This document shows positions 1 through 64,000 of a stretch of DNA of 64,000 nucleotides, piece after piece. Every line of letters starts with the position of its first letter. The first letter of the stretch is position 1. The stretch is from Clostridiaceae bacterium DTU079 (lineage in GTDB: Bacteria; Bacillota; Clostridia; Acetivibrionales; Acetivibrionaceae). A program made the translations under genes and the position numbers. The stretch spans positions 36,078 through 100,077 of the forward strand of contig LFSC01000005.1 in the NCBI GenBank assembly GCA_001512505.1, in the 5' to 3' direction. The notes beneath the pieces were generated by a model. That model saw nothing but the letters and a program-made list of their open reading frames with translations, had not been told where the DNA came from and did not search any database.

Positions 1-95
1 ACGGAAATCTCCTTATCCTGTTCAATAATAGTTTTCATCGCATTTCTAAAAAGGGCTACATCATCAGCAATTACTACTTTAATTATAAAAACCAC
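1..95 (-). CDS. NarL/LuxR-type response regulator, N-terminal fragment (cut by window edge)
   Basis: The reverse strand encodes about 30 residues containing IKVVIADDVALFRNAM, the N-terminal strand of a response-regulator receiver domain with the paired acidic residues (DD) that bind Mg2+ near the phosphorylated Asp. The gene runs off the left edge, so the phospho-acceptor and the DNA-binding domain are not visible. The start is uncertain: an in-frame GTG lies at 93-95, but the purine-rich GGGAG overlaps it, so a non-standard start a few codons later (before IKVV) is possible. It is divergent from the adjacent histidine kinase, which is its likely partner; the HisKA_3-type kinase next door supports a NarL-family regulator. 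Confidence 0.75.
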   Translation of the reverse strand, partial: MVFIIKVVIADDVALFRNAMKTIIEQDKEIS

Positions 96-333
96 TCCCG
101 AATAGTGCTACAACTAAATAAATATTTCTGTTTTTGTTAATGTTAGTTTTTTTCAAGACATCCAACAACGTCAAAGTTCAACCAAAATTATGCATCGAGA
201 AAAACTTCTAACGGATATTTTACCAAATAGAGCTATAGATTAAAATACCCTTATAATAATATAACACACCTTAAACACATTAACTCAGTTATGATAAAAT
301 AAAAAAAACTAATAATTATTGTGAGGAATATAT

Positions 334-2114
334 ATGGTTTTCAATTCTTTTGATGCTAAGACGTTTTTTATTTTTGTTATTATTCATGTTATTATTGTTA
401 TACAGTGTGTTTTTACCCTTACATACGTCTTATTTAAGGCTAAAAAGACTCCTACAGCTTACAGCATGATTGTTTGCCAGTTTTTAATATTATTATGGCT
501 GTTCTTCCGGTTTCCGGAAAATATGGCTACTACAACGGAGGAATTGCTGTTTAGTGTTAGATTTACTCTTTTCCCTATTTACTTTATTGGTGTTGCATGG
601 CTTATCTTCGCCATGTTTTATACCGAATGCAAAGCAGTGTATAAGAAAAAAACGATAATTTTATTAGTAACTCCAATAATTATAACTTTTTTACCCGTCC
701 TTACAAACAAATATTTTCACCTCATAATTGATCATAAAACCGTTGAAGATCCTTTAAACACACAGTGGGGCTTATTCTTTTGGATATATTGGATTATTAA
801 CTATACCTACGTTTTTATAGGAATACTTTTGGTGATTAAGAAATCAATCAGTGTACGCTGTACATATAGAGTTCAAATCATTCTATTATTAATTTCAGTT
901 ATAATACCGGTCTCGAGTAATCTGATCGGTTTTGCAAAGTTAATTTACATACCCTTTGATATTACTCCTATAAGTTTTTCAATTTCATTTATGCTCCTGA
1001 CCATATCAATTTATAAATTTAGACTTTTAGACATATCTCCTTTTGCTATTAAGGAAGTATTCGACAGTATGCATGAATGTGTATTAATCATTGATAGGAG
1101 CAATAACATTATCGACTTTAACAATTCTTTTGTCAGCTATTTTGGAAAGTATATTCATATTGAAAAAGAACAAAGCTATAAAGGTTTTTTCCAATCCTTA
1201 GAAAATTACACAGCAAATATAGAAGATCTGAAAAAAACTTTGTCCGCTATAGAAATCAATCCGGACTGCTCTTTAGAAATGCAACTTACAATTGGTCTTA
1301 ATGAAAACAAGGTGTTTTTGCTCAATACAAAACCGGTTTATAAAAATAAAAAAATCTAATCGGTAGAATTTTCACATTTAAAGATATCACAAGTTATCAG
1401 AAACTTTTTGATGAGATTAGTGTCAAAAATGAAGAACTGTCAACCATGAACAAGGAGCTTATGCTATTGAACGAGCAGCTAAAAGAGTATTCACAAAGTA
1501 TAGAGCAGTTAACTCTTGAAAAGGAAAGAAACAGATTTTCAAGAGAGCTTCATGATACTATGGGACATACATTGACCCTTCTGATTGCTATGTTGAAGGC
1601 AACCCGCATTAATTATTATGAAAATCCCTCCAAGTCAATTGAAAATCTTGATGATGCCATCGAAATTGCCCAGGCAGGAATGAACGAGTTAAGAATGGCA
1701 ATTGCCGGATTAGACTCCCCGACTATAAATAAAAGCAATCTATATAATTCATTAAAAGAATTGACGGATAGATTCAGCAACCTTGGGATTTGTATTGATT
1801 TATCCATACAGGATGATTTGAATGAAACACTATATGACAGAAAACATCTGACGAGTATAATCTATAGAATGTGCCAGGAAGCCTTGACAAATTCAATACG
1901 GCACGGACAAGCAAAAAATCTTTCTATTATTATTAATTTAGCAAGCGAAAATATAAAATTGCATATATTCGATGACGGCAAGGGATGCTGCAAAATTGTT
2001 AAAAACAAAGGCCTAACCGGAATGGAGGAAAGAATCAAATCCGTCGGTGGCACTATAACTTTTGGCTCGGGCGAGGAAGGCGGGTTTAATATAAATGCAG
2101 TCCTTCCGATATAA
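334..2114 (+). pseudogene. NarL-type sensor histidine kinase with 7TM sensor, broken by one frameshift
   Basis: Two ORFs (334-1359 and 1446-2114) are pieces of one kinase. The first has about seven hydrophobic segments (HisKA_7TM-like) and the start of a PAS domain (VLIIDRSNNIIDFNNSF). The second has a HisKA_3 H-box (RELHDTMGHTL), an N-box (EALTNSIRHG) and a G-box (DDGKG) of the ATPase domain. The 86 bases between them encode the missing PAS end and linker (GRIFTFKDITSYQKLFDEIS) in the second frame. The break sits at an A7 run (about 1348-1354); one more A restores a single protein of about 593 residues. A GAGGA ribosome site lies 6 bases before ATG 334. It probably autophosphorylates on His and signals to the divergent response regulator. 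The ligand is unknown. Confidence 0.85.
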
Positions 2115-2195
2115 GCAGAATATACATACCGCAAATGTTGTATGGATACAGCATAATACATCCTGCAAAATGCATATTTTCCCATATTTCTTTGT

Positions 2196-2232
2196 AAAAA
2201 AAGCCGGGATTGCATTGAGCATATATTTCCCG
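2196..2232 (-). terminator. Probable intrinsic terminator of ftsK
   Basis: On the minus strand, CGGGA and TCCCG form a short stem with a long loop, followed by GC and seven T residues. It lies 36 bases past the ftsK stop. The stem is short, so confidence is moderate. Confidence 0.5.
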
Positions 2233-2267
2233 ACTCACAAGCTATAAAATAAGCAGTTTATTATTTT

Positions 2268-4904
2268 TTACGATTTCATCTCCTGCCACTGCTGCTTAGT
2301 TATAAGTACCTTTCTTGGCTTGCTTCCCTCAAAAGGTCCCACAATGCCGCCAGCCTCCAATTGGTCGATTATCCTTGCCGCCCTTGCATATCCTATTTTA
2401 AATTTCCTTTGTATCAATGAGGTCGATGCTTGTTCCTGCTCCACAACCAAATCTATCACCTGGGGCAGCAACTCGTCATCATCCTCGGACAGCAATTGAA
2501 CCGAATCGGAGTGGCTGTCGATCGTATCAATTATCTCTTCGTCATATTCCGCCTCATGCTTGGATTTGATATAGTTTACTATTTTCTCCACTTCCTTGTC
2601 GGTTATCAGCGAACCCTGTACTCTTATTGGCTTTTGCATGCCCATAGGATAAAACAGCATATCTCCCTTCCCCAGAAGCTTCTCAGCTCCGGACATATCG
2701 AGAATTGTCCTGGAGTCAACCTGTGACGATACTGCAAAGGCTATCCTGGAAGGTATGTTTGCCTTTATAACCCCGGTGATGACATTTACGGACGGCCTCT
2801 GGGTTGCTATTACAAGATGCATTCCGGCTGCTCTTGCCATCTGGGCCAGTCTGCATATGCAGTCTTCAACCTCGTTAGGAGCAACCATCATAAGGTCTGC
2901 CAACTCATCGATAATTATAACTATCTGTGGAAGGGTTTCGTGTCCCTCCATGCTCATTATCCTGTTATAACCCTTCAAATCCTTCACATTGTTTTCCGCG
3001 AAAAGCTTATAGCGGTTGGTCATCTCTTGTATAGCCCAGTTTAATGCTCCGGCTGCTTTTTTAGGATCGGTCACCACAGGAATTAAGAGATGAGGTATTC
3101 CGTTATAAATACTGAGCTCCACAACTTTAGGGTCCACCATCAAAAGTCTTACATCTTTGGGTTGTGCCTTATAGAGAAGGCTTGTAATGAGTGTGTTGAT
3201 ACAAACGCTCTTACCCGAACCCGTTGCACCAGCAATCAGAAGATGGGGCATTGCAGCAATATCTGCAACCACAGAATTACCCGCAATATCCTTACCTACT
3301 GCAAAGGCAAGCTTTGAAGGATGATTTTGAAAACTATCCGACTCAATTACCTCACGAAGCAATACAGGTGTAACCTCCCTGTTGGGGATTTCTATTCCTA
3401 TCGCTGCCTTTCCCGGTATGGGAGCCTCAATTCTGACTCCAACTGCAGCAAGATTTAATGCAATATCATCCGTCAGGCTAACAATCTTGCTAACCTTCAC
3501 ACCATAATCCGGTTGCAGTTCATATCTGGTTACCGCCGGTCCTTGACTTATGTTTATTATCCTTGCCCCAACTCCAAAACTTTCCAATGTATCAATAAGT
3601 TTTTGAGCTTTCCTTTCCGCATCAACACCGGTATTTATAACGCCGCTTACATTTTTTGCCTCCTCAAGAAGTTCCAGCGGCGGAACAACTTGCATTGCAT
3701 TTCTTTTCAAAGGCCGCTGCAGCTTATTTATTTCATCGGTCTTTTCTATTTCATTCGCTTCCTCAGCTTCATCGATTTCATATATTTCATCAATTCCAAC
3801 TATTTCTTCTGAGTCTTCTATTTCGAATGCTTCTTCCGTTTCCTCTGCTTGTTCCATTTCACCTGTCTCTTCTATTTCAATTTCATTATCAAATATCTCA
3901 AATTCTCCATCAATTTCATCCATTTCTTCTGTTTCATATACTACTCCTATTTCATCTATTTCGAGCCCATTATCAAAGTACCCGATCTCTTTATCTATTT
4001 CTTCTCCTGCAGGCAATTCGTTTATTTCAACTTCTTCTTTTATGTCTTCATCGACCGATATTTCTCCTATTATTTTAATCTCCTTCGCTTCTACAGCTTC
4101 CGGAATTTCTACCTCCCCTGTTTCCTTTGGATCCCTGAAATTCTTTTCTTCATATTGCTCTTCTGAAATATCAAAAATCTCCTCAGTCTCTTCCTTACTG
4201 TCTATAGCTTTGTAAACCATTTCTTCCTGAAGGAATGAATCAACATTATCTACGGCTTCCTGGGTATTTTCACTATTGTCCTCCAAATGGTCGGCCTTTT
4301 CTTCTTCAATGGATTCCTTTGTTTTTTCTAAAATTCTCTTGAAAACAGCATCGGAAAAGTCCACAGCTTCAGCCCAATTAGCCACCTTGACTTTAATGTC
4401 GTCACTGTCCTTTTTCCCCTTTTCATCGGGAGTAATCTTTCCTGCATATACCAGCTTCCTGCCGCTTTCGAAACTTTCCTTCCGTTTCCCGGTACTCTGC
4501 GTACCTTCGTCCTCAATAACCCAATTGTAATTCTTTTCTTTGGTTTTTACGTTCTTAATACTTCGGTGGTAAACACTTTCGTCATAAATTCTTTCACTGA
4601 CATATTTTTTGACATTATCATCTTTACTTTCATCATTCATTCCGTAAGAATTCTTATGCTTTTTGCCTCCGTCAACAACTCTTAACCTTTTCTTATTTTT
4701 ATATGCGGCAAATATTAAAAATACAATAAAGGCAAAGACAGCAGCTTCAATTGCAAGCACCTTAAAAAACTGGGTCACTGAACCTTTAGACAAGAAAAAT
4801 CCTACTATTGCCATAATCCCAAAAAACATTACAAAAACGCGTTTTGCTCGATTGCCTCCATAATTATTGTTTCGTTTGTTCTTCTTCAGCCTTCCGGCAC
4901 TCAT
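2268..4904 (-). CDS. ftsK: FtsK/SpoIIIE family DNA translocase
   Basis: Membrane-anchored hexameric ATPase that pumps chromosomal DNA through the division or sporulation septum. Residues are counted from ATG 4904. About residues 20-60 form two close membrane segments, fewer than the four usual in FtsK/SpoIIIE. A very acidic Glu/Ile/Asp-rich linker follows to about residue 400. The motor contains Walker A GATGSGKS, Walker [13 protein letters not shown] and the typical [13 protein letters not shown] segment. The C-terminal winged-helix gamma domain ([23 protein letters not shown]) reads DNA polarity. I chose ATG 4904 (MSAGRL) over the track start because AGGTGGG lies 9 bases upstream. The gene follows topB by 67 bases, probably in one operon. 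Confidence 0.93.
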
Positions 4905-4971
4905 AAAATCATACCCACCTTCTCGTTGTAAGTGACGTTTCAATAAGCTAATATTATATCGTCTTTTATTT

Positions 4972-7134
4972 TCATAGCTTAAGCTTTTTCAATGCATCTG
5001 CCAAAGCAGTATTAATCGGTTCTCCACTCTCCTGCTGCTTTAAATAGTTTCTCACATCTCTGCTGCTAACCTGCTCGCTTTTACGCTTTTTGAACGACTC
5101 AAGCTTTTCACGGTATCCACAAACGCAATAAAAGGTTTTGTCATCACCTTCGCCACGCAGTTCCATTTTCTTATGGCATTCGGGACATCTCACATTCGAT
5201 ATCTCGGAAACATTTCTCCTGTATCCGCATTCCCGGTCCGAGCAAACCAGCATCCTGCCCTTTTTCCCTTTTACATCCAGGAGAAACTTACCGCATTCCG
5301 GACACTTTTCCCGTGTCATATTGTCGTGCCTAAAAGTTGCCGAACTGGCAATAACATTAGATACCAACCGGGATGCATATTTCTTCATTTCAAAAACAAA
5401 TTCCGAAGCCCCGGCCCTTCCCCGGCTGATTTCAGTAAGCTGTTGCTCCCACCTCGCAGTTAATTCCGGAGACTTCAAGTCCTCCGGTACAAGATTTATC
5501 AACTGTATACCCTTTGATGTAGGGATAATCTCTTTTCCGTTTCTCTCCATATAGAAGGAATCAAAGAGCTTTTCAATTATATCGGCACGGGTGGCAGGAG
5601 TTCCTAACCCACTTGCATTATCCAATATTTCCCTTAACTCTTTGTCCCCCACAAACTTGCCGGGGTTCTCCATGGCAGACAGCAATGTAGCCTCAGTATA
5701 CCTTGCAGGAGGTTTTGTCTTACGGTTCACAGCCTTTACAGAACTAATTAGTAATTCTGCTCCTTTCTTAATCTCCGGAAGAATCTGGTCTTTATCTTCC
5801 GAATCTTGATCGTCAGAGTCAAGCTGTCCTTGATAAACAGACTTCCAGCCCAATGATTTAACTACTTTACCCTTCGCATAAAGCTGTTCCCCGGCTGCCT
5901 CAACCTTTACAGTAGTCTGTTCGTATTCAAAGGGTCTGCTCATAACGGCAATAAACCGCTTTACTATTAAATCGTAAATATTACGTTCATCCTTATCCAG
6001 AGATCCAAGGCTAACATATTGCTCTGTCGGGATTATGGCATGATGGTCCGTAACCTTGCTGTTGTCCACAAATCTTTTAGTTATATTGGGCTTGTTTTTT
6101 ACAAGCTCCCTGACAGCAGCGGCATAAGGACCTACAGCAATGCTTTTGAGTCTTTCCGAAAGCGTTGGAACAATATCTTCGGTTATATATCTCGAATCGG
6201 TCCTCGGATATGTTACCAGCTTGTGGGTCTCATAGAGCTTCTGCATAATCGAGAGAGTTTTTTTCGCGGAATAGCCGAATATGCGGTTTGCATCCCTCTG
6301 CAGCTCGGTAAGGTCATAGGCTAAAGGTACCGGTTCGGTTTTTGCCTCTTTTAACACCTCCACAACCTTTCCCTTCTGACCTTTGAGCTTATTAACCGTT
6401 TTTTCGGCACTTTCCCTGTCAAAAATCCTGGTCTGACCCTTCTTATCCCTCCAATGGAGAATAAAACCCTTAACATCGGCTTCAATTGTCCAATAATCTT
6501 TGGGAACAAACCGTTTTATTTCATTTTCCCTTTCTACAACCATGGCAAGGGTAGGTGTTTGTACCCTTCCCGCAGAAAGCTGAGCGTTGTATTTGCATGT
6601 AAGCGCTCTTGTAACATTGAGTCCCACCAACCAGTCGGCCTCCGCACGGCATTGGGCTGATTTGTATAAATTATCGTACTCTTTGGCAGGCCTCAAATTA
6701 TTAAATCCGTCTTTTATTGCCCTGTCGGTTTGAGAAGAAATCCATAAACGCTTTACAGGCTTTTTGAAACCTGCTTTTTTAATAATCCACCGTGCAACCA
6801 GTTCCCCTTCCCGGCCGGAGTCCGTAGCTATCACCAATTCGTCGATATCATCCCTGTTCATTAATCCCTTTACTATATTGAACTGTTTGGCAGTCTTTTT
6901 GATCACCACCAGTTGCATCCTCTCGGGCAGCATGGGAAGAAGCTCAAGATCCCATCTCTTATACCTTTTATCGTAAACTTCGGGATCCGCTAATGTTACA
7001 AGATGTCCCAATGCCCATGTCACAATATACTTAGATCCCATAAGGTATCCACCGCCATCTTTACTGCAATTGAGCACCCTTGCCAGATCCCGTCCCACCG
7101 ATGGTTTTTCTGCCAGCACTAAAATCTTACCCAT
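4972..7134 (-). CDS. topB: DNA topoisomerase III (type IA)
   Basis: Type IA topoisomerase that passes single strands to resolve replication and recombination intermediates. The N-terminal TOPRIM domain shows [15 protein letters not shown] and the acidic Mg2+ motif DSGREGE. The active-site region contains [11 protein letters not shown], with the catalytic Tyr. The C-terminus has cysteine pairs of topoisomerase zinc ribbons ([18 protein letters not shown]). At 720 residues it has the length of Firmicute TopB. AAAGGAAAGG precedes ATG 7134. It is the first gene of a minus-strand pair with ftsK, a sensible pairing for chromosome unlinking and transport. Confidence 0.95.
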
Positions 7135-7388
7135 TATTAATTCCTTTCCTTTTGCAATAGAATGTATTTTATCGTTACGAATAACCTATCCGGTATCTAC
7201 TATACCACAAAATTCTATTTCCTTCAGTACAATTTTCCCCATATGTTTTAATAATCCTAACCGGTTGTACAAGCCTATATTATTAGTGTGAAAAATGCGA
7301 AAGAGTAATTGTGAATTTTTCGTAAATACAATCATAAACTAAAATATATTCATTAAACGAAAGGTTTAGTTATTTTATATAAAAATAA

Positions 7389-7417
7389 TTGTCCTCTGTT
7401 CCATCGAATGCTAAAAT
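7389..7417 (+). promoter_or_regulatory. Candidate SigA promoter for the 177-residue membrane protein
   Basis: TTGTCC and TAAAAT are separated by 17 bases, 30 bases before the chosen start. The rest of the 7135-7446 intergenic region is AT-rich; I see only a weak AACTAAA/TTTAGTT inverted repeat in it. Confidence 0.4.
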
Positions 7418-7446
7418 AGATGTATAAATTTTCATGGAGGCAATTT

Positions 7447-7980
7447 ATGTCTGAAAACAACCTTTATACCGATAACACTTCAAAGGAGCCTGTAGACCCT
7501 CAGAACAACAATACACAGTCAGAGCAATCTGACGCATCTAATCCTTTTCGTAAGGACTGGAAACCGGAGGATGAAAACTCAAATCTTGCACTAGGAATTC
7601 TGGGTGGATTGAGCGCAGCTCTAATTGGAGCCATAATATGGGCCGGTATCACAGTATTGACAGGCTATCAATTTTCTATTGCCGCTGCGGGAATGAGATT
7701 CCTTGTAGGCGGTGCCGTAAGGCTTTTGGGAAAAGGATGGGATTCGCAGTATCGCATCGCCGGTGCTGTTCTGTCTATGCTTGGATGTCTTTTAGGTAAT
7801 ATATTTTCGATCTATGCAATCATTGCGGACGAACTTAACGTATCCTTCTTTCAAGTACTTGCTACAACAGGAATTGCCAAAACAATCCAATATCTTCAAT
7901 TAACATTCGGTATTTATGATATTTTATTTTATGGTATAGCTTTAGTAGTAGGTTATAAAATCTCTGCCAAAGACTACTAA
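7447..7980 (+). CDS. Small multi-pass membrane protein of unknown function
   Basis: A 177-residue protein with a polar, Asn/Asp/Gln-rich N-terminal tail of about 45 residues and then about four hydrophobic segments (LGILGGLSAALIGAIIWAGI; a Gly-rich segment; IAGAVLSMLGCLLGNIFSIYAII; DILFYGIALVVGY). I do not recognise the family. The start is ATG 7447 rather than the track ATG 7420, because GGAGG lies 7-8 bases before 7447. It is monocistronic, with its own candidate promoter and a strong terminator, flanked by genes on the other strand. No catalytic motif is visible, so no function is proposed. Confidence 0.8.
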   Translation: MSENNLYTDNTSKEPVDPQNNNTQSEQSDASNPFRKDWKPEDENSNLALGILGGLSAALIGAIIWAGITVLTGYQFSIAAAGMRFLVGGAVRLLGKGWDSQYRIAGAVLSMLGCLLGNIFSIYAIIADELNVSFFQVLATTGIAKTIQYLQLTFGIYDILFYGIALVVGYKISAKDY

Positions 7981-7996
7981 TATGGATAACTACCAG

Positions 7997-8033
7997 AGAA
8001 AGCTTAGGAATATGCCCCTAAGCTTTCTTTATT
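7997..8033 (+). terminator. Strong intrinsic terminator
   Basis: Perfect 12-base stem AGAAAGCTTAGG / CCTAAGCTTTCT with an 8-base loop, then a T-rich tail (TTTATT). It ends the transcript of the upstream membrane protein and separates it from the convergent minus-strand genes. Confidence 0.8.
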
Positions 8034-8065
8034 GGTATACGTAAAATTTGCATATATAAAAATCT

Positions 8066-8656
8066 TTATACCGTTCTTATCTCGTAAAAAACCAGATATC
8101 TGTCTCCCACAGGCTGTTTGTTCAAATCGGAATTGTAGGCATAGCTCCACTCCAACAGAACTCCTTCTCCCCTAGCTATGTTCTCCCGGAACATGCCTTT
8201 TGCCTTTGAGGCGTATAAACGAAGCTCCTCAATTTCCTTTTCATCGAGGAATTCACCGTTACCTTCAACACAAACGCTGTTATCCCGGCCGATAATAACG
8301 GTTACATCTTTTTTATTGTATGTAACATAGTTCCATAAATCCGCTTCCACTGCTTCAATCACTGTTCTGGAATTATCCACGTATAGAGTGCCGCTTTTTT
8401 CTGCAATAAAATAGGGATAATAAACAACCATACCAATATCCCTGTATTTCTTATAAAGCTTTACTGCACTCTCATAGGCCTCTTTTGCTTTAACTCCTAC
8501 AACTCTTGGCAAATTCAAATCTTCACCTTTTTCGACGGCAGTTCTGACCGTCCACAAAAGTTTATCATCAAAGCAAACCTTTTCGTTAAACTCTTTCCAC
8601 GGAACAGCAGGAAGGTCCGAGTCCTTCAACTCAAAGAAACCCATTAGCTTATTCAT
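8066..8656 (-). CDS. Conserved-looking protein of unknown function, downstream of dgt
   Basis: A 196-residue soluble protein without signal peptide or membrane segments. I do not recognise a domain. It is rich in charged and aromatic residues and ends in a hydrophobic strand-like tail (RYLVFYEIRTV). The start is ATG 8656 (MNKLMGF), not the track start, because GGAGG lies 8 bases before it. It begins 56 bases after dgt on the same strand, so the two are probably co-transcribed. Codon use and the clear ribosome site support a real gene. Confidence 0.7.
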   Translation of the reverse strand: MNKLMGFFELKDSDLPAVPWKEFNEKVCFDDKLLWTVRTAVEKGEDLNLPRVVGVKAKEAYESAVKLYKKYRDIGMVVYYPYFIAEKSGTLYVDNSRTVIEAVEADLWNYVTYNKKDVTVIIGRDNSVCVEGNGEFLDEKEIEELRLYASKAKGMFRENIARGEGVLLEWSYAYNSDLNKQPVGDRYLVFYEIRTV

Positions 8657-8712
8657 CAAGAAATCCTCCCACACATCCGATTTTATCAAACTTTCAGAAG
8701 ATGCTTATATAA

Positions 8713-9978
8713 CTATATTTTTATATGGGGATCAAACAGTCTGTCATATGTTTCGAGGGCATACCTGTCTGTCATGGATGCTATAAAATCGCAAAGTACC
8801 CGGGCAGGTGTTAACCTGTATCCGTCATTAAAATCATCCCATGTTCCTGCTGCCTTACTTTCCGAATTATTAGCTTTGGAGACGTCGATAAAGCTTTTGT
8901 AGACATCTCCCGGCAATTGCTTGGGATTATTCATATATGACTCATATATCTCTCTAATAAATTTCTTTGCTTTGGTATCCATTATAGCTGTCATTGTATT
9001 TCCGTAAACGTATTTACCCACAAATTTCCTAAGTTTTTTGAAGCTTTCGCTATATTTTCCCACTCTGACTACCCTGTTATTAGTTTCATTATCCCTAAAC
9101 GCTCTTACCTTTTCAGTTGAATCTATATTATTGTCCCGCAAGACATGCCATGTAGAATCGACAATATCCTTAACCAATCGGTTTATGATACTGCTGACCC
9201 CGTTTTCCGGTCTGGCATCAAACAAATCCCATAGCTCATCAATATCCCTTTTATTCAACAATCCGTGTCTTATTGCATCATCAAATAATCCCGCTTCAAT
9301 TCCATCCTCCAGGTCGTGACACAAATAGGCCACAGTATCCACCAGTGCCACTATTTGTCCCTCTATCCCCGATGGCTTGTCCGGTTCCAAAGACTTATAT
9401 ATTCCGGGAGTCCTATCGTCATTATGCTTTAATATTCCTTCCCTGACCTCCCAGGTTAGATTAAGACCGAACTTTTGATCCAGTCCTCTTTTTACTTCTA
9501 TTTGATCCACTATCCTGACACTTTGTTCATTGTGATAAAAGCCCTGCTCATCTTTCAGCAATTCGGAAAGCAAGCTCTCGACAGCATGTCCGAAGGGCGT
9601 ATGCCCCAGGTCATGCCCCAGGGCAATCGCCTCCACCAAGTCCTCATTAACCCCAAGAGACCGGGCGATCCCCCGGGCAATTTGGGCCACCTCCAGGCTG
9701 TGGGTCATCCTCGTCCTATAATGATCCCCCTCGTGATTGACAAACACCTGGGTTTTATATAAGAGTCTTCTGAAGGCCTTCGAATGGATAATCCTGTCCC
9801 GGTCCCTCTGAAATTCGCTTCTTGTTTCATAATTATACGCCGGCTCTTCAAACCTTCTGCTGCCCTCTTTGGGAACCTTTGTCGCAAAAGGTGCAAGATA
9901 TTGTATTTGATGTTGCTCAATCTGAGCCTTATACCGGGGATAACCGCATTCCTTCTCTATTTTGGAAAGTGTGTCCAA
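8713..9978 (-). CDS. dgt: Deoxyguanosinetriphosphate triphosphohydrolase-like HD-domain protein
   Basis: HD-domain phosphohydrolase that cleaves dNTPs to deoxynucleosides and triphosphate, adjusting dNTP pools. Family marks are DRDRIIHSKAFRRLLYKTQV near the N-terminus, TRMTHSLEVAQIARGIAR with the first metal His, and ALGHDLGHTPFGHAVE with the HD metal pair. A later Asp (LVDTVAYLCHDLEDG) completes the metal site. The 421-residue length is usual for the non-enterobacterial subgroup. The start codon is TTG (9976-9978), preceded by AAGGAGGAG at good spacing; no better ATG is nearby. It appears to lead a short operon with the unknown gene downstream. Confidence 0.92.
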   Translation of the reverse strand: MDTLSKIEKECGYPRYKAQIEQHQIQYLAPFATKVPKEGSRRFEEPAYNYETRSEFQRDRDRIIHSKAFRRLLYKTQVFVNHEGDHYRTRMTHSLEVAQIARGIARSLGVNEDLVEAIALGHDLGHTPFGHAVESLLSELLKDEQGFYHNEQSVRIVDQIEVKRGLDQKFGLNLTWEVREGILKHNDDRTPGIYKSLEPDKPSGIEGQIVALVDTVAYLCHDLEDGIEAGLFDDAIRHGLLNKRDIDELWDLFDARPENGVSSIINRLVKDIVDSTWHVLRDNNIDSTEKVRAFRDNETNNRVVRVGKYSESFKKLRKFVGKYVYGNTMTAIMDTKAKKFIREIYESYMNNPKQLPGDVYKSFIDVSKANNSESKAAGTWDDFNDGYRLTPARVLCDFIASMTDRYALETYDRLFDPHIKI

Positions 9979-10077
9979 ATCCGCTCCTCCTTCGAATTAA
10001 AAGCCTCCACCAGCATCTTTTTTTAGGTGTCGTCCAACCAAAACGTTTTTAACAACGCATAATTCAAATCTTCGAAA

Positions 10078-11958
10078 TTACTCGGTCATTGTAAACCCAT
10101 AACCGAAGGGGAACAAACAGCTTTTATCTCCAGGTTTGAGGTTTTCTTCACTGGATGGCCATGTAACGGGCAGCTTGCCTTTAAATTCATAGTCACCGTA
10201 TAATACCTCGGCAACTGCATCGCCTTCACTTCCCGGAAGCCATGCGGCAATGAAAGCATCCCAATTTTTAATTTCTTCAGTTACTATTCTGGCCCTTCCC
10301 GAAACCAGTATTACCACCACAGGAATACGGGCTTTCTTAGCAAGTTCCAATGCTTCCTTATTGCCCTCCAGCGCCATACCTGAATACAAATCAAGCTTTT
10401 CCTCGTCACCTTCGAACTCTGCATAAGGCTTCTCGCCTATAACAATTACCGCAACATCTGCCTTATTAATATCGTCAGGATCGGTATAAATTGTTCCTCC
10501 GTTCTCTTCGGCAATCTTTTTAAAACCGTCAAGAATGGTAGAACCTTTTACCCATCTGCTGGAGCTATCCAGTCCACCCTGCCATGTTTTGGTCCAGCCT
10601 CCGCACTGTATACCTACGTTGTCTGCCGCAGGACCCGACACAAATATTTTTGCTTTCTTTTTAAGGGGCAGAACATTTCTTTCATTTTTGAGAACCACCA
10701 GTGATTCTCTTACAGCCTGTTTTGCAATCTCACGGTTTTCGTCACTTCCTAGGGTGTCTGCAGCCAATTCCCGGTTTCCTACCGGATTGTTAAATAAATC
10801 CATTTCAAACTTAACCTTCAAAATTCTGCTTACCGCATCATTTATTCTTTCCTCTGTTATGTCGCCGTTTTTCACAGCCTTCTTGATATTTGAAATACAA
10901 TCCCTCCAGTGCAGAGGCTCCATAAACATATCCACTCCGGCATTCACGGAAGCCACCAATTGGTTATACAGGTTTTTACCGCTAAGCTGGTGCACCGCTT
11001 CATAATCCGATACCACAAATCCCTCAAATCCCAGTTCTCCTTTTAATACATCCTGGATAAGGTATTGGTTTTCGTGCATCTTGACTCCGTTCCAACTGCT
11101 AAAGGAAACCATAACCGTTTTTACTCCGGCCTTGACAGCTTCCTCATACATGGGAAGGTGTATCTTCCTAAGCTCCTCCTCGGATATCTGTGCGTCTCCC
11201 TGGTCAATCAAATGGTCACCTTCCCCGGTTCCCCATTTGGTACCTCCGTCAGCCAGATAGTGCTTGGCAGTTGTTATAATCTTGTACTCGTCCTGCATTG
11301 CCTTTATATAAGGAACCGAAAGCTTGCTTACCAGTTCGGGATTCTCACTGAAGCTTTCATAAGATCTTCCCCACCTTTGATCCCGTACAGCAGCCACACA
11401 GGGAGCAAAATTCCAGTTTACACCGGTTGCAATCATCTCAGCGGCAGTAATCCTACCTATCTCCGCCACCAACTCAGGATTTCCTGTCGCACCCAATCCA
11501 ATATTGTGCGGGAATATAACGGCATCGGGCAACGTATTATGACCATGTACCGCATCCACTCCATAAATAATCGGAATCCCAAGTCGTGTTGACATTGCCG
11601 CTTTCTGATAGTCCTCACACATCTTCAGCCAATTTTCCATTGTATTCGGTGACGGGGCATTTCCACCACCACTAAAGACTGATCCGATAAAGTATTTCTT
11701 TACATCACTGGGTGAGGCACCGGTTCTGTCAGGCTGAAGCATCTGCCCAATCTTTTCTTCCAGTGTCATTATCTCAATTAAATAACTTACCTTTTCATCC
11801 ACGGAAAGACTCGGATCATTATATTTATCCTTTATTTCCGTAACTGATGGGCCTTCTGTAACGTCGTTACCCTTATTTGCATCCTGACATGCCGACAATA
11901 AAGAAACTATCAATACAAAAACAATTGCTAATACACTGATTTTTTTGAATCTGCCCAT
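10078..11958 (-). CDS. Glycoside hydrolase family 3 beta-glucosidase/exo-glucanase, lipoprotein
   Basis: Secreted, lipid-anchored GH3 enzyme that removes terminal glucose from beta-glucans or cello-oligosaccharides. A signal peptide ends in the lipobox LLSAC. The N-terminal TIM-barrel domain carries IPIIYGVDAVHGHNTL, the long conserved FAPCVAAVRDQRWGRSYESF, the Lys-His of TTAKHYLADGGTKWG, and FVVSDYEAVHQL with the likely nucleophile Asp. The C-terminal alpha/beta sandwich (KIFVSGPAADNVGIQCGG; WLPGSEGDAVAEVLYGDYEFKG) is the usual second GH3 domain. At 626 residues it resembles exo-1,3/1,4-glucanases. It follows two minus-strand genes, but a 121-base AT-rich gap may hold its own promoter. Exact substrate cannot be read from sequence. 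Confidence 0.93.
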   Translation of the reverse strand: MGRFKKISVLAIVFVLIVSLLSACQDANKGNDVTEGPSVTEIKDKYNDPSLSVDEKVSYLIEIMTLEEKIGQMLQPDRTGASPSDVKKYFIGSVFSGGGNAPSPNTMENWLKMCEDYQKAAMSTRLGIPIIYGVDAVHGHNTLPDAVIFPHNIGLGATGNPELVAEIGRITAAEMIATGVNWNFAPCVAAVRDQRWGRSYESFSENPELVSKLSVPYIKAMQDEYKIITTAKHYLADGGTKWGTGEGDHLIDQGDAQISEEELRKIHLPMYEEAVKAGVKTVMVSFSSWNGVKMHENQYLIQDVLKGELGFEGFVVSDYEAVHQLSGKNLYNQLVASVNAGVDMFMEPLHWRDCISNIKKAVKNGDITEERINDAVSRILKVKFEMDLFNNPVGNRELAADTLGSDENREIAKQAVRESLVVLKNERNVLPLKKKAKIFVSGPAADNVGIQCGGWTKTWQGGLDSSSRWVKGSTILDGFKKIAEENGGTIYTDPDDINKADVAVIVIGEKPYAEFEGDEEKLDLYSGMALEGNKEALELAKKARIPVVVILVSGRARIVTEEIKNWDAFIAAWLPGSEGDAVAEVLYGDYEFKGKLPVTWPSSEENLKPGDKSCLFPFGYGFTMTE

Positions 11959-12079
11959 TTTTTGTCTCCCCTTTACTATGAATACTATATATTTATTTCA
12001 TTATACACCAAATCAATTATCTTGAACATATAATTAAATATTGATTATATTTACATTTCTGACCCACATTGGCTGTCTT

Positions 12080-13246
12080 CTACCGGTCTGCCAGTTCCGG
12101 AAATGCCTCTTCCATGTTCCTTAAGACCTCGGATTTCTTTTTTCCGTCCGAACAATCCTCCAAAAACATATTAATTCCCCGAGCCTTCCACTCCCTTGTG
12201 TCTTCTTTTTGTATTGCATCAATACTCTCCAATAGCTTGTCATAATACATGTCAAGTATCTCGTCACACTTTTGGGTAAACACAGGGCTTTCCACAGGGA
12301 TATTCGTAACACCGCTATCATCCACAGGATAGGGTGAAGAGAACTCTTTTTTGCCGTCATCCCAGACAAATTCAGCTTTCATTTCAGCATGCAATTCAAT
12401 TTGACCGTATTCATCGGCAATATCCAACTCCAGGTTATATATCCTTGAAACGTCAAAATCCAAAGTTAATTTCAAGTCGCCCTCGGCTGACAACTTCATA
12501 TTCTTTTCCGATCGCATATATCCTCCGTAAGGACCAACCGAATGATCATCAAACGGATACGACAAAACCATCTTTTTACCTTCGTCGGATACCAAATACC
12601 ACTCCCTGTTGTATATACTTAGACCGGTTCCATAGCCCTTGCAGGAGTTTCCCACCACGAAAATGCTGTTTCCCAATTTCTTTAGGCTATACCCGATACC
12701 CGCATTCTTTCCTCCGAAATCGATATAGTCTATAAACTTCCACATTCCGTCGGAATTCTGCTTAAATATCAGCATTCGAAGTTCCGAGGCACCGCTGAAT
12801 TCCAAAACCGTGTAGGAATTTTCACCGTTTAGTTTTAATTGCTTTCTCTCAACCCTGTCGGGAGGGCGAACCGGCCACTCGTCAATACCGAGGCTTCTGC
12901 ATATATAATCCATACAGCTTTTTAAATTCTCTTCATCTTGGTTTTCCAAGGACAGTTGCTCTTTATATAATTTTTCTATATCTTGTGGAGTTATATTGAC
13001 GGCAGCCAAAATATTTTCAAACACTATATCGCCGTTTTCTGAAGCCTCCGGCGATACCGTTTCATCATCGATAATGCCATTGGTATCCTCCTCAGTAGAA
13101 TTATCGGTCTTTTTTTCAATATTGGAAGTATTCACCCAACCATTGGTATCGTTACCGGTATTCGGGGGATTTGTTTCCCTATCATCCCCATTACAGGCAG
13201 TTAAAAGAATCAAAATCATCAACAGCAATACTAATGTTTTTTTCAT
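12080..13246 (-). CDS. Lipoprotein of unknown function
   Basis: A 388-residue protein with a clear lipoprotein signal (MKKTLVLLLMILILLTACNG), then a Thr/Asn/Glu-rich low-complexity linker of about 60 residues. The mature part is largely beta-like (FSGASELRMLIFKQNSDGMWKFIDYIDFGGKNAG) with a charged C-terminal helix. I do not recognise the domain. The stop of the upstream mechanosensitive-channel gene lies only 22 bases away on the same strand, suggesting co-transcription. It is exposed on the outer face of the membrane. No catalytic signature is visible. Confidence 0.8.
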   Translation of the reverse strand: MKKTLVLLLMILILLTACNGDDRETNPPNTGNDTNGWVNTSNIEKKTDNSTEEDTNGIIDDETVSPEASENGDIVFENILAAVNITPQDIEKLYKEQLSLENQDEENLKSCMDYICRSLGIDEWPVRPPDRVERKQLKLNGENSYTVLEFSGASELRMLIFKQNSDGMWKFIDYIDFGGKNAGIGYSLKKLGNSIFVVGNSCKGYGTGLSIYNREWYLVSDEGKKMVLSYPFDDHSVGPYGGYMRSEKNMKLSAEGDLKLTLDFDVSRIYNLELDIADEYGQIELHAEMKAEFVWDDGKKEFSSPYPVDDSGVTNIPVESPVFTQKCDEILDMYYDKLLESIDAIQKEDTREWKARGINMFLEDCSDGKKKSEVLRNMEEAFPELADR

Positions 13247-13268
13247 TTGTGTACCCCTCTCAATAAAA

Positions 13269-14530
13269 CTAATCGTTTTTTTGTACTTCCACTATTTCAT
13301 CGGCATTAATCCTTGATTTTAAATCATGCCCTGTAGGGTTTTGAAAAATCCTTAGCCCAAACTCCGGAGCCACTGCAATAATGTGATCAAATATATCCGC
13401 CTGTATTGCTTCATAATTGATCCCATTGGTATCATTGGTAAAAGCGTAGATCTCCAAAGGCAAACCATATTCTCCCGGCTGCAGCTGTCTTACGATCTGG
13501 GTCATTCCCTGATGAATATTGGGATGGTTTTTCAAATAATATTTGATATATGCCCTATAAATTCCCACATTGGTAAGACGCCGGCCGTTAATCAACATAT
13601 CATCGGTCACATTATGCTTCTTATTGTATCTCTCTATTTCTTTTTCCTTTTTTATAATATAATCTTTTAAACAGTTGATTTTTTTAACCTTTCAATCATT
13701 TCCCGGGTACAAAAGCTTATACTTGTAATGTCTATATAAACTGCACGTTTTATTCTGCGTCCTCCCGACTCCTGCATACCCCTCCAGTTTTTAAAGGAGT
13801 CGGAAACCAACGAATAAGCCGGAATGGTTACAATACTCTTATCAAAATTCTGTACCTTAACAGTATTCAATGAGATATCTATAACATTGCCGTCAGCTTC
13901 GAATTTCTGCATCTGAATCCAATCACCGATTCGAAGCATGTCATTGGAAGATAGTTGAATTCCGGCTACCAGTCCTAAAATAGAATCCTTAAATACCAGG
14001 GAAAACACCGCTGTCATGGCACCTATTCCGCCAAGTAAGATCATAGGTTCCTTTTCAAGCAGAATGGCAACAGCCAAAATTCCCATCACTATATAATATA
14101 CTATTTTTACTACCTGCAGAAGACCTTTTATCGGTCTGCTTTTCGATACAGGGAAAAGATTATAAATATTCAGTATTGCATCTAAAGCAGCATTGGCTAC
14201 ATCGATAGAAATTAGGATTAAAATGATTGAAGTTACTTTTATTATCAGCCCGCCAAAATCACCAAATATAGGGGCAAATGCATATACCATCAATGCCGGT
14301 ATGCTTCTCAATAATTTATGAGGGACTTTTCTCTCCAGCAAAATATTATCCCATTTGAATCTGCTCTTTTTTATTTGATTTGTAAGAAATGAAAGAATAA
14401 TTTTCTTTAAAACATAATATACGACCGCAATAGATACTGTAAGTATTAATATTATAATTCCTGCAGACAGAATCTTAGAAAAATCAATATTCAAACTATA
14501 ATTCTCCAGCAAGTCATTGAAAAAATGCAT
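13269..14530 (-). pseudogene. MscS-family mechanosensitive channel, frameshifted
   Basis: Two ORFs (13667-14530 and 13269-13610) and the DNA between them encode one small-conductance mechanosensitive channel of the longer YbdG/YnaI-like kind. The first has a hydrophobic N-terminal region and the pore-lining and beta-domain segment (AMTAVFSLVFKDSILGLVAGIQLSSNDMLRIGDWIQ). The second has the C-terminal alpha/beta domain (LPLEIYAFTNDTNGINYEAIQADIFDHIIAV). The junction encodes CLKDYIIKKEKEIERYNKKHNV in the second frame. The break coincides with an A7 run on the coding strand (13679-13685); A8 restores the frame (ERLKKINCLKDY). Intact, it would be about 420 residues and act as an osmotic release valve. 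Confidence 0.85.
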
Positions 14531-14638
14531 TTCAAAAACTCACCATCCCCAATACCGTTCCCATGCCCATCAATATAACCTTTCAAAATATGAACTAAAA
14601 AGGTAAATGAACAATTTTCTTTTTTTTCACAATACACC

Positions 14639-14668
14639 TTGAAGCCTTGAACACAAAAGTAGTATAAT
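14639..14668 (+). promoter_or_regulatory. Candidate SigA promoter for serA
   Basis: TTGAAG and TATAAT are separated by 18 bases. This would start transcription near 14675 and give a leader of about 285 bases before serA. The spacer contains TTGAACACAAAAGTA, which recurs inverted in the leader. Confidence 0.5.
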
Positions 14669-14917
14669 AATATATAAGATACGGCTATAAAATATATACT
14701 TAAAAAAGTCGTTTTTTTCCACGATAGATTGTTAAAAAATAAACTATTTAAATTATTAGCCTACAATAACTATTGGTATATCTTAATAATTGTTCTAGAC
14801 ATTGCACATTATTTGTTTCGCAAAAACATTTTGCATTGATTCATAAATTTTTTGCGAAATCGTTATAAGTCAGCTATTGAACACTCATAGGTAAATGATA
14901 TTTACTTTTGTGTTCAA
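14647..14917. repeat. 15-base perfect inverted repeat bracketing the serA leader, plus hairpins
   Basis: TTGAACACAAAAGTA at 14647-14661 is matched by its exact reverse complement at 14903-14917. Between them lies a hairpin with 11-base arms TTTCGCAAAAA (14816-14826) and TTTTTGCGAAA (14849-14859). The right copy also pairs with a nearer TTGAACAC (14877-14884), with an inner GTAAAT/ATTTAC stem. I see no T-box sequence or known riboswitch core. The left copy sits inside the promoter spacer, which fits an operator. Confidence 0.6.
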
Positions 14918-14961
14918 TGTAATAAATATTAAAAATAATAACATGTAAAGGAGATTTTATT

Positions 14962-16122
14962 ATGTTTTCAATACAAACACTAAACAAAATTTCATCAAAA
15001 GGTTTAGAGCTTTTACCCAGAGATACATACGAAATAGCTACGGAATTGTCTAATCCCGACGCTATTCTCGTAAGAAGCTTTAACATGCATGATATGGAAT
15101 TGAACTCAAATCTGAAAGCAATTGCAAGAGCAGGAGCCGGCGTCAACAATATTCCTATTGAAAAGTGTACCGAAAGAGGGATTGTTGTTTTTAATACCCC
15201 CGGAGCAAATGCTAATGCTGTTAAGGAGCTTGTACTTGCATCACTGTTTTTATCCTCCAGAAAAATAAACAGCGGTATATCCTGGACTCAATCCCTTAAA
15301 GGAAAAGGCGATGAAATAGCATCTCTTGTTGAAAAAGGTAAATCCCAATTTGCCGGTCCCGAAATAAAAGGAAAAAAACTCGGTGTCATAGGTTTAGGAG
15401 CAATAGGTGTTCTTGTAGCAAATGATGCCTGTGCCCTGGGAATGGAAGTAATCGGTTATGACCCGTTCATTTCCATAGATTCAGCTTGGGAACTGGAAAG
15501 CAAAGTAGAAAAGGCCGTAAGCCTGGATTATTTAATTTCCACTTGTGATTATATTACAATCCATGTACCCTATAACGAAAAAACCAGTGGTATGATTAAC
15601 AAAGATAAATTCGAATTAATGAAGAAGGGCGTAAGACTGCTGAACTTTGCAAGGGGTGGACTGGTAGTCAAAGAAGACTTGCTCAAAGCAATTGAAAACG
15701 GTACTGTTTCCTGCTATGTAACCGATTTCCCTGAGGAAGAATTGTTGGGTAATGACAAAATAATTACCATTCCCCATCTCGGAGCGTCAACTCCGGAATC
15801 TGAAGAAAATTGTGCGATAATGGCTGCAAGTCAGCTTCGTGAATTTTTGGAAAAAGGCAATATAAAGAACTCGGTTAATTTCCCTGATTGCGAACTTCCC
15901 ATGTCAGGCACAAGAATAATTGTTGCCCATGACGATGTACCGAATATGTTCGGGCAGATCACTTCCCTGCTCGCCCAAAACAACATCAATATCGGAGATA
16001 TGTTAAGCAAACACAGAAATAAACTCGGCTATACAATATTAAACGTTGAGGATTCCATCACCAATGAAATAATAGAAAAACTAAAAGCAATTAAGGGAGT
16101 TCGTATGGTAAGGGTAATTTAA
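14962..16122 (+). CDS. serA: D-3-phosphoglycerate dehydrogenase
   Basis: Oxidises 3-phosphoglycerate with NAD+, the first step of serine synthesis. Residues 1-90 form the first half of the substrate domain (ARAGAGVNNIPIEKCTERGI). The Rossmann NAD motif is GVIGLGAIGVLVAND. Catalytic Arg and His lie in LLNFARGGLVVKEDL and IPHLGASTPESEENCA. A C-terminal ACT domain (TRIIVAHDDVPNMFGQITSLL to the end) binds the effector, usually serine. The 386-residue length matches the short form with one ACT domain. AAAGGAG precedes ATG 14962 by 8 bases. No serC is adjacent; the gene stands alone with a long leader and a terminator. Confidence 0.94.
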   Translation: MFSIQTLNKISSKGLELLPRDTYEIATELSNPDAILVRSFNMHDMELNSNLKAIARAGAGVNNIPIEKCTERGIVVFNTPGANANAVKELVLASLFLSSRKINSGISWTQSLKGKGDEIASLVEKGKSQFAGPEIKGKKLGVIGLGAIGVLVANDACALGMEVIGYDPFISIDSAWELESKVEKAVSLDYLISTCDYITIHVPYNEKTSGMINKDKFELMKKGVRLLNFARGGLVVKEDLLKAIENGTVSCYVTDFPEEELLGNDKIITIPHLGASTPESEENCAIMAASQLREFLEKGNIKNSVNFPDCELPMSGTRIIVAHDDVPNMFGQITSLLAQNNINIGDMLSKHRNKLGYTILNVEDSITNEIIEKLKAIKGVRMVRVI

Positions 16123-16151
16123 ACAGTTAACTAGGAATATATAATATGATA

Positions 16152-16200
16152 AAACCGCCTGTCGATGCAATATAGAGCAAAACAGGCGGTTTATATTTTA
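16152..16200 (+). terminator. Intrinsic terminator of serA
   Basis: An 11-base stem AAACCGCCTGT / ACAGGCGGTTT is followed by a T-rich tail (ATATTTTA), 30 bases past the serA stop. Confidence 0.8.
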
Positions 16201-16251
16201 ATATTAAAGTTTCTCAAAATAAATCAATCAAAACAAAACTACTTCATGCCT

Positions 16252-16719
16252 TTACACTTTATTTATCAAAAACTGTGCAACAAACTTTATAACAGCAGCA
16301 ACACCGATTATAACAAGGAATGCATATTGAAATAATACTACAAGCCTATGAATATTGACTTTCGGTCTTAATATCAGAAAAAGCCTGTATGGAATCTGAA
16401 TTATGCAAAACATATATAATAGCACACCGGCAGGATTCATATTCCAAGCAGCAACAAAGTTAAAATCGCTCATGTAAATAAAGCATCGTGTCATTCCGCA
16501 TGTAAGGCAGTTATACCCTGTTAAGCTATTAAAAAAGCAGGGTATCCCTGCTTGATAATAATTGTCACCTATTCTAAATGCATTACATTCTCCATTAGTA
16601 ACAAGCATAAAAGACATTACCACAGGAAAAAGGCATAACAATAATAGTAGCAAATTTAATATATTACTCTTGGATACAAATTGCTTATTGGGCACCAACA
16701 TTGTAGATTGTGACATCAT
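16252..16719 (-). CDS. DUF2752 family membrane protein
   Basis: A 155-residue membrane protein with three to four hydrophobic segments and the DUF2752 signature around CLTCGMTRCF (Cys-x2-Cys-Gly-x-Thr-Arg). The family is widespread in Firmicutes and Bacteroidetes; its function is unknown. A GGAAAGAG site precedes the paired ATG codons at 16714-16719. It lies downstream of a zinc-ribbon/DUF4190 gene on the same strand (124-base gap), so the two probably form a small membrane-protein unit. Confidence 0.85.
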   Translation of the reverse strand: MMSQSTMLVPNKQFVSKSNILNLLLLLLCLFPVVMSFMLVTNGECNAFRIGDNYYQAGIPCFFNSLTGYNCLTCGMTRCFIYMSDFNFVAAWNMNPAGVLLYMFCIIQIPYRLFLILRPKVNIHRLVVLFQYAFLVIIGVAAVIKFVAQFLINKV

Positions 16720-16843
16720 TTCACTCTTTCCATGTATTCTGTAAGCACTAAAACCGAATTTTCAATATCCCGTAAGTACTACTTAGGCTTTATTAGTTAA
16801 AATCAACTCTGTTTAAAAGCACCAAGTTATTCACCGTATTCTT

Positions 16844-17287
16844 TTAATAGCTTTGTAATTCCAATTCTCTGAGAAATTCATTCCATAATTCGTTATTATC
16901 AGGGGTTACAACTGCAATTATAATACCTAATATAGCTAATCCTAAGCCTATAAAACCGAGTATTATTCCTGCTAAGGCAAAGCCATCTCCTTTTTCTAAG
17001 CCATTCGAGGCTTTAATCTTACCTTTAGCTAAAAATCCAAAGATAATACCAAGTATTCCAGGAATTATACCAGTATAACAGCAACACATAAGAGGCAATG
17101 ACAAAATACCGAGTACCAAGGATGCAATTGCAAAACCATTAGTTTTAACCTGTACCGGCATATTCATGCCTTCATAGGGTCTGAACTGACTTTGCGCATC
17201 CGGAGCTGCATTCAATGCAGAGCCACAACTACCGCAAACCGTACTAAAGTCTTCATTTGAATAACCGCAATTAGGACAGAATTTCAT
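16844..17287 (-). CDS. Zinc-ribbon plus DUF4190 membrane protein
   Basis: A 147-residue protein with an N-terminal zinc ribbon (CPNCGYSNEDFSTVCGSCG; two CxxC pairs), a Pro/Gln-rich linker and two Gly-rich membrane hairpins of the DUF4190 type (FAIASLVLGILSLPLMCCCYTGIIPGILGIIFGFLA; GFALAGIILGFIGLGLAILGIIIAVV). The ribbon should face the cytoplasm. No enzymatic function is expected; such proteins are usually hypothetical membrane factors. It lies 124 bases upstream of the DUF2752 gene. The ribosome site GGGGGTTAATAA precedes ATG 17287. Confidence 0.85.
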   Translation of the reverse strand: MKFCPNCGYSNEDFSTVCGSCGSALNAAPDAQSQFRPYEGMNMPVQVKTNGFAIASLVLGILSLPLMCCCYTGIIPGILGIIFGFLAKGKIKASNGLEKGDGFALAGIILGFIGLGLAILGIIIAVVTPDNNELWNEFLRELELQSY

Positions 17288-17652
17288 TTATTAACCCCCT
17301 GTTTAATTATTTTAAATGCAAACTACACAATGATTTTACATTATTTTCAGCTGATTTTCAATATAAAGTTTCATATTTCAATATATTTCTATATATTTCT
17401 TGTATAACGGTCAAATTATGTTTATTGACCTTTATTATTATATATATAATATATTATGCTTCTTCAAAACTTATTATAAATTCTCCAAAAAGTAAATATC
17501 TTTTAACACAGAAATTTATTACATCTCCAACACAATGCCGATCTTCTACCCACAAAGAAAAGCAATGCCGTGAAGCTCTCACCTGAATTAAGCCATATAT
17601 AGACAAATCTAAAGTTAGAATAAATTTAAATAGTTTACCTATCTAACCGCAT
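17288..17652. other. AT-rich intergenic region, nothing recognised
   Basis: About 365 bases with no supported ORF. It contains a run of alternating T/A near 17437-17455 and probably the promoter of the DUF4190 gene, but I cannot place a convincing -35/-10 pair. Confidence 0.4.
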
Positions 17653-17690
17653 AATAACAAACAGAGGGAATAATCGATTTCCCCTCTGCC
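17653..17690 (-). terminator. Intrinsic terminator of citrate synthase
   Basis: On the minus strand, CAGAGGGGAAA and TTCCCTCTG form a stem with one bulge, followed by TTTGTTATTAT. It lies just past the citrate synthase stop. Confidence 0.65.
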
Positions 17691-17716
17691 ATTGAATGAT
17701 TAATGGTTTTCAATGC

Positions 17717-19084
17717 TTAACGTTTTTCTATGCTGACATATTCCCGTCTTTTAGCTACACTCTTATATGCAGGTCTAATAATCTTTCCGGCATTAACAAT
17801 TTCCTCTATCCGGTGGGCTGCCCAACCGGTCATCCTGGAAATTGCAAAAATCGGTGTATAAAGTTCCCTCGGAAGGCCCAGCATTTCATATACAAAACCC
17901 GAATAAAAATCAACATTGGCACTAACGCCCTTGTATATTTTACGAACCTTAGAAATAACCTGAGGAGCCAAATTCTCCACTTTATCATAAAGAGCGAATT
18001 CAGCCTCCAACCCCTTTTCCTTTGCAAGTTTTTCAGCTTGCTCTTTTAAAAGAACACATCTTGGATCGGATATTGAATAAACCGCATGCCCAATACCGTA
18101 AATCAAACCTGCACGGTCAAAAGCTTCTTTATTTAATACCTTCATTAAGTAATTTTGAATTTCTTCATCGTCATTCCAATCCTTAACATTCTGTTTTAAG
18201 TCTTCGAACATTTCGCAAACCTTTATATTGGCTCCGCCATGTTTAGGACCTTTAAGAGACCCAAGAGCTGCAGCAATCGCAGAATATGTGTCCGTACCGG
18301 TGGATGTAACTACGTGGGTTACAAAGGTTGAGTTGTTTCCGCCACCATGCTCCGCATGAAGCACAAGGGCAAGATCAAGAAGCGTTGCCTCAAGCTTTGA
18401 ATATTTCTTATCCGGTCTTAACATACGTAAAATGTTTTCCGCAGTACTTAATTCAGGTTTTGGGCTATGAATAACAAGACTCTTTTTCCTATAATAATGG
18501 GAAATAGCCTGATAAGCATAAACAGCAATTGTAGGCATACATGCTATCAGATGGATACATTGCCTCAATACATTTTTTACTGAAGTATCATCTGGATTGT
18601 CATCATAGCTGTAATATGCAAGCACACTTCTTGCCAGCATATTCATGATATTCTTTCCGGGCAGCTTTAAAATCATATCGTTTAGGAAAGCCTCAGGTAG
18701 ATTGCGGTAAAATGAAAGAAGTTTTTCAAAATCATTCAGTTGCTCTTTGTTCGGCAAATCGCCAAAAAGCAACAAATATGCAGTTTCCTCAAAGCCAAAG
18801 CGGCCGTCTGCAATAAAACCGTCTACCAAATCAAAAATGTCTATGCCTCTGTAAATCAATCTTCCCGGAACCGGTATAATCTCATTTTCATCAATGATAT
18901 ACGAATGGACCTCTCCAATCTCTGTCAAACCAACTAGTACACCTTTACCGTCTAAATCACGCAATCCACGCTTTACTTCATATTTTGTAAAAAGCTCCGG
19001 ATCAATTCGACTGCTCTTTGATGCAAGATCACTTAATTCATCCAGCATTTTCCCTTCAAATTCAATAAAATTATCACTCTTCAT
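17717..19084 (-). CDS. gltA: Citrate/2-methylcitrate synthase
   Basis: Condenses acetyl-CoA and oxaloacetate to citrate, feeding 2-oxoglutarate and glutamate synthesis in an anaerobe. Catalytic residues are visible in HAEHGGGNNSTF, GIGHAVYSISDPR and NVDFYSG. The CoA-binding segment is LGSLKGPKHGGAN. At 455 residues it is longer than the 370-430 usual for bacterial enzymes, with about 60 extra N-terminal residues, as often seen in Clostridia. I chose ATG 19084 (MKSDN) because the upstream GTG (19099) overlaps the GAGG ribosome site. No aconitase or isocitrate dehydrogenase gene adjoins it. Confidence 0.92.
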   Translation of the reverse strand: MKSDNFIEFEGKMLDELSDLASKSSRIDPELFTKYEVKRGLRDLDGKGVLVGLTEIGEVHSYIIDENEIIPVPGRLIYRGIDIFDLVDGFIADGRFGFEETAYLLLFGDLPNKEQLNDFEKLLSFYRNLPEAFLNDMILKLPGKNIMNMLARSVLAYYSYDDNPDDTSVKNVLRQCIHLIACMPTIAVYAYQAISHYYRKKSLVIHSPKPELSTAENILRMLRPDKKYSKLEATLLDLALVLHAEHGGGNNSTFVTHVVTSTGTDTYSAIAAALGSLKGPKHGGANIKVCEMFEDLKQNVKDWNDDEEIQNYLMKVLNKEAFDRAGLIYGIGHAVYSISDPRCVLLKEQAEKLAKEKGLEAEFALYDKVENLAPQVISKVRKIYKGVSANVDFYSGFVYEMLGLPRELYTPIFAISRMTGWAAHRIEEIVNAGKIIRPAYKSVAKRREYVSIEKR

Positions 19085-19155
19085 AGTCCTATACCTCACA
19101 TTTCTATATATGGGTTAGTTTGACGCTTATATCCATCAGCTTTATGAGTAAATTT

Positions 19156-19184
19156 ATTTTATCACAAGACTCTAAATTAGTCTA
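19156..19184 (-). promoter_or_regulatory. Candidate promoter for citrate synthase
   Basis: On the minus strand, TAGACT and TAAAAT are separated by 17 bases, about 70 bases before the start codon. The -35 is imperfect. Confidence 0.35.
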
Positions 19185-19248
19185 TATTTATTTCACTCTC
19201 AAAGGTATATGAATGCTTCACAATGTTTATTCCAAATATTCAATGCAT

Positions 19249-20337
19249 TTAAACTTTCTTTCTGATTTTGCCGACGACGAACATTATTACCGGTACTATA
19301 AAACCCAAAATAAAATCTCCGGGAATAATCACATAGCTAGATAACCTTTCCAATTCAAAAACTGTGTTGGACAGATATACTGACAAAAAGTAAACAACAA
19401 TCATGAATATGTTAACCAAGGGTTTTTCATCGGAAAGCCCAAACAATGACTTTATAAGCTTGAGGGCAATAATAATGAAAAAGCAAATTAATACAAAGTC
19501 TGATAAAACCCAGATTGCTACAACAACAGACTCAATCTTCTCAAGGGTATTGAATAAAGATATTTGTTTTACTGCTATCAAAAACGGAAATTGAGTCCTT
19601 TTTATGACCGAATAACCAAAACTCCCCAAAGTCAATACAAGCAGCAGAATCTGGTTTACCATAAGAAAAACAGTAGTCTGTATCCCTATTTTTTTTATAC
19701 TCTCCTTGTTGTTAATATAGTCTCCTACAACAAATAGAAATGTATAGTAAGATGAAATTCCGGCTATACCTATACCCGCATTTATCACAGGCAATATGCT
19801 CTTGTAGGTTACAGGTGCAAGAAAAATTACCTGCAGATAAGGTGTAAGCAAGATAAATATAATTGCAAACGTGACAGCAAACATAGGAAACACAATCTCA
19901 TTCAGTCTTGCAAGCGTTACAAGTCCATAACGCATTATATATGCTATCAAAATCAAAATCGATATAATAAATATACTCGGATTGGTATCAGGATAAACCG
20001 AGCCTACCAACCTAACTGCAAAATAACTCACATACAAAGGAATCAAAAGCATTACCCATAAAAGGTATATAACGGTTAGGAGTTTGCCGATAAATCTCCC
20101 GGCAATATCACTGAATATATTCATTAAAGAATCATTTTTGTAGCTCTTATAAATTTTATTCCACACCAGTACAATTAAAAACAGTATAACTGCAGCAACA
20201 ATAGGTGCAAGCCAGGCAGCTTCTTCTGCAGTCTGTGCTGCATAAACAGGAACAAGCCTTATTGCAGGCGAAGCAACAATGGTTAAGAACAAATACATAG
20301 CCTGCCTGATAGAAATTTTATCTTTTCCCGATATCAT
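19249..20337 (-). CDS. gerAB: Spore germination protein, GerAB family permease-like subunit
   Basis: Integral membrane subunit of a germinant receptor in the spore inner membrane, related to amino-acid/polyamine permeases. It has about ten hydrophobic segments over 362 residues, starting with the typical KISIRQAMYLFLTIVASPAIRLVP. The ATG overlaps the gerAC stop by ATGA, so translation is coupled; AGGAGG lies inside the gerAC end. It is the last gene of the gerAA-gerAC-gerAB operon. As in other GerAB proteins, the hydrophobic pocket is expected to bind the germinant. Expression in the forespore (SigG) is expected, but I did not find a clear SigG promoter. Confidence 0.9.
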   Translation of the reverse strand: MISGKDKISIRQAMYLFLTIVASPAIRLVPVYAAQTAEEAAWLAPIVAAVILFLIVLVWNKIYKSYKNDSLMNIFSDIAGRFIGKLLTVIYLLWVMLLIPLYVSYFAVRLVGSVYPDTNPSIFIISILILIAYIMRYGLVTLARLNEIVFPMFAVTFAIIFILLTPYLQVIFLAPVTYKSILPVINAGIGIAGISSYYTFLFVVGDYINNKESIKKIGIQTTVFLMVNQILLLVLTLGSFGYSVIKRTQFPFLIAVKQISLFNTLEKIESVVVAIWVLSDFVLICFFIIIALKLIKSLFGLSDEKPLVNIFMIVVYFLSVYLSNTVFELERLSSYVIIPGDFILGFIVPVIMFVVGKIRKKV

Positions 20338-21317
20338 TTAGTGCCTCCTTTAAAATTCCTGCCCCTTGATTGCTCTTGCTCCAAAAAAGTAAAAACTTCA
20401 TTGTCGAAAATGTCTTCATTGGAATCTATTTCTCCAATATTGCTGTCCATGTTTACCTTAACCTTTAAAAATAGATTCCCGTCCTTTATTTCAGGATAAA
20501 ATTTAGTTTTGGAGTTTATTACTTCTAAAGAAACCTTTGAGCCCTTAGGAGTATTTACAACATAAATGCCGGATTTCATTTCATTTCTCAAAAGGTTCAA
20601 TCCTCTTCCCATATCCTCGTCCAAAAAACCCACCAGTTTACCTTTCTCAAATATTGCAAATCCCGCCATTTTAATATCGGTTACATCTTCATCCTCTCCC
20701 CCTGTCACATTAACCATTTCAACACAGGGAATATACAGGGACAAGGCTTTCAAATCCTGTATGTACATTACCTCAATAAGATTAACAGGATTTGAAACCG
20801 ATTGCCCATCCATACTGTGAATCAATCCTTTCAACCGGTCAAATACAAACCGGTCGCTTCTGTCGGCTTTTTGCATCAAATCTTCCGCACAGCAACCCTT
20901 CATGATAAAAACATATATATTCATTCTTACTTCATGGTCGCGGGCAAAAAAATCCAGATAGTTATATATGCCTTTCTTTGCAGCTTCCTCTCCTATGACA
21001 ACATATTCAAGATGTCCCCAAAAAGGCTTTTTATCCAAAAAGGTACTGAAATTTCTGACAGCTTCAAACATGGTCCTTCCTTCAGAGGATACCTTTGTAG
21101 ATTTCTTTTCCCCCGAAGAACCGCCACCGCTTACATCAAGCCTTTTCGAAGCCATAGTCAGCCGCACGCCGTCAGGTATTGATTTAGAGGTATCTATTGC
21201 TATAGATCTTATAAATTCAAGGTCATTGATCTCGTGTCTGCTTATAGGTGGAGTATTACAGGCTGTAAAGCTTAATGTAAAAATAAGTAAGATTGAAAGC
21301 AAAATCTTTTTTCTCAC
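20334..21317 (-). CDS. gerAC: Spore germination lipoprotein, Ger(x)C family, C-terminally short
   Basis: Lipoprotein subunit of the germinant receptor. The signal peptide ends in the lipobox SFTAC. Family segments include IRSIAIDTS, GRTMFEAVRNFSTFLDKKPFWGHLEYVVIGEEAAKKG and a C-terminal-domain stretch VKVNMDSNIGEID. At 327 residues it is shorter than the 370-400 usual for this family. It stops soon after LEQEQSR, where relatives continue with a long helix and the final domain-3 strands. The stop overlaps gerAB (ATGA), leaving no room for the missing part, so this is a real deletion rather than a simple frameshift. It starts 11 bases after gerAA. Confidence 0.88.
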   Translation of the reverse strand: MRKKILLSILLIFTLSFTACNTPPISRHEINDLEFIRSIAIDTSKSIPDGVRLTMASKRLDVSGGGSSGEKKSTKVSSEGRTMFEAVRNFSTFLDKKPFWGHLEYVVIGEEAAKKGIYNYLDFFARDHEVRMNIYVFIMKGCCAEDLMQKADRSDRFVFDRLKGLIHSMDGQSVSNPVNLIEVMYIQDLKALSLYIPCVEMVNVTGGEDEDVTDIKMAGFAIFEKGKLVGFLDEDMGRGLNLLRNEMKSGIYVVNTPKGSKVSLEVINSKTKFYPEIKDGNLFLKVKVNMDSNIGEIDSNEDIFDNEVFTFLEQEQSRGRNFKGGTK

Positions 21318-21328
21318 AATACTTCCTC

Positions 21329-22852
21329 CTATTCTCTTCTCTTTTTATCAGTCGTTTTTAAATAAATAGGTCTTTTATACATTGATGAAAAGGGCAATCT
21401 AAAAAGTGTATCCTGAAGCTGCTTGTCATCAACCGAAACGAAAGGTGCAAGATATGGCACTCCAAAGCTCTCCATTTTTGACCAATGAATCAACAGCAAT
21501 AAACTTCCGATACTTAATCCATACAGCCCGGCTACACTTGATAAAATAACTATAACAAACCTCCATATCCTTAAAGCATTTGAAAAATCTTGATCCGGCA
21601 TTGTAAAGCTTGCCACTGCCGTCATAGATATAATCACGACTACAGCAGGGGACACAAGCTTTGCTTCTACAGCGGCCTGTCCCACCACCAAGGCACCGAC
21701 AATGGTAACTGCCTGACTTATGTTTTTCGGTAATCTCAATCCTGCTTCCACCAATGCCTCAAAAGCTATGAGCATAAAAATTACCTCAATAAATCCCGGA
21801 AAGGGAACTCCTTCTTTTGAAGCTGTAATAGATAAGGCAAGTTCCGTCGGTATCATTTCATGATGAAAGCTTGTTATGGCAATATAAAACCCAGGTAGCA
21901 GCAGGGTAACAACCATAAGGGTAAATCTCATTAACCTGAATACGGAACTGGCAATAAAGTTTTGGGAGTAATCCTTAGGTCCCTGCAAAAACTGGTTTAA
22001 TGTCCCCGGTGCCACAAAGGTGGTGGGCAAACCTTCAATTATAATACCCACACGACCTTCAAGGACGCTGGCACAAAACCTGTCAGGTCTTTCGGTAGTC
22101 ATAATCTGAGGGAAGGGAGAATATTTATTATCAATTATTTCCTCCTCAATAACACCGGAAGATATCACTCCATCAGCTTTTATATTATCCAGTCTTTTTT
22201 TCACTTCTTCAATAATATGCCTGTTTGTAATACCCTTAATATAAACTATCGCAACCTTCGTCAATGTCTGCTTTCCAACGGTAGTTTCTTCAATTACAAG
22301 ATTGTGCGTCTTTATTTTTCTTCTGATGGTAGCAGTATTGGTTCTCAGCACTTCAATAAAAGCGTCCTTCGGTCCTTTAAGCACATTTTCTTCTGTAGGC
22401 TCTGTAATACTCCTTCTATCAAAGCCTTTCATATCAAAGGTTACAGCCTTTTTTACCTTATCAAACACCAATGCCACCGAGCCATCCATTATATCATTGA
22501 CACATTCTGAAAGTTTGGTTCTTATTTTTTGAACACCATGGAATAATGTGCTGTGCTCCAACATTCCCACAACGTCTTCAATACTGCATTTTTCAAAATC
22601 CATCTCCTGCATTATGGGCTTTAATATAAACTGGTCCATTCCCATAATATCTACCAAACCCTCAATAAATATAACCGTTACACGTAAGTTCTTATTTCCG
22701 TTTATATTGACGCTGTGGAATATAATATCCGCACTATGCTGTATCAAATTCGATATATTGGACGATGTAAGCTCATTTTCCGATTTTTCCATCTTTTCGG
22801 TGAATATTTCTTTATCGGTTTTATAAACTTTCTTCCTTCTCTTAAAAAACAT
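21329..22852 (-). CDS. gerAA: Spore germination protein, GerAA family
   Basis: Largest subunit of a germinant receptor and first gene of the operon. About 280 N-terminal residues form the soluble domain (two subdomains; EVLRTNTATIRRKIKTHNLVIEE; GRVGIIIEGLPTTFVAPGTLNQFLQGPKDYSQNF). A membrane domain of about five segments follows (MIPTELALSITASKEGVPFPGFIEVIFMLIAFEALVEAGLRLP). The 507-residue length is normal. GGTGGTGA precedes ATG 22852. In Bacillus the GerAA subunits form an ion channel that opens on germinant binding. No gerAD-like small gene is visible. Confidence 0.92.
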   Translation of the reverse strand: MFFKRRKKVYKTDKEIFTEKMEKSENELTSSNISNLIQHSADIIFHSVNINGNKNLRVTVIFIEGLVDIMGMDQFILKPIMQEMDFEKCSIEDVVGMLEHSTLFHGVQKIRTKLSECVNDIMDGSVALVFDKVKKAVTFDMKGFDRRSITEPTEENVLKGPKDAFIEVLRTNTATIRRKIKTHNLVIEETTVGKQTLTKVAIVYIKGITNRHIIEEVKKRLDNIKADGVISSGVIEEEIIDNKYSPFPQIMTTERPDRFCASVLEGRVGIIIEGLPTTFVAPGTLNQFLQGPKDYSQNFIASSVFRLMRFTLMVVTLLLPGFYIAITSFHHEMIPTELALSITASKEGVPFPGFIEVIFMLIAFEALVEAGLRLPKNISQAVTIVGALVVGQAAVEAKLVSPAVVVIISMTAVASFTMPDQDFSNALRIWRFVIVILSSVAGLYGLSIGSLLLLIHWSKMESFGVPYLAPFVSVDDKQLQDTLFRLPFSSMYKRPIYLKTTDKKRRE

Positions 22853-22968
22853 AATTCACCACCACTTGTTTTTTTTAGTATTTACAAAAAATAAAAAAAT
22901 GTTTCAAGTAAATTCAACCCTAACCATTTAATAATTTAAAATCAATAAATTGGTTACACAATACATAC

Positions 22969-22997
22969 TTGACACACATTTACATTTATGTTATCAT
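22969..22997 (+). promoter_or_regulatory. Near-consensus SigA promoter for the GreA-like gene
   Basis: TTGACA and TATCAT are separated by exactly 17 bases. Transcription should start near 23004, giving a leader of about 100 bases that opens with a very stable hairpin. Confidence 0.75.
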
Positions 22998-23011
22998 ATA
23001 TATAAAGCAAT

Positions 23012-23077
23012 AAGGCGTTTCGCATTCCTTATGCGAGATGCCTTGTTCTGTTATTTAAAGGTTTTCCATTTAATAAC
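23012..23077 (+). promoter_or_regulatory. Two consecutive hairpins in the 5' leader of the GreA-like gene
   Basis: AAGGCGTTTCGCAT (23012-23025) pairs along its whole length with ATGCGAGATGCCTT (23031-23044), allowing two G-U pairs, with a 5-base loop. A second, weaker stem runs from GTTATT to AATAAC (about 23050-23077). There is no T-tract after the first hairpin, so it is not a terminator. It may stabilise the mRNA or be a protein or ligand site. Confidence 0.6.
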
Positions 23078-23102
23078 ACTAATTTGATGAAGGGAGATGG
23101 AA

Positions 23103-23615
23103 ATGCGTAATAATATATTATCCAGAGAAATATATGACTATTTATCTTGGCACGTAAGAGAAATTGAAAAAAAGAAAGAGCTTCTTTTTAACGAACATTA
23201 CATTGAAGAAACTCAAGAATCCATAAATTTTAAAGAATTCTTTAAAGACTATATCGATTATATTAACGGTTATTTAGGCACAGTAAAGGTTGGAAAAGGA
23301 GGTTTAACGACCTGTCCCTTCGTAATCATTGACAGCATTGTTGAGGTATTTGACACGGAGGAAATGGAAAATTGCCGGTATCGCATTGTATTACCCTTTG
23401 TGAAAGAAACGGACAGTACTATTGATTGTGCCTCTTGCCTTTCCCCTTTGGGTAAAGCTTTGTTGCTTAAGACCGAAAATGACGAAGTAAATGTACAAAT
23501 CCCCACAGGTGTTTTAAATTATACAATTAGTAAAATCACTCTTCCCGGTATGAAAGAAGCTGTCGATAGGAAAGCAACCGTTTTTAACGGTTCAACAGCT
23601 GTTGCCACCGATTAA
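23103..23615 (+). CDS. Protein with GreA/GreB C-terminal-like domain
   Basis: A 170-residue protein. The N-terminal 65 residues are charged and helical (RNNILSREIYDYLSWHVREIEKKKELLF), not an obvious GreA acidic coiled-coil hairpin. The C-terminal half resembles the FKBP-like domain of transcript-cleavage factors: YRIVLPF followed by SCLSPLGKALLLKTENDEVNVQIPTGVLNYTISKI, close to the GreA pattern of SPLGRALLGKKVGDEV. It probably binds RNA polymerase, by analogy with Gre-factor homologues, but cleavage activity cannot be assumed. ATG 23103 is chosen because AGGGAG lies 6-7 bases upstream; ATG 23097 is too close. It stands alone with its own promoter, structured leader and terminator. Confidence 0.8.
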   Translation: MRNNILSREIYDYLSWHVREIEKKKELLFNEHYIEETQESINFKEFFKDYIDYINGYLGTVKVGKGGLTTCPFVIIDSIVEVFDTEEMENCRYRIVLPFVKETDSTIDCASCLSPLGKALLLKTENDEVNVQIPTGVLNYTISKITLPGMKEAVDRKATVFNGSTAVATD

Positions 23616-23666
23616 TTCTTCGATAAATGCAAGCTCTCATTCAGTTTTTATTCATTTGTTCATTGA

Positions 23667-23713
23667 GACTCCAGCCTCTATTTTATGGGTTTTCTGTAGG
23701 TTGGAGTCTTTTT
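23667..23713 (+). terminator. Intrinsic terminator of the GreA-like gene
   Basis: GACTCCAGCCT and AGGTTGGAGTC form a stem with a 20-base loop, followed by TTTTTC. Confidence 0.7.
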
Positions 23714-23859
23714 CATGCAGGTGCAAATTTATAACACTTCATTTGAGGAATCAATAAAGAACAAGATTAATAATAAGAACTTCCTGAGTTTATGAATTCA
23801 TAATCAATTAAAATGTGCAAATAATATATTGTAAGCACAGGACAAAGGGAGGGACGTAC

Positions 23860-24006
23860 TTGAAGGAGAAGAAAAGGGATAAAAACATTGTAAAAGATGC
23901 CGTTGGTGACCCTGCATTCTATAATGATCAGATCGACAAAAATAAGAAACCTATAAAGGAAGCCATGGAAAAGGGAAAAAGCGGCAAGTGCAAAAGCGGA
24001 CTCTAA
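23860..24006 (+). CDS. Small basic protein (48 residues), unknown
   Basis: A short, highly charged, Lys-rich protein (LKEKKRDKNIVKDAVGDPAFYNDQ...) without hydrophobic segments. The likely start is TTG 23860, because GGGAGG lies 7 bases upstream; the track start at 23815 has no ribosome site. I do not recognise the family. The high Lys content and small size could suit a nucleic-acid-binding or spore-packaged protein, but nothing in the sequence proves that. It lies between the GreA-like gene and an inverted-repeat element. Confidence 0.5.
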   Translation: MKEKKRDKNIVKDAVGDPAFYNDQIDKNKKPIKEAMEKGKSGKCKSGL

Positions 24007-24071
24007 AACGAAGGTTAGAAAATTATATCCTTACAACGTTACGGGTTTGCAAAATATTAAATTATGAAAAT

Positions 24072-24164
24072 TTCAGAGCCTGTCAATACGACACGTATAG
24101 AAAGAGCATCCATTCCCCAAAAGTGAGTTTTGATCGACTCCCGGGAGTATTTACAGGCTCTGAA
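24072..24164. repeat. 93-base element bounded by an 18-base inverted repeat
   Basis: TTCAGAGCCTGTCAATAC (24072-24089) matches the reverse complement of 24147-24164 at 17 of 18 positions. The interior also holds a perfect 12-base palindrome, ACTCCCGGGAGT (24137-24148), that touches the right arm. It could be a miniature mobile element or a long hairpin at the 3' side of two convergent genes. No T-tract follows on either strand. Confidence 0.65.
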
Positions 24165-24245
24165 CTTGCAAAGCTTAAGTTTTTTAATAGTATTCTTTAT
24201 AGTCTTAATGATCCCATTAATTGATAAGCAAATTTGGGTATACAA

Positions 24246-25694
24246 TCAAACCCGGATATCCCTTTCACCCTTTTCCATTCTCGCCAATGCATCAATGACA
24301 AATTGCCTTGTTTTTGCATCTTCAAGAGTGTCTATATATTTGCTTATCGCTTTTTCACCGGCCTCTTTCGTGTCACCGGCGGCATAATCCAAAAGATATT
24401 CCTTCAGTGTCAGGATTGCATTGGGCATGCAAAAATTATGCACAAAACTCGATTTTGCAACCTCCATAAAATGTTCTCCTGTTCTTCCCGCTCTGTAGCA
24501 TGCTGTACAAAAGGAAGGAAGACTCTCTGTTTCACATGTTTCCCGGATCACATCGTCAAGGCTTCTAACATCACCCAACTGAAATTGCTCTTTATCCGGC
24601 ATCATATTGCCCATGGATTTCTTGTATCCCCCAACACCTATTCTGGTTCCGGCATCAATCTGCGAAACACCCAAAGGAATAACCTCTCTCCTTACTTCGG
24701 GTTTTTCCCGAGCCGTAAGAATCAATCCCGTATAGGGCACAGATAATCTTAAAATTGCCACCAACTTCTTAAAATCCTCATCACTTACGGCATATTCCGG
24801 GTTTGAGGCATAATCTGTACCGATAGCAGGCTCTATTCTAGGGAAGGAAATGGTATGTGGGCCAACACCGTTATACTTTTCCTCCAAATGTATTGTATGA
24901 TATAAGAGTCCTATTGCCTCGAATCTCCAATCATAAAGGCCGAACAATGCACCGATCGCAACGTCATCCAGTCCGACATCCAGTGCTCTGTCCTGAGCAT
25001 AAAGACGCCACCGGTAGTGTCCTTTGATTGTTCCTTCCGGATGCATCCTTCTATATGTCTCATGATGGTAAGTTTCCTGGAACACCTGAAACGTACCTAT
25101 ACCGACTTCCTTCAGTTTCTTTAACTCTTCCCGGGACAGTGGAGCGCAGTTTATATTTGCCCTCCTGATTTCACCGTTTCCGCATTTTGTGTTATATACC
25201 TGACGGATGCTTTCACATATGAAGTCTATATCCGTTTCAGGAGATTCTCCGTAAACCAGCACCGTCCTCTTTTGCCCCTCGCTTATCATAATCCTTATCT
25301 CCTGTGATATCTCATCCATGGTGAGAGTTCTTCTCTCAATCATTTTATTTTCTCGCCTGAACCCGCAGTACTTGCAGTTATTGGCACATTTATTGCTTAT
25401 ATACAACGGTGCAAAAAAGACAATACGGTCACCGTAGACCTCTCTTTTTAACTTGCTTGCAAGGGCATACATTTCATTAATGGTTTCTTCATCCTTGTTT
25501 TGTATGAGAATAGCCATTTCCTCAGGCTCCAACCTGATTTTCTTCTCTGCCTTTCCAAGTACCCTTCTTACATCATCTTTGCTTGGATTTTCCCATTTAT
25601 TAAGCTGTTCCCATATTTTATCATCATCGATAAAATCTTTTTCCATCAAATCGTATTCTTTAAAGTCCGCTTTGTATTTGTCAAGATAATTCAT
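24246..25694 (-). CDS. hydG: [FeFe]-hydrogenase H-cluster radical SAM maturase HydG
   Basis: Radical SAM lyase that cleaves tyrosine to make the CO and cyanide ligands of the [FeFe]-hydrogenase H-cluster. The radical SAM cluster motif is CANNCKYC. The C-terminal auxiliary-cluster motif CTACYRAGRTGEHFM with a later Cys (HNFCMPNAILT) separates HydG from the related ThiH. The 482-residue length is typical. GGAGGG precedes ATG 25694. HydE and HydF genes are not in the window. A 260-base structured leader with its own promoter and a terminator-like hairpin lies upstream, so expression may be controlled by attenuation. Confidence 0.94.
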   Translation of the reverse strand: MNYLDKYKADFKEYDLMEKDFIDDDKIWEQLNKWENPSKDDVRRVLGKAEKKIRLEPEEMAILIQNKDEETINEMYALASKLKREVYGDRIVFFAPLYISNKCANNCKYCGFRRENKMIERRTLTMDEISQEIRIMISEGQKRTVLVYGESPETDIDFICESIRQVYNTKCGNGEIRRANINCAPLSREELKKLKEVGIGTFQVFQETYHHETYRRMHPEGTIKGHYRWRLYAQDRALDVGLDDVAIGALFGLYDWRFEAIGLLYHTIHLEEKYNGVGPHTISFPRIEPAIGTDYASNPEYAVSDEDFKKLVAILRLSVPYTGLILTAREKPEVRREVIPLGVSQIDAGTRIGVGGYKKSMGNMMPDKEQFQLGDVRSLDDVIRETCETESLPSFCTACYRAGRTGEHFMEVAKSSFVHNFCMPNAILTLKEYLLDYAAGDTKEAGEKAISKYIDTLEDAKTRQFVIDALARMEKGERDIRV

Positions 25695-25955
25695 TAAAAA
25701 TCCCTCCTATTAATTCCTCTAATATAAACATAAAGCCCTTTGCCAGGAACACAGAAGAATCCTTGACAAAGGGCATAAACCTCTCTACCGCAAAATCTCC
25801 TCTGCCCCGGAAAAGCATCCTCGGCATCAGAATAATATCCGCCACACTCTCCTCCTCAAGCCTATGCTCTTGGAGTCAAGCCTTGTTTAAAGCGGAAGTT
25901 CATAATTGAAATATTAATTTTTATTCGGTCAATAAATAAATAATACTGTACCTTT
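25695..25955 (-). ncRNA. Candidate structured cis-regulatory leader of hydG
   Basis: From the predicted start near 25955, the leader forms several stems: CTCC..AGC / GCT..GGAG (25851-25874), TGCC..GGA / TCC..GGCA (about 25803-25826), and a terminator-like hairpin (25735-25774). The middle is G-rich and differs in composition from the surrounding AT-rich intergenic DNA. I do not recognise any described riboswitch consensus. The last hairpin ends about 40 bases before the hydG start. Confidence 0.55.
25722..25774 (-). terminator. Terminator-like hairpin inside the hydG leader
   Basis: On the minus strand, GCCCTTTGTCAAGGA pairs with TCCTGGCAAAGGGC (8 perfect outer pairs, then a near-perfect inner stem), followed by TTTATGTTTATATT. 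It lies between promoter and gene, the position expected of an attenuator. Confidence 0.6.
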
Positions 25956-25961
25956 ATTATT

Positions 25962-25990
25962 ATATTACGCTTATGATATTGCCATGTCAA
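25962..25990 (-). promoter_or_regulatory. Strong SigA promoter for hydG
   Basis: On the minus strand, TTGACA and TAATAT are separated by exactly 17 bases. This puts the start near 25955 and leaves a leader of about 260 bases. Confidence 0.75.
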
Positions 25991-26270
25991 CAAGCAAAAT
26001 TACTCCGCAGAAAAAGTATTCTCTCTTTTTATGCAGCATTAACAAGTCCTGCATATAACTTCACAATCTTCCTTCCGAATCTTTCTTCAATCATATAATA
26101 TTTACCCATGGTGAACTAAATCTAATCATGCAATATTTCACAATATCCCATATGTTATTTACATAATTTGCCACAAAGTTAAGAATACTGTGTCAATTGC
26201 CTCACAAAACCGGTATTCCAAGAATATTATATTATCGTAAACCAACTTTTAGATCGGAGGCGAAATAACA

Positions 26271-26921
26271 ATGCAATATGAAGTGGCATCCATTCCCCTT
26301 GGTCAACACCGCTTACCCCCACTCCCGTACCCTTACAACGCACTGGAACCTGTAATCAGTGAAGAAGCCTTAAGAATTCATCATGACATACACCACAAGG
26401 CCTATGTTGACGGTCTGAATACAGCGGAAATCAATCTGGCGGAAGCTCGCCGTAACAATGACTACAATTATATAAAGTATTGGGAAAATGAATTGGCTTT
26501 CAACGGTTCAGGACATATATTGCACAGTATTTTCTGGACCGTTATGGCTCCCTTGGGAAGGGGAGGACAGCCCGGTCCCCACACTTTATTCCGGATTAAC
26601 AACTATTTCGGAAGCTTTAATAGCTTTAAGGAGCAGTTCAAAAATGCAACCGAAAAGGTGGAAGGATCCGGTTGGGGAATACTGACATGGCAGCCTTCCT
26701 GGAGACGATTGGAAATTCTGCAATCGGAAAAGCATCAGAACTTAAGCCAATGGAGCGGAATACCCATTCTGGTTTGCGACGTGTGGGAACATGCCTATTA
26801 TCTTGACTATCAAAACAAGAGAAAAGAGTATATCGACAACTGGTGGAATTTGATTAACTGGTATGAGGTAGAAAGAAGACTGCTCATGGCGATGAACGGA
26901 CAAGTGCCTCTTACACAGTAA
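26271..26921 (+). CDS. sodA: Fe/Mn superoxide dismutase
   Basis: Converts superoxide to oxygen and hydrogen peroxide. Metal ligands are visible in HHDIHHKAYVDGLN, GHILHSIFW, and CDVWEHAYYLDYQNKRKEYIDNWW (Asp and His). At 216 residues it is slightly longer than usual, with a short N-terminal extension (MQYEVASIPLGQHRL). Metal choice (Fe or Mn) cannot be told safely. GGAGG lies 10 bases before ATG 26271. It precedes two LysM/transpeptidase genes on the same strand; in Bacillus spores SodA assists coat cross-linking, so a spore or envelope link is possible but is inference. Confidence 0.92.
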   Translation: MQYEVASIPLGQHRLPPLPYPYNALEPVISEEALRIHHDIHHKAYVDGLNTAEINLAEARRNNDYNYIKYWENELAFNGSGHILHSIFWTVMAPLGRGGQPGPHTLFRINNYFGSFNSFKEQFKNATEKVEGSGWGILTWQPSWRRLEILQSEKHQNLSQWSGIPILVCDVWEHAYYLDYQNKRKEYIDNWWNLINWYEVERRLLMAMNGQVPLTQ

Positions 26922-26976
26922 CAAAATTGACATAAGTAAATATAATATATTAGCAACTAATTCTTGAGGTGGTATT

Positions 26977-27672
26977 ATGTTTTCTCCGTTTTTATACAGA
27001 CAATGCCCGGCTGGCTCTGTTCCTTATACGATAAGGCCGGGGGACACCCTAAGCCGTATTGCACAGGAATATGGCTCAACAGTTCAGGAAATCATGAATG
27101 CAAATCCGGGCATTGACCCATATTCATTAAGGGTCGGTCAACAAATATGTGTACCGATAATCGTGCAGCTTTATCCCTCATGCCCTACCACCAACTATTA
27201 TGTTGTAGTGGTAGGAGATACCATAGAGTCTATAGCTGAATATTTCAACATAACACCCCAACAGCTTCTTTATGCCAATTATGGAATTGACCCCGGTGAT
27301 TTATATGTAGATCAAGTGTTATGTATACCGGTTGCCCCTTCACCTGTCAGCGTAAGTGTCAATATAGCAGAACGGAGTCTTGTGGTATACCGCGAAGGAA
27401 ATGAATTCAGAAGGTATAATATAGCCATTGAAAATCCTTCATTTCCCATACCTCGGGGAACCTTTACGGTTTTAAACAAACAAGTTAACCCAGGCGTTGA
27501 GATGGGTGCACGGTGGATAGGCTTATCTGAAGCGGGTTTCGGAATCCACGGCACAAACACACCGGAGTTTATCGATGTCGTAGCAACAGGGAACACCATA
27601 ATCATGTCCAATCGCGATGTCAGCGAATTGTTTAATTTAGTACCTGTAGGAACCGTTGTAGAAGTAAAATAA
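26977..27672 (+). CDS. Two-LysM protein with a degenerate L,D-transpeptidase domain
   Basis: Two LysM peptidoglycan-binding repeats (YTIRPGDTLSRIAQEYGSTVQEIMNANPGI; YYVVVVGDTIESIAEYFNITPQQLLYANYGI), each ending in a cysteine-containing QICVP/VLCIP strand. A YkuD-like fold follows (NIAERSLVVYREG; IPRGTFTVLNKQVNPG; FGIHGTN). The catalytic region has lost its key residues: where the neighbour has NGCIRM, this protein has GNTIIM, so the nucleophilic Cys and Arg are absent. It is therefore probably a non-catalytic binding or scaffold paralogue. No signal peptide is seen, as in YkuD of Bacillus spores. GAGGTGG precedes the start. Confidence 0.85.
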   Translation: MFSPFLYRQCPAGSVPYTIRPGDTLSRIAQEYGSTVQEIMNANPGIDPYSLRVGQQICVPIIVQLYPSCPTTNYYVVVVGDTIESIAEYFNITPQQLLYANYGIDPGDLYVDQVLCIPVAPSPVSVSVNIAERSLVVYREGNEFRRYNIAIENPSFPIPRGTFTVLNKQVNPGVEMGARWIGLSEAGFGIHGTNTPEFIDVVATGNTIIMSNRDVSELFNLVPVGTVVEVK

Positions 27673-27710
27673 GTGCAAATTCAAACTAAAAATAAGAGAG
27701 GTGAAAAATA

Positions 27711-28742
27711 ATGATGAATATGAATTACAGTCGTCAGTGTCCCTCCGGTACGGCTGCTTATACTATACGGGCAGGAGATACCCTTTATCTTATTGCTCAA
27801 AGGTTCAACACCACCGTTCAGGCTATCCTTGCAACAAATCCGGGCATTGATCCGGAAAGGCTGTACATAGGCCAGGTAATTTGCATACCCCAGGTCCAGC
27901 AGCCATGTCCGGCTGGTTCAACCACCTATGTTATACGAAGCGGAGACACATTAGCGTCAATTGCAAGAAGGTTTAATACTACCGTTCAGGCTTTACTTGC
28001 TATAAACCCCGGAATTATTCCGGAGATGCTGTATATCGGCCAGGTAATTTGTGTTCCGCAGCCTGTCTCCGGATGTCCCATCGGTACATCGCCTTATGAA
28101 ATAAAGGCCGGTGACACACTGGCAAATATAGCCGCAAGGTTCAATACCACTGTGAGGGCTATACTTAATACCAATCCCGGAGTTGTTCCCGAAAGACTGT
28201 ATGTAGGACAGGTAATTTGCATACCCCAGCCACAATCCGTGGACCCATCCTGTCCGACAATGAACTTTTATGTTATACGAAGAGGTGACACACTTTCAGC
28301 CATAGCCCGAATATTTAATGTATCGGTACAGCAGATTATTAATGCAAATCCGGGTATCAACCCCAACGCACTTTATGTAGATCAGGTAATCTGTATACCC
28401 GTTTCCCCATCCCCCACACGTATAATTGTAAGTATTGAGGCAAAAACGCTTTCTTTATACCGTGACGGAAGGCTGGTCAAGTCCTACCCCGTAGCAACAG
28501 GCAAACCTTCCACACCGACTCCACGCGGTAACTTTACCATAGTAAATAAGCAAATCAATCCTGGGGGGCCCTTCGGTACAAGGTGGATGGGGCTTTCGAT
28601 CCCGCATTACGGAATCCACGGAACAAATAACCCAGCTTCCATAGGCACGGCTGCATCAAACGGTTGTATCAGAATGTATAATGAAGATGTCAATGAACTT
28701 TTTAATCTGGTATCTGTCGGAACCATTGTCAATATATATTAA
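27711..28742 (+). CDS. Four-LysM L,D-transpeptidase (YkuD/ErfK family)
   Basis: Four LysM repeats (about residues 14-225), each with the YxIRxGDTLxxIAxRFN pattern and an xQVICIP ending, then a YkuD catalytic domain. The active site is complete: HGTNNPASIGTAASNGCIRM with His, Cys and Arg. Such enzymes form 3-3 cross-links in peptidoglycan or attach proteins to it. There is no signal peptide, which is common for spore-associated YkuD enzymes made inside the mother cell. The LysM repeats are closely similar to each other in DNA, evidence of recent internal duplication. It is a tandem paralogue of the preceding gene, 38 bases away. Confidence 0.92.
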   Translation: MMNMNYSRQCPSGTAAYTIRAGDTLYLIAQRFNTTVQAILATNPGIDPERLYIGQVICIPQVQQPCPAGSTTYVIRSGDTLASIARRFNTTVQALLAINPGIIPEMLYIGQVICVPQPVSGCPIGTSPYEIKAGDTLANIAARFNTTVRAILNTNPGVVPERLYVGQVICIPQPQSVDPSCPTMNFYVIRRGDTLSAIARIFNVSVQQIINANPGINPNALYVDQVICIPVSPSPTRIIVSIEAKTLSLYRDGRLVKSYPVATGKPSTPTPRGNFTIVNKQINPGGPFGTRWMGLSIPHYGIHGTNNPASIGTAASNGCIRMYNEDVNELFNLVSVGTIVNIY

Positions 28743-28777
28743 TCTTAATTATTAATGCTTTAATAAATATTTTTGGA

Positions 28778-28798
28778 CATTTCACTTAGTGAAATCCC
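28778..28798. repeat. Palindromic repeat, copy 1
   Basis: Contains ATTTCACTTAGTGAAATCCC, with 8-base palindromic arms. The identical 21 bases recur at 44670-44690. Both copies lie 35-90 bases past the end of a plus-strand gene and before a terminator facing the other way. Confidence 0.7.
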
Positions 28799-28862
28799 GT
28801 AAATAAAAGCTCGGGACATCGAGTCCCTTCACTTTTGCCTCTTTCATTTCACTCCAAGAGGC

Positions 28863-28900
28863 CAAAAAATTCAGAGGGATATATCAAATCCCTCTGAATT
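28863..28900 (-). terminator. Intrinsic terminator of the LysM protein gene
   Basis: A perfect 13-base stem AATTCAGAGGGAT / ATCCCTCTGAATT with a 7-base loop is followed on the minus strand by six T residues. It lies about 105 bases past the stop of the 29007-30233 gene. Confidence 0.8.
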
Positions 28901-29006
28901 CTGAAAACCAACTTCCCTATACCTATTGCAATCTTCTTTATCTTTATTTATTGCAATAAAATTTTTGTTAATTTCGTAAATGTTTTATATCCTCATCGGC
29001 CTTATT

Positions 29007-30233
29007 TTATTTCTTTCCGGCAGCTATTTGTATGCACTGCTGGTGGTTTGTATCGATTTTTCCGTCTTTGTGCCGGGTACTGTTATAAAAATGTATATCA
29101 AAGTGACCGTCAATACCGTTACCTTTAATGTAGTCATGGTTTGTTCCCGCACCGTAATCGCCGCTTCTCCACGATACCCATACGCCTCCCGGTTGACTGT
29201 CGTTTCCTGCATGGGGCATTGCTGTCATACTGGCAGCAATTTTTCTTCCGTTATACTTTATTATTACAGGTCTTCTCACCCAGCTAAAGCCTCCCCATAT
29301 TTCCTTCATAATATTGGTATCTTTTACAGTAAGGGTTTCACAGTCAGCATGGTTTGAACCGGCAGTACGCTTTGCCATGAAGGACTTTCCTGTGTAGAAA
29401 TCCACAACTTCAAAAGTACAGCCTCTGGGAATAACATACTGTGCTTCGGTCCACCAATCTAAAAGTTCGCCATATTGGGCACCGGGAGTGCTCTTAACAG
29501 GAACATTAATCACCGGAACTTTTAATTTCTGCCCTACATAAAGCACTGCTGAAGTACTTATATTGTTTGCTTTCGCCAAATCATTTACTGTTATGCCAAA
29601 CTTTTCTGAAATACTCCATAAGCTGTCCCCTTTTTGAACCGTATAATCCTTATAGGTTACACTAGGTTGGGTAGGAGATGTTGTGCTTGATGAGGTTGAC
29701 GGTATTTTTATGACTTGTCCGATGTTAAGGTAGGATTTTTCGTTGGCTCCGTTCAGTTTTAAAAGCTCAGTGAAATTAACATTAAATTTCTGGCTTACTG
29801 TCCAGTATGTGTCACCCTTTTGTACCGTGTATGTCTTATACGCGGATGTCTGGTTTGATGAAGGTATTACAACCTTATCTCCGACATAAAGTATGGATTT
29901 TTCGTTAGCATTATTTAATTCCAACAATTTTGGGAGATTTACGCCGTATTTTTGGCTGATAATCCAATATGTCTCCCCTGACTTAACCGTATGTACTACT
30001 TGATTGTTCAAGGGTACTGTTATAATCTGTCCGGGATACAACACAGTATTTTCATTGGCATTATTCGCTTTCATCAATTCAACTGTTGAAATACCGTATT
30101 TGCTGCTTATTTTCCAGAAGGCATCACCAGGCTGTACTTTGTAGGATATGCTCTCAGCAAAAGCAAATACTGAACTTGTAGCTATCACACCTATTGTTAA
30201 TGCCCCACAAATTAGTCTCCTGTTTAACCTCAT
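29007..30233 (-). CDS. Secreted four-LysM protein with an unrecognised C-terminal domain
   Basis: A signal peptide (LICGALTIGVIATSSVFAFAE) is followed by four LysM repeats (YKVQPGDAFWKISSKYG; HTVKSGETYWIISQKYG; YTVQKGDTYWTVSQKFN; YTVQKGDSLWSISEKFG) joined by Ser/Thr/Pro linkers. The last 160 residues form a domain I cannot name; it carries clustered His, Asp and Cys (SNHADCETL; GHFDIHFYNSTRHKDG; NHQQC), which could bind a metal and suggest a wall hydrolase. The protein should bind peptidoglycan outside the cell. The length of 408 residues, terminator and clear signal peptide support a complete gene. Confidence 0.88.
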   Translation of the reverse strand: MRLNRRLICGALTIGVIATSSVFAFAESISYKVQPGDAFWKISSKYGISTVELMKANNANENTVLYPGQIITVPLNNQVVHTVKSGETYWIISQKYGVNLPKLLELNNANEKSILYVGDKVVIPSSNQTSAYKTYTVQKGDTYWTVSQKFNVNFTELLKLNGANEKSYLNIGQVIKIPSTSSSTTSPTQPSVTYKDYTVQKGDSLWSISEKFGITVNDLAKANNISTSAVLYVGQKLKVPVINVPVKSTPGAQYGELLDWWTEAQYVIPRGCTFEVVDFYTGKSFMAKRTAGSNHADCETLTVKDTNIMKEIWGGFSWVRRPVIIKYNGRKIAASMTAMPHAGNDSQPGGVWVSWRSGDYGAGTNHDYIKGNGIDGHFDIHFYNSTRHKDGKIDTNHQQCIQIAAGKK

Positions 30234-30358
30234 TATCCTAATCCCCCTTCATTAGAGTAAAGTTTAGTTTGATGTACTTTTTGTGTAGGTTTACATAAAA
30301 TAATTTCGATTAGGATCAATGAATTCCTTTGTGTAAATTTTGGTATGCGTTATGGTTG

Positions 30359-31102
30359 TCAATGTTTGTCGTTGTAATCGTAAAACATTTCATCAATCAA
30401 TCTATCATACTCTTCAGTATTACCCATTGCTGCTTTTATAAGTGTTCCAATATTCTTAACCATTAACTTAAAGTATAACCAGTCGCCCAAATCATCATAT
30501 TTTCTTGTCGAATTAATAAGATAATTCTTTTTAAGTGAAGTGTATTTTTTCCCTTTTGACTTGCCATACTTCTTTAGTATCTTTGCAGTTGCAACATCTT
30601 CCATTGCCCTTTTCTCCACAAAACCGCCAATCGCATCAAATGTATCTTTAGTGGCCCAAAACATCCCACAATATAATCCTGTGACAGCAAATAAAAATCT
30701 ACACAAAATATCGTTACACCACAACGGAAATGAATATCTTTCAAATCTTATCGGTGCACCGCCACCAATAAATTTTCCGCTTCCAAGTAAATGATACACT
30801 TCAGAAATAGTTCCTTTTGTCATACGATTGTCGCAATCAATTGTTATAATTATCTTTCCTCTTGCCGCACTTATTCCGGCATTTCTAATCTTTGCGATGC
30901 ATCTGTCTTCATTTTTAACTACAATTGCTCCATTCTCTTTAGCAATATCCTCTGTCCTATCGGTACATCTGTTACAAACAATAATAATTTCAACATTACC
31001 TTCAAATTCATCCGCTGATTCACGAATAGAATCCACACATCTTTTTACATATTTTTCCTCATTATGTGCCGGTACTACAACTGAGACATGAATATCACTC
31101 AT
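30359..31102 (-). CDS. Family 2 glycosyltransferase
   Basis: GT-A fold enzyme with VSVVVPAHNEEKYVKRCVDSI at the N-terminus (nucleotide-sugar binding), a DCD metal motif (TIDCDNRM), and the acceptor-region segment FDAIGGFVEKRAMEDVATAKILKK. It lacks membrane segments in the first 200 residues; a short hydrophobic stretch (LFAVTGLYCGMFWA) may touch the membrane. At 247 residues it is a minimal GT2. GAGGAGAAG precedes ATG 31102. No neighbouring polysaccharide genes show which glycan it builds, so the substrate is unknown. Confidence 0.87.
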   Translation of the reverse strand: MSDIHVSVVVPAHNEEKYVKRCVDSIRESADEFEGNVEIIIVCNRCTDRTEDIAKENGAIVVKNEDRCIAKIRNAGISAARGKIIITIDCDNRMTKGTISEVYHLLGSGKFIGGGAPIRFERYSFPLWCNDILCRFLFAVTGLYCGMFWATKDTFDAIGGFVEKRAMEDVATAKILKKYGKSKGKKYTSLKKNYLINSTRKYDDLGDWLYFKLMVKNIGTLIKAAMGNTEEYDRLIDEMFYDYNDKH

Positions 31103-31254
31103 TTCATCTTCTCCTCATTAGCGAAAATATGAATCTGGTGGTCACTCATCTTCTCTTAGTTTTAATTCATAAGATAACTCTATCACCAAAACCTTACTAT
31201 AAAAAAATATATATTGTAAATCGAACTTCAATGGGTATTTATCCCCACTGAAAT

Positions 31255-31289
31255 TAATAAAAAAGCCTCTGCCTTGTAAAAGGTAGAGG
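31255..31289 (-). terminator. Intrinsic terminator of the pit-DUF47 operon
   Basis: On the minus strand, CCTCTACCTT and AAGGCAGAGG form a stem with one mismatch, followed by CTTTTTT. Confidence 0.7.
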
Positions 31290-31309
31290 TCCTGGAATTT
31301 CGATAAAGT

Positions 31310-31933
31310 CTATGAGTTTTTCATTATAACGTTCTCTATAGCATCTGCAACGTCCTCGCAAGCATCACAGCATTTTTCCAGATAGTAGAAAGTAATGTCC
31401 CAAGCAGCCGTTTCTTTAAAGTCGTTGCAATTTACATACAAATCCCTTGTTGCCTCAGTAAAGAGCCTGTCCCCCTCCTCTTCCAATTGATTGACTTCAA
31501 TAATCAATTGATGAAGAGTCTTGGATTTTCTGAAATTATGAAACTCAGCCAAAGCCTGCTTTAGCGAATTGCAGCATTTCACGATAATTTCGGTCATTTC
31601 CAATGCCCGTTCCCGAATATTTACAACATTAAACATGTACATGCGCATAACGACATCCTCGATGGAGTCCGTTACATTGTCTATGGCATCTGCCAATGCC
31701 ATAATATCTTCTCTTTCGATAGGGGTGATGAATTCCTTCACAAGTTTTTTTATCATTACATGCCGTGCCTGATCCCCTGCATGTTCGATGGTATGCATTT
31801 CTTCCATTTTTTCACGAAGCTTCGACGCATCAAAATTGTTCATTATATCTTTCAATAAATTTGCTGCCTGACATGAATAGTCCACCAGCTCAACAAAAGT
31901 ATCAAAATAGTATTCATTCTTCTTTCTCGCCAT
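31310..31933 (-). CDS. DUF47 (PhoU-like) partner of the phosphate transporter
   Basis: An all-helical 207-residue protein of the DUF47/TIGR00153 family, structurally like PhoU. Typical stretches are FDTFVELVDYSCQAANLL, EHAGDQARHVMIKKLVKEFITPIEREDIMALADAIDNVTDSIED and YLEKCCDACEDVADAIENVIMKNS; the acidic/His-rich segments bind metals in PhoU-like proteins. It lies 41 bases downstream of the PiT transporter gene on the same strand; such pairs are common and DUF47 is thought to regulate the transporter. Confidence 0.92.
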   Translation of the reverse strand: MARKKNEYYFDTFVELVDYSCQAANLLKDIMNNFDASKLREKMEEMHTIEHAGDQARHVMIKKLVKEFITPIEREDIMALADAIDNVTDSIEDVVMRMYMFNVVNIRERALEMTEIIVKCCNSLKQALAEFHNFRKSKTLHQLIIEVNQLEEEGDRLFTEATRDLYVNCNDFKETAAWDITFYYLEKCCDACEDVADAIENVIMKNS

Positions 31934-31974
31934 AATTCAATCCTCTCTCATTTATAATAATAGTAGCTTATGCA

Positions 31975-33027
31975 CTAAAATATTCTCATGAACAATAATG
32001 CCATAATAAAGCCTAACAGCCCACATCCCGGGAATGTCAATATCCAGGCACTTACCATTTCTTTTACAACTCCCCAATTTACCGATGATATTCTCTTCGC
32101 CGCACCCACACCCATAATAGCTGTGGTCTTTGTGTGAGTAGTACTGACCGGTAATCCGAAAATTGATGCAATAAACAGGCAAATTCCTCCTGCAAGGTCA
32201 GCAGAAAATCCCTGATATTTTTCCAACTTCACCATATCCATTCCCACTGCCTTTATAATACGGTAACCTCCAATGGAAGTACCCAAAGCCATAACCGACG
32301 AACAAAGAATTATCAACCATGATGGAATTGTAAACTCCGTAACATTGGCTTGTCCTTTAGCTAAAAACATTCCCAGCAAAAAAACTCCCATAAACTTCTG
32401 CCCATCCTGGGCACCATGCATGAATGCCATCCCGGCGCTTCCTAAAATTTGAGCATTCTTGAAAAGAGAAAAAGTTTTTGTCCTGTTAACCCTTCTGAAA
32501 ATCAACTCCACTGTCTTTACTGTCGACCATCCCATTATAAAACCCAATACCAGAGATAATGCCAATCCGTAAATAACATTAATCCATTGGTCAAAGTTGA
32601 TTCCACCGATTCCTCTCTGAAGGGCAATCGCAGCACCGCTGATTCCTGCAATAAGTGCATGGCTTTCACTGGTCGGTATTCCAAACCACCATGCCGTAAC
32701 CGCCCATAGCACTATAGCAATAAGCGCTGCACAAAGGGCTACTAAAGCTTCTTTAGGATCTCCGCCAAAATCCACCATTTTATAAATGGTCTCTGCCACC
32801 GTCTTATTAAACATTGTCATAAAAAAAACACCAAGAAAATCGAAAAGTGCCGCCATAATAATAGCAGAACGAGGACCGATCGAACGGGTGGAAATACAAG
32901 TTGCAATGGCATTTGGAGCATCCGTCCAGCCATTAACGAATATTACGCCTAATGTAAGAAGCGTAGTAACAATTAATGCAGGATTAGATATTAATTCGCT
33001 TAAAAATTCCGTTAACGTTATTCCCAT
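31975..33027 (-). CDS. pit: Low-affinity inorganic phosphate transporter, PiT family
   Basis: Ion-coupled phosphate permease of about 350 residues and ten membrane segments. Both family repeats are present: GWTDAPNAIATCISTRSIGPRSA near the N-terminus and the second-half copy GLPVSTTHTKTTAIMGVGAAKR; MAFMHGAQDGQKFMGV is also diagnostic. Bacterial PiT proteins usually carry phosphate as a metal-phosphate complex. ATG 33027 lies after GGGAG. It leads the operon with the DUF47 gene. Confidence 0.93.
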   Translation of the reverse strand: MGITLTEFLSELISNPALIVTTLLTLGVIFVNGWTDAPNAIATCISTRSIGPRSAIIMAALFDFLGVFFMTMFNKTVAETIYKMVDFGGDPKEALVALCAALIAIVLWAVTAWWFGIPTSESHALIAGISGAAIALQRGIGGINFDQWINVIYGLALSLVLGFIMGWSTVKTVELIFRRVNRTKTFSLFKNAQILGSAGMAFMHGAQDGQKFMGVFLLGMFLAKGQANVTEFTIPSWLIILCSSVMALGTSIGGYRIIKAVGMDMVKLEKYQGFSADLAGGICLFIASIFGLPVSTTHTKTTAIMGVGAAKRISSVNWGVVKEMVSAWILTFPGCGLLGFIMALLFMRIF

Positions 33028-33113
33028 ATTGTTACTCCCATATTTCTTGTACTTTCTTTAAGTTTTTCTGTATTTTTTACTGAATATTGCATCATTATTT
33101 ATCAAGCGATTTT

Positions 33114-33142
33114 AGCATAGCATATTTTAGAAAAATACGCAA
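33114..33142 (-). promoter_or_regulatory. Candidate promoter for pit
   Basis: On the minus strand, TTGCGT and TATGCT are separated by 17 bases; an alternative -10 (TAAAAT) overlaps its end. It lies about 90 bases before the start codon. Confidence 0.4.
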
Positions 33143-33282
33143 GATATACTTTAATCAAAGGGAATATTAAACATAATTAACATAAATAAATATTAAATTT
33201 ATAAACATAAATTTATTCCATAATTATCAACTAATAAAGTCTACTAATAAAATCCTACCAAAATGGAAATTCTAAAAATATA

Positions 33283-33330
33283 TTGACAAAATTCAAGAGT
33301 AAAATTATAATAAATTTGTAATGATTACAA
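33283..33330 (+). promoter_or_regulatory. Consensus SigA promoter with PerR-box operator
   Basis: TTGACA, a 17-base spacer and TATAAT form a perfect consensus promoter (33283-33311). Four bases downstream lies the 7-1-7 palindrome TTGTAATGATTACAA (33316-33330), which covers the expected start site. It closely follows the PerR/Fur box pattern (TTATAATNATTATAA). Repression by the PerR protein encoded next is the simple reading. Confidence 0.85.
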
Positions 33331-33397
33331 TTTTATAATATTTTCATTTGTGTAATAGTATAGCCTTGTTTCACTTTTGTATAAGAGGAGAATTGAT

Positions 33398-33817
33398 ATG
33401 AATTTATCAACGGAAGATATTAAAGTTCATTTGCTAAAACATAATATCAAGCCGTCTTATCATAGGGTAGCAATTTTGAGATGTCTTTTATCAAATAAAG
33501 ACCATCCTTCGGTTGATAAAATATATAATGAATTGGTCAAAGAAATGCCCACACTGTCTAAAACTACAGTGTATAATACCCTGAGCCTGTTTTGCGGCGT
33601 GAATATCGTACGTGTCATCACAATTGAAGAAAATGAAACCAGGTATGATGGGGATGTATCGGACCATGGGCATTTTAAATGCGAAAAATGCAAAACCATT
33701 TATGATTTTCAAATAAAAAGCTTGGATTTTGAAATCGACGATTTAAGCGGCTTCAAAATCAATGAAAAAAATGTTTATTATAAAGGCATATGTCCAAAAT
33801 GCCTTAACAATAAATAA
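33398..33817 (+). CDS. perR: Fur-family peroxide repressor, PerR-like
   Basis: A 139-residue metal-dependent repressor. The N-terminal winged helix contains SYHRVAILRCLLSNKDHPSVDKIYNELVKEMPTLSKTTVYNTLSLF. The dimer domain has the DHGHFKCEKC metal region with HFxCxxC and a second CxxC near the end (GICPKCLNN), forming the structural zinc site. The start is ATG 33398, with GAGGAG 7 bases upstream. It lies immediately downstream of a PerR-box promoter and 24 bases before rubrerythrin, so it probably controls its own operon and is inactivated by peroxide. The PerR rather than Fur reading rests on the operator and the partner gene. Confidence 0.9.
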   Translation: MNLSTEDIKVHLLKHNIKPSYHRVAILRCLLSNKDHPSVDKIYNELVKEMPTLSKTTVYNTLSLFCGVNIVRVITIEENETRYDGDVSDHGHFKCEKCKTIYDFQIKSLDFEIDDLSGFKINEKNVYYKGICPKCLNNK

Positions 33818-33841
33818 TAAAATAACAGGAGGGTTTTTGAT

Positions 33842-34432
33842 ATGAATTTGAAAGGAACCAAAACAGCTGAAAATTTATTAAAGGCTTTCGCAGGCGAATC
33901 CCAGGCACGCAACCGTTATACATATTATGCGTCCGTAGCCGACAAAGAGGGATATAAGCAAATTAAAAACATTTTTATTGAAACTGCCGACAATGAAAAA
34001 GAACATGGAAAAAGATTTTACAAATTCTTATTGGAAGGATTTCAGGGAGAACTTCCGGCAACAATAGAAATTAATGCATCCTATCCTGTGGCACAGGGTA
34101 ACACTCTGGACAATCTTAAAGCAGCCGCCAACGGAGAAAACGAGGAATGGAGCGAACTTTACCCTGCCTTTGCCAAGGTTGCCGATGAAGAAGGATTTCC
34201 TGAAATCGCAGCTGCATTTAGAATGATTGCAAAAGCTGAAGTAAATCACGAAATAAGATTTAAAAAATTAGCCACCAACATAGAAAACGGCACTGTATTT
34301 AAGAAAGGCGATAAAGTTTATTGGAAATGCGGAAACTGCGGTTATATTCATGAGGGAACGGAAGCTCCGGAAAAATGTCCCGCATGTATCCACCCGCAAT
34401 CATATTTTGAGGTATTTGTTGAAACTTACTAA
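33842..34432 (+). CDS. rbr: Rubrerythrin
   Basis: Non-haem diiron peroxidase that reduces hydrogen peroxide in anaerobes. The ferritin-like domain carries the diiron ligands in ESQARNRYTYYASVA, ETADNEKEHGKRF and IAKAEVNHEIRF. The C-terminal rubredoxin domain has WKCGNCGYIHEG and CPACIHPQSYF, four Cys binding one iron. At 196 residues it is full length. AGGAGGG lies just upstream. It is the second gene of a perR-rbr operon under an evident PerR box. Confidence 0.96.
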   Translation: MNLKGTKTAENLLKAFAGESQARNRYTYYASVADKEGYKQIKNIFIETADNEKEHGKRFYKFLLEGFQGELPATIEINASYPVAQGNTLDNLKAAANGENEEWSELYPAFAKVADEEGFPEIAAAFRMIAKAEVNHEIRFKKLATNIENGTVFKKGDKVYWKCGNCGYIHEGTEAPEKCPACIHPQSYFEVFVETY

Positions 34433-34443
34433 TTATAAAAATA

Positions 34444-34476
34444 GACCGGCTAGAAGTTTTAGCCGGTTTATTTTTT
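34444..34476 (+). terminator. Terminator of perR-rbr (probably bidirectional)
   Basis: GACCGGCTA and TAGCCGGTT form a 9-base stem with a 7-base loop, then TTATTTTTT. On the minus strand it is followed by a T-rich tail as well, so it probably also ends the convergent lipoprotein gene. A near copy lies at 35161-35190. Confidence 0.8.
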
Positions 34477-34511
34477 CATTTAAACTCGGTTGATCAGTTA
34501 ACCCTAAGCAT

Positions 34512-35019
34512 TTATTCAGTGTATTTTTTGAATTGAGAATAATTTTGGGTATTTAGGTTATAAAAATCCAGGTATTCATTTTCAGCATAATAAAATCCTA
34601 AAAACGGTGTTATAGTCTTTTCTTTCAACGTATTCTTCCCATCAACAATACATTCATCGTTGTTAAGTACCATACAATAATAATTGGTAATGCTTCTGCT
34701 TTCATCTTGTAAAAACATGTTTAACTGCATTTCGGAAGTTATATTGTATTGCTTTAATTCCTCAGATATGTATTTAACTGCTTCTGTTCCTTTATATACA
34801 TTATAAGTACCTAAATAATATGAATCGTCTCTATTATTTTCATTACGATACCATTTAAAAGTACCGTCTGATTCCAAACACAAAAGTGACCCATCAGCAG
34901 CCTTCCATGAGTAGCCTGAGATCTCATCCACCACTTTTTCTTTTCCCTTACCCCTACATCCTGAAAAAACAAGTAAAACCATGCATATAAGTATTATTCC
35001 AACAGTTCTCTTTTTTCAT
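34512..35019 (-). pseudogene. Small lipoprotein, copy 1, signal peptide frameshifted
   Basis: The long ORF (34512-34982) begins inside a lipoprotein signal peptide (MVLLVFSGC). Upstream in the same frame lie RTVGIILIC and, one base out of phase, ATG AAA AAA at 35019 with GGAGG before it. An A6 run (35011-35016 on the plus strand as T6) separates the two; A5 or A8 would give MKKRTVGIILICMVLLVFSGC. The mature part is 48-60% similar by eye to copy 2 (ISGYxWKAADGSxLxLESDxTFKWYR; NYYCxVLNND; FYYAExExLD). Function is unknown. Confidence 0.7.
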
Positions 35020-35160
35020 TTTCTTACCTCCAATGACAAAATTTATAAAATAGTTATCTTTATTGAATATTATACCAGTCTCCTTCACCCGTCAAGTATT
35101 TTTATATAAATTTTAAGTTCCAAGTACCGGATAGAAATTTCTACTGTTCAAATTCTCCAT

Positions 35161-35190
35161 AAAAAAAACCGACTAGAAATTTTAGCCGGT
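35161..35190 (-). terminator. Terminator of lipoprotein copy 2
   Basis: On the minus strand, ACCGGCTA and TAGTCGGT pair (one G-U), followed by a run of T residues. It is a near copy of the terminator at 34444-34476, so the duplication that made the two lipoprotein genes included their 3' ends. Confidence 0.75.
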
Positions 35191-35233
35191 TATTCTTTCA
35201 TTTATACGTGGTTAATCGTTTAAAACCATACTG

Positions 35234-35761
35234 TTATTCAGTATATTTTGTAAACTGGTAATAATTCTCACTGACCAGATTAACCAAATCCAAAAATTCA
35301 TCTTCAGCATAATAAAATCCATAATAAGGAACAACAGTTTTCTCTCTTAATGTGTTTTTTCCACCAACAATACATTTATCATTATTAAGTACCAAACAAT
35401 AATAATTTTCAAGGCTTGCATCTTCAACAGATTCAATCATGTCCATCTGCATTTCGGCGGTAACATTGTATTCCGTCAATTCCGTTGACATATAATCAAC
35501 CGCTTCCTGTCCGTTGTACAAGCTATAAGTACCTACATAATAGGAATCATTTCTGACTTTCTCATAACGATACCATTTAAAAGTATCGTCGGATTCCAGA
35601 TATAAAACAGAACCATCGGCAGCTTTCCATGCGTAACCGGAAATCTCGTCTTTTTTCGGAGCAGAAGAGTTCGGAGTAGAAGAGTTCTGTTTTGTCCCGC
35701 ACCCGGCAATAAAAAGCAAAGTTATGCAAACTAGCATAATGCTTACTATTTTATTTTTCAT
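35234..35761 (-). CDS. Small lipoprotein, copy 2, unknown function
   Basis: A 175-residue lipoprotein with signal peptide and lipobox (MKNKIVSIMLVCITLLFIAGCG) and a Ser/Pro-rich linker. The mature domain contains ISGYAWKAADGSVLYLESDDTFKWYR and YYVGTYSLYNG, suggesting a small beta-barrel that repeats a fold seen in lipocalin-like lipoproteins, but I do not recognise the family. It is a tandem paralogue of the broken copy at 34512-35019. It lies between PerR/rubrerythrin and the flavodiiron gene without clear co-transcription. Confidence 0.82.
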   Translation of the reverse strand: MKNKIVSIMLVCITLLFIAGCGTKQNSSTPNSSAPKKDEISGYAWKAADGSVLYLESDDTFKWYRYEKVRNDSYYVGTYSLYNGQEAVDYMSTELTEYNVTAEMQMDMIESVEDASLENYYCLVLNNDKCIVGGKNTLREKTVVPYYGFYYAEDEFLDLVNLVSENYYQFTKYTE

Positions 35762-35988
35762 TTTTTACCTCCGATATACATATTTAAAAACAGGCACACC
35801 TAAGTAAATAGTATATCACTAGCCTCTTGCAGTCAAGCCTTTTATTAAAGCTAAGGTGCAACTTGTTTACGCAAAATAAAATATTACGTAAACTCAAGCT
35901 CTGCATCTTACTTTAATAAACTTTGTTGCATATTTTCCGTCCCATAGATAGAATTGCAATCTTAGTTTTTAAGTACAGTACAAACAAC

Positions 35989-37196
35989 TTATGAAGTCTT
36001 TAATGATTCCACAATAGCAGCAGCAAGGGCATCCAATTCTTCAATCTGATTTTCTTTCAGTGAGGATTTGATGCTGACTGTGTTGTCAAGAATTCTCATG
36101 TCTTTCATTTCAGAAATAATACCTCTCATAAGCTTTCCCGATGTCGGTGCCCATGTACCGTTTTCTATAATTGCCACCGTTCTGTTCTGAAGGTTGTGAG
36201 CCTTGAGGTCCAGCAGAACGGTTTCCATATTGCAGAAAATACCTGTATTATAGGTTGTGGAAGCAAACACCAGATGGCTGTATCGGAAAGCTTCCGCAAC
36301 AATTTCCGATGGATGTGTTACCGATACATCATACATGGCTATTCTTTTTACCCCTGCATCGGCAAGCTTTAAAGCAAGAATATTGACGGCATTTTCCGTA
36401 TTTCCGTAGACGGAGGCATAGGCAATCATTACAGAATTTTCTTCCGGTGTGTATGTACTCCACTTTTGATATTTGTCAATAAACCATTCTATATTTGTCC
36501 TCCAAACAGGACCGTGAAGGGAACAAATCATATTGATTTCAATATTTTGAGCTTTCTTTAGTAGAGTTTGCACCTGCGGACCATACTTTCCAACAATATT
36601 TGTGTAATACCTTCTTGCATCCTTCAGCCATTCATGCTCAAAATCCACTTCATCGGCAAAAATGTTTCCGTTCATGGCACCAAAGGTACCGAAAGCATCG
36701 CCGGAAAACAGTATCTTATCCGTCGTATCATAGGTTACCATCGTTTCCGGCCAATGAATCATCGGTGCCATTATAAACTTAAGCGTATGTTTTCCTGTGC
36801 AGAGGGTTTCCGACTCATTTACCGTGACCGCCCTTGAATCAATATCAAAATTAAAGAACTGCCTTATCATTGCAAAGGTTTTTGCATTGCCTACTATTTT
36901 TACCTCCGGATATCTTAAAACAAGCTCGCACATTGTACCGCAATGGTCAGGCTCCATATGGTTAACCACCAGATAGTCAAGCTTCCTGTCTTTGAGGACA
37001 AATGCCAGGTTTTCAAAAAAAGTCCGCTCACGGCCTTGTCCACTGTGTCGAATAAAACCGTTTTTTCATCCATTAATAGATAAGAGTTGTAAGATACTCC
37101 TCTGGGGATGGGAAATACATTTTCAAACAATGCCAGTCTGCGGTCACTGCCTCCAACCCAATATAAATCATCTGTTAATTTTTTTATGCAATACAT
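35989..37196 (-). pseudogene. fprA: Flavodiiron protein (oxygen/NO reductase), frameshifted
   Basis: The two ORFs (36915-37196 and 35989-36969) make one flavodiiron protein when one base is added. The metallo-beta-lactamase-like domain has NHMEPDHCGTM (diiron ligands) and the distal LFSGDAFGTFG and CSLHGPVWR. The C-terminal flavodoxin domain begins VMIAYASVYGNTENAVNILA. The break is at a T7 run on the coding strand (37015-37021); T8 gives SGLFFENLAFVLKDRKLDYLVVNHMEPDH in one frame. Intact it would be about 402 residues and reduce O2 to water, consistent with the nearby PerR, rubrerythrin and SOD genes. Confidence 0.9.
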
Positions 37197-37382
37197 ATTA
37201 TCACCTACTGTATCCTTTATTTTTAATTCAGTATTTTATAAATTGCATTTAAATTTTTATAAAATTACTAGTCTATATTATAACACATTAGTTTAAAGAA
37301 AATTTTCGACTAAAGAAAAAAGTATAGGACATTTATATCTTCGCTATATAATCTACCAATAAAATAACAATTTAAACAAAAA

Positions 37383-39110
37383 CTATCCTCCAAACTGAAC
37401 TTCGCATAGATGTCTGTATAAACCGTTCTGCTTTATCAATTCTTCGTGAGTGCCTGACTCAACAATTTCCCCTTCTTTCAGTACAAGAATATTATCTGCC
37501 TGTTTTACGGTAGAAAGTCTGTGGGCTATTACGATTATAGTACGGCTCCCTGCCAACTCACCGATTGCCTGCTGGATCTGAGTTTCCGTCTCAACGTCAA
37601 CCGATGCGGTAGCTTCATCAAGTATCAAAACAGGCGTATTTCGAAGAACAGCCCTGGCAATGGATAAGCGCTGCTTTTGTCCGCCGGAAAGCTTTACACC
37701 CCTCTCTCCTATCACCGTGTCATAGCCTTCGGGCATTTGTGTAATAAATTCATGAGCCCGGGCTATTTTCGCAGCTTTTACTATGTCTTCAAAGGAAGCA
37801 TCCCGGCTACCGTAAGCAATATTATCGGCTACTGTACCGTTGAAAAGAAATATGTCCTGTAGTACCATACTGATCTGATTCCTTAATGAAGCCACAGTTA
37901 TATCCTTAATGTTCATATCGTCAATGAGGATTTCACCGGAAGTAGGATCATAAAACCTTGCCATGAGACTAATAATTGTGGTTTTTCCCACGCCGGTGGG
38001 TCCCACCAAAGCCACCATTTGCCCCGGCTTTACGGTAAAGCTGATATTCTTTAGAACCGGACTTTGGGGAATATAGTGAAAGCTCACATTGTTAAATGTT
38101 ATTTCACCCTTTGACCTTTCCAACTCTATAGCACCTTCACTGTCAACAATGTCCGGCTCGGTATCAATGAGCTCAAAAACCCTTTCAGCTCCGGCCGTTG
38201 CCTGCTGTAAATCCTCTATAACCCTCGCCAGGGTCGTTATTGGCTGATAAAAAAGCCCGAGAAACATTATAAAACCTACTATGTCAGCAGTGTCCACATA
38301 GTTCCTCAACGCCAGCCATCCACCAAAGGCTACCACAATAACCGTTCCTAAAGAACTTATCATCTCCACTGCCGGATGAAACACCGCACTTAGTCTTAAA
38401 GCATGTAATATTGCAGAAGTATATTTTTTTGCTCCCTTCTTAATGCGCTTGCGCTCTCTCGACTGTTGGTTAAAGGCCTGTATCTCCTTCATGCCCGATA
38501 TATTGTCCTGCATCACTGCGTTTAGCTCCCCCAATTTCCCCTGAGCTTCCCGGAAGTTCGGAAGAATCTTCTTTGTAAATACGGTACCTCCCAATATCAA
38601 AAAGGGAATAGGTATAAGTGTAAGCGCAGCAAGAAGAGGGCTTATTATAAACAGCAATATCCCGGTTCCGATAAGAATAAGCACATTGGTAATAAGATCC
38701 GGAACAGCATGGGCTATCAAAACCTCAAAAGTCGCAGTGTCGTTTATTGCCCTCGACATAAGCTGCCCGGTCTGTTTATCATGGTAAAAGCTCAAGGACA
38801 GCTTTTGAAGCTTTTCATACACCATTACCCTCATGTCCTCCACCAAATTCCATGCAGCGACATGACTGTAATACCGGTTCAGATAGGTAAAAACCGCCCT
38901 TGCAGCATAGGCAACAACAAGTATAATTGCTATATTTCGTATTGCCGCCATTTTGTCAACATCTTCTTTAGACAGAATATCGACCAACTCTCTGACTTTC
39001 CATGGCGTGATAAGATTTAAAGCCGTTATGGCAAGAAGACTTATTCCGGCTACAATCAAGTATTTCCAGTACTTCCTTCCCTGTTTCAGTATCCTTATAA
39101 AATTCTTCAT
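37383..39110 (-). CDS. ABC transporter half-unit, permease fused to ATPase (exporter type)
   Basis: A 575-residue type I exporter half-transporter. Residues 1-310 hold six membrane helices with the coupling segment (FYHDKQTGQLMSRAINDTATFEVLIAHAVPDL). The nucleotide-binding domain has Walker A GPTGVGKTT, Q-loop QDIFLFNG, signature LSGGQKQR, Walker B VLILDEATASVD and H-loop IAHRLST. It should dimerise with itself because no partner lies nearby. The start is ATG 39110 (MKNFIRIL), with GGGGAGGGAG upstream; the track start at 39188 has no site. The substrate (drug, lipid or peptide) cannot be told. Confidence 0.92.
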   Translation of the reverse strand: MKNFIRILKQGRKYWKYLIVAGISLLAITALNLITPWKVRELVDILSKEDVDKMAAIRNIAIILVVAYAARAVFTYLNRYYSHVAAWNLVEDMRVMVYEKLQKLSLSFYHDKQTGQLMSRAINDTATFEVLIAHAVPDLITNVLILIGTGILLFIISPLLAALTLIPIPFLILGGTVFTKKILPNFREAQGKLGELNAVMQDNISGMKEIQAFNQQSRERKRIKKGAKKYTSAILHALRLSAVFHPAVEMISSLGTVIVVAFGGWLALRNYVDTADIVGFIMFLGLFYQPITTLARVIEDLQQATAGAERVFELIDTEPDIVDSEGAIELERSKGEITFNNVSFHYIPQSPVLKNISFTVKPGQMVALVGPTGVGKTTIISLMARFYDPTSGEILIDDMNIKDITVASLRNQISMVLQDIFLFNGTVADNIAYGSRDASFEDIVKAAKIARAHEFITQMPEGYDTVIGERGVKLSGGQKQRLSIARAVLRNTPVLILDEATASVDVETETQIQQAIGELAGSRTIIVIAHRLSTVKQADNILVLKEGEIVESGTHEELIKQNGLYRHLCEVQFGG

Positions 39111-39243
39111 CGCATACTCCCTCCCCTTAAACAAGAGTGCTCCATAGTAGCAAAAAACTCTAAAGCCAAGAAGCTTCAAAGTCATCATATAGTTTGTGCT
39201 CTGTATAGGTGTTTTAAATGCAGTACCCTTTTAAGTTTGATAT

Positions 39244-39272
39244 ATTATATCAATTGGCGTTTTGAATCTCAA
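39244..39272 (-). promoter_or_regulatory. Candidate promoter for the ABC exporter
   Basis: On the minus strand, TTGAGA and TATAAT are separated by 17 bases, with the start about 127 bases before ATG 39110. The rest of the 39189-39506 gap is AT-rich and I see nothing else in it. Confidence 0.55.
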
Positions 39273-39506
39273 TATATTTTTAGCCTTTTTTTAATATAAT
39301 ACAAAGCAGTTTGCATCGATTAATATTAATATTATAAAGAAATAAAAGTCGGCAATAAAGGTTTTGAAAAATAGGAATTGAAAAAATAAGCGATGAAGAG
39401 AACGAAAGAAAAACATCCATCAATTTCTAATAAAATGCCTGCTTCCCACTTAATCTTTCTGATCTAAAAAATCCACGTTTACCATTTCAGCCACAAGCCC
39501 TCTTCA

Positions 39507-40529
39507 TTATTCCATCCTGTTGATACCTAACAATTTGTCAACCTCCGATGTCACGCGGAGAAAACGTTCATGGTAGCTTCCTCCGATACTTATATATTTT
39601 ATACCCCTCTCATCAAATAATTTCTTAATTTGGTTTCCGTATTTTTCACGGTCGGAAGCTATTACTTCACTTCTGTCACCATCCTGTACGAATTCCACAT
39701 CGGGCTCTAAATAAAACACCAAATCATAACGGTTTATGTTCGAAATCGCATCCGCCAGTGCTTTATTCCTCTCTTTATCATTTTGCGGATCATCCAAAAA
39801 ATCAATATAGAACCGGGTAATCAAACAATCGGTATCTATGAACAAAACTTTGTTGCTGTGTTTAACAGCTTCCAATTCGTTCATTTTATGAGTCAGCAAA
39901 ATATCGGTAAAATCACTGGGAAGCATAAGCCTGTCTGTTCCCGAACGCATAGAGATTTCTCTTCCCACTTCGTCTACATAATTTGTATTGTAATAATTTG
40001 CCAGATTTATAGTAAGTGTTGATTTTCCGGTACTTTCCCCACCAATAAGCAGTACCTTTTTAGTGTAGTATTCTCTCACAACATTGGGAATGCTGTCCCA
40101 ATTGGCGTAAGGATTCTTTCGTATTTCCGTAGAACTTATTCCATTTCTTTTTATAATATAAAGCTCACTCTCCGGATAGCACTGCTTCCAAAAACTATTT
40201 TCATCATAGTCGCTGCCACAGAAGACCACATCAATGGGTTTTCCTATCATGTCCTTTACTTTTTGAGCATCCGTGTGCCAATACTCTTTTGAATAAGCTA
40301 TTTTATCGGTTGCGTCATCCTCAAGAAAGTGTATTCTTACATTACCGATATGCTTTGTCACCTGATAAATCCAACGGTACCGTATTCTTGGCGGTATCTC
40401 CTTGCGATTTACACCGCAGCTGATAATAATGTGCAATTCCTTGCACTGATTCGCCGCTTCAATTATGCACCGGATATGCCCTAAGTGCAGAGGATTAAAA
40501 GATCCCCCATACATCCCGACGTTATACAT
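39507..40529 (-). CDS. nadR: NadR-like bifunctional NMN adenylyltransferase / ribosylnicotinamide kinase
   Basis: The N-terminal nucleotidyltransferase domain has GMYGGSFNPLHLGHIRCI with the HLGH motif and the C-terminal ISSTEIR motif. The C-terminal P-loop kinase-like domain has LIGGESTGKSTLTINLA. Together they would phosphorylate nicotinamide riboside and adenylate NMN to NAD. No DNA-binding domain is present, unlike enterobacterial NadR. I chose ATG 40529 (MYNVGM), 10 bases after AGGAGG; it overlaps the pnuC end by 8 bases, so translation is coupled. The pairing with pnuC strongly supports salvage of nicotinamide riboside. Confidence 0.9.
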   Translation of the reverse strand: MYNVGMYGGSFNPLHLGHIRCIIEAANQCKELHIIISCGVNRKEIPPRIRYRWIYQVTKHIGNVRIHFLEDDATDKIAYSKEYWHTDAQKVKDMIGKPIDVVFCGSDYDENSFWKQCYPESELYIIKRNGISSTEIRKNPYANWDSIPNVVREYYTKKVLLIGGESTGKSTLTINLANYYNTNYVDEVGREISMRSGTDRLMLPSDFTDILLTHKMNELEAVKHSNKVLFIDTDCLITRFYIDFLDDPQNDKERNKALADAISNINRYDLVFYLEPDVEFVQDGDRSEVIASDREKYGNQIKKLFDERGIKYISIGGSYHERFLRVTSEVDKLLGINRME

Positions 40530-41226
40530 TATTCTCATTCCTCCTGCTTTCTCTGTACCATTTAGCAAACATGAAAACGGCATTTAAAAGATAAATGCTC
40601 CACATAATTAATGTTGCAATACTCTCTCCGCCGTTTACAAAAGCCATAGCCCACATGTAGACCGAAACTATGTCAATAACAATCCAAAGCACCCACTGTT
40701 CCATATATCTCTTTACACACAGAATCTGTGCAACAACAGAAAGCACAGTGGTTGTAGAATCAACAAAAGGAAGACTGCCTCCCATTCTTTTTAGAATCAA
40801 ACCGTATAGAAAAATTCCTATAGCAGAGCCTATAAATACGCTTATAACCCCACTTCCTTTCAACCTTTTCTTCTCCACTTCCTTTGTTTCCACGCTTATA
40901 TGCTTATTCCACATCACCCAGCCAATAACGTTCATAGGGGCATAGTATAACAGATTTAGCATAACATCTCCATAATACTTTGCGCCATAAGCAACATAGG
41001 CATATAGCACAGTATTAACCATTCCAAAGGCATAAGAGGAAATTTTGCCTTTTCCGGTCAATACAACACATATCACTCCTGTTATGGCCATAATAATTCC
41101 GGTCAGGCTTTCATTCGTGTAAATGGAAAGCGATAAAATTGTTAAGGTAGATATAGTAATCCATATAATCTCCCATGGCTTCCAGCCCGATAATTCATCC
41201 TTTACAAAAGCACCGAAATTTTTCAT
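40522..41226 (-). CDS. pnuC: Nicotinamide riboside transporter PnuC
   Basis: A 234-residue membrane protein with about seven hydrophobic segments. Typical PnuC stretches are GKGKISSYAFGMVNTVLYAYVAYGAKYYGDVMLNLLYYAPMNVIGWVMW and LCVKRYMEQWVLWIVIDIVSVYMW, with the aromatic substrate-binding Trp/Tyr residues. ATG 41226 (MKNFGAF) is preferred to the track start because AAAGG lies 10 bases upstream. It leads the pnuC-nadR operon, in which NadR would trap the imported riboside by phosphorylation. Confidence 0.93.
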   Translation of the reverse strand: MKNFGAFVKDELSGWKPWEIIWITISTLTILSLSIYTNESLTGIIMAITGVICVVLTGKGKISSYAFGMVNTVLYAYVAYGAKYYGDVMLNLLYYAPMNVIGWVMWNKHISVETKEVEKKRLKGSGVISVFIGSAIGIFLYGLILKRMGGSLPFVDSTTTVLSVVAQILCVKRYMEQWVLWIVIDIVSVYMWAMAFVNGGESIATLIMWSIYLLNAVFMFAKWYRESRRNENNV

Positions 41227-41364
41227 ATTCGTCTTACCTTTCAATTTCAATTTATATATAGACTATCAAATTATATGCAAGAAAAAAAGAGAAATTTATC
41301 TAAATTAACTGTCAAAGTCATGCAAGCAGCTTAATTACACAATATGACATTTTTGTTACGGGTA

Positions 41365-41394
41365 TTGACTGAAAGGTTAATTTTGTATTAATAT
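41365..41394 (+). promoter_or_regulatory. Promoter for the moxR leader
   Basis: TTGACT and TAATAT are separated by 18 bases. Transcription should start near 41400, about 310 bases before the moxR ATG. Confidence 0.6.
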
Positions 41395-41446
41395 TATAAG
41401 GTAAGATTTAGTAATTGATTAAAATCAAGTGAAAGGAGTGTTGTAA

Positions 41447-41485
41447 ATGAAAAAGACAATATTCTGCGAGGTGCTTTATATATAA
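41447..41485 (+). CDS. Putative 12-residue leader peptide upstream of moxR
   Basis: ATG to TAA encodes MKKTIFCEVLYI. AAAGGAG lies 8 bases before the ATG, a better ribosome site than that of moxR itself. It is too short for the ORF track. Translation of the peptide could decide whether the downstream terminators form; the peptide has no strong amino-acid run that names a sensed amino acid. Confidence 0.5.
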   Translation: MKKTIFCEVLYI

Positions 41486-41584
41486 CTTAATATCGGACCC
41501 ACAGCATTTCATTGCTTTTGCGGTCAACCTTTATGAGTATAAGTAACCGTCACTTGATAGTAAAATATATACTATTTAAGGCTG

Positions 41585-41608
41585 CACGATGGGTTATCGT
41601 GTTTTTTT
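41585..41608 (+). terminator. Leader terminator 1
   Basis: CACGAT, loop GGGTT, ATCGTG, then seven T residues: a textbook intrinsic terminator, 105 bases before moxR. Confidence 0.75.
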
Positions 41609-41622
41609 ATTGCCGAAAACAG

Positions 41623-41650
41623 ACCGTGGTTACATATCACGGTATTTTTA
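41623..41650 (+). terminator. Leader terminator 2
   Basis: ACCGTG, 9-base loop, CACGGT, then ATTTTTA. It lies 15 bases after terminator 1 and 63 bases before moxR. Confidence 0.65.
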
Positions 41651-41713
41651 TGCCCTTTTGGAGTTAATAAAGGATTAATCTTCAAAACATTTGTAAGAAA
41701 GGAATTATAACAT

Positions 41714-42775
41714 ATGAATATATCTATAACAGTAACACAGAAACAATTATCAGAGTTTCTTTTAAATACCGCAGTAGTAAGGCCGGTCTTCATATGGGGA
41801 CCTCCCGGAATCGGAAAATCCGCTCTGGTACAGCAGTTTGCCGAATCCCTGGGGCTTCCCTGCGTTTCCCTTCTCGGAAGCCAGCTCGCCCCGGAGGATA
41901 TTATCGGTGTACCTCAAATTGTTGACGGATTGAGCCGTTTCTGTCCTCCGAAGATGATAGCAAGAAAGGAGCCTTACTGTCTGTTTTTAGATGAACTGAA
42001 CGCCTGTACGCAAGAGGTTCAAAAGGCATTTTACAGCCTGATTCATGAGCACAGGGTAGGTGAATATGTGCTCCCCGAGGGTTCTATTGTAATCGGTGCC
42101 GGTAACAGGGCGCAGGACAGTGCCATTGTAAAGCCCATGTCATCGGCTTTGATTAACCGTATGCTACATGTTCAGCTAAAGGTTTCCCATAGAGATTGGC
42201 TGGAATGGGCAGCGGCCAACGGAATTCACCCCTATGTCTATGAATATATAACCCTGCGTCCCGACCACCTGTGGACAGAGCCTCCGAAAACCGAAGAACC
42301 CTTCTCCACCCCACGTTCATGGCATATGCTCAGCGACGCATTAAACGAATATGGGGACAACTTAACCGATGAGGCATTGGAGATATTGGCATACAGCTGT
42401 CTGTCTTCGCACCATGCAGGGCAATTCAAGGCTTTCATCAAGCAGATAAATAACCGCTATCAACTGGAGGCTATCATAGACGGTAAAGAGAGATGGCCGG
42501 ACAAACCCGAAGACAGGGACGTTCTCTATTTCCTGTCCCAATCCTTCCGCTCACAGCTTATAAAACAGCTACCCGGCATGAAGAATGCAATGAATGAAAA
42601 GCAGAAAATGCTTGCCCATAGAGCCAAAGCATTGATCAAAGAGCTTTCTCTCATCAGCCTTGAGATGGCACAGATGGTGGTGTCAAAGCAAGGTGACGAC
42701 GAGGGTTTGCCCGGTTGGTTCATGGTCGAAATTGTCCGGGATCTGCCGAGGCTGGTAGAACGAAAGGAAGGTTAA
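41714..42775 (+). CDS. MoxR-type AAA+ ATPase
   Basis: A 353-residue AAA+ chaperone-like ATPase. Walker A is GPPGIGKSALVQQF, Walker B CLFLDELNACTQEVQKAFYSLIHEHRVG, sensor 1 VIGAGNRAQDSA, and an Arg-finger-like segment SSALINRMLHVQL follows. A helical C-terminal region of about 150 residues completes it. MoxR ATPases usually act on a VWA-domain partner to assemble or activate a target complex. The partner gene follows 2 bases after the stop, so the two are certainly one operon. AAAGGA precedes ATG 41714. Confidence 0.9.
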   Translation: MNISITVTQKQLSEFLLNTAVVRPVFIWGPPGIGKSALVQQFAESLGLPCVSLLGSQLAPEDIIGVPQIVDGLSRFCPPKMIARKEPYCLFLDELNACTQEVQKAFYSLIHEHRVGEYVLPEGSIVIGAGNRAQDSAIVKPMSSALINRMLHVQLKVSHRDWLEWAAANGIHPYVYEYITLRPDHLWTEPPKTEEPFSTPRSWHMLSDALNEYGDNLTDEALEILAYSCLSSHHAGQFKAFIKQINNRYQLEAIIDGKERWPDKPEDRDVLYFLSQSFRSQLIKQLPGMKNAMNEKQKMLAHRAKALIKELSLISLEMAQMVVSKQGDDEGLPGWFMVEIVRDLPRLVERKEG

Positions 42776-42777
42776 CA

Positions 42778-44583
42778 ATGGCAAAGAAAAAAGCTACCTC
42801 AAAGAGAGATATTGCTTATGAAAACTATGTCAAGGGATTGGAAATTATAGAGCAGCACCCGGCCTTCTCACCCCTTATACGTCATGTCCGTGTTATCCGA
42901 AGCATAGGCAATCTATGCCCGGAAAAGGGTTGGGCAGTAATTACCCAAAACGGATACCTCCATGTTCATCCCACACGCCGGGGTGAGCCTATGGAATGGG
43001 CTTATGTCATTGCCCATTGCTTACTTCATTTAGGGCTGGATCATTTTCAGGAAAAGTCCGATCCCATCAAATGGAATATCGCCTGTGACTGTTATATTGC
43101 AAAGTTTTTGTACGACATGAGATTGGGTAAACCGCCGGTGGAAATGCAAAACAGGATTGACTTTCATGTTGCTTCCGAAGAAAAACTATATACTTGCTTT
43201 GCTGAAAACGGTGTCCCACCGTCAATGACCTATTTTGGCACAGCCGGAGCAAATTGCGGGGATATGATTATGGCATCCGAAAGAATCGATTGGTCTGGGC
43301 ATAAAATCGACTGGGTTGCCTGTTTTGCCCGGGGCCTTTCGATGGCCGTAACCAGTGCCGTCAATGTTGCCGCGGGTAAAGAACCCTTTCTTGGGGCTTC
43401 TAAAAACTCTCACACTCTTGCAGCTATGGCAAAAAACTGGTTTATCAATAGCTACCCTCTTTTAGGTGCTTTAGCCGCAAGCTTCACAATTATTGAAGAC
43501 CCTTTAATTTGTGCCCGGATGGAGGTCTCGGTTGCAGCTGTCAATGCCTATATGAAGGAAATTTATATAAACCCGGCCGCCGGCCTGGATGAATACGAAT
43601 GCCGTTTTGTAATGGCTCATGAACTCTTGCACGTCGGTTTGAGCCACCATACAAGGTGTCAGGGACGTGATCCTTTTTTATGGAATGTTGCCTGCGATTA
43701 CGTTATAAACGGATGGCTGGTGGAAATGGGTTTGGGGGAATTGCCCAAAATAGGTACCCTCTATGATCCCGACCTTAAAGGAATGTCAGCCGAAAGCATA
43801 TATGACCGTATGGTTATGGATATCCGTAAATACCGAAAGCTTTCAACACTAAGGGGAATCGGCCTGGGAGATATGATTGATAAAGGCAATCCCGACCGGT
43901 GGTCCACCAATGACGGAATCTCCCTGGATGAATTCTGCCGGCGCTGCTTGCTTCAGGGGCTTTCCTATCATGAGGAACAGGGCCGCGGTTATATTCCCGC
44001 GGGACTGATTGAGGAAATACGGGCTTTGAGCCAACCTCCCATCCCCTGGGATGTGGAACTGGCAAAATGGTTCGACAACTATTTCTCTCCTTTGGAAAAA
44101 GTGCGTTCCTATGCCCGTCCCAGCCGCCGTCAATCAGCCAGCCCCGATATACCTCGCCCCCGTTGGGTACCGGCAGCCGGTGCGGAAGACGGTCGGACCT
44201 TCGGTGTCATACTCGATACCTCCGGTTCCATGGACCGGGTATTGCTGGCAAAGGCATTAGGTACAATTGCCAGCTACAGCATTTCACGGGATGTTCCCTA
44301 TGTAAGAGTGATATTTTGTGATGCAGCAGCTTATGACCAAGGTTACATGGCTCCTGAGGTCATAGCCCAAAGAGTAAAGGTAAAAGGCCGGGGCGGAACA
44401 TTGCTGCAGCCGGGTATTGACCTTTTGGAAAAAGCTGAGGATTTCCCCAAAAACGGTCCTCTTTTGATCATAACCGATGGCTATTGTGAACCTCTGCGGA
44501 TTCACAGGGAGCATGCCTTTTTGATACCGAAAGGACGAAGCCTCCCTTTTCTTCCCCGGGGCAAGGTGTTTAGGTTCAGTTGA
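42778..44583 (+). CDS. VWA-domain protein with two metallopeptidase-like domains (DUF2201-type)
   Basis: A 601-residue partner of the MoxR ATPase. Two copies of a metallopeptidase-like domain are present. The first has AHCLLHLGLDHF followed by WNIACDCYIAKFL; Cys replaces the catalytic Glu of HExxH. The second has AHELLHVGLSHH followed by WNVACDYVINGWLVEMGLG; HELLH is intact. The C-terminal VWA-like domain has the metal site DTSGSM and later TDG. The domain duplication with one dead copy is unusual, since relatives I know carry one. ATG 42778 (MAKKK), with AAGGAAGG upstream, is chosen over the track start, which lies in moxR. No substrate is evident. Confidence 0.88.
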   Translation: MAKKKATSKRDIAYENYVKGLEIIEQHPAFSPLIRHVRVIRSIGNLCPEKGWAVITQNGYLHVHPTRRGEPMEWAYVIAHCLLHLGLDHFQEKSDPIKWNIACDCYIAKFLYDMRLGKPPVEMQNRIDFHVASEEKLYTCFAENGVPPSMTYFGTAGANCGDMIMASERIDWSGHKIDWVACFARGLSMAVTSAVNVAAGKEPFLGASKNSHTLAAMAKNWFINSYPLLGALAASFTIIEDPLICARMEVSVAAVNAYMKEIYINPAAGLDEYECRFVMAHELLHVGLSHHTRCQGRDPFLWNVACDYVINGWLVEMGLGELPKIGTLYDPDLKGMSAESIYDRMVMDIRKYRKLSTLRGIGLGDMIDKGNPDRWSTNDGISLDEFCRRCLLQGLSYHEEQGRGYIPAGLIEEIRALSQPPIPWDVELAKWFDNYFSPLEKVRSYARPSRRQSASPDIPRPRWVPAAGAEDGRTFGVILDTSGSMDRVLLAKALGTIASYSISRDVPYVRVIFCDAAAYDQGYMAPEVIAQRVKVKGRGGTLLQPGIDLLEKAEDFPKNGPLLIITDGYCEPLRIHREHAFLIPKGRSLPFLPRGKVFRFS

Positions 44584-44669
44584 CGGCAAAAACAGAGTTC
44601 CTATTATCGGATTCATATTGGCATTTTACAAAAAAGCTCCAAGAACATCAATCTCCATCGCTTTATGGT

Positions 44670-44690
44670 CATTTCACTTAGTGAAATCCC
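44670..44690. repeat. Palindromic repeat, copy 2
   Basis: Identical over 21 bases to 28778-28798 (contains ATTTCACTTAGTGAAATCCC), 87 bases past the VWA gene stop. The following bases (ACTAACAATAAAAG) also resemble those after copy 1 (GTAAATAAAAG). Confidence 0.7.
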
Positions 44691-44703
44691 ACTAACAATA
44701 AAA

Positions 44704-44739
44704 GTGGAAGAAACCTTGTGAATCTTAAGGTTCTTCCAC
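44704..44739 (-). terminator. Terminator of the DJ-1 gene (may work both ways)
   Basis: GTGGAAGAAACCTT and AAGGTTCTTCCAC form a 13-pair stem with one bulge. T-rich tails follow on both strands (TTTTATTG on minus, ATTTTTAATG on plus). Confidence 0.75.
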
Positions 44740-44753
44740 ATTTTTAATGTCTT

Positions 44754-45335
44754 TTATATCTTTATTTCCGCACCAAGCACCTTCAAAAACTTAGCAAGCC
44801 ACTCAGGATGTGCCGGCCAAGCCGGTGCAGTAACCAAATTGCCGTCCACATAGGCTTTATCCACATCCACACTTATGTATTCTCCGCCTGCAGCCTCAAC
44901 ATCAGGGCCAACAGCAGGATATGCCGTGCATTTTCTGCCCTTTAGAATACCGGCAGCAACAAGTACCTGAGGCCCGTGACATATTGCAGCAATCGGCTTA
45001 TTCTCCTTATCAAAATGCTTTACTATCTGTAAAACCTTTTTATTCAGTCTTATATATTCCGGAGCACGTCCCCCGGGAATAACAAGTGCATCATAGTCGT
45101 TTTCGTCAACATCGTCAAAGGTGGCATTCAATGCAAAATTATGCCCTCTTTTCTCACTGTAAGTCTGATCGCCTTCAAAATCATGTATTGAAGTACGAAT
45201 CACTTCTCCGGCCTTTTTATCGGGACAAACCGCATGTACTGTGTATCCTGCCATCAATAGTGCCTGAAACGGAACCATTACCTCGTAGTCCTCAACAAAA
45301 TCGCCTACCAACATAAGTATCTTTTTCTCACCCAT
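44754..45335 (-). CDS. DJ-1/PfpI family protein
   Basis: A 193-residue protein of the DJ-1/PfpI superfamily. The nucleophile elbow is [14 protein letters not shown] with Cys, preceded by [14 protein letters not shown] and an acidic N-terminal Glu ([16 protein letters not shown]). The family includes deglycase-like, chaperone and protease-like activities; the Cys-His arrangement here does not choose between them. ATG 45335 (MGEKK) has GGGAGG 7 bases upstream. It is a single-gene unit with its own terminator, convergent with the moxR-VWA operon. Confidence 0.9.
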
Positions 45336-45454
45336 TTTATAACCTCCCTTGTACAAATTAACTTGCTAGGATATTATATCAAAGGATGAGTTATTATTCC
45401 ACATTTTTCTTTATTTAGAGAACACATATCAACATTTCCGAAAGATTATTCATC

Positions 45455-46845
45455 CTACACCTTAAAATCATCTATTTTAAGCATTACCAATTCCTCATTA
45501 TCCGGGTTCTGCAATTTTACAACTCTGCTTGCCTGCTTTGAAACAGCCCGCTCAAAAAAATTTCTTACTCCTCTTGCATTTCCGAACCCGACAGCATCCT
45601 CACTTTGCTTTCTATAAAAATAATCGATAACATATTCTTCCGCATCGGGACTAACCTTGTATCCCAAATCATTGCACATTTTTTCAATATTTGCAGCATC
45701 TGCAGCGGCGTATAGTCATCAAAATGAATTTGCTTACTAAACCTTGATTTAAGGCCGGGGTTGGAATTTATAAATCGAGCCATCTCCTCTTCGTAGCCTG
45801 CGGCTATTACAATAAGCTTATCTCTATGATCCTCCATTCCCTTTAAAAGAGTACTTACTGCCTCAAGTCCATAATCATCCGAACTGTTTTCATTAATCAG
45901 AGAATAGGCTTCATCTATAAAAAGGACTCCCCCCAATGCCTGGTTTATTACCTCTTGCACCTTGGCAGCCGTCTGTCCCACATAACCTGCAATTAATCCT
46001 GCCCTATCCACTTCAACTACTTTATCGGTTTTTATAAGTCCAAGGTAATAATATATCTTGGAAATTAGCCTGGCAACAGTAGTCTTTCCGGTACCAGGGT
46101 TTCCTGTAAAAACCAAATGGAAACTCATAGGAACTACCGGAAGACCTCTTTCTTCCCTCATCTTCCTTACCTTAATCAGATCCACCAGAGCTTTAACCTC
46201 TTTTTTCACACTTTCAAGTCCTATCAAATTGTTAAGCTCATCAAGTACGCCGGATACAGCAGTATAACTGTCCATACCTTTACCGGAAGAATCGGAGCAA
46301 ATGCTTATGTTTGGCTCTTCCTTCCCGGTATCATCCATGCTACTTTTTGTATCGCCGTTATTCTCTGCTATCCCGAATTTACCGACCAAATCGGAAATAC
46401 CTGAAATGTATTTGCTAAGGAACTTACACTCAACTTCGGAAATATCATAATCGGCACCAATCATTAATAATCCCAGGCTGTTGATACAATTTATTACCTT
46501 ATATGAGTATGTGGTCTTCTCCATCAAATCCATTTTTATACACGAAATTAAATAATCCGGTATTGAATTAATATCTTTTTCTCCAACTCTTGCTTGATGT
46601 AATACAAGTCTTCCCCTTGAATAATTCTTGCCCAATACCCCATTTATCATCGCAGTTTCTTCGTCATTAATTATAAAGTCTTTTGAAACAAGTTGAAGAT
46701 AAAGAGAAAGAATATGCTCCTCAACATTATCGTGTATAGATTGAGTTTTATTCCAATACCCTTTTTGCTCAATCGTGTCGGTAATATTCAATAGCGTTTC
46801 ATAGCGACTTTTGGCTTTTTCAATAATATCATTTATATGAAACAT
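45455..46845 (-). pseudogene. SpoVK/CbbX-like AAA ATPase, frameshifted near the C-terminus
   Basis: ORFs 45565-46845 and 45455-45679 are parts of one ATPase. The N-terminal 170 residues are helical and not recognised (possibly TerB-like). The AAA domain has a CbbX/SpoVK pattern: LNNLIGLESVKKEVKALVDLIKVRKMREERGLPVVPMSFHLVFTGNPGTGKTTVARLIS, then LIAGYVGQTAAKVQEVINQALGGVLFIDEAYSL. The break is near 45679-45687: an A6 run on the coding strand where A7 gives QILKKMCNDLGYKVSPDAEEYV, joining the C-terminal lid. Intact length about 464 residues. It ends a three-gene minus-strand set with the coiled-coil and nucleotidyltransferase-like genes. Confidence 0.85.
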
Positions 46846-46969
46846 TAAAACATTTCTACCCCTTATTTTTATATATTACTAATCAGCTTTTACAATATAT
46901 TGAACCTATTCAAAGCAAAATTAATATTATATAAACATAATTATATAGTACATAGAGTACGTATTAACA

Positions 46970-47893
46970 CTAAACCAAAATAATCAGTTCATCGATTTGT
47001 GCCTCAATATCGCAGGCATGTTCTTGAATTTTTGATTTTAATTTATTAAGAACTTCCGCAATTTCCTCTATTATCAATCCCAGTTGCCTAACATAATCAA
47101 TATCCTTTTTTATTACTTTTATTTTGTTTAATTGATCTGAAATCCTATCAAATACACTACGGTAAGGACTGTTATCAAAACTTTCCAATTTATCGATCAT
47201 CCTTGTTAGATCCCTAATCTGTATTTCCATCCTACTTATATAATTTTCAGAGTAGTCAGAAGACGGAAGCGAAGGCAGATCAGGCGTAACCCTAACAGTG
47301 CGTAATAAACTTCTATCATTCTTGGACGAGATTGTCCTCATATTACTCATACTTATATTATGTTTTGCTCTATATGCTGTATTATTTAATCTTTTTACCA
47401 TCTCAATAACTTTATCAATATCTGCAATTTGTGAAGATAATAATACCTGATCAGATTTCAGCTGCTTATACTGAACCGATATTTCTCTGTCTTTGTAATT
47501 CTCCAGTATTTCTTCACGTCTTCTCATTTCTTCAATGAAATCATTTTTTTCCTGGTTCAATACCAGTATCCTACTTTTGAGCTGTTCACATTCCGCATTT
47601 TTTTCTTTAATCTTCTCTACCAGCTTATTGTATTCAAGCCTTGTCATTTCCATATCTTCCGTTAGTTTGGCAACTTCGCTATTGAATTTCCCTGTGATCT
47701 TCATAACAGTGGAAAATAAAAAATCATTTTTCAATGATTCCCTCGCCTTGGCTCTATCCTGGTATTTACTCAGCAAAAATTCAGCATCCAATTCGATGGT
47801 TTTTAACTCGTTCTCCAACTTTTTTAAATTCTCCTCCAAAACCGACAACTCAGCTAGTCTTTTTTTCTTTTCAACAAGTTCACTTTTATCCAT
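46970..47893 (-). CDS. Coiled-coil protein of unknown function
   Basis: A 307-residue, highly charged protein with long heptad-like helices at residues 1-70, 80-180 and 220-300 (LVEKKKRLAELSVLEENLKKLENELKTIEL; KLVEKIKEKNAECEQLKSRILVLNQEKNDFIEEMRRREEI), broken by a Ser/Pro-containing loop near 200-215. No signal peptide or membrane segment. GAGGAGG lies just before ATG 47893. It starts 48 bases after the nucleotidyltransferase-like gene and precedes the AAA ATPase, so it is likely a structural adaptor in that set. Confidence 0.8.
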   Translation of the reverse strand: MDKSELVEKKKRLAELSVLEENLKKLENELKTIELDAEFLLSKYQDRAKARESLKNDFLFSTVMKITGKFNSEVAKLTEDMEMTRLEYNKLVEKIKEKNAECEQLKSRILVLNQEKNDFIEEMRRREEILENYKDREISVQYKQLKSDQVLLSSQIADIDKVIEMVKRLNNTAYRAKHNISMSNMRTISSKNDRSLLRTVRVTPDLPSLPSSDYSENYISRMEIQIRDLTRMIDKLESFDNSPYRSVFDRISDQLNKIKVIKKDIDYVRQLGLIIEEIAEVLNKLKSKIQEHACDIEAQIDELIILV

Positions 47894-47941
47894 TGATATA
47901 CCTCCTCTTTTAAGCAGTGGGAATTGGGTATAAGTTGATAC

Positions 47942-48841
47942 TCAAAAGAATTCTTCCTTTTCATCGGTTGTATAGAAAAGTTGCATATTGTCTTCATCAA
48001 AAATCGCATTATCATTGGTCAAAAGTTGCCTTCTGGCCATCTCCCTGTCAATTGATGCCTTATTCTTTAGAGCCTCGATCTTTTCCGGTATTCCCCGTTC
48101 AAAAATCATATTCTTAATTTCGCTGAACAATTCAAAACTCCCATATAGAAATTTCCCTTCGTGTAAAACCTTTGAAGCTATCATTGATTCAAATTCGTCA
48201 AACACCAACTGCCTTTTTACCTTAGAAATATCCTTAACCACATAATCTATTTCTTCCCTGTAGCTGGGATTTTTAAGTAAATACGCCTTTTTTTCATATA
48301 TTGCAGAATCAATTGCTTTGATTATACTTTCCGGCAAATCTTTTGAAACCACTACAATATCCAGATCCGAACCGTTAACCGTTTTCCCTGTTGAACATTC
48401 CGGTCTCGGCTCAGTGTGGGCCATATCGTATGCAACATCCCCAGCAATAATAAAACATGCTTGGGAACAAATTAGTTGAGGATCTTCCTGATGTTCAACG
48501 ATTTCCGCCATCACCTTCTGTGCCAGTTGGAATTTCTTTCTGCTGATTTCCAGTATTTCTTTGTAAATACTCTCTGCCTTTGTGTTTATCAACTCATGCT
48601 GATCTTTTGTACCGAAAACCATGTAACTGCAAAATTCTCTTATGATAGAGGGAGATAGCCTAGCAAATCCTTCAACATGTTTGTCAAACCTTAGATATTT
48701 CTCTCCTATTGCTCTTGAAACTATATCATCATTATTGTTACAGATCTTCCATAACGTAAAAATGTCTCCATAAGTCTTTTCAAAAATTTCTTTACCTGTC
48801 AACGGTCCGTATTTTTCAAATAATTCAATAATATTATTCAT
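47942..48841 (-). CDS. Putative nucleotidyltransferase-fold protein
   Basis: A 299-residue soluble protein. The segment IIAGDVAYDMAHTEPRPE...GSDLDIVVVSKDLPESII matches the nucleotidyltransferase pattern of a G-rich turn followed by D-x-D on a hydrophobic strand; a third acidic residue may be in EIDYVVKD. The N-terminal 110 residues are helical (LFEKYGPLTGKEIFEKTYGDIFTLWKIC) and resemble a winged-helix. The family is not recognised further. ATG 48841 (MNNII) is preferred because GAAAGAAGAGAAG lies upstream; the track start at 48889 has none. It is the first gene of the set with coiled-coil and AAA ATPase genes. Confidence 0.65.
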   Translation of the reverse strand: MNNIIELFEKYGPLTGKEIFEKTYGDIFTLWKICNNNDDIVSRAIGEKYLRFDKHVEGFARLSPSIIREFCSYMVFGTKDQHELINTKAESIYKEILEISRKKFQLAQKVMAEIVEHQEDPQLICSQACFIIAGDVAYDMAHTEPRPECSTGKTVNGSDLDIVVVSKDLPESIIKAIDSAIYEKKAYLLKNPSYREEIDYVVKDISKVKRQLVFDEFESMIASKVLHEGKFLYGSFELFSEIKNMIFERGIPEKIEALKNKASIDREMARRQLLTNDNAIFDEDNMQLFYTTDEKEEFF

Positions 48842-48889
48842 TGGCTTCTCTTCTTTCACAGTTTCATAGTATAAAAAAAGGTTTTGCAT

Positions 48890-49255
48890 TTGGAAGTGTT
48901 AAAGATCAAAAACCATATAAAATGTTACTTGTAAATTACTCTATAAAAATGTGATAACATTTTCTTAATAATTCATTTTTATATAACAATTTTATTATAT
49001 AATGTATGAATTCGTCAACATGTTACTGCTAATATTTTACAGTTAATAGGAGATATAAAGACGGTATGGTTGGCTATATAGGGATTAATTTATATTTATC
49101 AAAAGCCCTTGTTTCAGAAAGAATTGTAGATTTAATTCTAAAGCAAACTAAGGGGTGCATTTTTTCGAATAAAACATGAAAAACAATGTAATGTAAGTTG
49201 TAGAATCTGTTAATTAAGCAAAGACGATGCACCCCATAGCTGTACATAAAATATA
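48890..49255. other. AT-rich intergenic region with an inverted-repeat element
   Basis: About 365 bases with no well-supported ORF. It should hold the promoter of the minus-strand nucleotidyltransferase set. GGGGTGCAT (49152-49160) and ATGCACCCC (49227-49235) form a perfect 9-base inverted repeat bounding 84 bases. Low-GC interior, no T-tract adjoining the right arm. Confidence 0.5.
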
Positions 49256-51193
49256 TCAGATATCTTTCGCTATCTGAAATGCTTCCTGTATTGCATCAAT
49301 AAACTTTCTTGCCTCAATGCAGTCACCGATTTTATATATCTCATCAAACTCATCTTTAAGCTCTTCATAAAGTGAATCATCGGCCTTTAATCCTGTGGCA
49401 ATTACCACGGTATCGCATTCCATTTCCCTTCTGCTTCCGTTGGCATCCTCGGCAACAATTCCTCTATCGGTTATTTCCACCAGCTTTAAGCCTCCCTGTG
49501 TATTTATTCCTTTATCCCTGAGAGCTTGAAGAAGAGAAAATCTCGCCATGAAAATGACATCCTGAGCAACCTCCGGAAGCATATCAATTATCGTAACGTT
49601 CTTACCTTTCTGCGCCAGATGCAATCCCGTTTCACATCCGACAAGTCCTCCACCTACGATAATCACATTATGCCCGCACTCCTGACCGTTTTTTAGAAGG
49701 GTTGTAGCTATCCTGACATTCTGTTTGTCAATACCCGGAACCTTAGGAACTATCGGTACTGAGCCCGTTGCAACCACCACCGCATCCGGTTTGAGTTCCT
49801 TTACCGATTCTTTGGTTCCCCGGGTATTATATTTCACCTTCACCCCGGAATTTTTAATTTCCCTTACTAAATGCCTGCAGTAGGCAGCAACTTCTTTCTT
49901 ATGGTCCATTACCGCCCCTTCCAATAGATGGCCTCCAAGCTCAGAGGTGCTCTCAAGCAATGTGACGTTATGTCCCTTTTCTTCAGCCATTTTCGCAAAG
50001 GCCATACCTGCCATTCCTCCACCTACGACAACCACGTTTTTAGGCTTCTTTGCAGGAAGTATCGGGCTTAGGTACTCCTTGCCGAGAACGGGATTTACGC
50101 TGCAGGCCGCATATTGACCGAAAAATATCCTGTTAATGCACTGCATGCACCTCACACAGGGTACAATATCCTCCTCTTTACCCACACGTACTTTATTCAC
50201 CCACTCGGGATCAGCTAAAAGAGCTCTTCCAAGGCCTATAAAATCAAGCTTGTTTTCCTCAATTAACTTATTGGCAAGTACAGGGTCCGATATGTTTCCG
50301 TCAGAAATCACCTGTATTCCTGCCTGTTCCTTAACCTTATTGGCATAGTCGACAGAAACCCCGTCTTCCATATACTCTGTGGGTATCAAAAGATTCATAT
50401 TGTCATAGCTTCCCCGTCTCAAATGCAATGTATCAATGCCCATGTTTTTAAGTCTTTTGGCAATCTCGATGGTTTCATCCAGTTCCCTTCCTCCGGGAAA
50501 GCCGTGGTCCAACGCCAGTCCGACAATCAGAGGAAAATCGCTTCCCACACTGCTTCTTGCACTCTCAATACACTCCGTCAAAAACCTCATACGGTTTTCA
50601 AGGCTGCCCCCATATTCGTCGGTTCTGTGATTCCACGCTGAAGAAAGAAATTGGTCGCCAAGATATGCGGTAAAGTGAACGTAGATTATGTCAAACCCTG
50701 CTTGTTTTGCCAATCCGGCTGCTCTTCCATAAGCCTCAACAAGTCCTTTTATCTCGTCTTTGGTAAGCTCCCGGGTTTTAACCCCCGGCATACCGAGAAT
50801 CTCAATTTCCGAAGGTCCCACAGGCCACCGGTCTTTATACGCAGCATCGGCCAGCCTTCCGGTACCCGGTGACAGCTCAATGGCAACTTTCGTGCCATAT
50901 CTGTGGGCTGTTTCCGTTACTTCATAAAAATATTTTAATTGACTTGCAGAATCCAATGTAACATAACCGTAAGTAAGCGGGTAAGGATCAATATTTTTCT
51001 CTGCTTTTACATGAGTAGTAATAATTAATCCCACTCCACCCTTTGCTCTTGCTTTATAGTATTCAAAATACCTGTCGGAAAAAACGGAAGGGTCCCCTGT
51101 CGTAAATTGAGTATTCATCGGCGACATTACCAGCCGGTTTTTAATCTTTACCTTTCCGATATACCCCGGCTCAAAAAGCTTATCGTAAGCCAT
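49256..51193 (-). CDS. NADH:flavin oxidoreductase, Old Yellow Enzyme plus NAD(P)H-reductase domains
   Basis: A 645-residue enzyme of the 2,4-dienoyl-CoA reductase/enoate reductase type. The N-terminal TIM barrel binds FMN (VKIKNRLVMSPMNTQFTTGD; AGFDIIYVHFTAYLGDQFLSSAWNHRTDEYGGS). A [4Fe-4S] cluster site is seen in CVRCMQCINRIFFGQYAAC. The C-terminal half binds FAD and NAD(P)H (VVVVGGGMAGMAFAKMAEEKGHNVTLLE; IIVGGGLVGCETGLHLAQKG). Such enzymes reduce activated C=C bonds. The usual active-site Tyr region HxxH/Y is altered (YVHFTAYL), so the substrate is uncertain. Monocistronic; GAGG precedes the ATG. Confidence 0.9.
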   Translation of the reverse strand: MAYDKLFEPGYIGKVKIKNRLVMSPMNTQFTTGDPSVFSDRYFEYYKARAKGGVGLIITTHVKAEKNIDPYPLTYGYVTLDSASQLKYFYEVTETAHRYGTKVAIELSPGTGRLADAAYKDRWPVGPSEIEILGMPGVKTRELTKDEIKGLVEAYGRAAGLAKQAGFDIIYVHFTAYLGDQFLSSAWNHRTDEYGGSLENRMRFLTECIESARSSVGSDFPLIVGLALDHGFPGGRELDETIEIAKRLKNMGIDTLHLRRGSYDNMNLLIPTEYMEDGVSVDYANKVKEQAGIQVISDGNISDPVLANKLIEENKLDFIGLGRALLADPEWVNKVRVGKEEDIVPCVRCMQCINRIFFGQYAACSVNPVLGKEYLSPILPAKKPKNVVVVGGGMAGMAFAKMAEEKGHNVTLLESTSELGGHLLEGAVMDHKKEVAAYCRHLVREIKNSGVKVKYNTRGTKESVKELKPDAVVVATGSVPIVPKVPGIDKQNVRIATTLLKNGQECGHNVIIVGGGLVGCETGLHLAQKGKNVTIIDMLPEVAQDVIFMARFSLLQALRDKGINTQGGLKLVEITDRGIVAEDANGSRREMECDTVVIATGLKADDSLYEELKDEFDEIYKIGDCIEARKFIDAIQEAFQIAKDI

Positions 51194-51268
51194 TTTTATA
51201 CCTCCTCAAACTATATGATACTTATAGTTTGTGGGTAAAATACAAAATCATGCATCGTCTGTAAATAA

Positions 51269-51835
51269 TTAATTTTCTCTTTTACTTTCTCTTATTCTGC
51301 AAGTTGTCTCAATGAATGCCGCCCGCCCCGAACCAATCTTGTACCGGTTATAATGCTCCGGGTTTTTTAAATAATAATCCTGGTGATACTCTTCCGCCGG
51401 ATAAAACTCCGAAGCCTTAATTATTTGTGTAGCAATAGTATTGCCAAACACACCCTCTCTCTCAAGACTTCTCTTAGATTCTTCGGCAAGCTTCCTCTGC
51501 TCATCATCATGATAAAAAATAGCCGTTTGATACTGAGAACCCTTATCAAAAAACTGTCCCTCCGGATCCGTGGGATCGATCTGTCCCCAAAAAATATCAA
51601 GAAGCTTTTCATACTGAACTTTTTCAGGATCATAGCTAATCTGTACCGCTTCATAGTGACCCGTATTTCCTGTACACACCTGCTCATAGGTTGGATTTTC
51701 AATATGGCCGCCGGTATAGCCGGCAATTACTTTATGCACACCATCGAGCTCTTTAAAAGGCTGAACCATACACCAGAAACATCCCCCTGCAAAAGTAGCC
51801 AGTTTAAGATTATCTTTCTCATATCCATTATTCAT
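51269..51835 (-). CDS. msrA: Peptide methionine-S-sulfoxide reductase
   Basis: Repairs oxidised methionine (S-sulfoxide) in proteins. The active site GGCFWCM is near residue 20, followed by family segments VIAGYTGGHIENPTYEQVCTGNTGHYEAVQISYDPE and FWGQIDPTDPEGQFFDKGSQYQTAIFYH. A further Cys near the C-terminus (ETTCRIRE) could be the recycling residue. ATG 51835 is chosen because GGGAG lies about 10 bases upstream. At 188 residues it is full length. No msrB is fused or adjacent. It lies 76 bases upstream of the flavin oxidoreductase on the same strand. Confidence 0.94.
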   Translation of the reverse strand: MNNGYEKDNLKLATFAGGCFWCMVQPFKELDGVHKVIAGYTGGHIENPTYEQVCTGNTGHYEAVQISYDPEKVQYEKLLDIFWGQIDPTDPEGQFFDKGSQYQTAIFYHDDEQRKLAEESKRSLEREGVFGNTIATQIIKASEFYPAEEYHQDYYLKNPEHYNRYKIGSGRAAFIETTCRIRESKREN

Positions 51836-52043
51836 AATTAATTTCACTCCCGTGACGGATTTGATTTCCAAATAAATCGAATTTATATTATTAATACCCT
51901 CAAATGAATAAATATATCATTCGAAAATCCCGCTACACATTTAGAATTTTCCAATATATCCTCATTTAGAGCTGAATCTTTCAAGCAATAATTGTGCAAA
52001 TTAATATTGGCTTTTTCAGTCCAAGTATGAAAGGAAGATGTTT

Positions 52044-52259
52044 ATGAAAAACCATAATAAGCAAGATAAGCTTTTTGTTAATGTCATTACACCACCGGAT
52101 AATGTAAAAGCTGTCTCTGAAAAGAGTTCCGGTAATGCATCAAAAGAGCCGTTCTGTATTTATGACCACAAGAGACATGCCGTCGGTTCCATAATTGAAA
52201 ACGATGATGGTTCTAAAACCGTATGTACAAAAGATGGAACATGGAAAAACACAAAATAG
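52044..52259 (+). CDS. Small protein of unknown function (71 residues)
   Basis: A polar 71-residue protein without hydrophobic segments. The second half (FCIYDHKRHAVGSIIENDDGSKTVCTKDGTWKN) looks like a small beta unit with two Cys; the family is not recognised. ATG 52044 is preferred, with AAGGAAG 6-7 bases upstream. It has its own terminator immediately downstream and lies between msrA and the helicase gene, which both face the other way. Confidence 0.65.
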   Translation: MKNHNKQDKLFVNVITPPDNVKAVSEKSSGNASKEPFCIYDHKRHAVGSIIENDDGSKTVCTKDGTWKNTK

Positions 52260-52320
52260 TCTGAATTTCAATTATAATGATATTTCTATATAAACATTAA
52301 TATTTCTATATAAAACAATA

Positions 52321-52347
52321 CCTTGGCCGCTATGGTCAAGGTTTTTT
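52321..52347 (+). terminator. Intrinsic terminator of the 71-residue protein
   Basis: CCTTGGCC and GGTCAAGG form an 8-pair stem (one G-U) with a 5-base loop, followed by six T residues. Confidence 0.8.
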
Positions 52348-55300
52348 ATACATAGCCATCCGTTCTTTCAAAATAAAGCTCGGGTAAAACAATTCTGATT
52401 TCAAATTCCGAGTCTTTCTCATGCCAGTAAACAATAAACTTGATTTTTGCCTTCTTCGGAAAATAGTTTTTTTGCTTCATTTCCTGAATTTTGCCTTTTA
52501 AACGGTTTGAAAACTTCAATATCTTTTGTCCTTTAGAATTTATGCAATAATCTCCGTCAACCCCCAGCTCATCTCCGCTATTTAGCTCTGCAATCAAATT
52601 CTGCCGGGAAATAAAAAAGTCCAGCACTACATCCCTATGGGTCAGCTGCATTGCCAGTTGACCGGGGGGACAGTAAATATTCGAATCATAAAAGGTTTCA
52701 AGTCCATCAGCCCTGATAAAGTCCAAGTAATTTCCATTATAGTGAACGGTAAGACTACGTTTAGCCCGTGTCATTGCAACATACAGTTGCCTTAGTTCTT
52801 CATCCGTTTTAGGATTGAACCCATCCAACATTATAAATACATTGTCAAACTCTCTACCCTTGGCCTTGTGAATGGTCGAGACGAATATGGCTTCCAGCTT
52901 TTCCGCAAAAAAATCCTCCATTCGTGATTCTCTGATAAAGATCTCCAGATCCGATTTGTATTTATTTTTTGGATTCGTTGCTTCAAAATCTTTTATTATG
53001 TTTTGACACAGCTCCAAATTCGGACTGCAGCTAAATTCATCTGCCAATTTGCGTTTTGCATCTGTCCAGGTCTCCTCGCTTATCAAATAGGTATCCCTGG
53101 ACAAGTTAAGGTATTTTAAAAATGACCTCACTTCCAAAAGGTTGTATAGGTTAAATCCTTCGTTGGATTGAATCAGCTTGGCCTTCATTCCGTTTTTGAT
53201 CAGCAGACCTGTAATCTGTAATGCTTCTTCATTACTCTTGGTTAAAACACAGGTAGTTCCCGAAAGATCCGTATTAAGGATATCGTTAACCACCGGTGTA
53301 ATCAGGTTGCTGCTTTTGTACCGAACCAGCTTAATCCTTCCGTTATCTCTCTGAACTGCAACAACAGGCATATTCTTTAATCGGTGGGATATTTTTTCTA
53401 CAAACCGGTTTGTAAACTCCACAAGGTTGCTCTTACTCCTGTAGTTTTCTATAAGTTCATACATAACGGCGTTTTTTTCTTTTATCATTTGTTCCAGATA
53501 CTTGGAGCTTGCACCCCGGAATTCATAAATATTCTGGTCGTCATCCCCCACTGCAATTACCCTCATATCCTCATTTCGTTCCATCAAGGTACTGATTAAT
53601 TCAAACTCATCGGCATCCATGTCCTGTGCTTCATCTATCACCAAAACGGTCTTTGTAATCCTACCCGGTTCCACCTCGCCGTTTTTGATTCTATTTACAG
53701 CCTCCCTTATTACTTCATCGGATTTTTCCAGTGTACCAACCCTCCCTAGAAGGTCAAAGCAATAGGAATGAAAGGTTTTTATCTCAATGTAGTTAGCGGC
53801 ATTACCGATGAGTTTTAAAAGGCGTTTTTTAAATTCAGTAGCTGCAGCCCGTGAAAAGGTTACCATTAACAATTGTTCATGCTTGACATCCTCCATTTGC
53901 ATCAGCGACGCCAGCTTGTGCACCAACACCCGGGTCTTTCCGCTTCCGGGGCCGGCTGCAACCACAATATTCTTTGATTGCTTATCGGTAATGATCTTTA
54001 ATTGGGCAGCCGAAAGCTCCCCAAAAAGCTGCAGGAATTTCTCCGGAGTAATGTTTCTTTTTATTTCATCCTGCCGGCTCCCTCTAAAGTATTTATTTAA
54101 AAAAGAGCTGTAATTCAACGTAAAATAATCGTCTACAAACTGAAGAGCTTCCTTGTAATCGCTGATCATTTTTCGTGCATATTCACCGACAATATGAATC
54201 TGCTGTACCTTGTTTTCGTAAAACGCCTTAAGCTTTTTATAATCCTCAAGTTTGTAGCGTTTTTTGTTGTCCCTTTCAATGCGCTCGATAGACATAGGGT
54301 TATAGATAACCATAAAGCCGCCCTCTATCTTCAGAGTCTCGATTTTTGAAAGATAATAGAGTGCATCCTCAACATCTTCCGAAGAAACCCTGGTATTAAA
54401 AAACGTTATTCTTTGCTCAAACTTTTCTTTAAGTTCGAGAACCGAAAACTCTACTGCCACTTCCTCTTTAGCGTTGTTTTCCTGTATACCGTCCCTGGTT
54501 TTTTCATAAAGATACTCCAATATGAACCGTGACAGTTCATGCCTTTTTATAATCTTTTCTTCAAGCAAACTTTTATCAAACAAAGTAATTACCGCTATGT
54601 GGTTCGCCGAAAAGCCCGTGTTCTGTCTCTTTATCCAACCTTTTTTACTCCAAAGGTTTATGACGGTTTTTATTATGTTGGGGGTTGATTCCTTGCATCC
54701 ATATTCTTCAGCTTGTTCATTGAGCTCCTTTATGTGAAATGTCTTTTCCTCCTTTGAAAAAACACTCAAAAGGAAGTTCTCAATCTTTGCAAAGGAATTT
54801 AGTATGCCCAGTGACCGGTTTTGATTTCTCTTAACAAATGCCACAAGGTCTTTCATATCCGCGAGGATTCTCTCTTCCCGAAGCAGGTTCACAATCTGTA
54901 TTACTTCCTCCCGGGGTATCCCCAGATAGTCTGAAATATAGTCAACCCTGGACTCTGCGTCTTCATCCATTGCAATTTTTCTACTTTTACTGGAAATAAG
55001 GCTCTTTATTATTCGAATTGCATTTTGCTTTTGCTTATCGTCAAACCTTTGGGAAGCGTTAATTTTTTCGGCTGCTTCCTGAACATTTCTTGCAAGAATA
55101 CTGTTGGCAAATACCCGGGGCATGTTTTGTCCCCGCCTGATATAACCGGCGTTTTCCAAAGCAGCTATTGCCGCCTTAACCCTGTTTTCCATATCATCCA
55201 GCTTTTCACTCCAACCGGCTCTTCTTGCAATTTCCAGTGCAGATTGGCATGTTTTCATCCGCAGCCGGGTAACGTCTTTAATTGCCTTCCATACCTGCTG

Positions 55301-57217
55301 GATTTCTTCAATATTCAGTTTTGTTTGGTTGAGCAGCATAAAATGTTTGTTGAGATCTTCATCATTGAATAACACATAACAGTCGGCAGTTATTTTTTCA
55401 TCCCTTCCGGCCCGTCCTGCTTCCTGAACGTAATTTTCAAGGGAATCCGATATTTCGTAATGAACGACCATTCCCACATCCTTTTTATCCACTCCCATTC
55501 CGAATGCAGAGGTTGCAACCATGATCCGGACATCACCCTTTATAAACGCATCCTGATTTTCGGTTTTTTTATCCTTATCCATTTTCCCATGGAATGCTCT
55601 TGCCGAAAACCCGTCCTGTATAAGCCTTTGGGCCAGCTTATCCACCGTTTTGGTCTTTACGGCATAGACTATTGTGGGACAATCCCTCTCCTCAAGCAAA
55701 TTCCTTAATGTATTGTATTTTTCTTCTTCACTTTTTCTCTCGAATACCTTGTATCGAAGATTGCGCCTCGATGCCTTTGATGTAAAAAGCTCCATATCAA
55801 TGGATAGCTTCTCTTTAAAATAATTTCTTATATCCTCAATAACATTGGGCTTTGCAGTAGCTGTAAAGCAGGAGACGGGAATAGGTTCTGCCATGTTTTT
55901 CTTTTCCTGAATTGACTTTATAAAATCACCGATATACAAATAGTCCACTCTAAAATCCTGTCCCCATGCGGAAAAGCAATGGGCCTCGTCTATGACAAAC
56001 CGAACAACATTTCTTCCTAGAAGCACACGCTCAATTGATCTTGAACGCAAGGACTCCGGTGAAATGTAAAGAAGGGAAGCTGAACCGTTTTCCACCCTTT
56101 CAAAGGATTTTGCCCTTTCTATCGGGTCCAACAGGCTGTTTATGGTAACCGCCTCGGTAATGCCTGCCTTTTCCAAGTTATCCACCTGGTCCTTCATCAG
56201 TGATTGAAGGGGTGAGATAACCACTGTCAGTCCGTTTGTATTTTTTCCGCTCATTAAAGCCGGCACCTGAAAAGTAACGGACTTCCCTCCACCGGTGGGA
56301 AAAACGGCAAGAAGGGATTTATTGGCTACGGCTGCTTTAACAGCCTTCTCCTGCAAGGGTTCTCCATCATAGGTTCTATATGAATCGTATCCGAAGTACC
56401 TTTTTAAGGCTTTATGAATGTCAAGAGCTTCTTTGCAATAATCACAACCTTCCAGACATGGGTTGCTCCTGAGCAAAAACATGACTCTTTCAACCTCGGG
56501 AAAGGTTTTCAAAACCCAGGGCGGAGTAATTGAGTGGTGGCACTTGGTATTTATAAGGGCAAGACAATAGGATAATTCAATCGGGTTTTGTGATATAATT
56601 TTCCCAAGATCAGTTTTTTGGCATATCAGTAGACGAAATTTATCCCGGATTATTTTTTCCAAATCCCGAAACTCAAGTTCATATCCGGCCAAATGTCCGT
56701 AAATTTTAGGTACAACCGGGTTATTTTCCATTTCACTTATTGAAGTCTCGTCAATATATTTAAAGAAAGCCGAAAAACCGTCTTTATCTTTTAACAGAGT
56801 ATAAAAAATTTTCTTCAATTCATTATCCAATTCACAAAAAGCGTTAATCTCATCATAGAAAAGGGCCTGGGCTTTTTTTGAATCATTTAGTGGGTTATTT
56901 ACATCCTCCGTTTGCAGCTTATCGTCTTTTAAAAGAGAATGATAAGGCTTTTTGGGAAACAGAAGCGGCGAAAGATATAAGGTATCGATAGAATTTGTAA
57001 TTTTAATGCCGGCAGCCTCAACAGCATTTTTTATATATTTTAAATCATGTCTTATAATATTATGTCCGCAAACATACTCCGTACCGCGCAAAAATTCAAT
57101 AAAACCAGCAACAGAACCGGAGTGAAATGTAGCGCCGTTGTTCTTAATACCTCCGATATCAAGAATCTTCCCGCTTTTAGGATCGATTTCCGTGTCAATG
57201 AAAGCTATTCTCTTCAA
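52346..57217 (-). CDS. Giant 3'-5' exonuclease / RecQ helicase / UvrD helicase fusion
   Basis: A protein of about 1623 residues with three nucleic-acid engines. Residues 1-190: DEDD-type exonuclease (IAFIDTEID; VCGHNIIRHDLKYI). About 300-820: RecQ helicase with Walker A AVFPTGGGKSVTFQVPAL, FVIDEAHCFSAWGQDFR and QEAGRAGRDEK. About 1050-1560: UvrD/Rep helicase with VVAAGPGSGKTRVLVHKL, LVIDEAQDMDADE, GDDDQNIYEFRGA, STIHKAKGREFDNVFI and YVAMTRAKRSL. Between them lie winged-helix-like modules. I chose TTG 57217 (KRIAFIDTE) because GGGAGG lies 7 bases before it; no ATG is suitable. RecQ's usual zinc and HRDC domains are not evident. Role in recombination repair or mobile-DNA defence is open. Confidence 0.9.
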   Translation of the reverse strand: MKRIAFIDTEIDPKSGKILDIGGIKNNGATFHSGSVAGFIEFLRGTEYVCGHNIIRHDLKYIKNAVEAAGIKITNSIDTLYLSPLLFPKKPYHSLLKDDKLQTEDVNNPLNDSKKAQALFYDEINAFCELDNELKKIFYTLLKDKDGFSAFFKYIDETSISEMENNPVVPKIYGHLAGYELEFRDLEKIIRDKFRLLICQKTDLGKIISQNPIELSYCLALINTKCHHSITPPWVLKTFPEVERVMFLLRSNPCLEGCDYCKEALDIHKALKRYFGYDSYRTYDGEPLQEKAVKAAVANKSLLAVFPTGGGKSVTFQVPALMSGKNTNGLTVVISPLQSLMKDQVDNLEKAGITEAVTINSLLDPIERAKSFERVENGSASLLYISPESLRSRSIERVLLGRNVVRFVIDEAHCFSAWGQDFRVDYLYIGDFIKSIQEKKNMAEPIPVSCFTATAKPNVIEDIRNYFKEKLSIDMELFTSKASRRNLRYKVFERKSEEEKYNTLRNLLEERDCPTIVYAVKTKTVDKLAQRLIQDGFSARAFHGKMDKDKKTENQDAFIKGDVRIMVATSAFGMGVDKKDVGMVVHYEISDSLENYVQEAGRAGRDEKITADCYVLFNDEDLNKHFMLLNQTKLNIEEIQQVWKAIKDVTRLRMKTCQSALEIARRAGWSEKLDDMENRVKAAIAALENAGYIRRGQNMPRVFANSILARNVQEAAEKINASQRFDDKQKQNAIRIIKSLISSKSRKIAMDEDAESRVDYISDYLGIPREEVIQIVNLLREERILADMKDLVAFVKRNQNRSLGILNSFAKIENFLLSVFSKEEKTFHIKELNEQAEEYGCKESTPNIIKTVINLWSKKGWIKRQNTGFSANHIAVITLFDKSLLEEKIIKRHELSRFILEYLYEKTRDGIQENNAKEEVAVEFSVLELKEKFEQRITFFNTRVSSEDVEDALYYLSKIETLKIEGGFMVIYNPMSIERIERDNKKRYKLEDYKKLKAFYENKVQQIHIVGEYARKMISDYKEALQFVDDYFTLNYSSFLNKYFRGSRQDEIKRNITPEKFLQLFGELSAAQLKIITDKQSKNIVVAAGPGSGKTRVLVHKLASLMQMEDVKHEQLLMVTFSRAAATEFKKRLLKLIGNAANYIEIKTFHSYCFDLLGRVGTLEKSDEVIREAVNRIKNGEVEPGRITKTVLVIDEAQDMDADEFELISTLMERNEDMRVIAVGDDDQNIYEFRGASSKYLEQMIKEKNAVMYELIENYRSKSNLVEFTNRFVEKISHRLKNMPVVAVQRDNGRIKLVRYKSSNLITPVVNDILNTDLSGTTCVLTKSNEEALQITGLLIKNGMKAKLIQSNEGFNLYNLLEVRSFLKYLNLSRDTYLISEETWTDAKRKLADEFSCSPNLELCQNIIKDFEATNPKNKYKSDLEIFIRESRMEDFFAEKLEAIFVSTIHKAKGREFDNVFIMLDGFNPKTDEELRQLYVAMTRAKRSLTVHYNGNYLDFIRADGLETFYDSNIYCPPGQLAMQLTHRDVVLDFFISRQNLIAELNSGDELGVDGDYCINSKGQKILKFSNRLKGKIQEMKQKNYFPKKAKIKFIVYWHEKDSEFEIRIVLPELYFERTDGYV

Positions 57218-57560
57218 TTCCAGCCCTCCCCAAAATACAACAAATAACAACTTAACTGATTTTTATAACGGTTATATTAAGCCCTATTGATTTTATTCTG
57301 TTGAAATCAGAAATTTCCTTCTTTAGAGAATCCTTTGATTTATTGACATATATTCATTTGAAAAATTAACCGGATATGTCTCTCATTCATGTTTACCTTA
57401 AATTAGCTTTATTTATTTTATCAAAGTATAGACAAAAGGATTGCTTCATCTTCTTTATATTATATTGTACAATGTTTAATGTAAAATATATAACATTATT
57501 AATTGTAAAATATATAAAATTGTGTTCTCAATAACCTGACTTTTTTGGGAGAGTGGATTC

Positions 57561-58511
57561 ATGAAGCTTTTTTTGGCACCAATACAGGGTATGACAATAG
57601 CTTGCTACAGAAATGCATTTGCACGGCATTTCGGCAATATTGATGCATATTACGCCCCTTTTATCGGACTTTCAGATACAAAGAATATAAGCAATTTACT
57701 TTTAAAAGACCTTCTTCCGGAGCATAGCGACAGTTCAATTAATGTCGTTCCACAGCTTCTCGGTAACGACGGTGCACTTTTTAAGAAGTTTGCCCTTGTT
57801 ATTTCCGATTTGGGATATCGTGAAATCAATTGGAATATAGGCTGTCCTTTTCCCATGGTAACCGGAAGGAAAAGAGGTTCCGGAATACTGCCGTATCCTG
57901 ATATGATAAAAAAGTTTCTCGATACCGCATGCTCCGACAGCTCTTACACGGTATCGGTTAAAATGAGGCTGGGGCTCAAGGATCCTGAAGAAGGGTTTCG
58001 TGTCATGGAAGTGTTAAATGAATATCCCTTGTGCAAAGTAATAATTCATGCCCGTACCGGAAATCAAATGTATACTGGGCAGGTGGATTTAGAAGCATTT
58101 AAAGCTCTTGCCGGATCCTGCAAACACGAAGTTACCTATAACGGTGACATTTTCACTTATGCTGATTATCTTCGGATAAACTCCTGCTTTCCCGCGGTAA
58201 ATAATTATATGCTGGGCAGGGGCGCTTTAACTGACCCTTTTCTTCCATCTGTGATTAAAGGACACGATATACCCTCTGCGAATAAAATCAGCATAGTTCG
58301 CAATTTTCACGATGATATTTTCAATTTTTACCAAAGCCGTCTTTCAGGATCAAAACACCTATCGGACAAAATGAAGGAATTTTGGGATTATTTGCACGTC
58401 CATATATGCACGGATAAAAAGTTATTGAAAAAAATCAAAAAATGCCATGACTCATCACAATATATAGAATTGGTCAACCAACTGTTTGATTCTGCAGAAT
58501 GGATTGAGTAA
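57561..58511 (+). CDS. dus: tRNA-dihydrouridine synthase family protein
   Basis: FMN enzyme that reduces uridines to dihydrouridine in tRNA. The start LFLAPIQGMTIACYRNAF is the FMN-binding strand. The catalytic Cys lies in INWNIGCPFPMVTGRKRGSGIL. VKMRLGL and IIHARTGNQMYTG are the other family marks; the latter resembles the HGR[T/N]..QxYxG motif. At 316 residues it is of normal length, with a somewhat divergent C-terminal RNA-binding helical domain. GGGAGAG precedes ATG 57561. It is monocistronic. The upstream 57251-57560 region holds two copies of TGTAAAATATATAA and probably its promoter. Confidence 0.88.
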   Translation: MKLFLAPIQGMTIACYRNAFARHFGNIDAYYAPFIGLSDTKNISNLLLKDLLPEHSDSSINVVPQLLGNDGALFKKFALVISDLGYREINWNIGCPFPMVTGRKRGSGILPYPDMIKKFLDTACSDSSYTVSVKMRLGLKDPEEGFRVMEVLNEYPLCKVIIHARTGNQMYTGQVDLEAFKALAGSCKHEVTYNGDIFTYADYLRINSCFPAVNNYMLGRGALTDPFLPSVIKGHDIPSANKISIVRNFHDDIFNFYQSRLSGSKHLSDKMKEFWDYLHVHICTDKKLLKKIKKCHDSSQYIELVNQLFDSAEWIE

Positions 58512-58548
58512 CGTCAGTGGCTATATTTGAAAATTCAGGTATATAAAA

Positions 58549-58590
58549 AACTCACTGTGTTGCAGCTTAGCAACACAGCGAGTTTAAATA
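58549..58590 (+). terminator. Terminator of the Dus gene
   Basis: AACTCACTGTGTTGC and GCAACACAGCGAGTT pair with one mismatch around a 6-base loop, followed by TAAATATATTTC. Confidence 0.7.
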
Positions 58591-58796
58591 TATTTCTTCA
58601 CACCTTTCGTAATTTCCGTCACTTCAACAATTCGGATACAATAAAGACTTTCCGAAAGCTTTATTCCCTACTTCCGCACTTATCATATTCAAGTGGTATT
58701 CAACTGTTCTCCTGCCACAAAAGAGTACATCCTAATATTATCATAACAAATCATACGAAAAAACCTCTTTATGGGATATTAAATAAGCATAAAAAT
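58591..58796. other. Intergenic stretch, no gene supported
   Basis: The only ORF here (58527-58814) overlaps both terminators, has no ribosome site and shows no domain. I see no other signal. Confidence 0.5.
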
Positions 58797-58826
58797 CCCC
58801 CCAAGTATTTATAAGCCTTTTGGGGG
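58786..58826 (-). terminator. Terminator downstream of sfsA
   Basis: A run of C (58797-58802) pairs with GGGGG (58822-58826) to form a hairpin with a ten-base loop. On the minus strand it is followed by ATTTTTATG. It lies about 155 bases past the sfsA stop. Confidence 0.55.
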
Positions 58827-58980
58827 TAAACTTTTTATGTGCCTATTAAAGACATCTGTTACAGCTCATAAAGCTTTGATATCTTCACTGTGTTTTTCAA
58901 ACCAATTAACCTAAAAATCTTTAGTTCTTTCAATCTGATTATAAAGAATATCAGAAAAAAAGGAGTATGGTTAAAAATTT

Positions 58981-59694
58981 CTAACTTTGAATACTATCCA
59001 AAACAACTGGTATTTGTCGTACAATATCTATACTCCTTTGCTCTACATCCACCTTGCAAACATAAGCCATAAGATCCACACCGGCCTTTCCGGCTTCCCT
59101 TAACGCATTGCCGAAGTCCATGTCCGTTCTGTCATTGGGTCTTACAACCTCTGCATCTTCTCTCTGCACAACAAAAACAACCCCTGTTCCCTTCCCGCTC
59201 AATTTTAGCTTTGTCAATTCCTCAAGGTGCCTGACACCCCGTTTTGTAGGAGCATCCGGGAAAAAGCCCTGTCTATTTTCTACAAGGGTTACGCCTTTAA
59301 CTTCAATATAATATTCTTTTTCTTCCGAAAACAACCCAAAGTCAAAGCGGCTGCTTAACACGGTTACTTCCCGGCATATTTGGCTAAAGTCACGGAACGG
59401 TTCAAGCTTTCCCTGCTTGAGAGCTTCGTACATTATCCTATTGGGCACATTGGCAGAATCTATAGACACCCATATCCCGTTTTTTCTTACGAGTATAAGT
59501 CCGAAACGGGTTTTTCGGTCCGTCCTGTCATATTTTCTTAAAAGCACGGTTGCTCCTTCTGTCAGTAACTCCTTTAAACGTCCAGTATTCGGAACATGGG
59601 CCAGTTCCTGTATGCCCTCGACTTCCACAACAGCCTCAAACCGGTTCAATCTATTAATAAACTTACCTTGTACAAGTTCTCCTTCAATCTTCAT
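58981..59694 (-). CDS. sfsA: SfsA family DNA/RNA nuclease-like protein
   Basis: A 237-residue protein of the sugar fermentation stimulation family; E. coli SfsA was named for its effect on maltose metabolism and binds DNA. The N-terminal OB-like half is GELVQGKFINRLNRFEAVVEVEG..AHVPNTGRLKELL; the C-terminal restriction-endonuclease-like half carries FDFGLF, YYIEVKGVTLVENRQGFFPDAPTKRGVRHLEEL, with the PD-ExK-like D..E.K residues. GGGAGG precedes ATG 59694. It is monocistronic. Confidence 0.93.
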   Translation of the reverse strand: MKIEGELVQGKFINRLNRFEAVVEVEGIQELAHVPNTGRLKELLTEGATVLLRKYDRTDRKTRFGLILVRKNGIWVSIDSANVPNRIMYEALKQGKLEPFRDFSQICREVTVLSSRFDFGLFSEEKEYYIEVKGVTLVENRQGFFPDAPTKRGVRHLEELTKLKLSGKGTGVVFVVQREDAEVVRPNDRTDMDFGNALREAGKAGVDLMAYVCKVDVEQRSIDIVRQIPVVLDSIQS

Positions 59695-59718
59695 TTATAT
59701 TTCCTCCCCTTAAAAATA

Positions 59719-59775
59719 AAAACAGGGGTCGGTTCTTTGTCCTACGGCCTATAATCATCGTTATTGACACCCCTG
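59719..59775. repeat. Degenerate REP-like repeat
   Basis: AACAGGGGTCGGTTCTTTGT followed by CCTAC is an imperfect copy of the repeats at 63879-63966. ACAGGGGT (left) pairs with ACCCCTGT (right, 59768-59775). It lies just before sfsA's start on the upstream side, in the 59695-59962 gap. Confidence 0.7.
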
Positions 59776-59962
59776 TAAAGTTCTTTAACTTTTAAACGTT
59801 GTTTCCCCATCCTCCGAATAACATTGTCATAACATAAGCCACATCAATAAACTCTGCATTTCATATCCACCATTATAACCGCTCTGTTTTTATATATCAA
59901 TATTGTAGCCATTTCTGCTTATAACAGATACTCGTGAAAATATCTTAATAAAAAGCGTCCTT

Positions 59963-62206
59963 CTAATCAATTTTAAAAATCTCCACAGCTTTGTTGAGAT
60001 TTTGGGCCATTTCATTGAGCTTTAAAGCCAGAGCAGCCAATTGTTCCGCTCCTGCTTTCTGCTCATGAACGGATACACTTACATCCCTAGTAGCTAATGC
60101 AGTATCTGAAGACAGCATATGAATATTATCAATGGACTTAAGCGTGTTTTCTTTCGATACAAGGGCTTTACTCAAGGATTCCTGAGAACTGTTCATTTTG
60201 CTTATTATTTCTTCCATAGCATTATAAATCGTCCGGAAGCTCTTATCCACCTCAGCTACCGCTTCAAGCTGAATATTGATTATATTGCCTGCGTCATCAG
60301 CTAAAAGCACGGTATCTTCGGTCTTTTTCTGAATTTTGTTTATTATATTGCTTATATCGGTTAAAGAATTTTTGGATTTGTCCGCAAGCTGCTTAATGTT
60401 TTTTGCCACTACGGCAAACCCTTTTCCAAACTCACCTGCCCTCGCCGCTTCTATGGAAGCGTTAAGAGACAGAAGCTTTGTTTGCTCAACAATTTCTCCA
60501 ATTAACTTGATGATCTTTTGGATCTCTTTCATTTCAGTCTTCAAAGAGTTTATGGTTTGGGTTATGTTTTCCGATACGTTTTGAGTCTCACAAGCTTTTA
60601 CTTTAAGAGATCTGATGGAATCCAGGGTACTATCGCTATATTTTTTAGTATTCAGAATAATATCCGAGGTTTGAACAATATTATTCACCACCTGGTTTAT
60701 GTCATCCGACAGGCTGGTAACATGTTCTACACATAATGTAGTATTATTAACCTGATCCGCTGTACTTTTTGTTATCTGCTGAACCGCTGTAGCCGTCTGG
60801 CTCGATGCAGCCTGCGATACCTTTGACAAGGATGCAAGTCCCTCTGCGTCAAGCACAACAGATTCCGAACTCTCACGAACTTTTAAAATAAGACTTCTTA
60901 TGTTTTCAACCATGCTGTTAAATTTTTTCAATACTTCGGCAATTTCATCATTGTACTTGTCTTCAATATTTATATAAAGATTTCCCATGCTTGCCTCATC
61001 CATAAGTACCTGCATTTTTTTAAGAGGCATGGATATACTTTGGGTTATAAGGAAGGATATAATTAGTGCAAGGCTAAGTAATATAAGGGCAATACCGAGA
61101 ATACTCCATAAAAAGCTCCGGGATTCTTTCTGAAGATAAGTGTAGGGTATTGTGCTCACGACAAACCAATCCGTGTTCTCTATAGCTGAAAAGGTCACAA
61201 GGTATTTGCTGTTATCAATAGTTGCAGCAAAAGAGCTTTCCCCTTTTTCTCTTTTGTTCATAAGTTTATTTATAAGAGTTTCATCCTTGTAAAAGCTGTT
61301 GGGAGGTATTTTTTCAATATCTCTGCTTGATATGACCATCCCTTCGGAATCCATTACAAAAATGTCTACATTCTTGCCCAAATCTACATCCTCATATATG
61401 GAGGACAAAAAACTTTGATCATAAACCGTATACAATGACAATTTAAAGCCCAAATAGTTTGGCTTGTTATTAATAATGGTGTAGGGAACAGAGTGCTTTA
61501 CATATATAATTGAATCCCTTCCGTTGACAAGCTTCCTACTTAGCCACACCTGCGTTGTTGAGGAATCCAGGAGTAATTTGTCATAAGCAACACTGTCTTC
61601 AAGAGTTACAAGGCTACCGTGATTGTCTGCGTTGAATATCTTTAAGAGTTGATCTCTATCCTGAATTTTCATAAATATAGATATAGTATGAGTGTTATCA
61701 CTAAACCTAGTAATAAATGAAGATGATATTTTTTGTGTTAAAATTGATGTTTTTTCAAAATTTGTAGCTACTTTTAGGTAATCTTTTACTCCATTAACAG
61801 CGTCACCATAGGACATCAATTCATTGCATATAGACTCATACTTTTTCATCTGTAAAGATATATTCTGGCTTACCTGGTCCACTACCTGAACCGAGTATGT
61901 TTCTATTTTTGACTCTATGGCAGAGCTCGACTTACTGAAGCTCATTGCTCCTATAATCATTATTGGAACAACGGATATGACTATAAACGATATAATCAGT
62001 CTCGTTTTTATTTTTATTTTTCTGATATTTAACTTATTTACTTTAATTTTTCTGATATTTAGCTTATTTATTTTTATTTTTCTGATATTTAACTTAAATA
62101 AGCCAATACGAGCCCCTTTGATCTTTTGTTTCAGAGGAAAGATAATTTTGGCAACTTTATCTTTGCCCTTATCTATGAACATTGATATTTTATTTTTTAT
62201 ATCCAA
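59963..62206 (-). CDS. Methyl-accepting chemotaxis protein with dCache-like sensor
   Basis: A 747-residue chemoreceptor. The N-terminal 68 residues are cytoplasmic, strongly basic, and hold three near-identical LNIRKIK repeats before the first membrane segment ([21 protein letters not shown]). About residues 95-350 form an extracellular Cache-type sensor. The second membrane segment ([23 protein letters not shown]) leads into HAMP and a signalling domain with the hairpin tip ... [34 protein letters not shown]. It signals to CheA in the flagellar chemotaxis system. It is divergent from a sugar-binding lipoprotein gene. A weak sigma-D-like box (TAAT, N16, ACCGATAT) lies at 62305-62332 on its strand. 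Confidence 0.93.
62003..62092 (-). repeat. Three 30-base tandem repeats inside the chemoreceptor gene
   Basis: Three consecutive 30-base units encode [20 protein letters not shown] and [13 protein letters not shown] copies differ at only a few positions. The stretch lies just before the first membrane helix. Confidence 0.8.
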
Positions 62207-62402
62207 TTATCTCACCCCAATAATTTTGATAATATTGGTGTTGCGATGTTGCAAGAGATTAAATGCTCAGTAACATTTTAGTAAAAAAATATTTATATTT
62301 TTTAATATCGGTATTATACAAATATAAGATTATAGATTTTAAACGTCATTTTCTGTATATCTTCCCGATCATCAAATTTGTCCAAACAATCCTTTTATTT
62401 AT

Positions 62403-62429
62403 TAAATTGAATCCATTATAAGCCGATAA
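62403..62429 (+). promoter_or_regulatory. Sigma-D (sigma-28) flagellar-type promoter
   Basis: TAAA, exactly 15 bases, then GCCGATAA: a full match to the sigma-D/FliA consensus. It is 85 bases before the ATG of the sugar-binding lipoprotein, on the same strand. Confidence 0.8.
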
Positions 62430-62513
62430 TAATTATATGAATTGAATCATGATTATTCCAAAGAATGCCCAAATGCCTATGGGAATAGTCTTTTTTCTAC
62501 AAGGAGGATTTTT

Positions 62514-63869
62514 ATGTATATCAAGGAGTTTATACCAATCCGTAGGGTAGTTTTGCTTTTGTTAATGCTTTCAATATTTGCTTCCTTTACTGCCTGCAGT
62601 AGTGCAGGGGGAGAAGAACCGGAACCGACCTCAGGCCAAGTTAAGAAGTCTGATAAAGTTAATAATGCAACAACAGTAAGGTTTATGATTCACGGATATA
62701 GTGACATATTTAGCAGTTTAGCAAACGAATTTTCAAGTCAAAACCCTGATATCAAGATTGAATTGATTATGGTTGAGAATTCAATGTATGACCAGTTAAA
62801 GGCACAAAAGTTGTCGGCACGTGATGTTGAAGTTGTGATAAATTTTCAAACAAATCCTATGCAGAATGATTGGGCTAAAGGAGCTATTAAACCTCAATTT
62901 CAACAAGAAATAGAATTGGGTTATTACACTGACTTAACCGACATGCCTTATCTGAAAATATGGAAACAATCAGCTTTGGAGGATTCCTCTATGTATCAGG
63001 GACGGGTTTACGCCGTTCCCTTTGCCTTATCTGCATTAAACGTTGTCTTTTATAACAAAAAGATATTCAGAGATAACGGCCTGGAGGTACCGGAAACGTG
63101 GAGTGAATTTATTAATATATGCAAAACCTTGAGAGAAAGAAATATTAAACCTCTAATTGTCGGAGGAAAAGACAGTTGGCCTATGCTAATGATTTCCAAT
63201 GCTTTTGTAGCAGCAAACGAAACAGATTTGCCATCTTTTGCTAAACAACTCTGGACTGGAGAGAGAAAATATAACGATGAAAAATCTCTTAAAATCTGGA
63301 AGATGGCTTATGATTTTTCAACTTATTTGCCCTTTGACTTCGATAGAATAGAGTATGCCAGCATACCGGAAAGATTCGCAAATGGCGAAGCAGCGATGCT
63401 GGTAGATGGCTCCTGGCAAGCGTTTTCCATTATGGATAAGAATCCGTCGATGGAACTCGGCTGCTTTACTTTGCCCGGATATGAAAAGGGCACTGAGCCG
63501 ATACAGTTATCGTGTAAATACGATATGATGCTGAGCGTTAACGATAAATCCCCCAACCGGGAAGCTGCCTTAAAATGGCTGGAGTTTCTGTGTGCGCCTG
63601 AAAACTACAAAAAATTTGCTGAAGAAGCTAAGGTTATTCCAGTAGCCGATATTGAAGTAGACAACGAATTTATCAAATCTCTGGCCCCTTACATGAAAAA
63701 TCCCTCCAGCGCATGGGAACATGTTATGCCTGTTCACTCGAACGTGAAACTGGCATTGTTTTCTTCCTATGTACAGTATGCAACCCTGTTGGGACAATAC
63801 CGTACCCCGGAATATCTTGCCGACTCCGTACAGGATGAATGGGACAGAATACTTAACAGCATTAATTAA
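62514..63869 (+). CDS. ABC-type sugar-binding lipoprotein (family 1 solute-binding protein)
   Basis: A 451-residue extracellular solute-binding lipoprotein. The signal peptide ends in the lipobox SFTAC. The mature part has the family-1 pattern VRFMIHGYSDIFSSLANEFSSQNPDIKIELI near the start, VYAVPFALSALNVVFYNKKIFRDNGLEVPETWSEFINICKTL, and RFANGEAAMLVDGSWQAFSI. The start is ATG 62514, with AGGAGG 6 bases upstream; the track start has none. No permease or ATPase gene follows before the window ends. Control by a sigma-D promoter and divergence from a chemoreceptor suggest a role in chemotaxis toward sugars, perhaps in addition to uptake. Confidence 0.92.
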   Translation: MYIKEFIPIRRVVLLLLMLSIFASFTACSSAGGEEPEPTSGQVKKSDKVNNATTVRFMIHGYSDIFSSLANEFSSQNPDIKIELIMVENSMYDQLKAQKLSARDVEVVINFQTNPMQNDWAKGAIKPQFQQEIELGYYTDLTDMPYLKIWKQSALEDSSMYQGRVYAVPFALSALNVVFYNKKIFRDNGLEVPETWSEFINICKTLRERNIKPLIVGGKDSWPMLMISNAFVAANETDLPSFAKQLWTGERKYNDEKSLKIWKMAYDFSTYLPFDFDRIEYASIPERFANGEAAMLVDGSWQAFSIMDKNPSMELGCFTLPGYEKGTEPIQLSCKYDMMLSVNDKSPNREAALKWLEFLCAPENYKKFAEEAKVIPVADIEVDNEFIKSLAPYMKNPSSAWEHVMPVHSNVKLALFSSYVQYATLLGQYRTPEYLADSVQDEWDRILNSIN

Positions 63870-63878
63870 AATAGAATT

Positions 63879-63966
63879 AAAACAGGGGACGGTTCTCTGT
63901 TCTACATAAAACAGGGGACGGTTCTCTGTTCTACATGAATGTAGAACAGAGAACCGTCCCCTGTTT
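63879..63966. repeat. REP-like repeat cluster, two direct copies and one inverted
   Basis: AACAGGGGACGGTTCTCTGT followed by TCTACAT occurs at 63879-63907 and 63908-63936, then inverted at 63939-63966. The last two form a perfect 28-base hairpin separated by 2 bases. GGGACGGTTCTxTGT repeats are known to be abundant in clostridial genomes. They follow the solute-binding gene directly. Confidence 0.85.
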
Positions 63967-64000
63967 ATGTTTATTATTATTACTCCAGTTCTACCGCTCC

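Follow-up and report, generated by a model that had tools for sequence, protein, structure and literature searches.

The window analysed here, a stretch of 64,000 nucleotides from contig LFSC01000005.1 of Clostridiaceae bacterium DTU079, carries hydG on its minus strand. The gene is preceded by a leader of ~260 nt (minus strand, about 25955-25695) that comprises a promoter, two hairpins (P1 and P2) and an intrinsic terminator. A first-pass annotation of the sequence had named the gene as hydG, assigned it a TTGACA-17-TAATAT promoter, and described a leader of several stems ending in a terminator-like hairpin and a T-rich tail. All of these were recovered in our analysis, at the following positions:

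25962-25990, minus strand: sigma-70-type promoter TTGACA-17-TAATAT (sequence; an equivalent precedes P2 in 6/6 relatives examined)
25847-25880, minus strand: hairpin P1, copy 1 of the symmetric element (minimum-energy structure and pairing across six leaders)
25798-25831, minus strand: hairpin P2, copy 2 of the symmetric element and the most conserved core (minimum-energy structure and 37-sequence alignment)
25799-25806, minus strand: GGCAGAGG, the P2 3' strand, proposed 5' half of an antiterminator (duplex energy and permutation test)
25735-25774, minus strand: intrinsic terminator hairpin GCCCUUUGUCAAGGA...UUCCUGGCAAAGGGC, dG -20.9 (folding; compensatory stem variation in relatives)
25721-25734, minus strand: T-rich tail of the terminator, TTTATGTTTATATT (sequence)
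24246-25694, minus strand: hydG, [FeFe]-hydrogenase H-cluster radical SAM maturase of 482 aa, the putatively regulated gene (TIGR03955, E 3.4e-148; Pfam Radical_SAM and BATS)

The leader folds at -79.3 kcal/mol, as compared to a shuffle mean of -62.6 (z -3.4) and below all 200 dinucleotide shuffles, and its minimum-energy structure consists of two hairpins with 2x2 purine loops followed by the terminator hairpin. The hairpin loops in the window are CAUAGG and UGCUUU, with other lengths found in the alignments of relatives. In the window, as in each of the six relatives examined, a promoter of the form TTGAC-N16-18-TANNNT is predicted 72-131 nt upstream of P2, in the absence of transcript data.

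No hydE or hydF gene accompanies hydG in the window; the hydF of this genome is found, together with TM1266, on another contig (L120/L234). An Fe/Mn superoxide dismutase gene (26271-26921, plus strand) is divergent from hydG, placing an oxygen-defence gene beside an oxygen-sensitive maturase. Just downstream of hydG (24083-24165) is a 12-bp perfect inverted repeat, TTCAGAGCCTGT ... ACAGGCTCTGAA, whose arms are about 55 nt apart.

An open frame runs through the leader, and might encode a small protein translated together with hydG. The earlier annotation had given this frame 65 codons, and had held that it lacks a spaced start and that RNA is the better reading. The length and the point on the start do not stand: the frame, of 54 codons, has a GTG start with AGGAGG 5 nt upstream, and overlaps the start of hydG. 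This AGGAGG is the 3' strand of P1. The preference for RNA does stand, since the frame is interrupted by stops in all six relatives examined; the changes in the stems are compensatory, the frame is not protein-like, and it has no Pfam match. The small protein was dropped on account of the stops in relatives; it is largely refuted, and we give it next to no weight.

The symmetric hairpin element

P1 and P2 represent one element, present twice in the window leader, whose core is a hairpin of 33-34 nt. Each of its strands reads approximately CUGA-N4-RAGG, giving the hairpin a near two-fold symmetry. The layout of P1 is CUU-GA-CUCC-AA-GAG-loop-CUU-GA-GGAG-GA-GAG (general form CUU-GA-N4-AA-GAG / CUU-GA-N4-GA-GAG), and that of P2 is UCU-GA-UGCC-GA-GGA-loop-UCC-GG-GGCA-GA-GGA (general form UCU-GA-N4-GA-GGA / UCC-GG-N4-GA-GGA). 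Within the hairpin, 4 bp separate two tandem internal loops of G·A type, and we infer that sheared G·A pairs form in these loops.

When 14 genomes of the family were searched at the DNA level, three others proved to share the leader core, with 73-77% identity, so that the conservation in relatives on which the annotation had staked its reading is indeed present. In L029 the leader lies directly before hydG, whereas in L002 and L030 (Herbivorax sp. ANBcel31) it precedes hydF in a hydF-hydG arrangement, about 1.3 kb further upstream of hydG, and in L034 and L033 it also stands before hydF. The leader therefore tracks whichever gene opens the maturation operon.

Alignment of six leaders (A1), most of them found by DNA search, supports the symmetric structure of both hairpins: 99.2% of cells are paired, five pairs vary on both sides, and covariation scores 0.333 as compared to 0.221 in shuffles (0/500). 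When the partners were slid by 1-3 columns as a control, paired cells fell to 42-67%. For P1 alone, 98.3% of cells are paired in the six leaders and three pairs show change on both sides. A larger alignment of 37 P2 hairpins (A2), taken from upstream of maturases and including other lineages, has 94.3% of cells paired, 74 double-change cells, and a covariation of 0.675 versus 0.236 in shuffles (sd 0.023; 0/500). Among the variants of its 4-bp stem are UGCC/GGCA, CCGC/GCGG, GACC/GGUU, UUGC/GCAA and GCCC/GGGC. Since part of A2 was selected by a rule demanding four pairs, its covariation is partly circular; A1 is less affected, because most of its sequences came from the DNA search.

Distribution of the element and its gene context

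A covariance-model search of clostridial genomes, named in the annotation as a way to check the leader, yielded matches that fall mainly before hydrogenase maturation genes. The model (R3) was built from A2, and its matches were chosen without gene context. Scanning 391 genomes of the class gave matches in 90 genomes at E <= 0.05, with about 20 expected by chance; the R3 E-values are only rough. Of the 88 matches examined, 59 (in 57 genomes) precede [FeFe]-hydrogenase maturation genes, and at 30 bits or more the linked fraction is 34 of 40. The first hyd gene downstream of the linked matches is TM1266 (32 cases), hydG (11), hydF (7), hydE (6) or aspA (3), all three aspA cases being aspA-hydF operons, and the hairpin ends 7-255 nt before the gene (median 81). 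Matches lacking a hyd gene are mostly inside long open frames, as expected of chance matches. For a few of the linked matches, the hairpin of the same genome had served to train R3. The class scan is a cleaner test than the covariation of A2, since its matches were picked without regard to neighbouring genes.

Matches extend beyond the class. Among 300 genomes scanned across the phylum, 34 carried R3 matches, and all 19 matches that were checked lie before hyd genes. Further matches were found in Spirochaetia (L051), Pleomorphochaeta (L052) and Nitrospiraceae (L081), and in a deltaproteobacterial contig outside the training set (L108). Tandem copies, seen as adjacent R3 matches, occur in L176, L201, L215, L245 and L171, the second match being weak in L215 and L171. 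Elsewhere in the window genome R3 matched no further hairpin, and it detected none in many genomes that bear TM1266, including close relatives of the window genome.

Two matches lie before transporter genes: one precedes an SsuA/NMT1-like ABC transporter operon (L189, G201:C1:2550766-2550810), and the other, accompanied by a second similar stretch, precedes an ECF transporter S component (PF12822; L264, G696:C1:1039242-1039285). These may be non-maturase targets, but each is a single case and could be due to chance. In Elusimicrobia (L054-L057, L094), a related-looking hairpin with UCGG replacing RAGG, not matched by R3, lies before a TM1266-hydG region.

Predicted termination, possible effector and competing explanations

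A terminator is predicted within 150 nt after the hairpin in 44 of the 59 linked matches. In the window, a duplex of 8 bp and -17.5 kcal/mol can form between GGCAGAGG of the P2 3' strand and CCUUUGUC in the 5' arm of the terminator (25772-25765). The corresponding segments of L038 are likewise complementary (GCGGAAAGG with CCUUUCCGC), and strong pairing between P2 3' strand and terminator arm is also seen in L058 and L159. Over 65 leaders, the pairing of each P2 3' strand with its own terminator averages -9.62 kcal/mol, as compared to -8.36 kcal/mol (sd 0.28) when permuted, and none of 20,000 permutations gave a mean as low as that of the own pairs. This test ignores relatedness, and pairing is weak in a sizeable share of single leaders (mean rank fraction 0.41). 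An antiterminator formed by CUUGAC of the P1 5' strand and GUCAAG of the terminator was also considered; on inspection its pairing is possible in the window, L002 and L030 but is lost in L029 and L034, and it was replaced by the version that uses the P2 3' strand.

As the 3' strand of P2 could also pair with the leader's own terminator, P2 and the antiterminator are predicted to be mutually exclusive, and a stabilised P2 should therefore mean termination. In the model that we propose, without effector the P2 3' strand would pair with the terminator 5' arm as an antiterminator, leaving hydG on; an effector that stabilises P2 would allow the downstream terminator to form, turning hydG off. In L160, L183, L202 and L249, which are among several clades, the hairpin ends ~10 nt or less from the start codon and adjoins the Shine-Dalgarno sequence. 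There a stabilised element would be expected to block ribosome access, giving a response of the same sign as the terminator platform. The switching, its sign, and the choice of a small molecule connected with H-cluster assembly, and not a protein, as the effector are all inferences from sequence.

The annotation had recognised no familiar riboswitch core, and Rfam agrees: against Rfam 15 the whole window has no match at gathering level and the leader no relevant match at permissive E-values, while five relatives have none at permissive thresholds and 20 further loci none at gathering level. A search of the open literature in full text found no description of the element. Hydrogenase, hydE, hydF and hydG all go unmentioned in a survey from 2024 that covered noncoding RNAs of 50 genomes (PMC11109978), as does hydrogenase in PMC7266159. 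An undescribed cis-regulatory RNA is strongly supported, because the element is conserved before hyd genes across classes and phyla, shows compensatory pairing, is accompanied by terminators and lacks an Rfam family; among the criteria for a cis-regulatory leader RNA, that of a conserved compensatory structure upstream of related genes is satisfied, while transcription from its own promoter rests on prediction and conservation of the promoter. Of the annotation's proposal of an undescribed riboswitch or attenuator, the new regulatory RNA thus holds on the strength of conservation, compensatory pairing and the Rfam null, while its nature as a riboswitch, as opposed to a leader read by a protein, has not been shown. 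We consider it probable that the leader represents a class of cis-regulatory RNA not previously described, acting on [FeFe]-hydrogenase maturation genes, with an effector-stabilised P2 as the off state.

The architecture resembles that of transcription-terminating riboswitches in having a conserved structured domain, a predicted competing antiterminator, an intrinsic terminator, a single downstream pathway and putative expression platforms of more than one kind; it departs from them in its core of one symmetric hairpin, present twice in this leader, its unknown ligand and its lack of an Rfam family. Two similar tandem hairpins before a terminator also recall the two-hairpin antiterminators targeted by ANTAR proteins. 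ANTAR targets have hexaloops carrying A1 and G4, whereas the loops of the leader vary in length and sequence and its conserved bases sit in internal loops. The requirement for two such hexaloops is not met by CAUAGG and UGCUUU in the window, nor by the other loop lengths in relatives. The RAT antiterminators of BglG/LicT, like the present element, are hairpins of about 30 nt with two internal loops before a terminator, but their internal loops and consensus are different, and RAT overlaps the terminator while P2 is separate from it.

What reads the hairpin is less clear. A new riboswitch class, spread across bacterial classes and phyla, whose symmetric hairpin, bearing paired tandem G·A loops, would detect a metabolite or a metal species from H-cluster assembly and shut down maturation, is a tentative reading with about as much to be said against it as for it. 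As a matter of judgement, in the absence of ligand, transcript or regulation data, a small molecule is our first guess for the effector and the putative regulator TM1266 our second; we prefer the small molecule mainly on account of the loop nucleotides, which are conserved between phyla, and of the transporter matches, which would suit a ligand. The two-fold symmetry counts against this preference, since it also suits binding by a dimeric protein, and so do the tandem copies. It is possible, if not what we would expect, that a symmetric regulator, most plausibly TM1266, binds the hairpins and represses through the terminator or Shine-Dalgarno route, often autogenously. TM1266, of about 80 aa (TIGR03959, PF21699), is annotated as a putative iron-only hydrogenase system regulator and shares its gene linkage with the hairpin, but it is a protein of unproved function. 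In 32 of the 59 linked matches the first hyd gene after the hairpin is TM1266, which is present in most hairpin-bearing genomes, that of the window included. Also in favour of this rival are the likeness of TM1266 to the NikR C-terminal domain, its relationship to a chain whose structure is known only under the name of hypothetical protein (2nzc), and the recurrence of the element ahead of single genes within operons. However, in G035 and G211, near-complete if slightly incomplete assemblies, hydG is preceded by the hairpin and TM1266 finds no match, many genomes carry TM1266 without a detectable hairpin, and RNA binding by the family was not found in the open literature. We know of no RNA target of this family.

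A plain attenuator or processing hairpin, with fixed low read-through and no effector, would account for the terminator predicted directly after the hairpin in most leaders. It would leave unexplained the invariant loop nucleotides across phyla, the tandem copies and the hairpins abutting Shine-Dalgarno sequences, and we regard it as unlikely. Even more doubtful is the idea that the element belongs to a known class of riboswitch and has diverged too far for the Rfam models; several riboswitch classes do have small purine-rich internal loops, but the Rfam searches described above, permissive for the window leader and five relatives and at gathering level for the 20 further loci, led us to set a known class aside.

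To our knowledge, the cellular control of [FeFe]-hydrogenase maturation is largely open. Such control is to be expected, since HydG makes CO and cyanide from tyrosine. With a defined 33-nt element and a listed set of targets, control of maturation becomes directly testable. The element also provides a way to approach the unknown function of TM1266, and could serve as a control part in hydrogen production.
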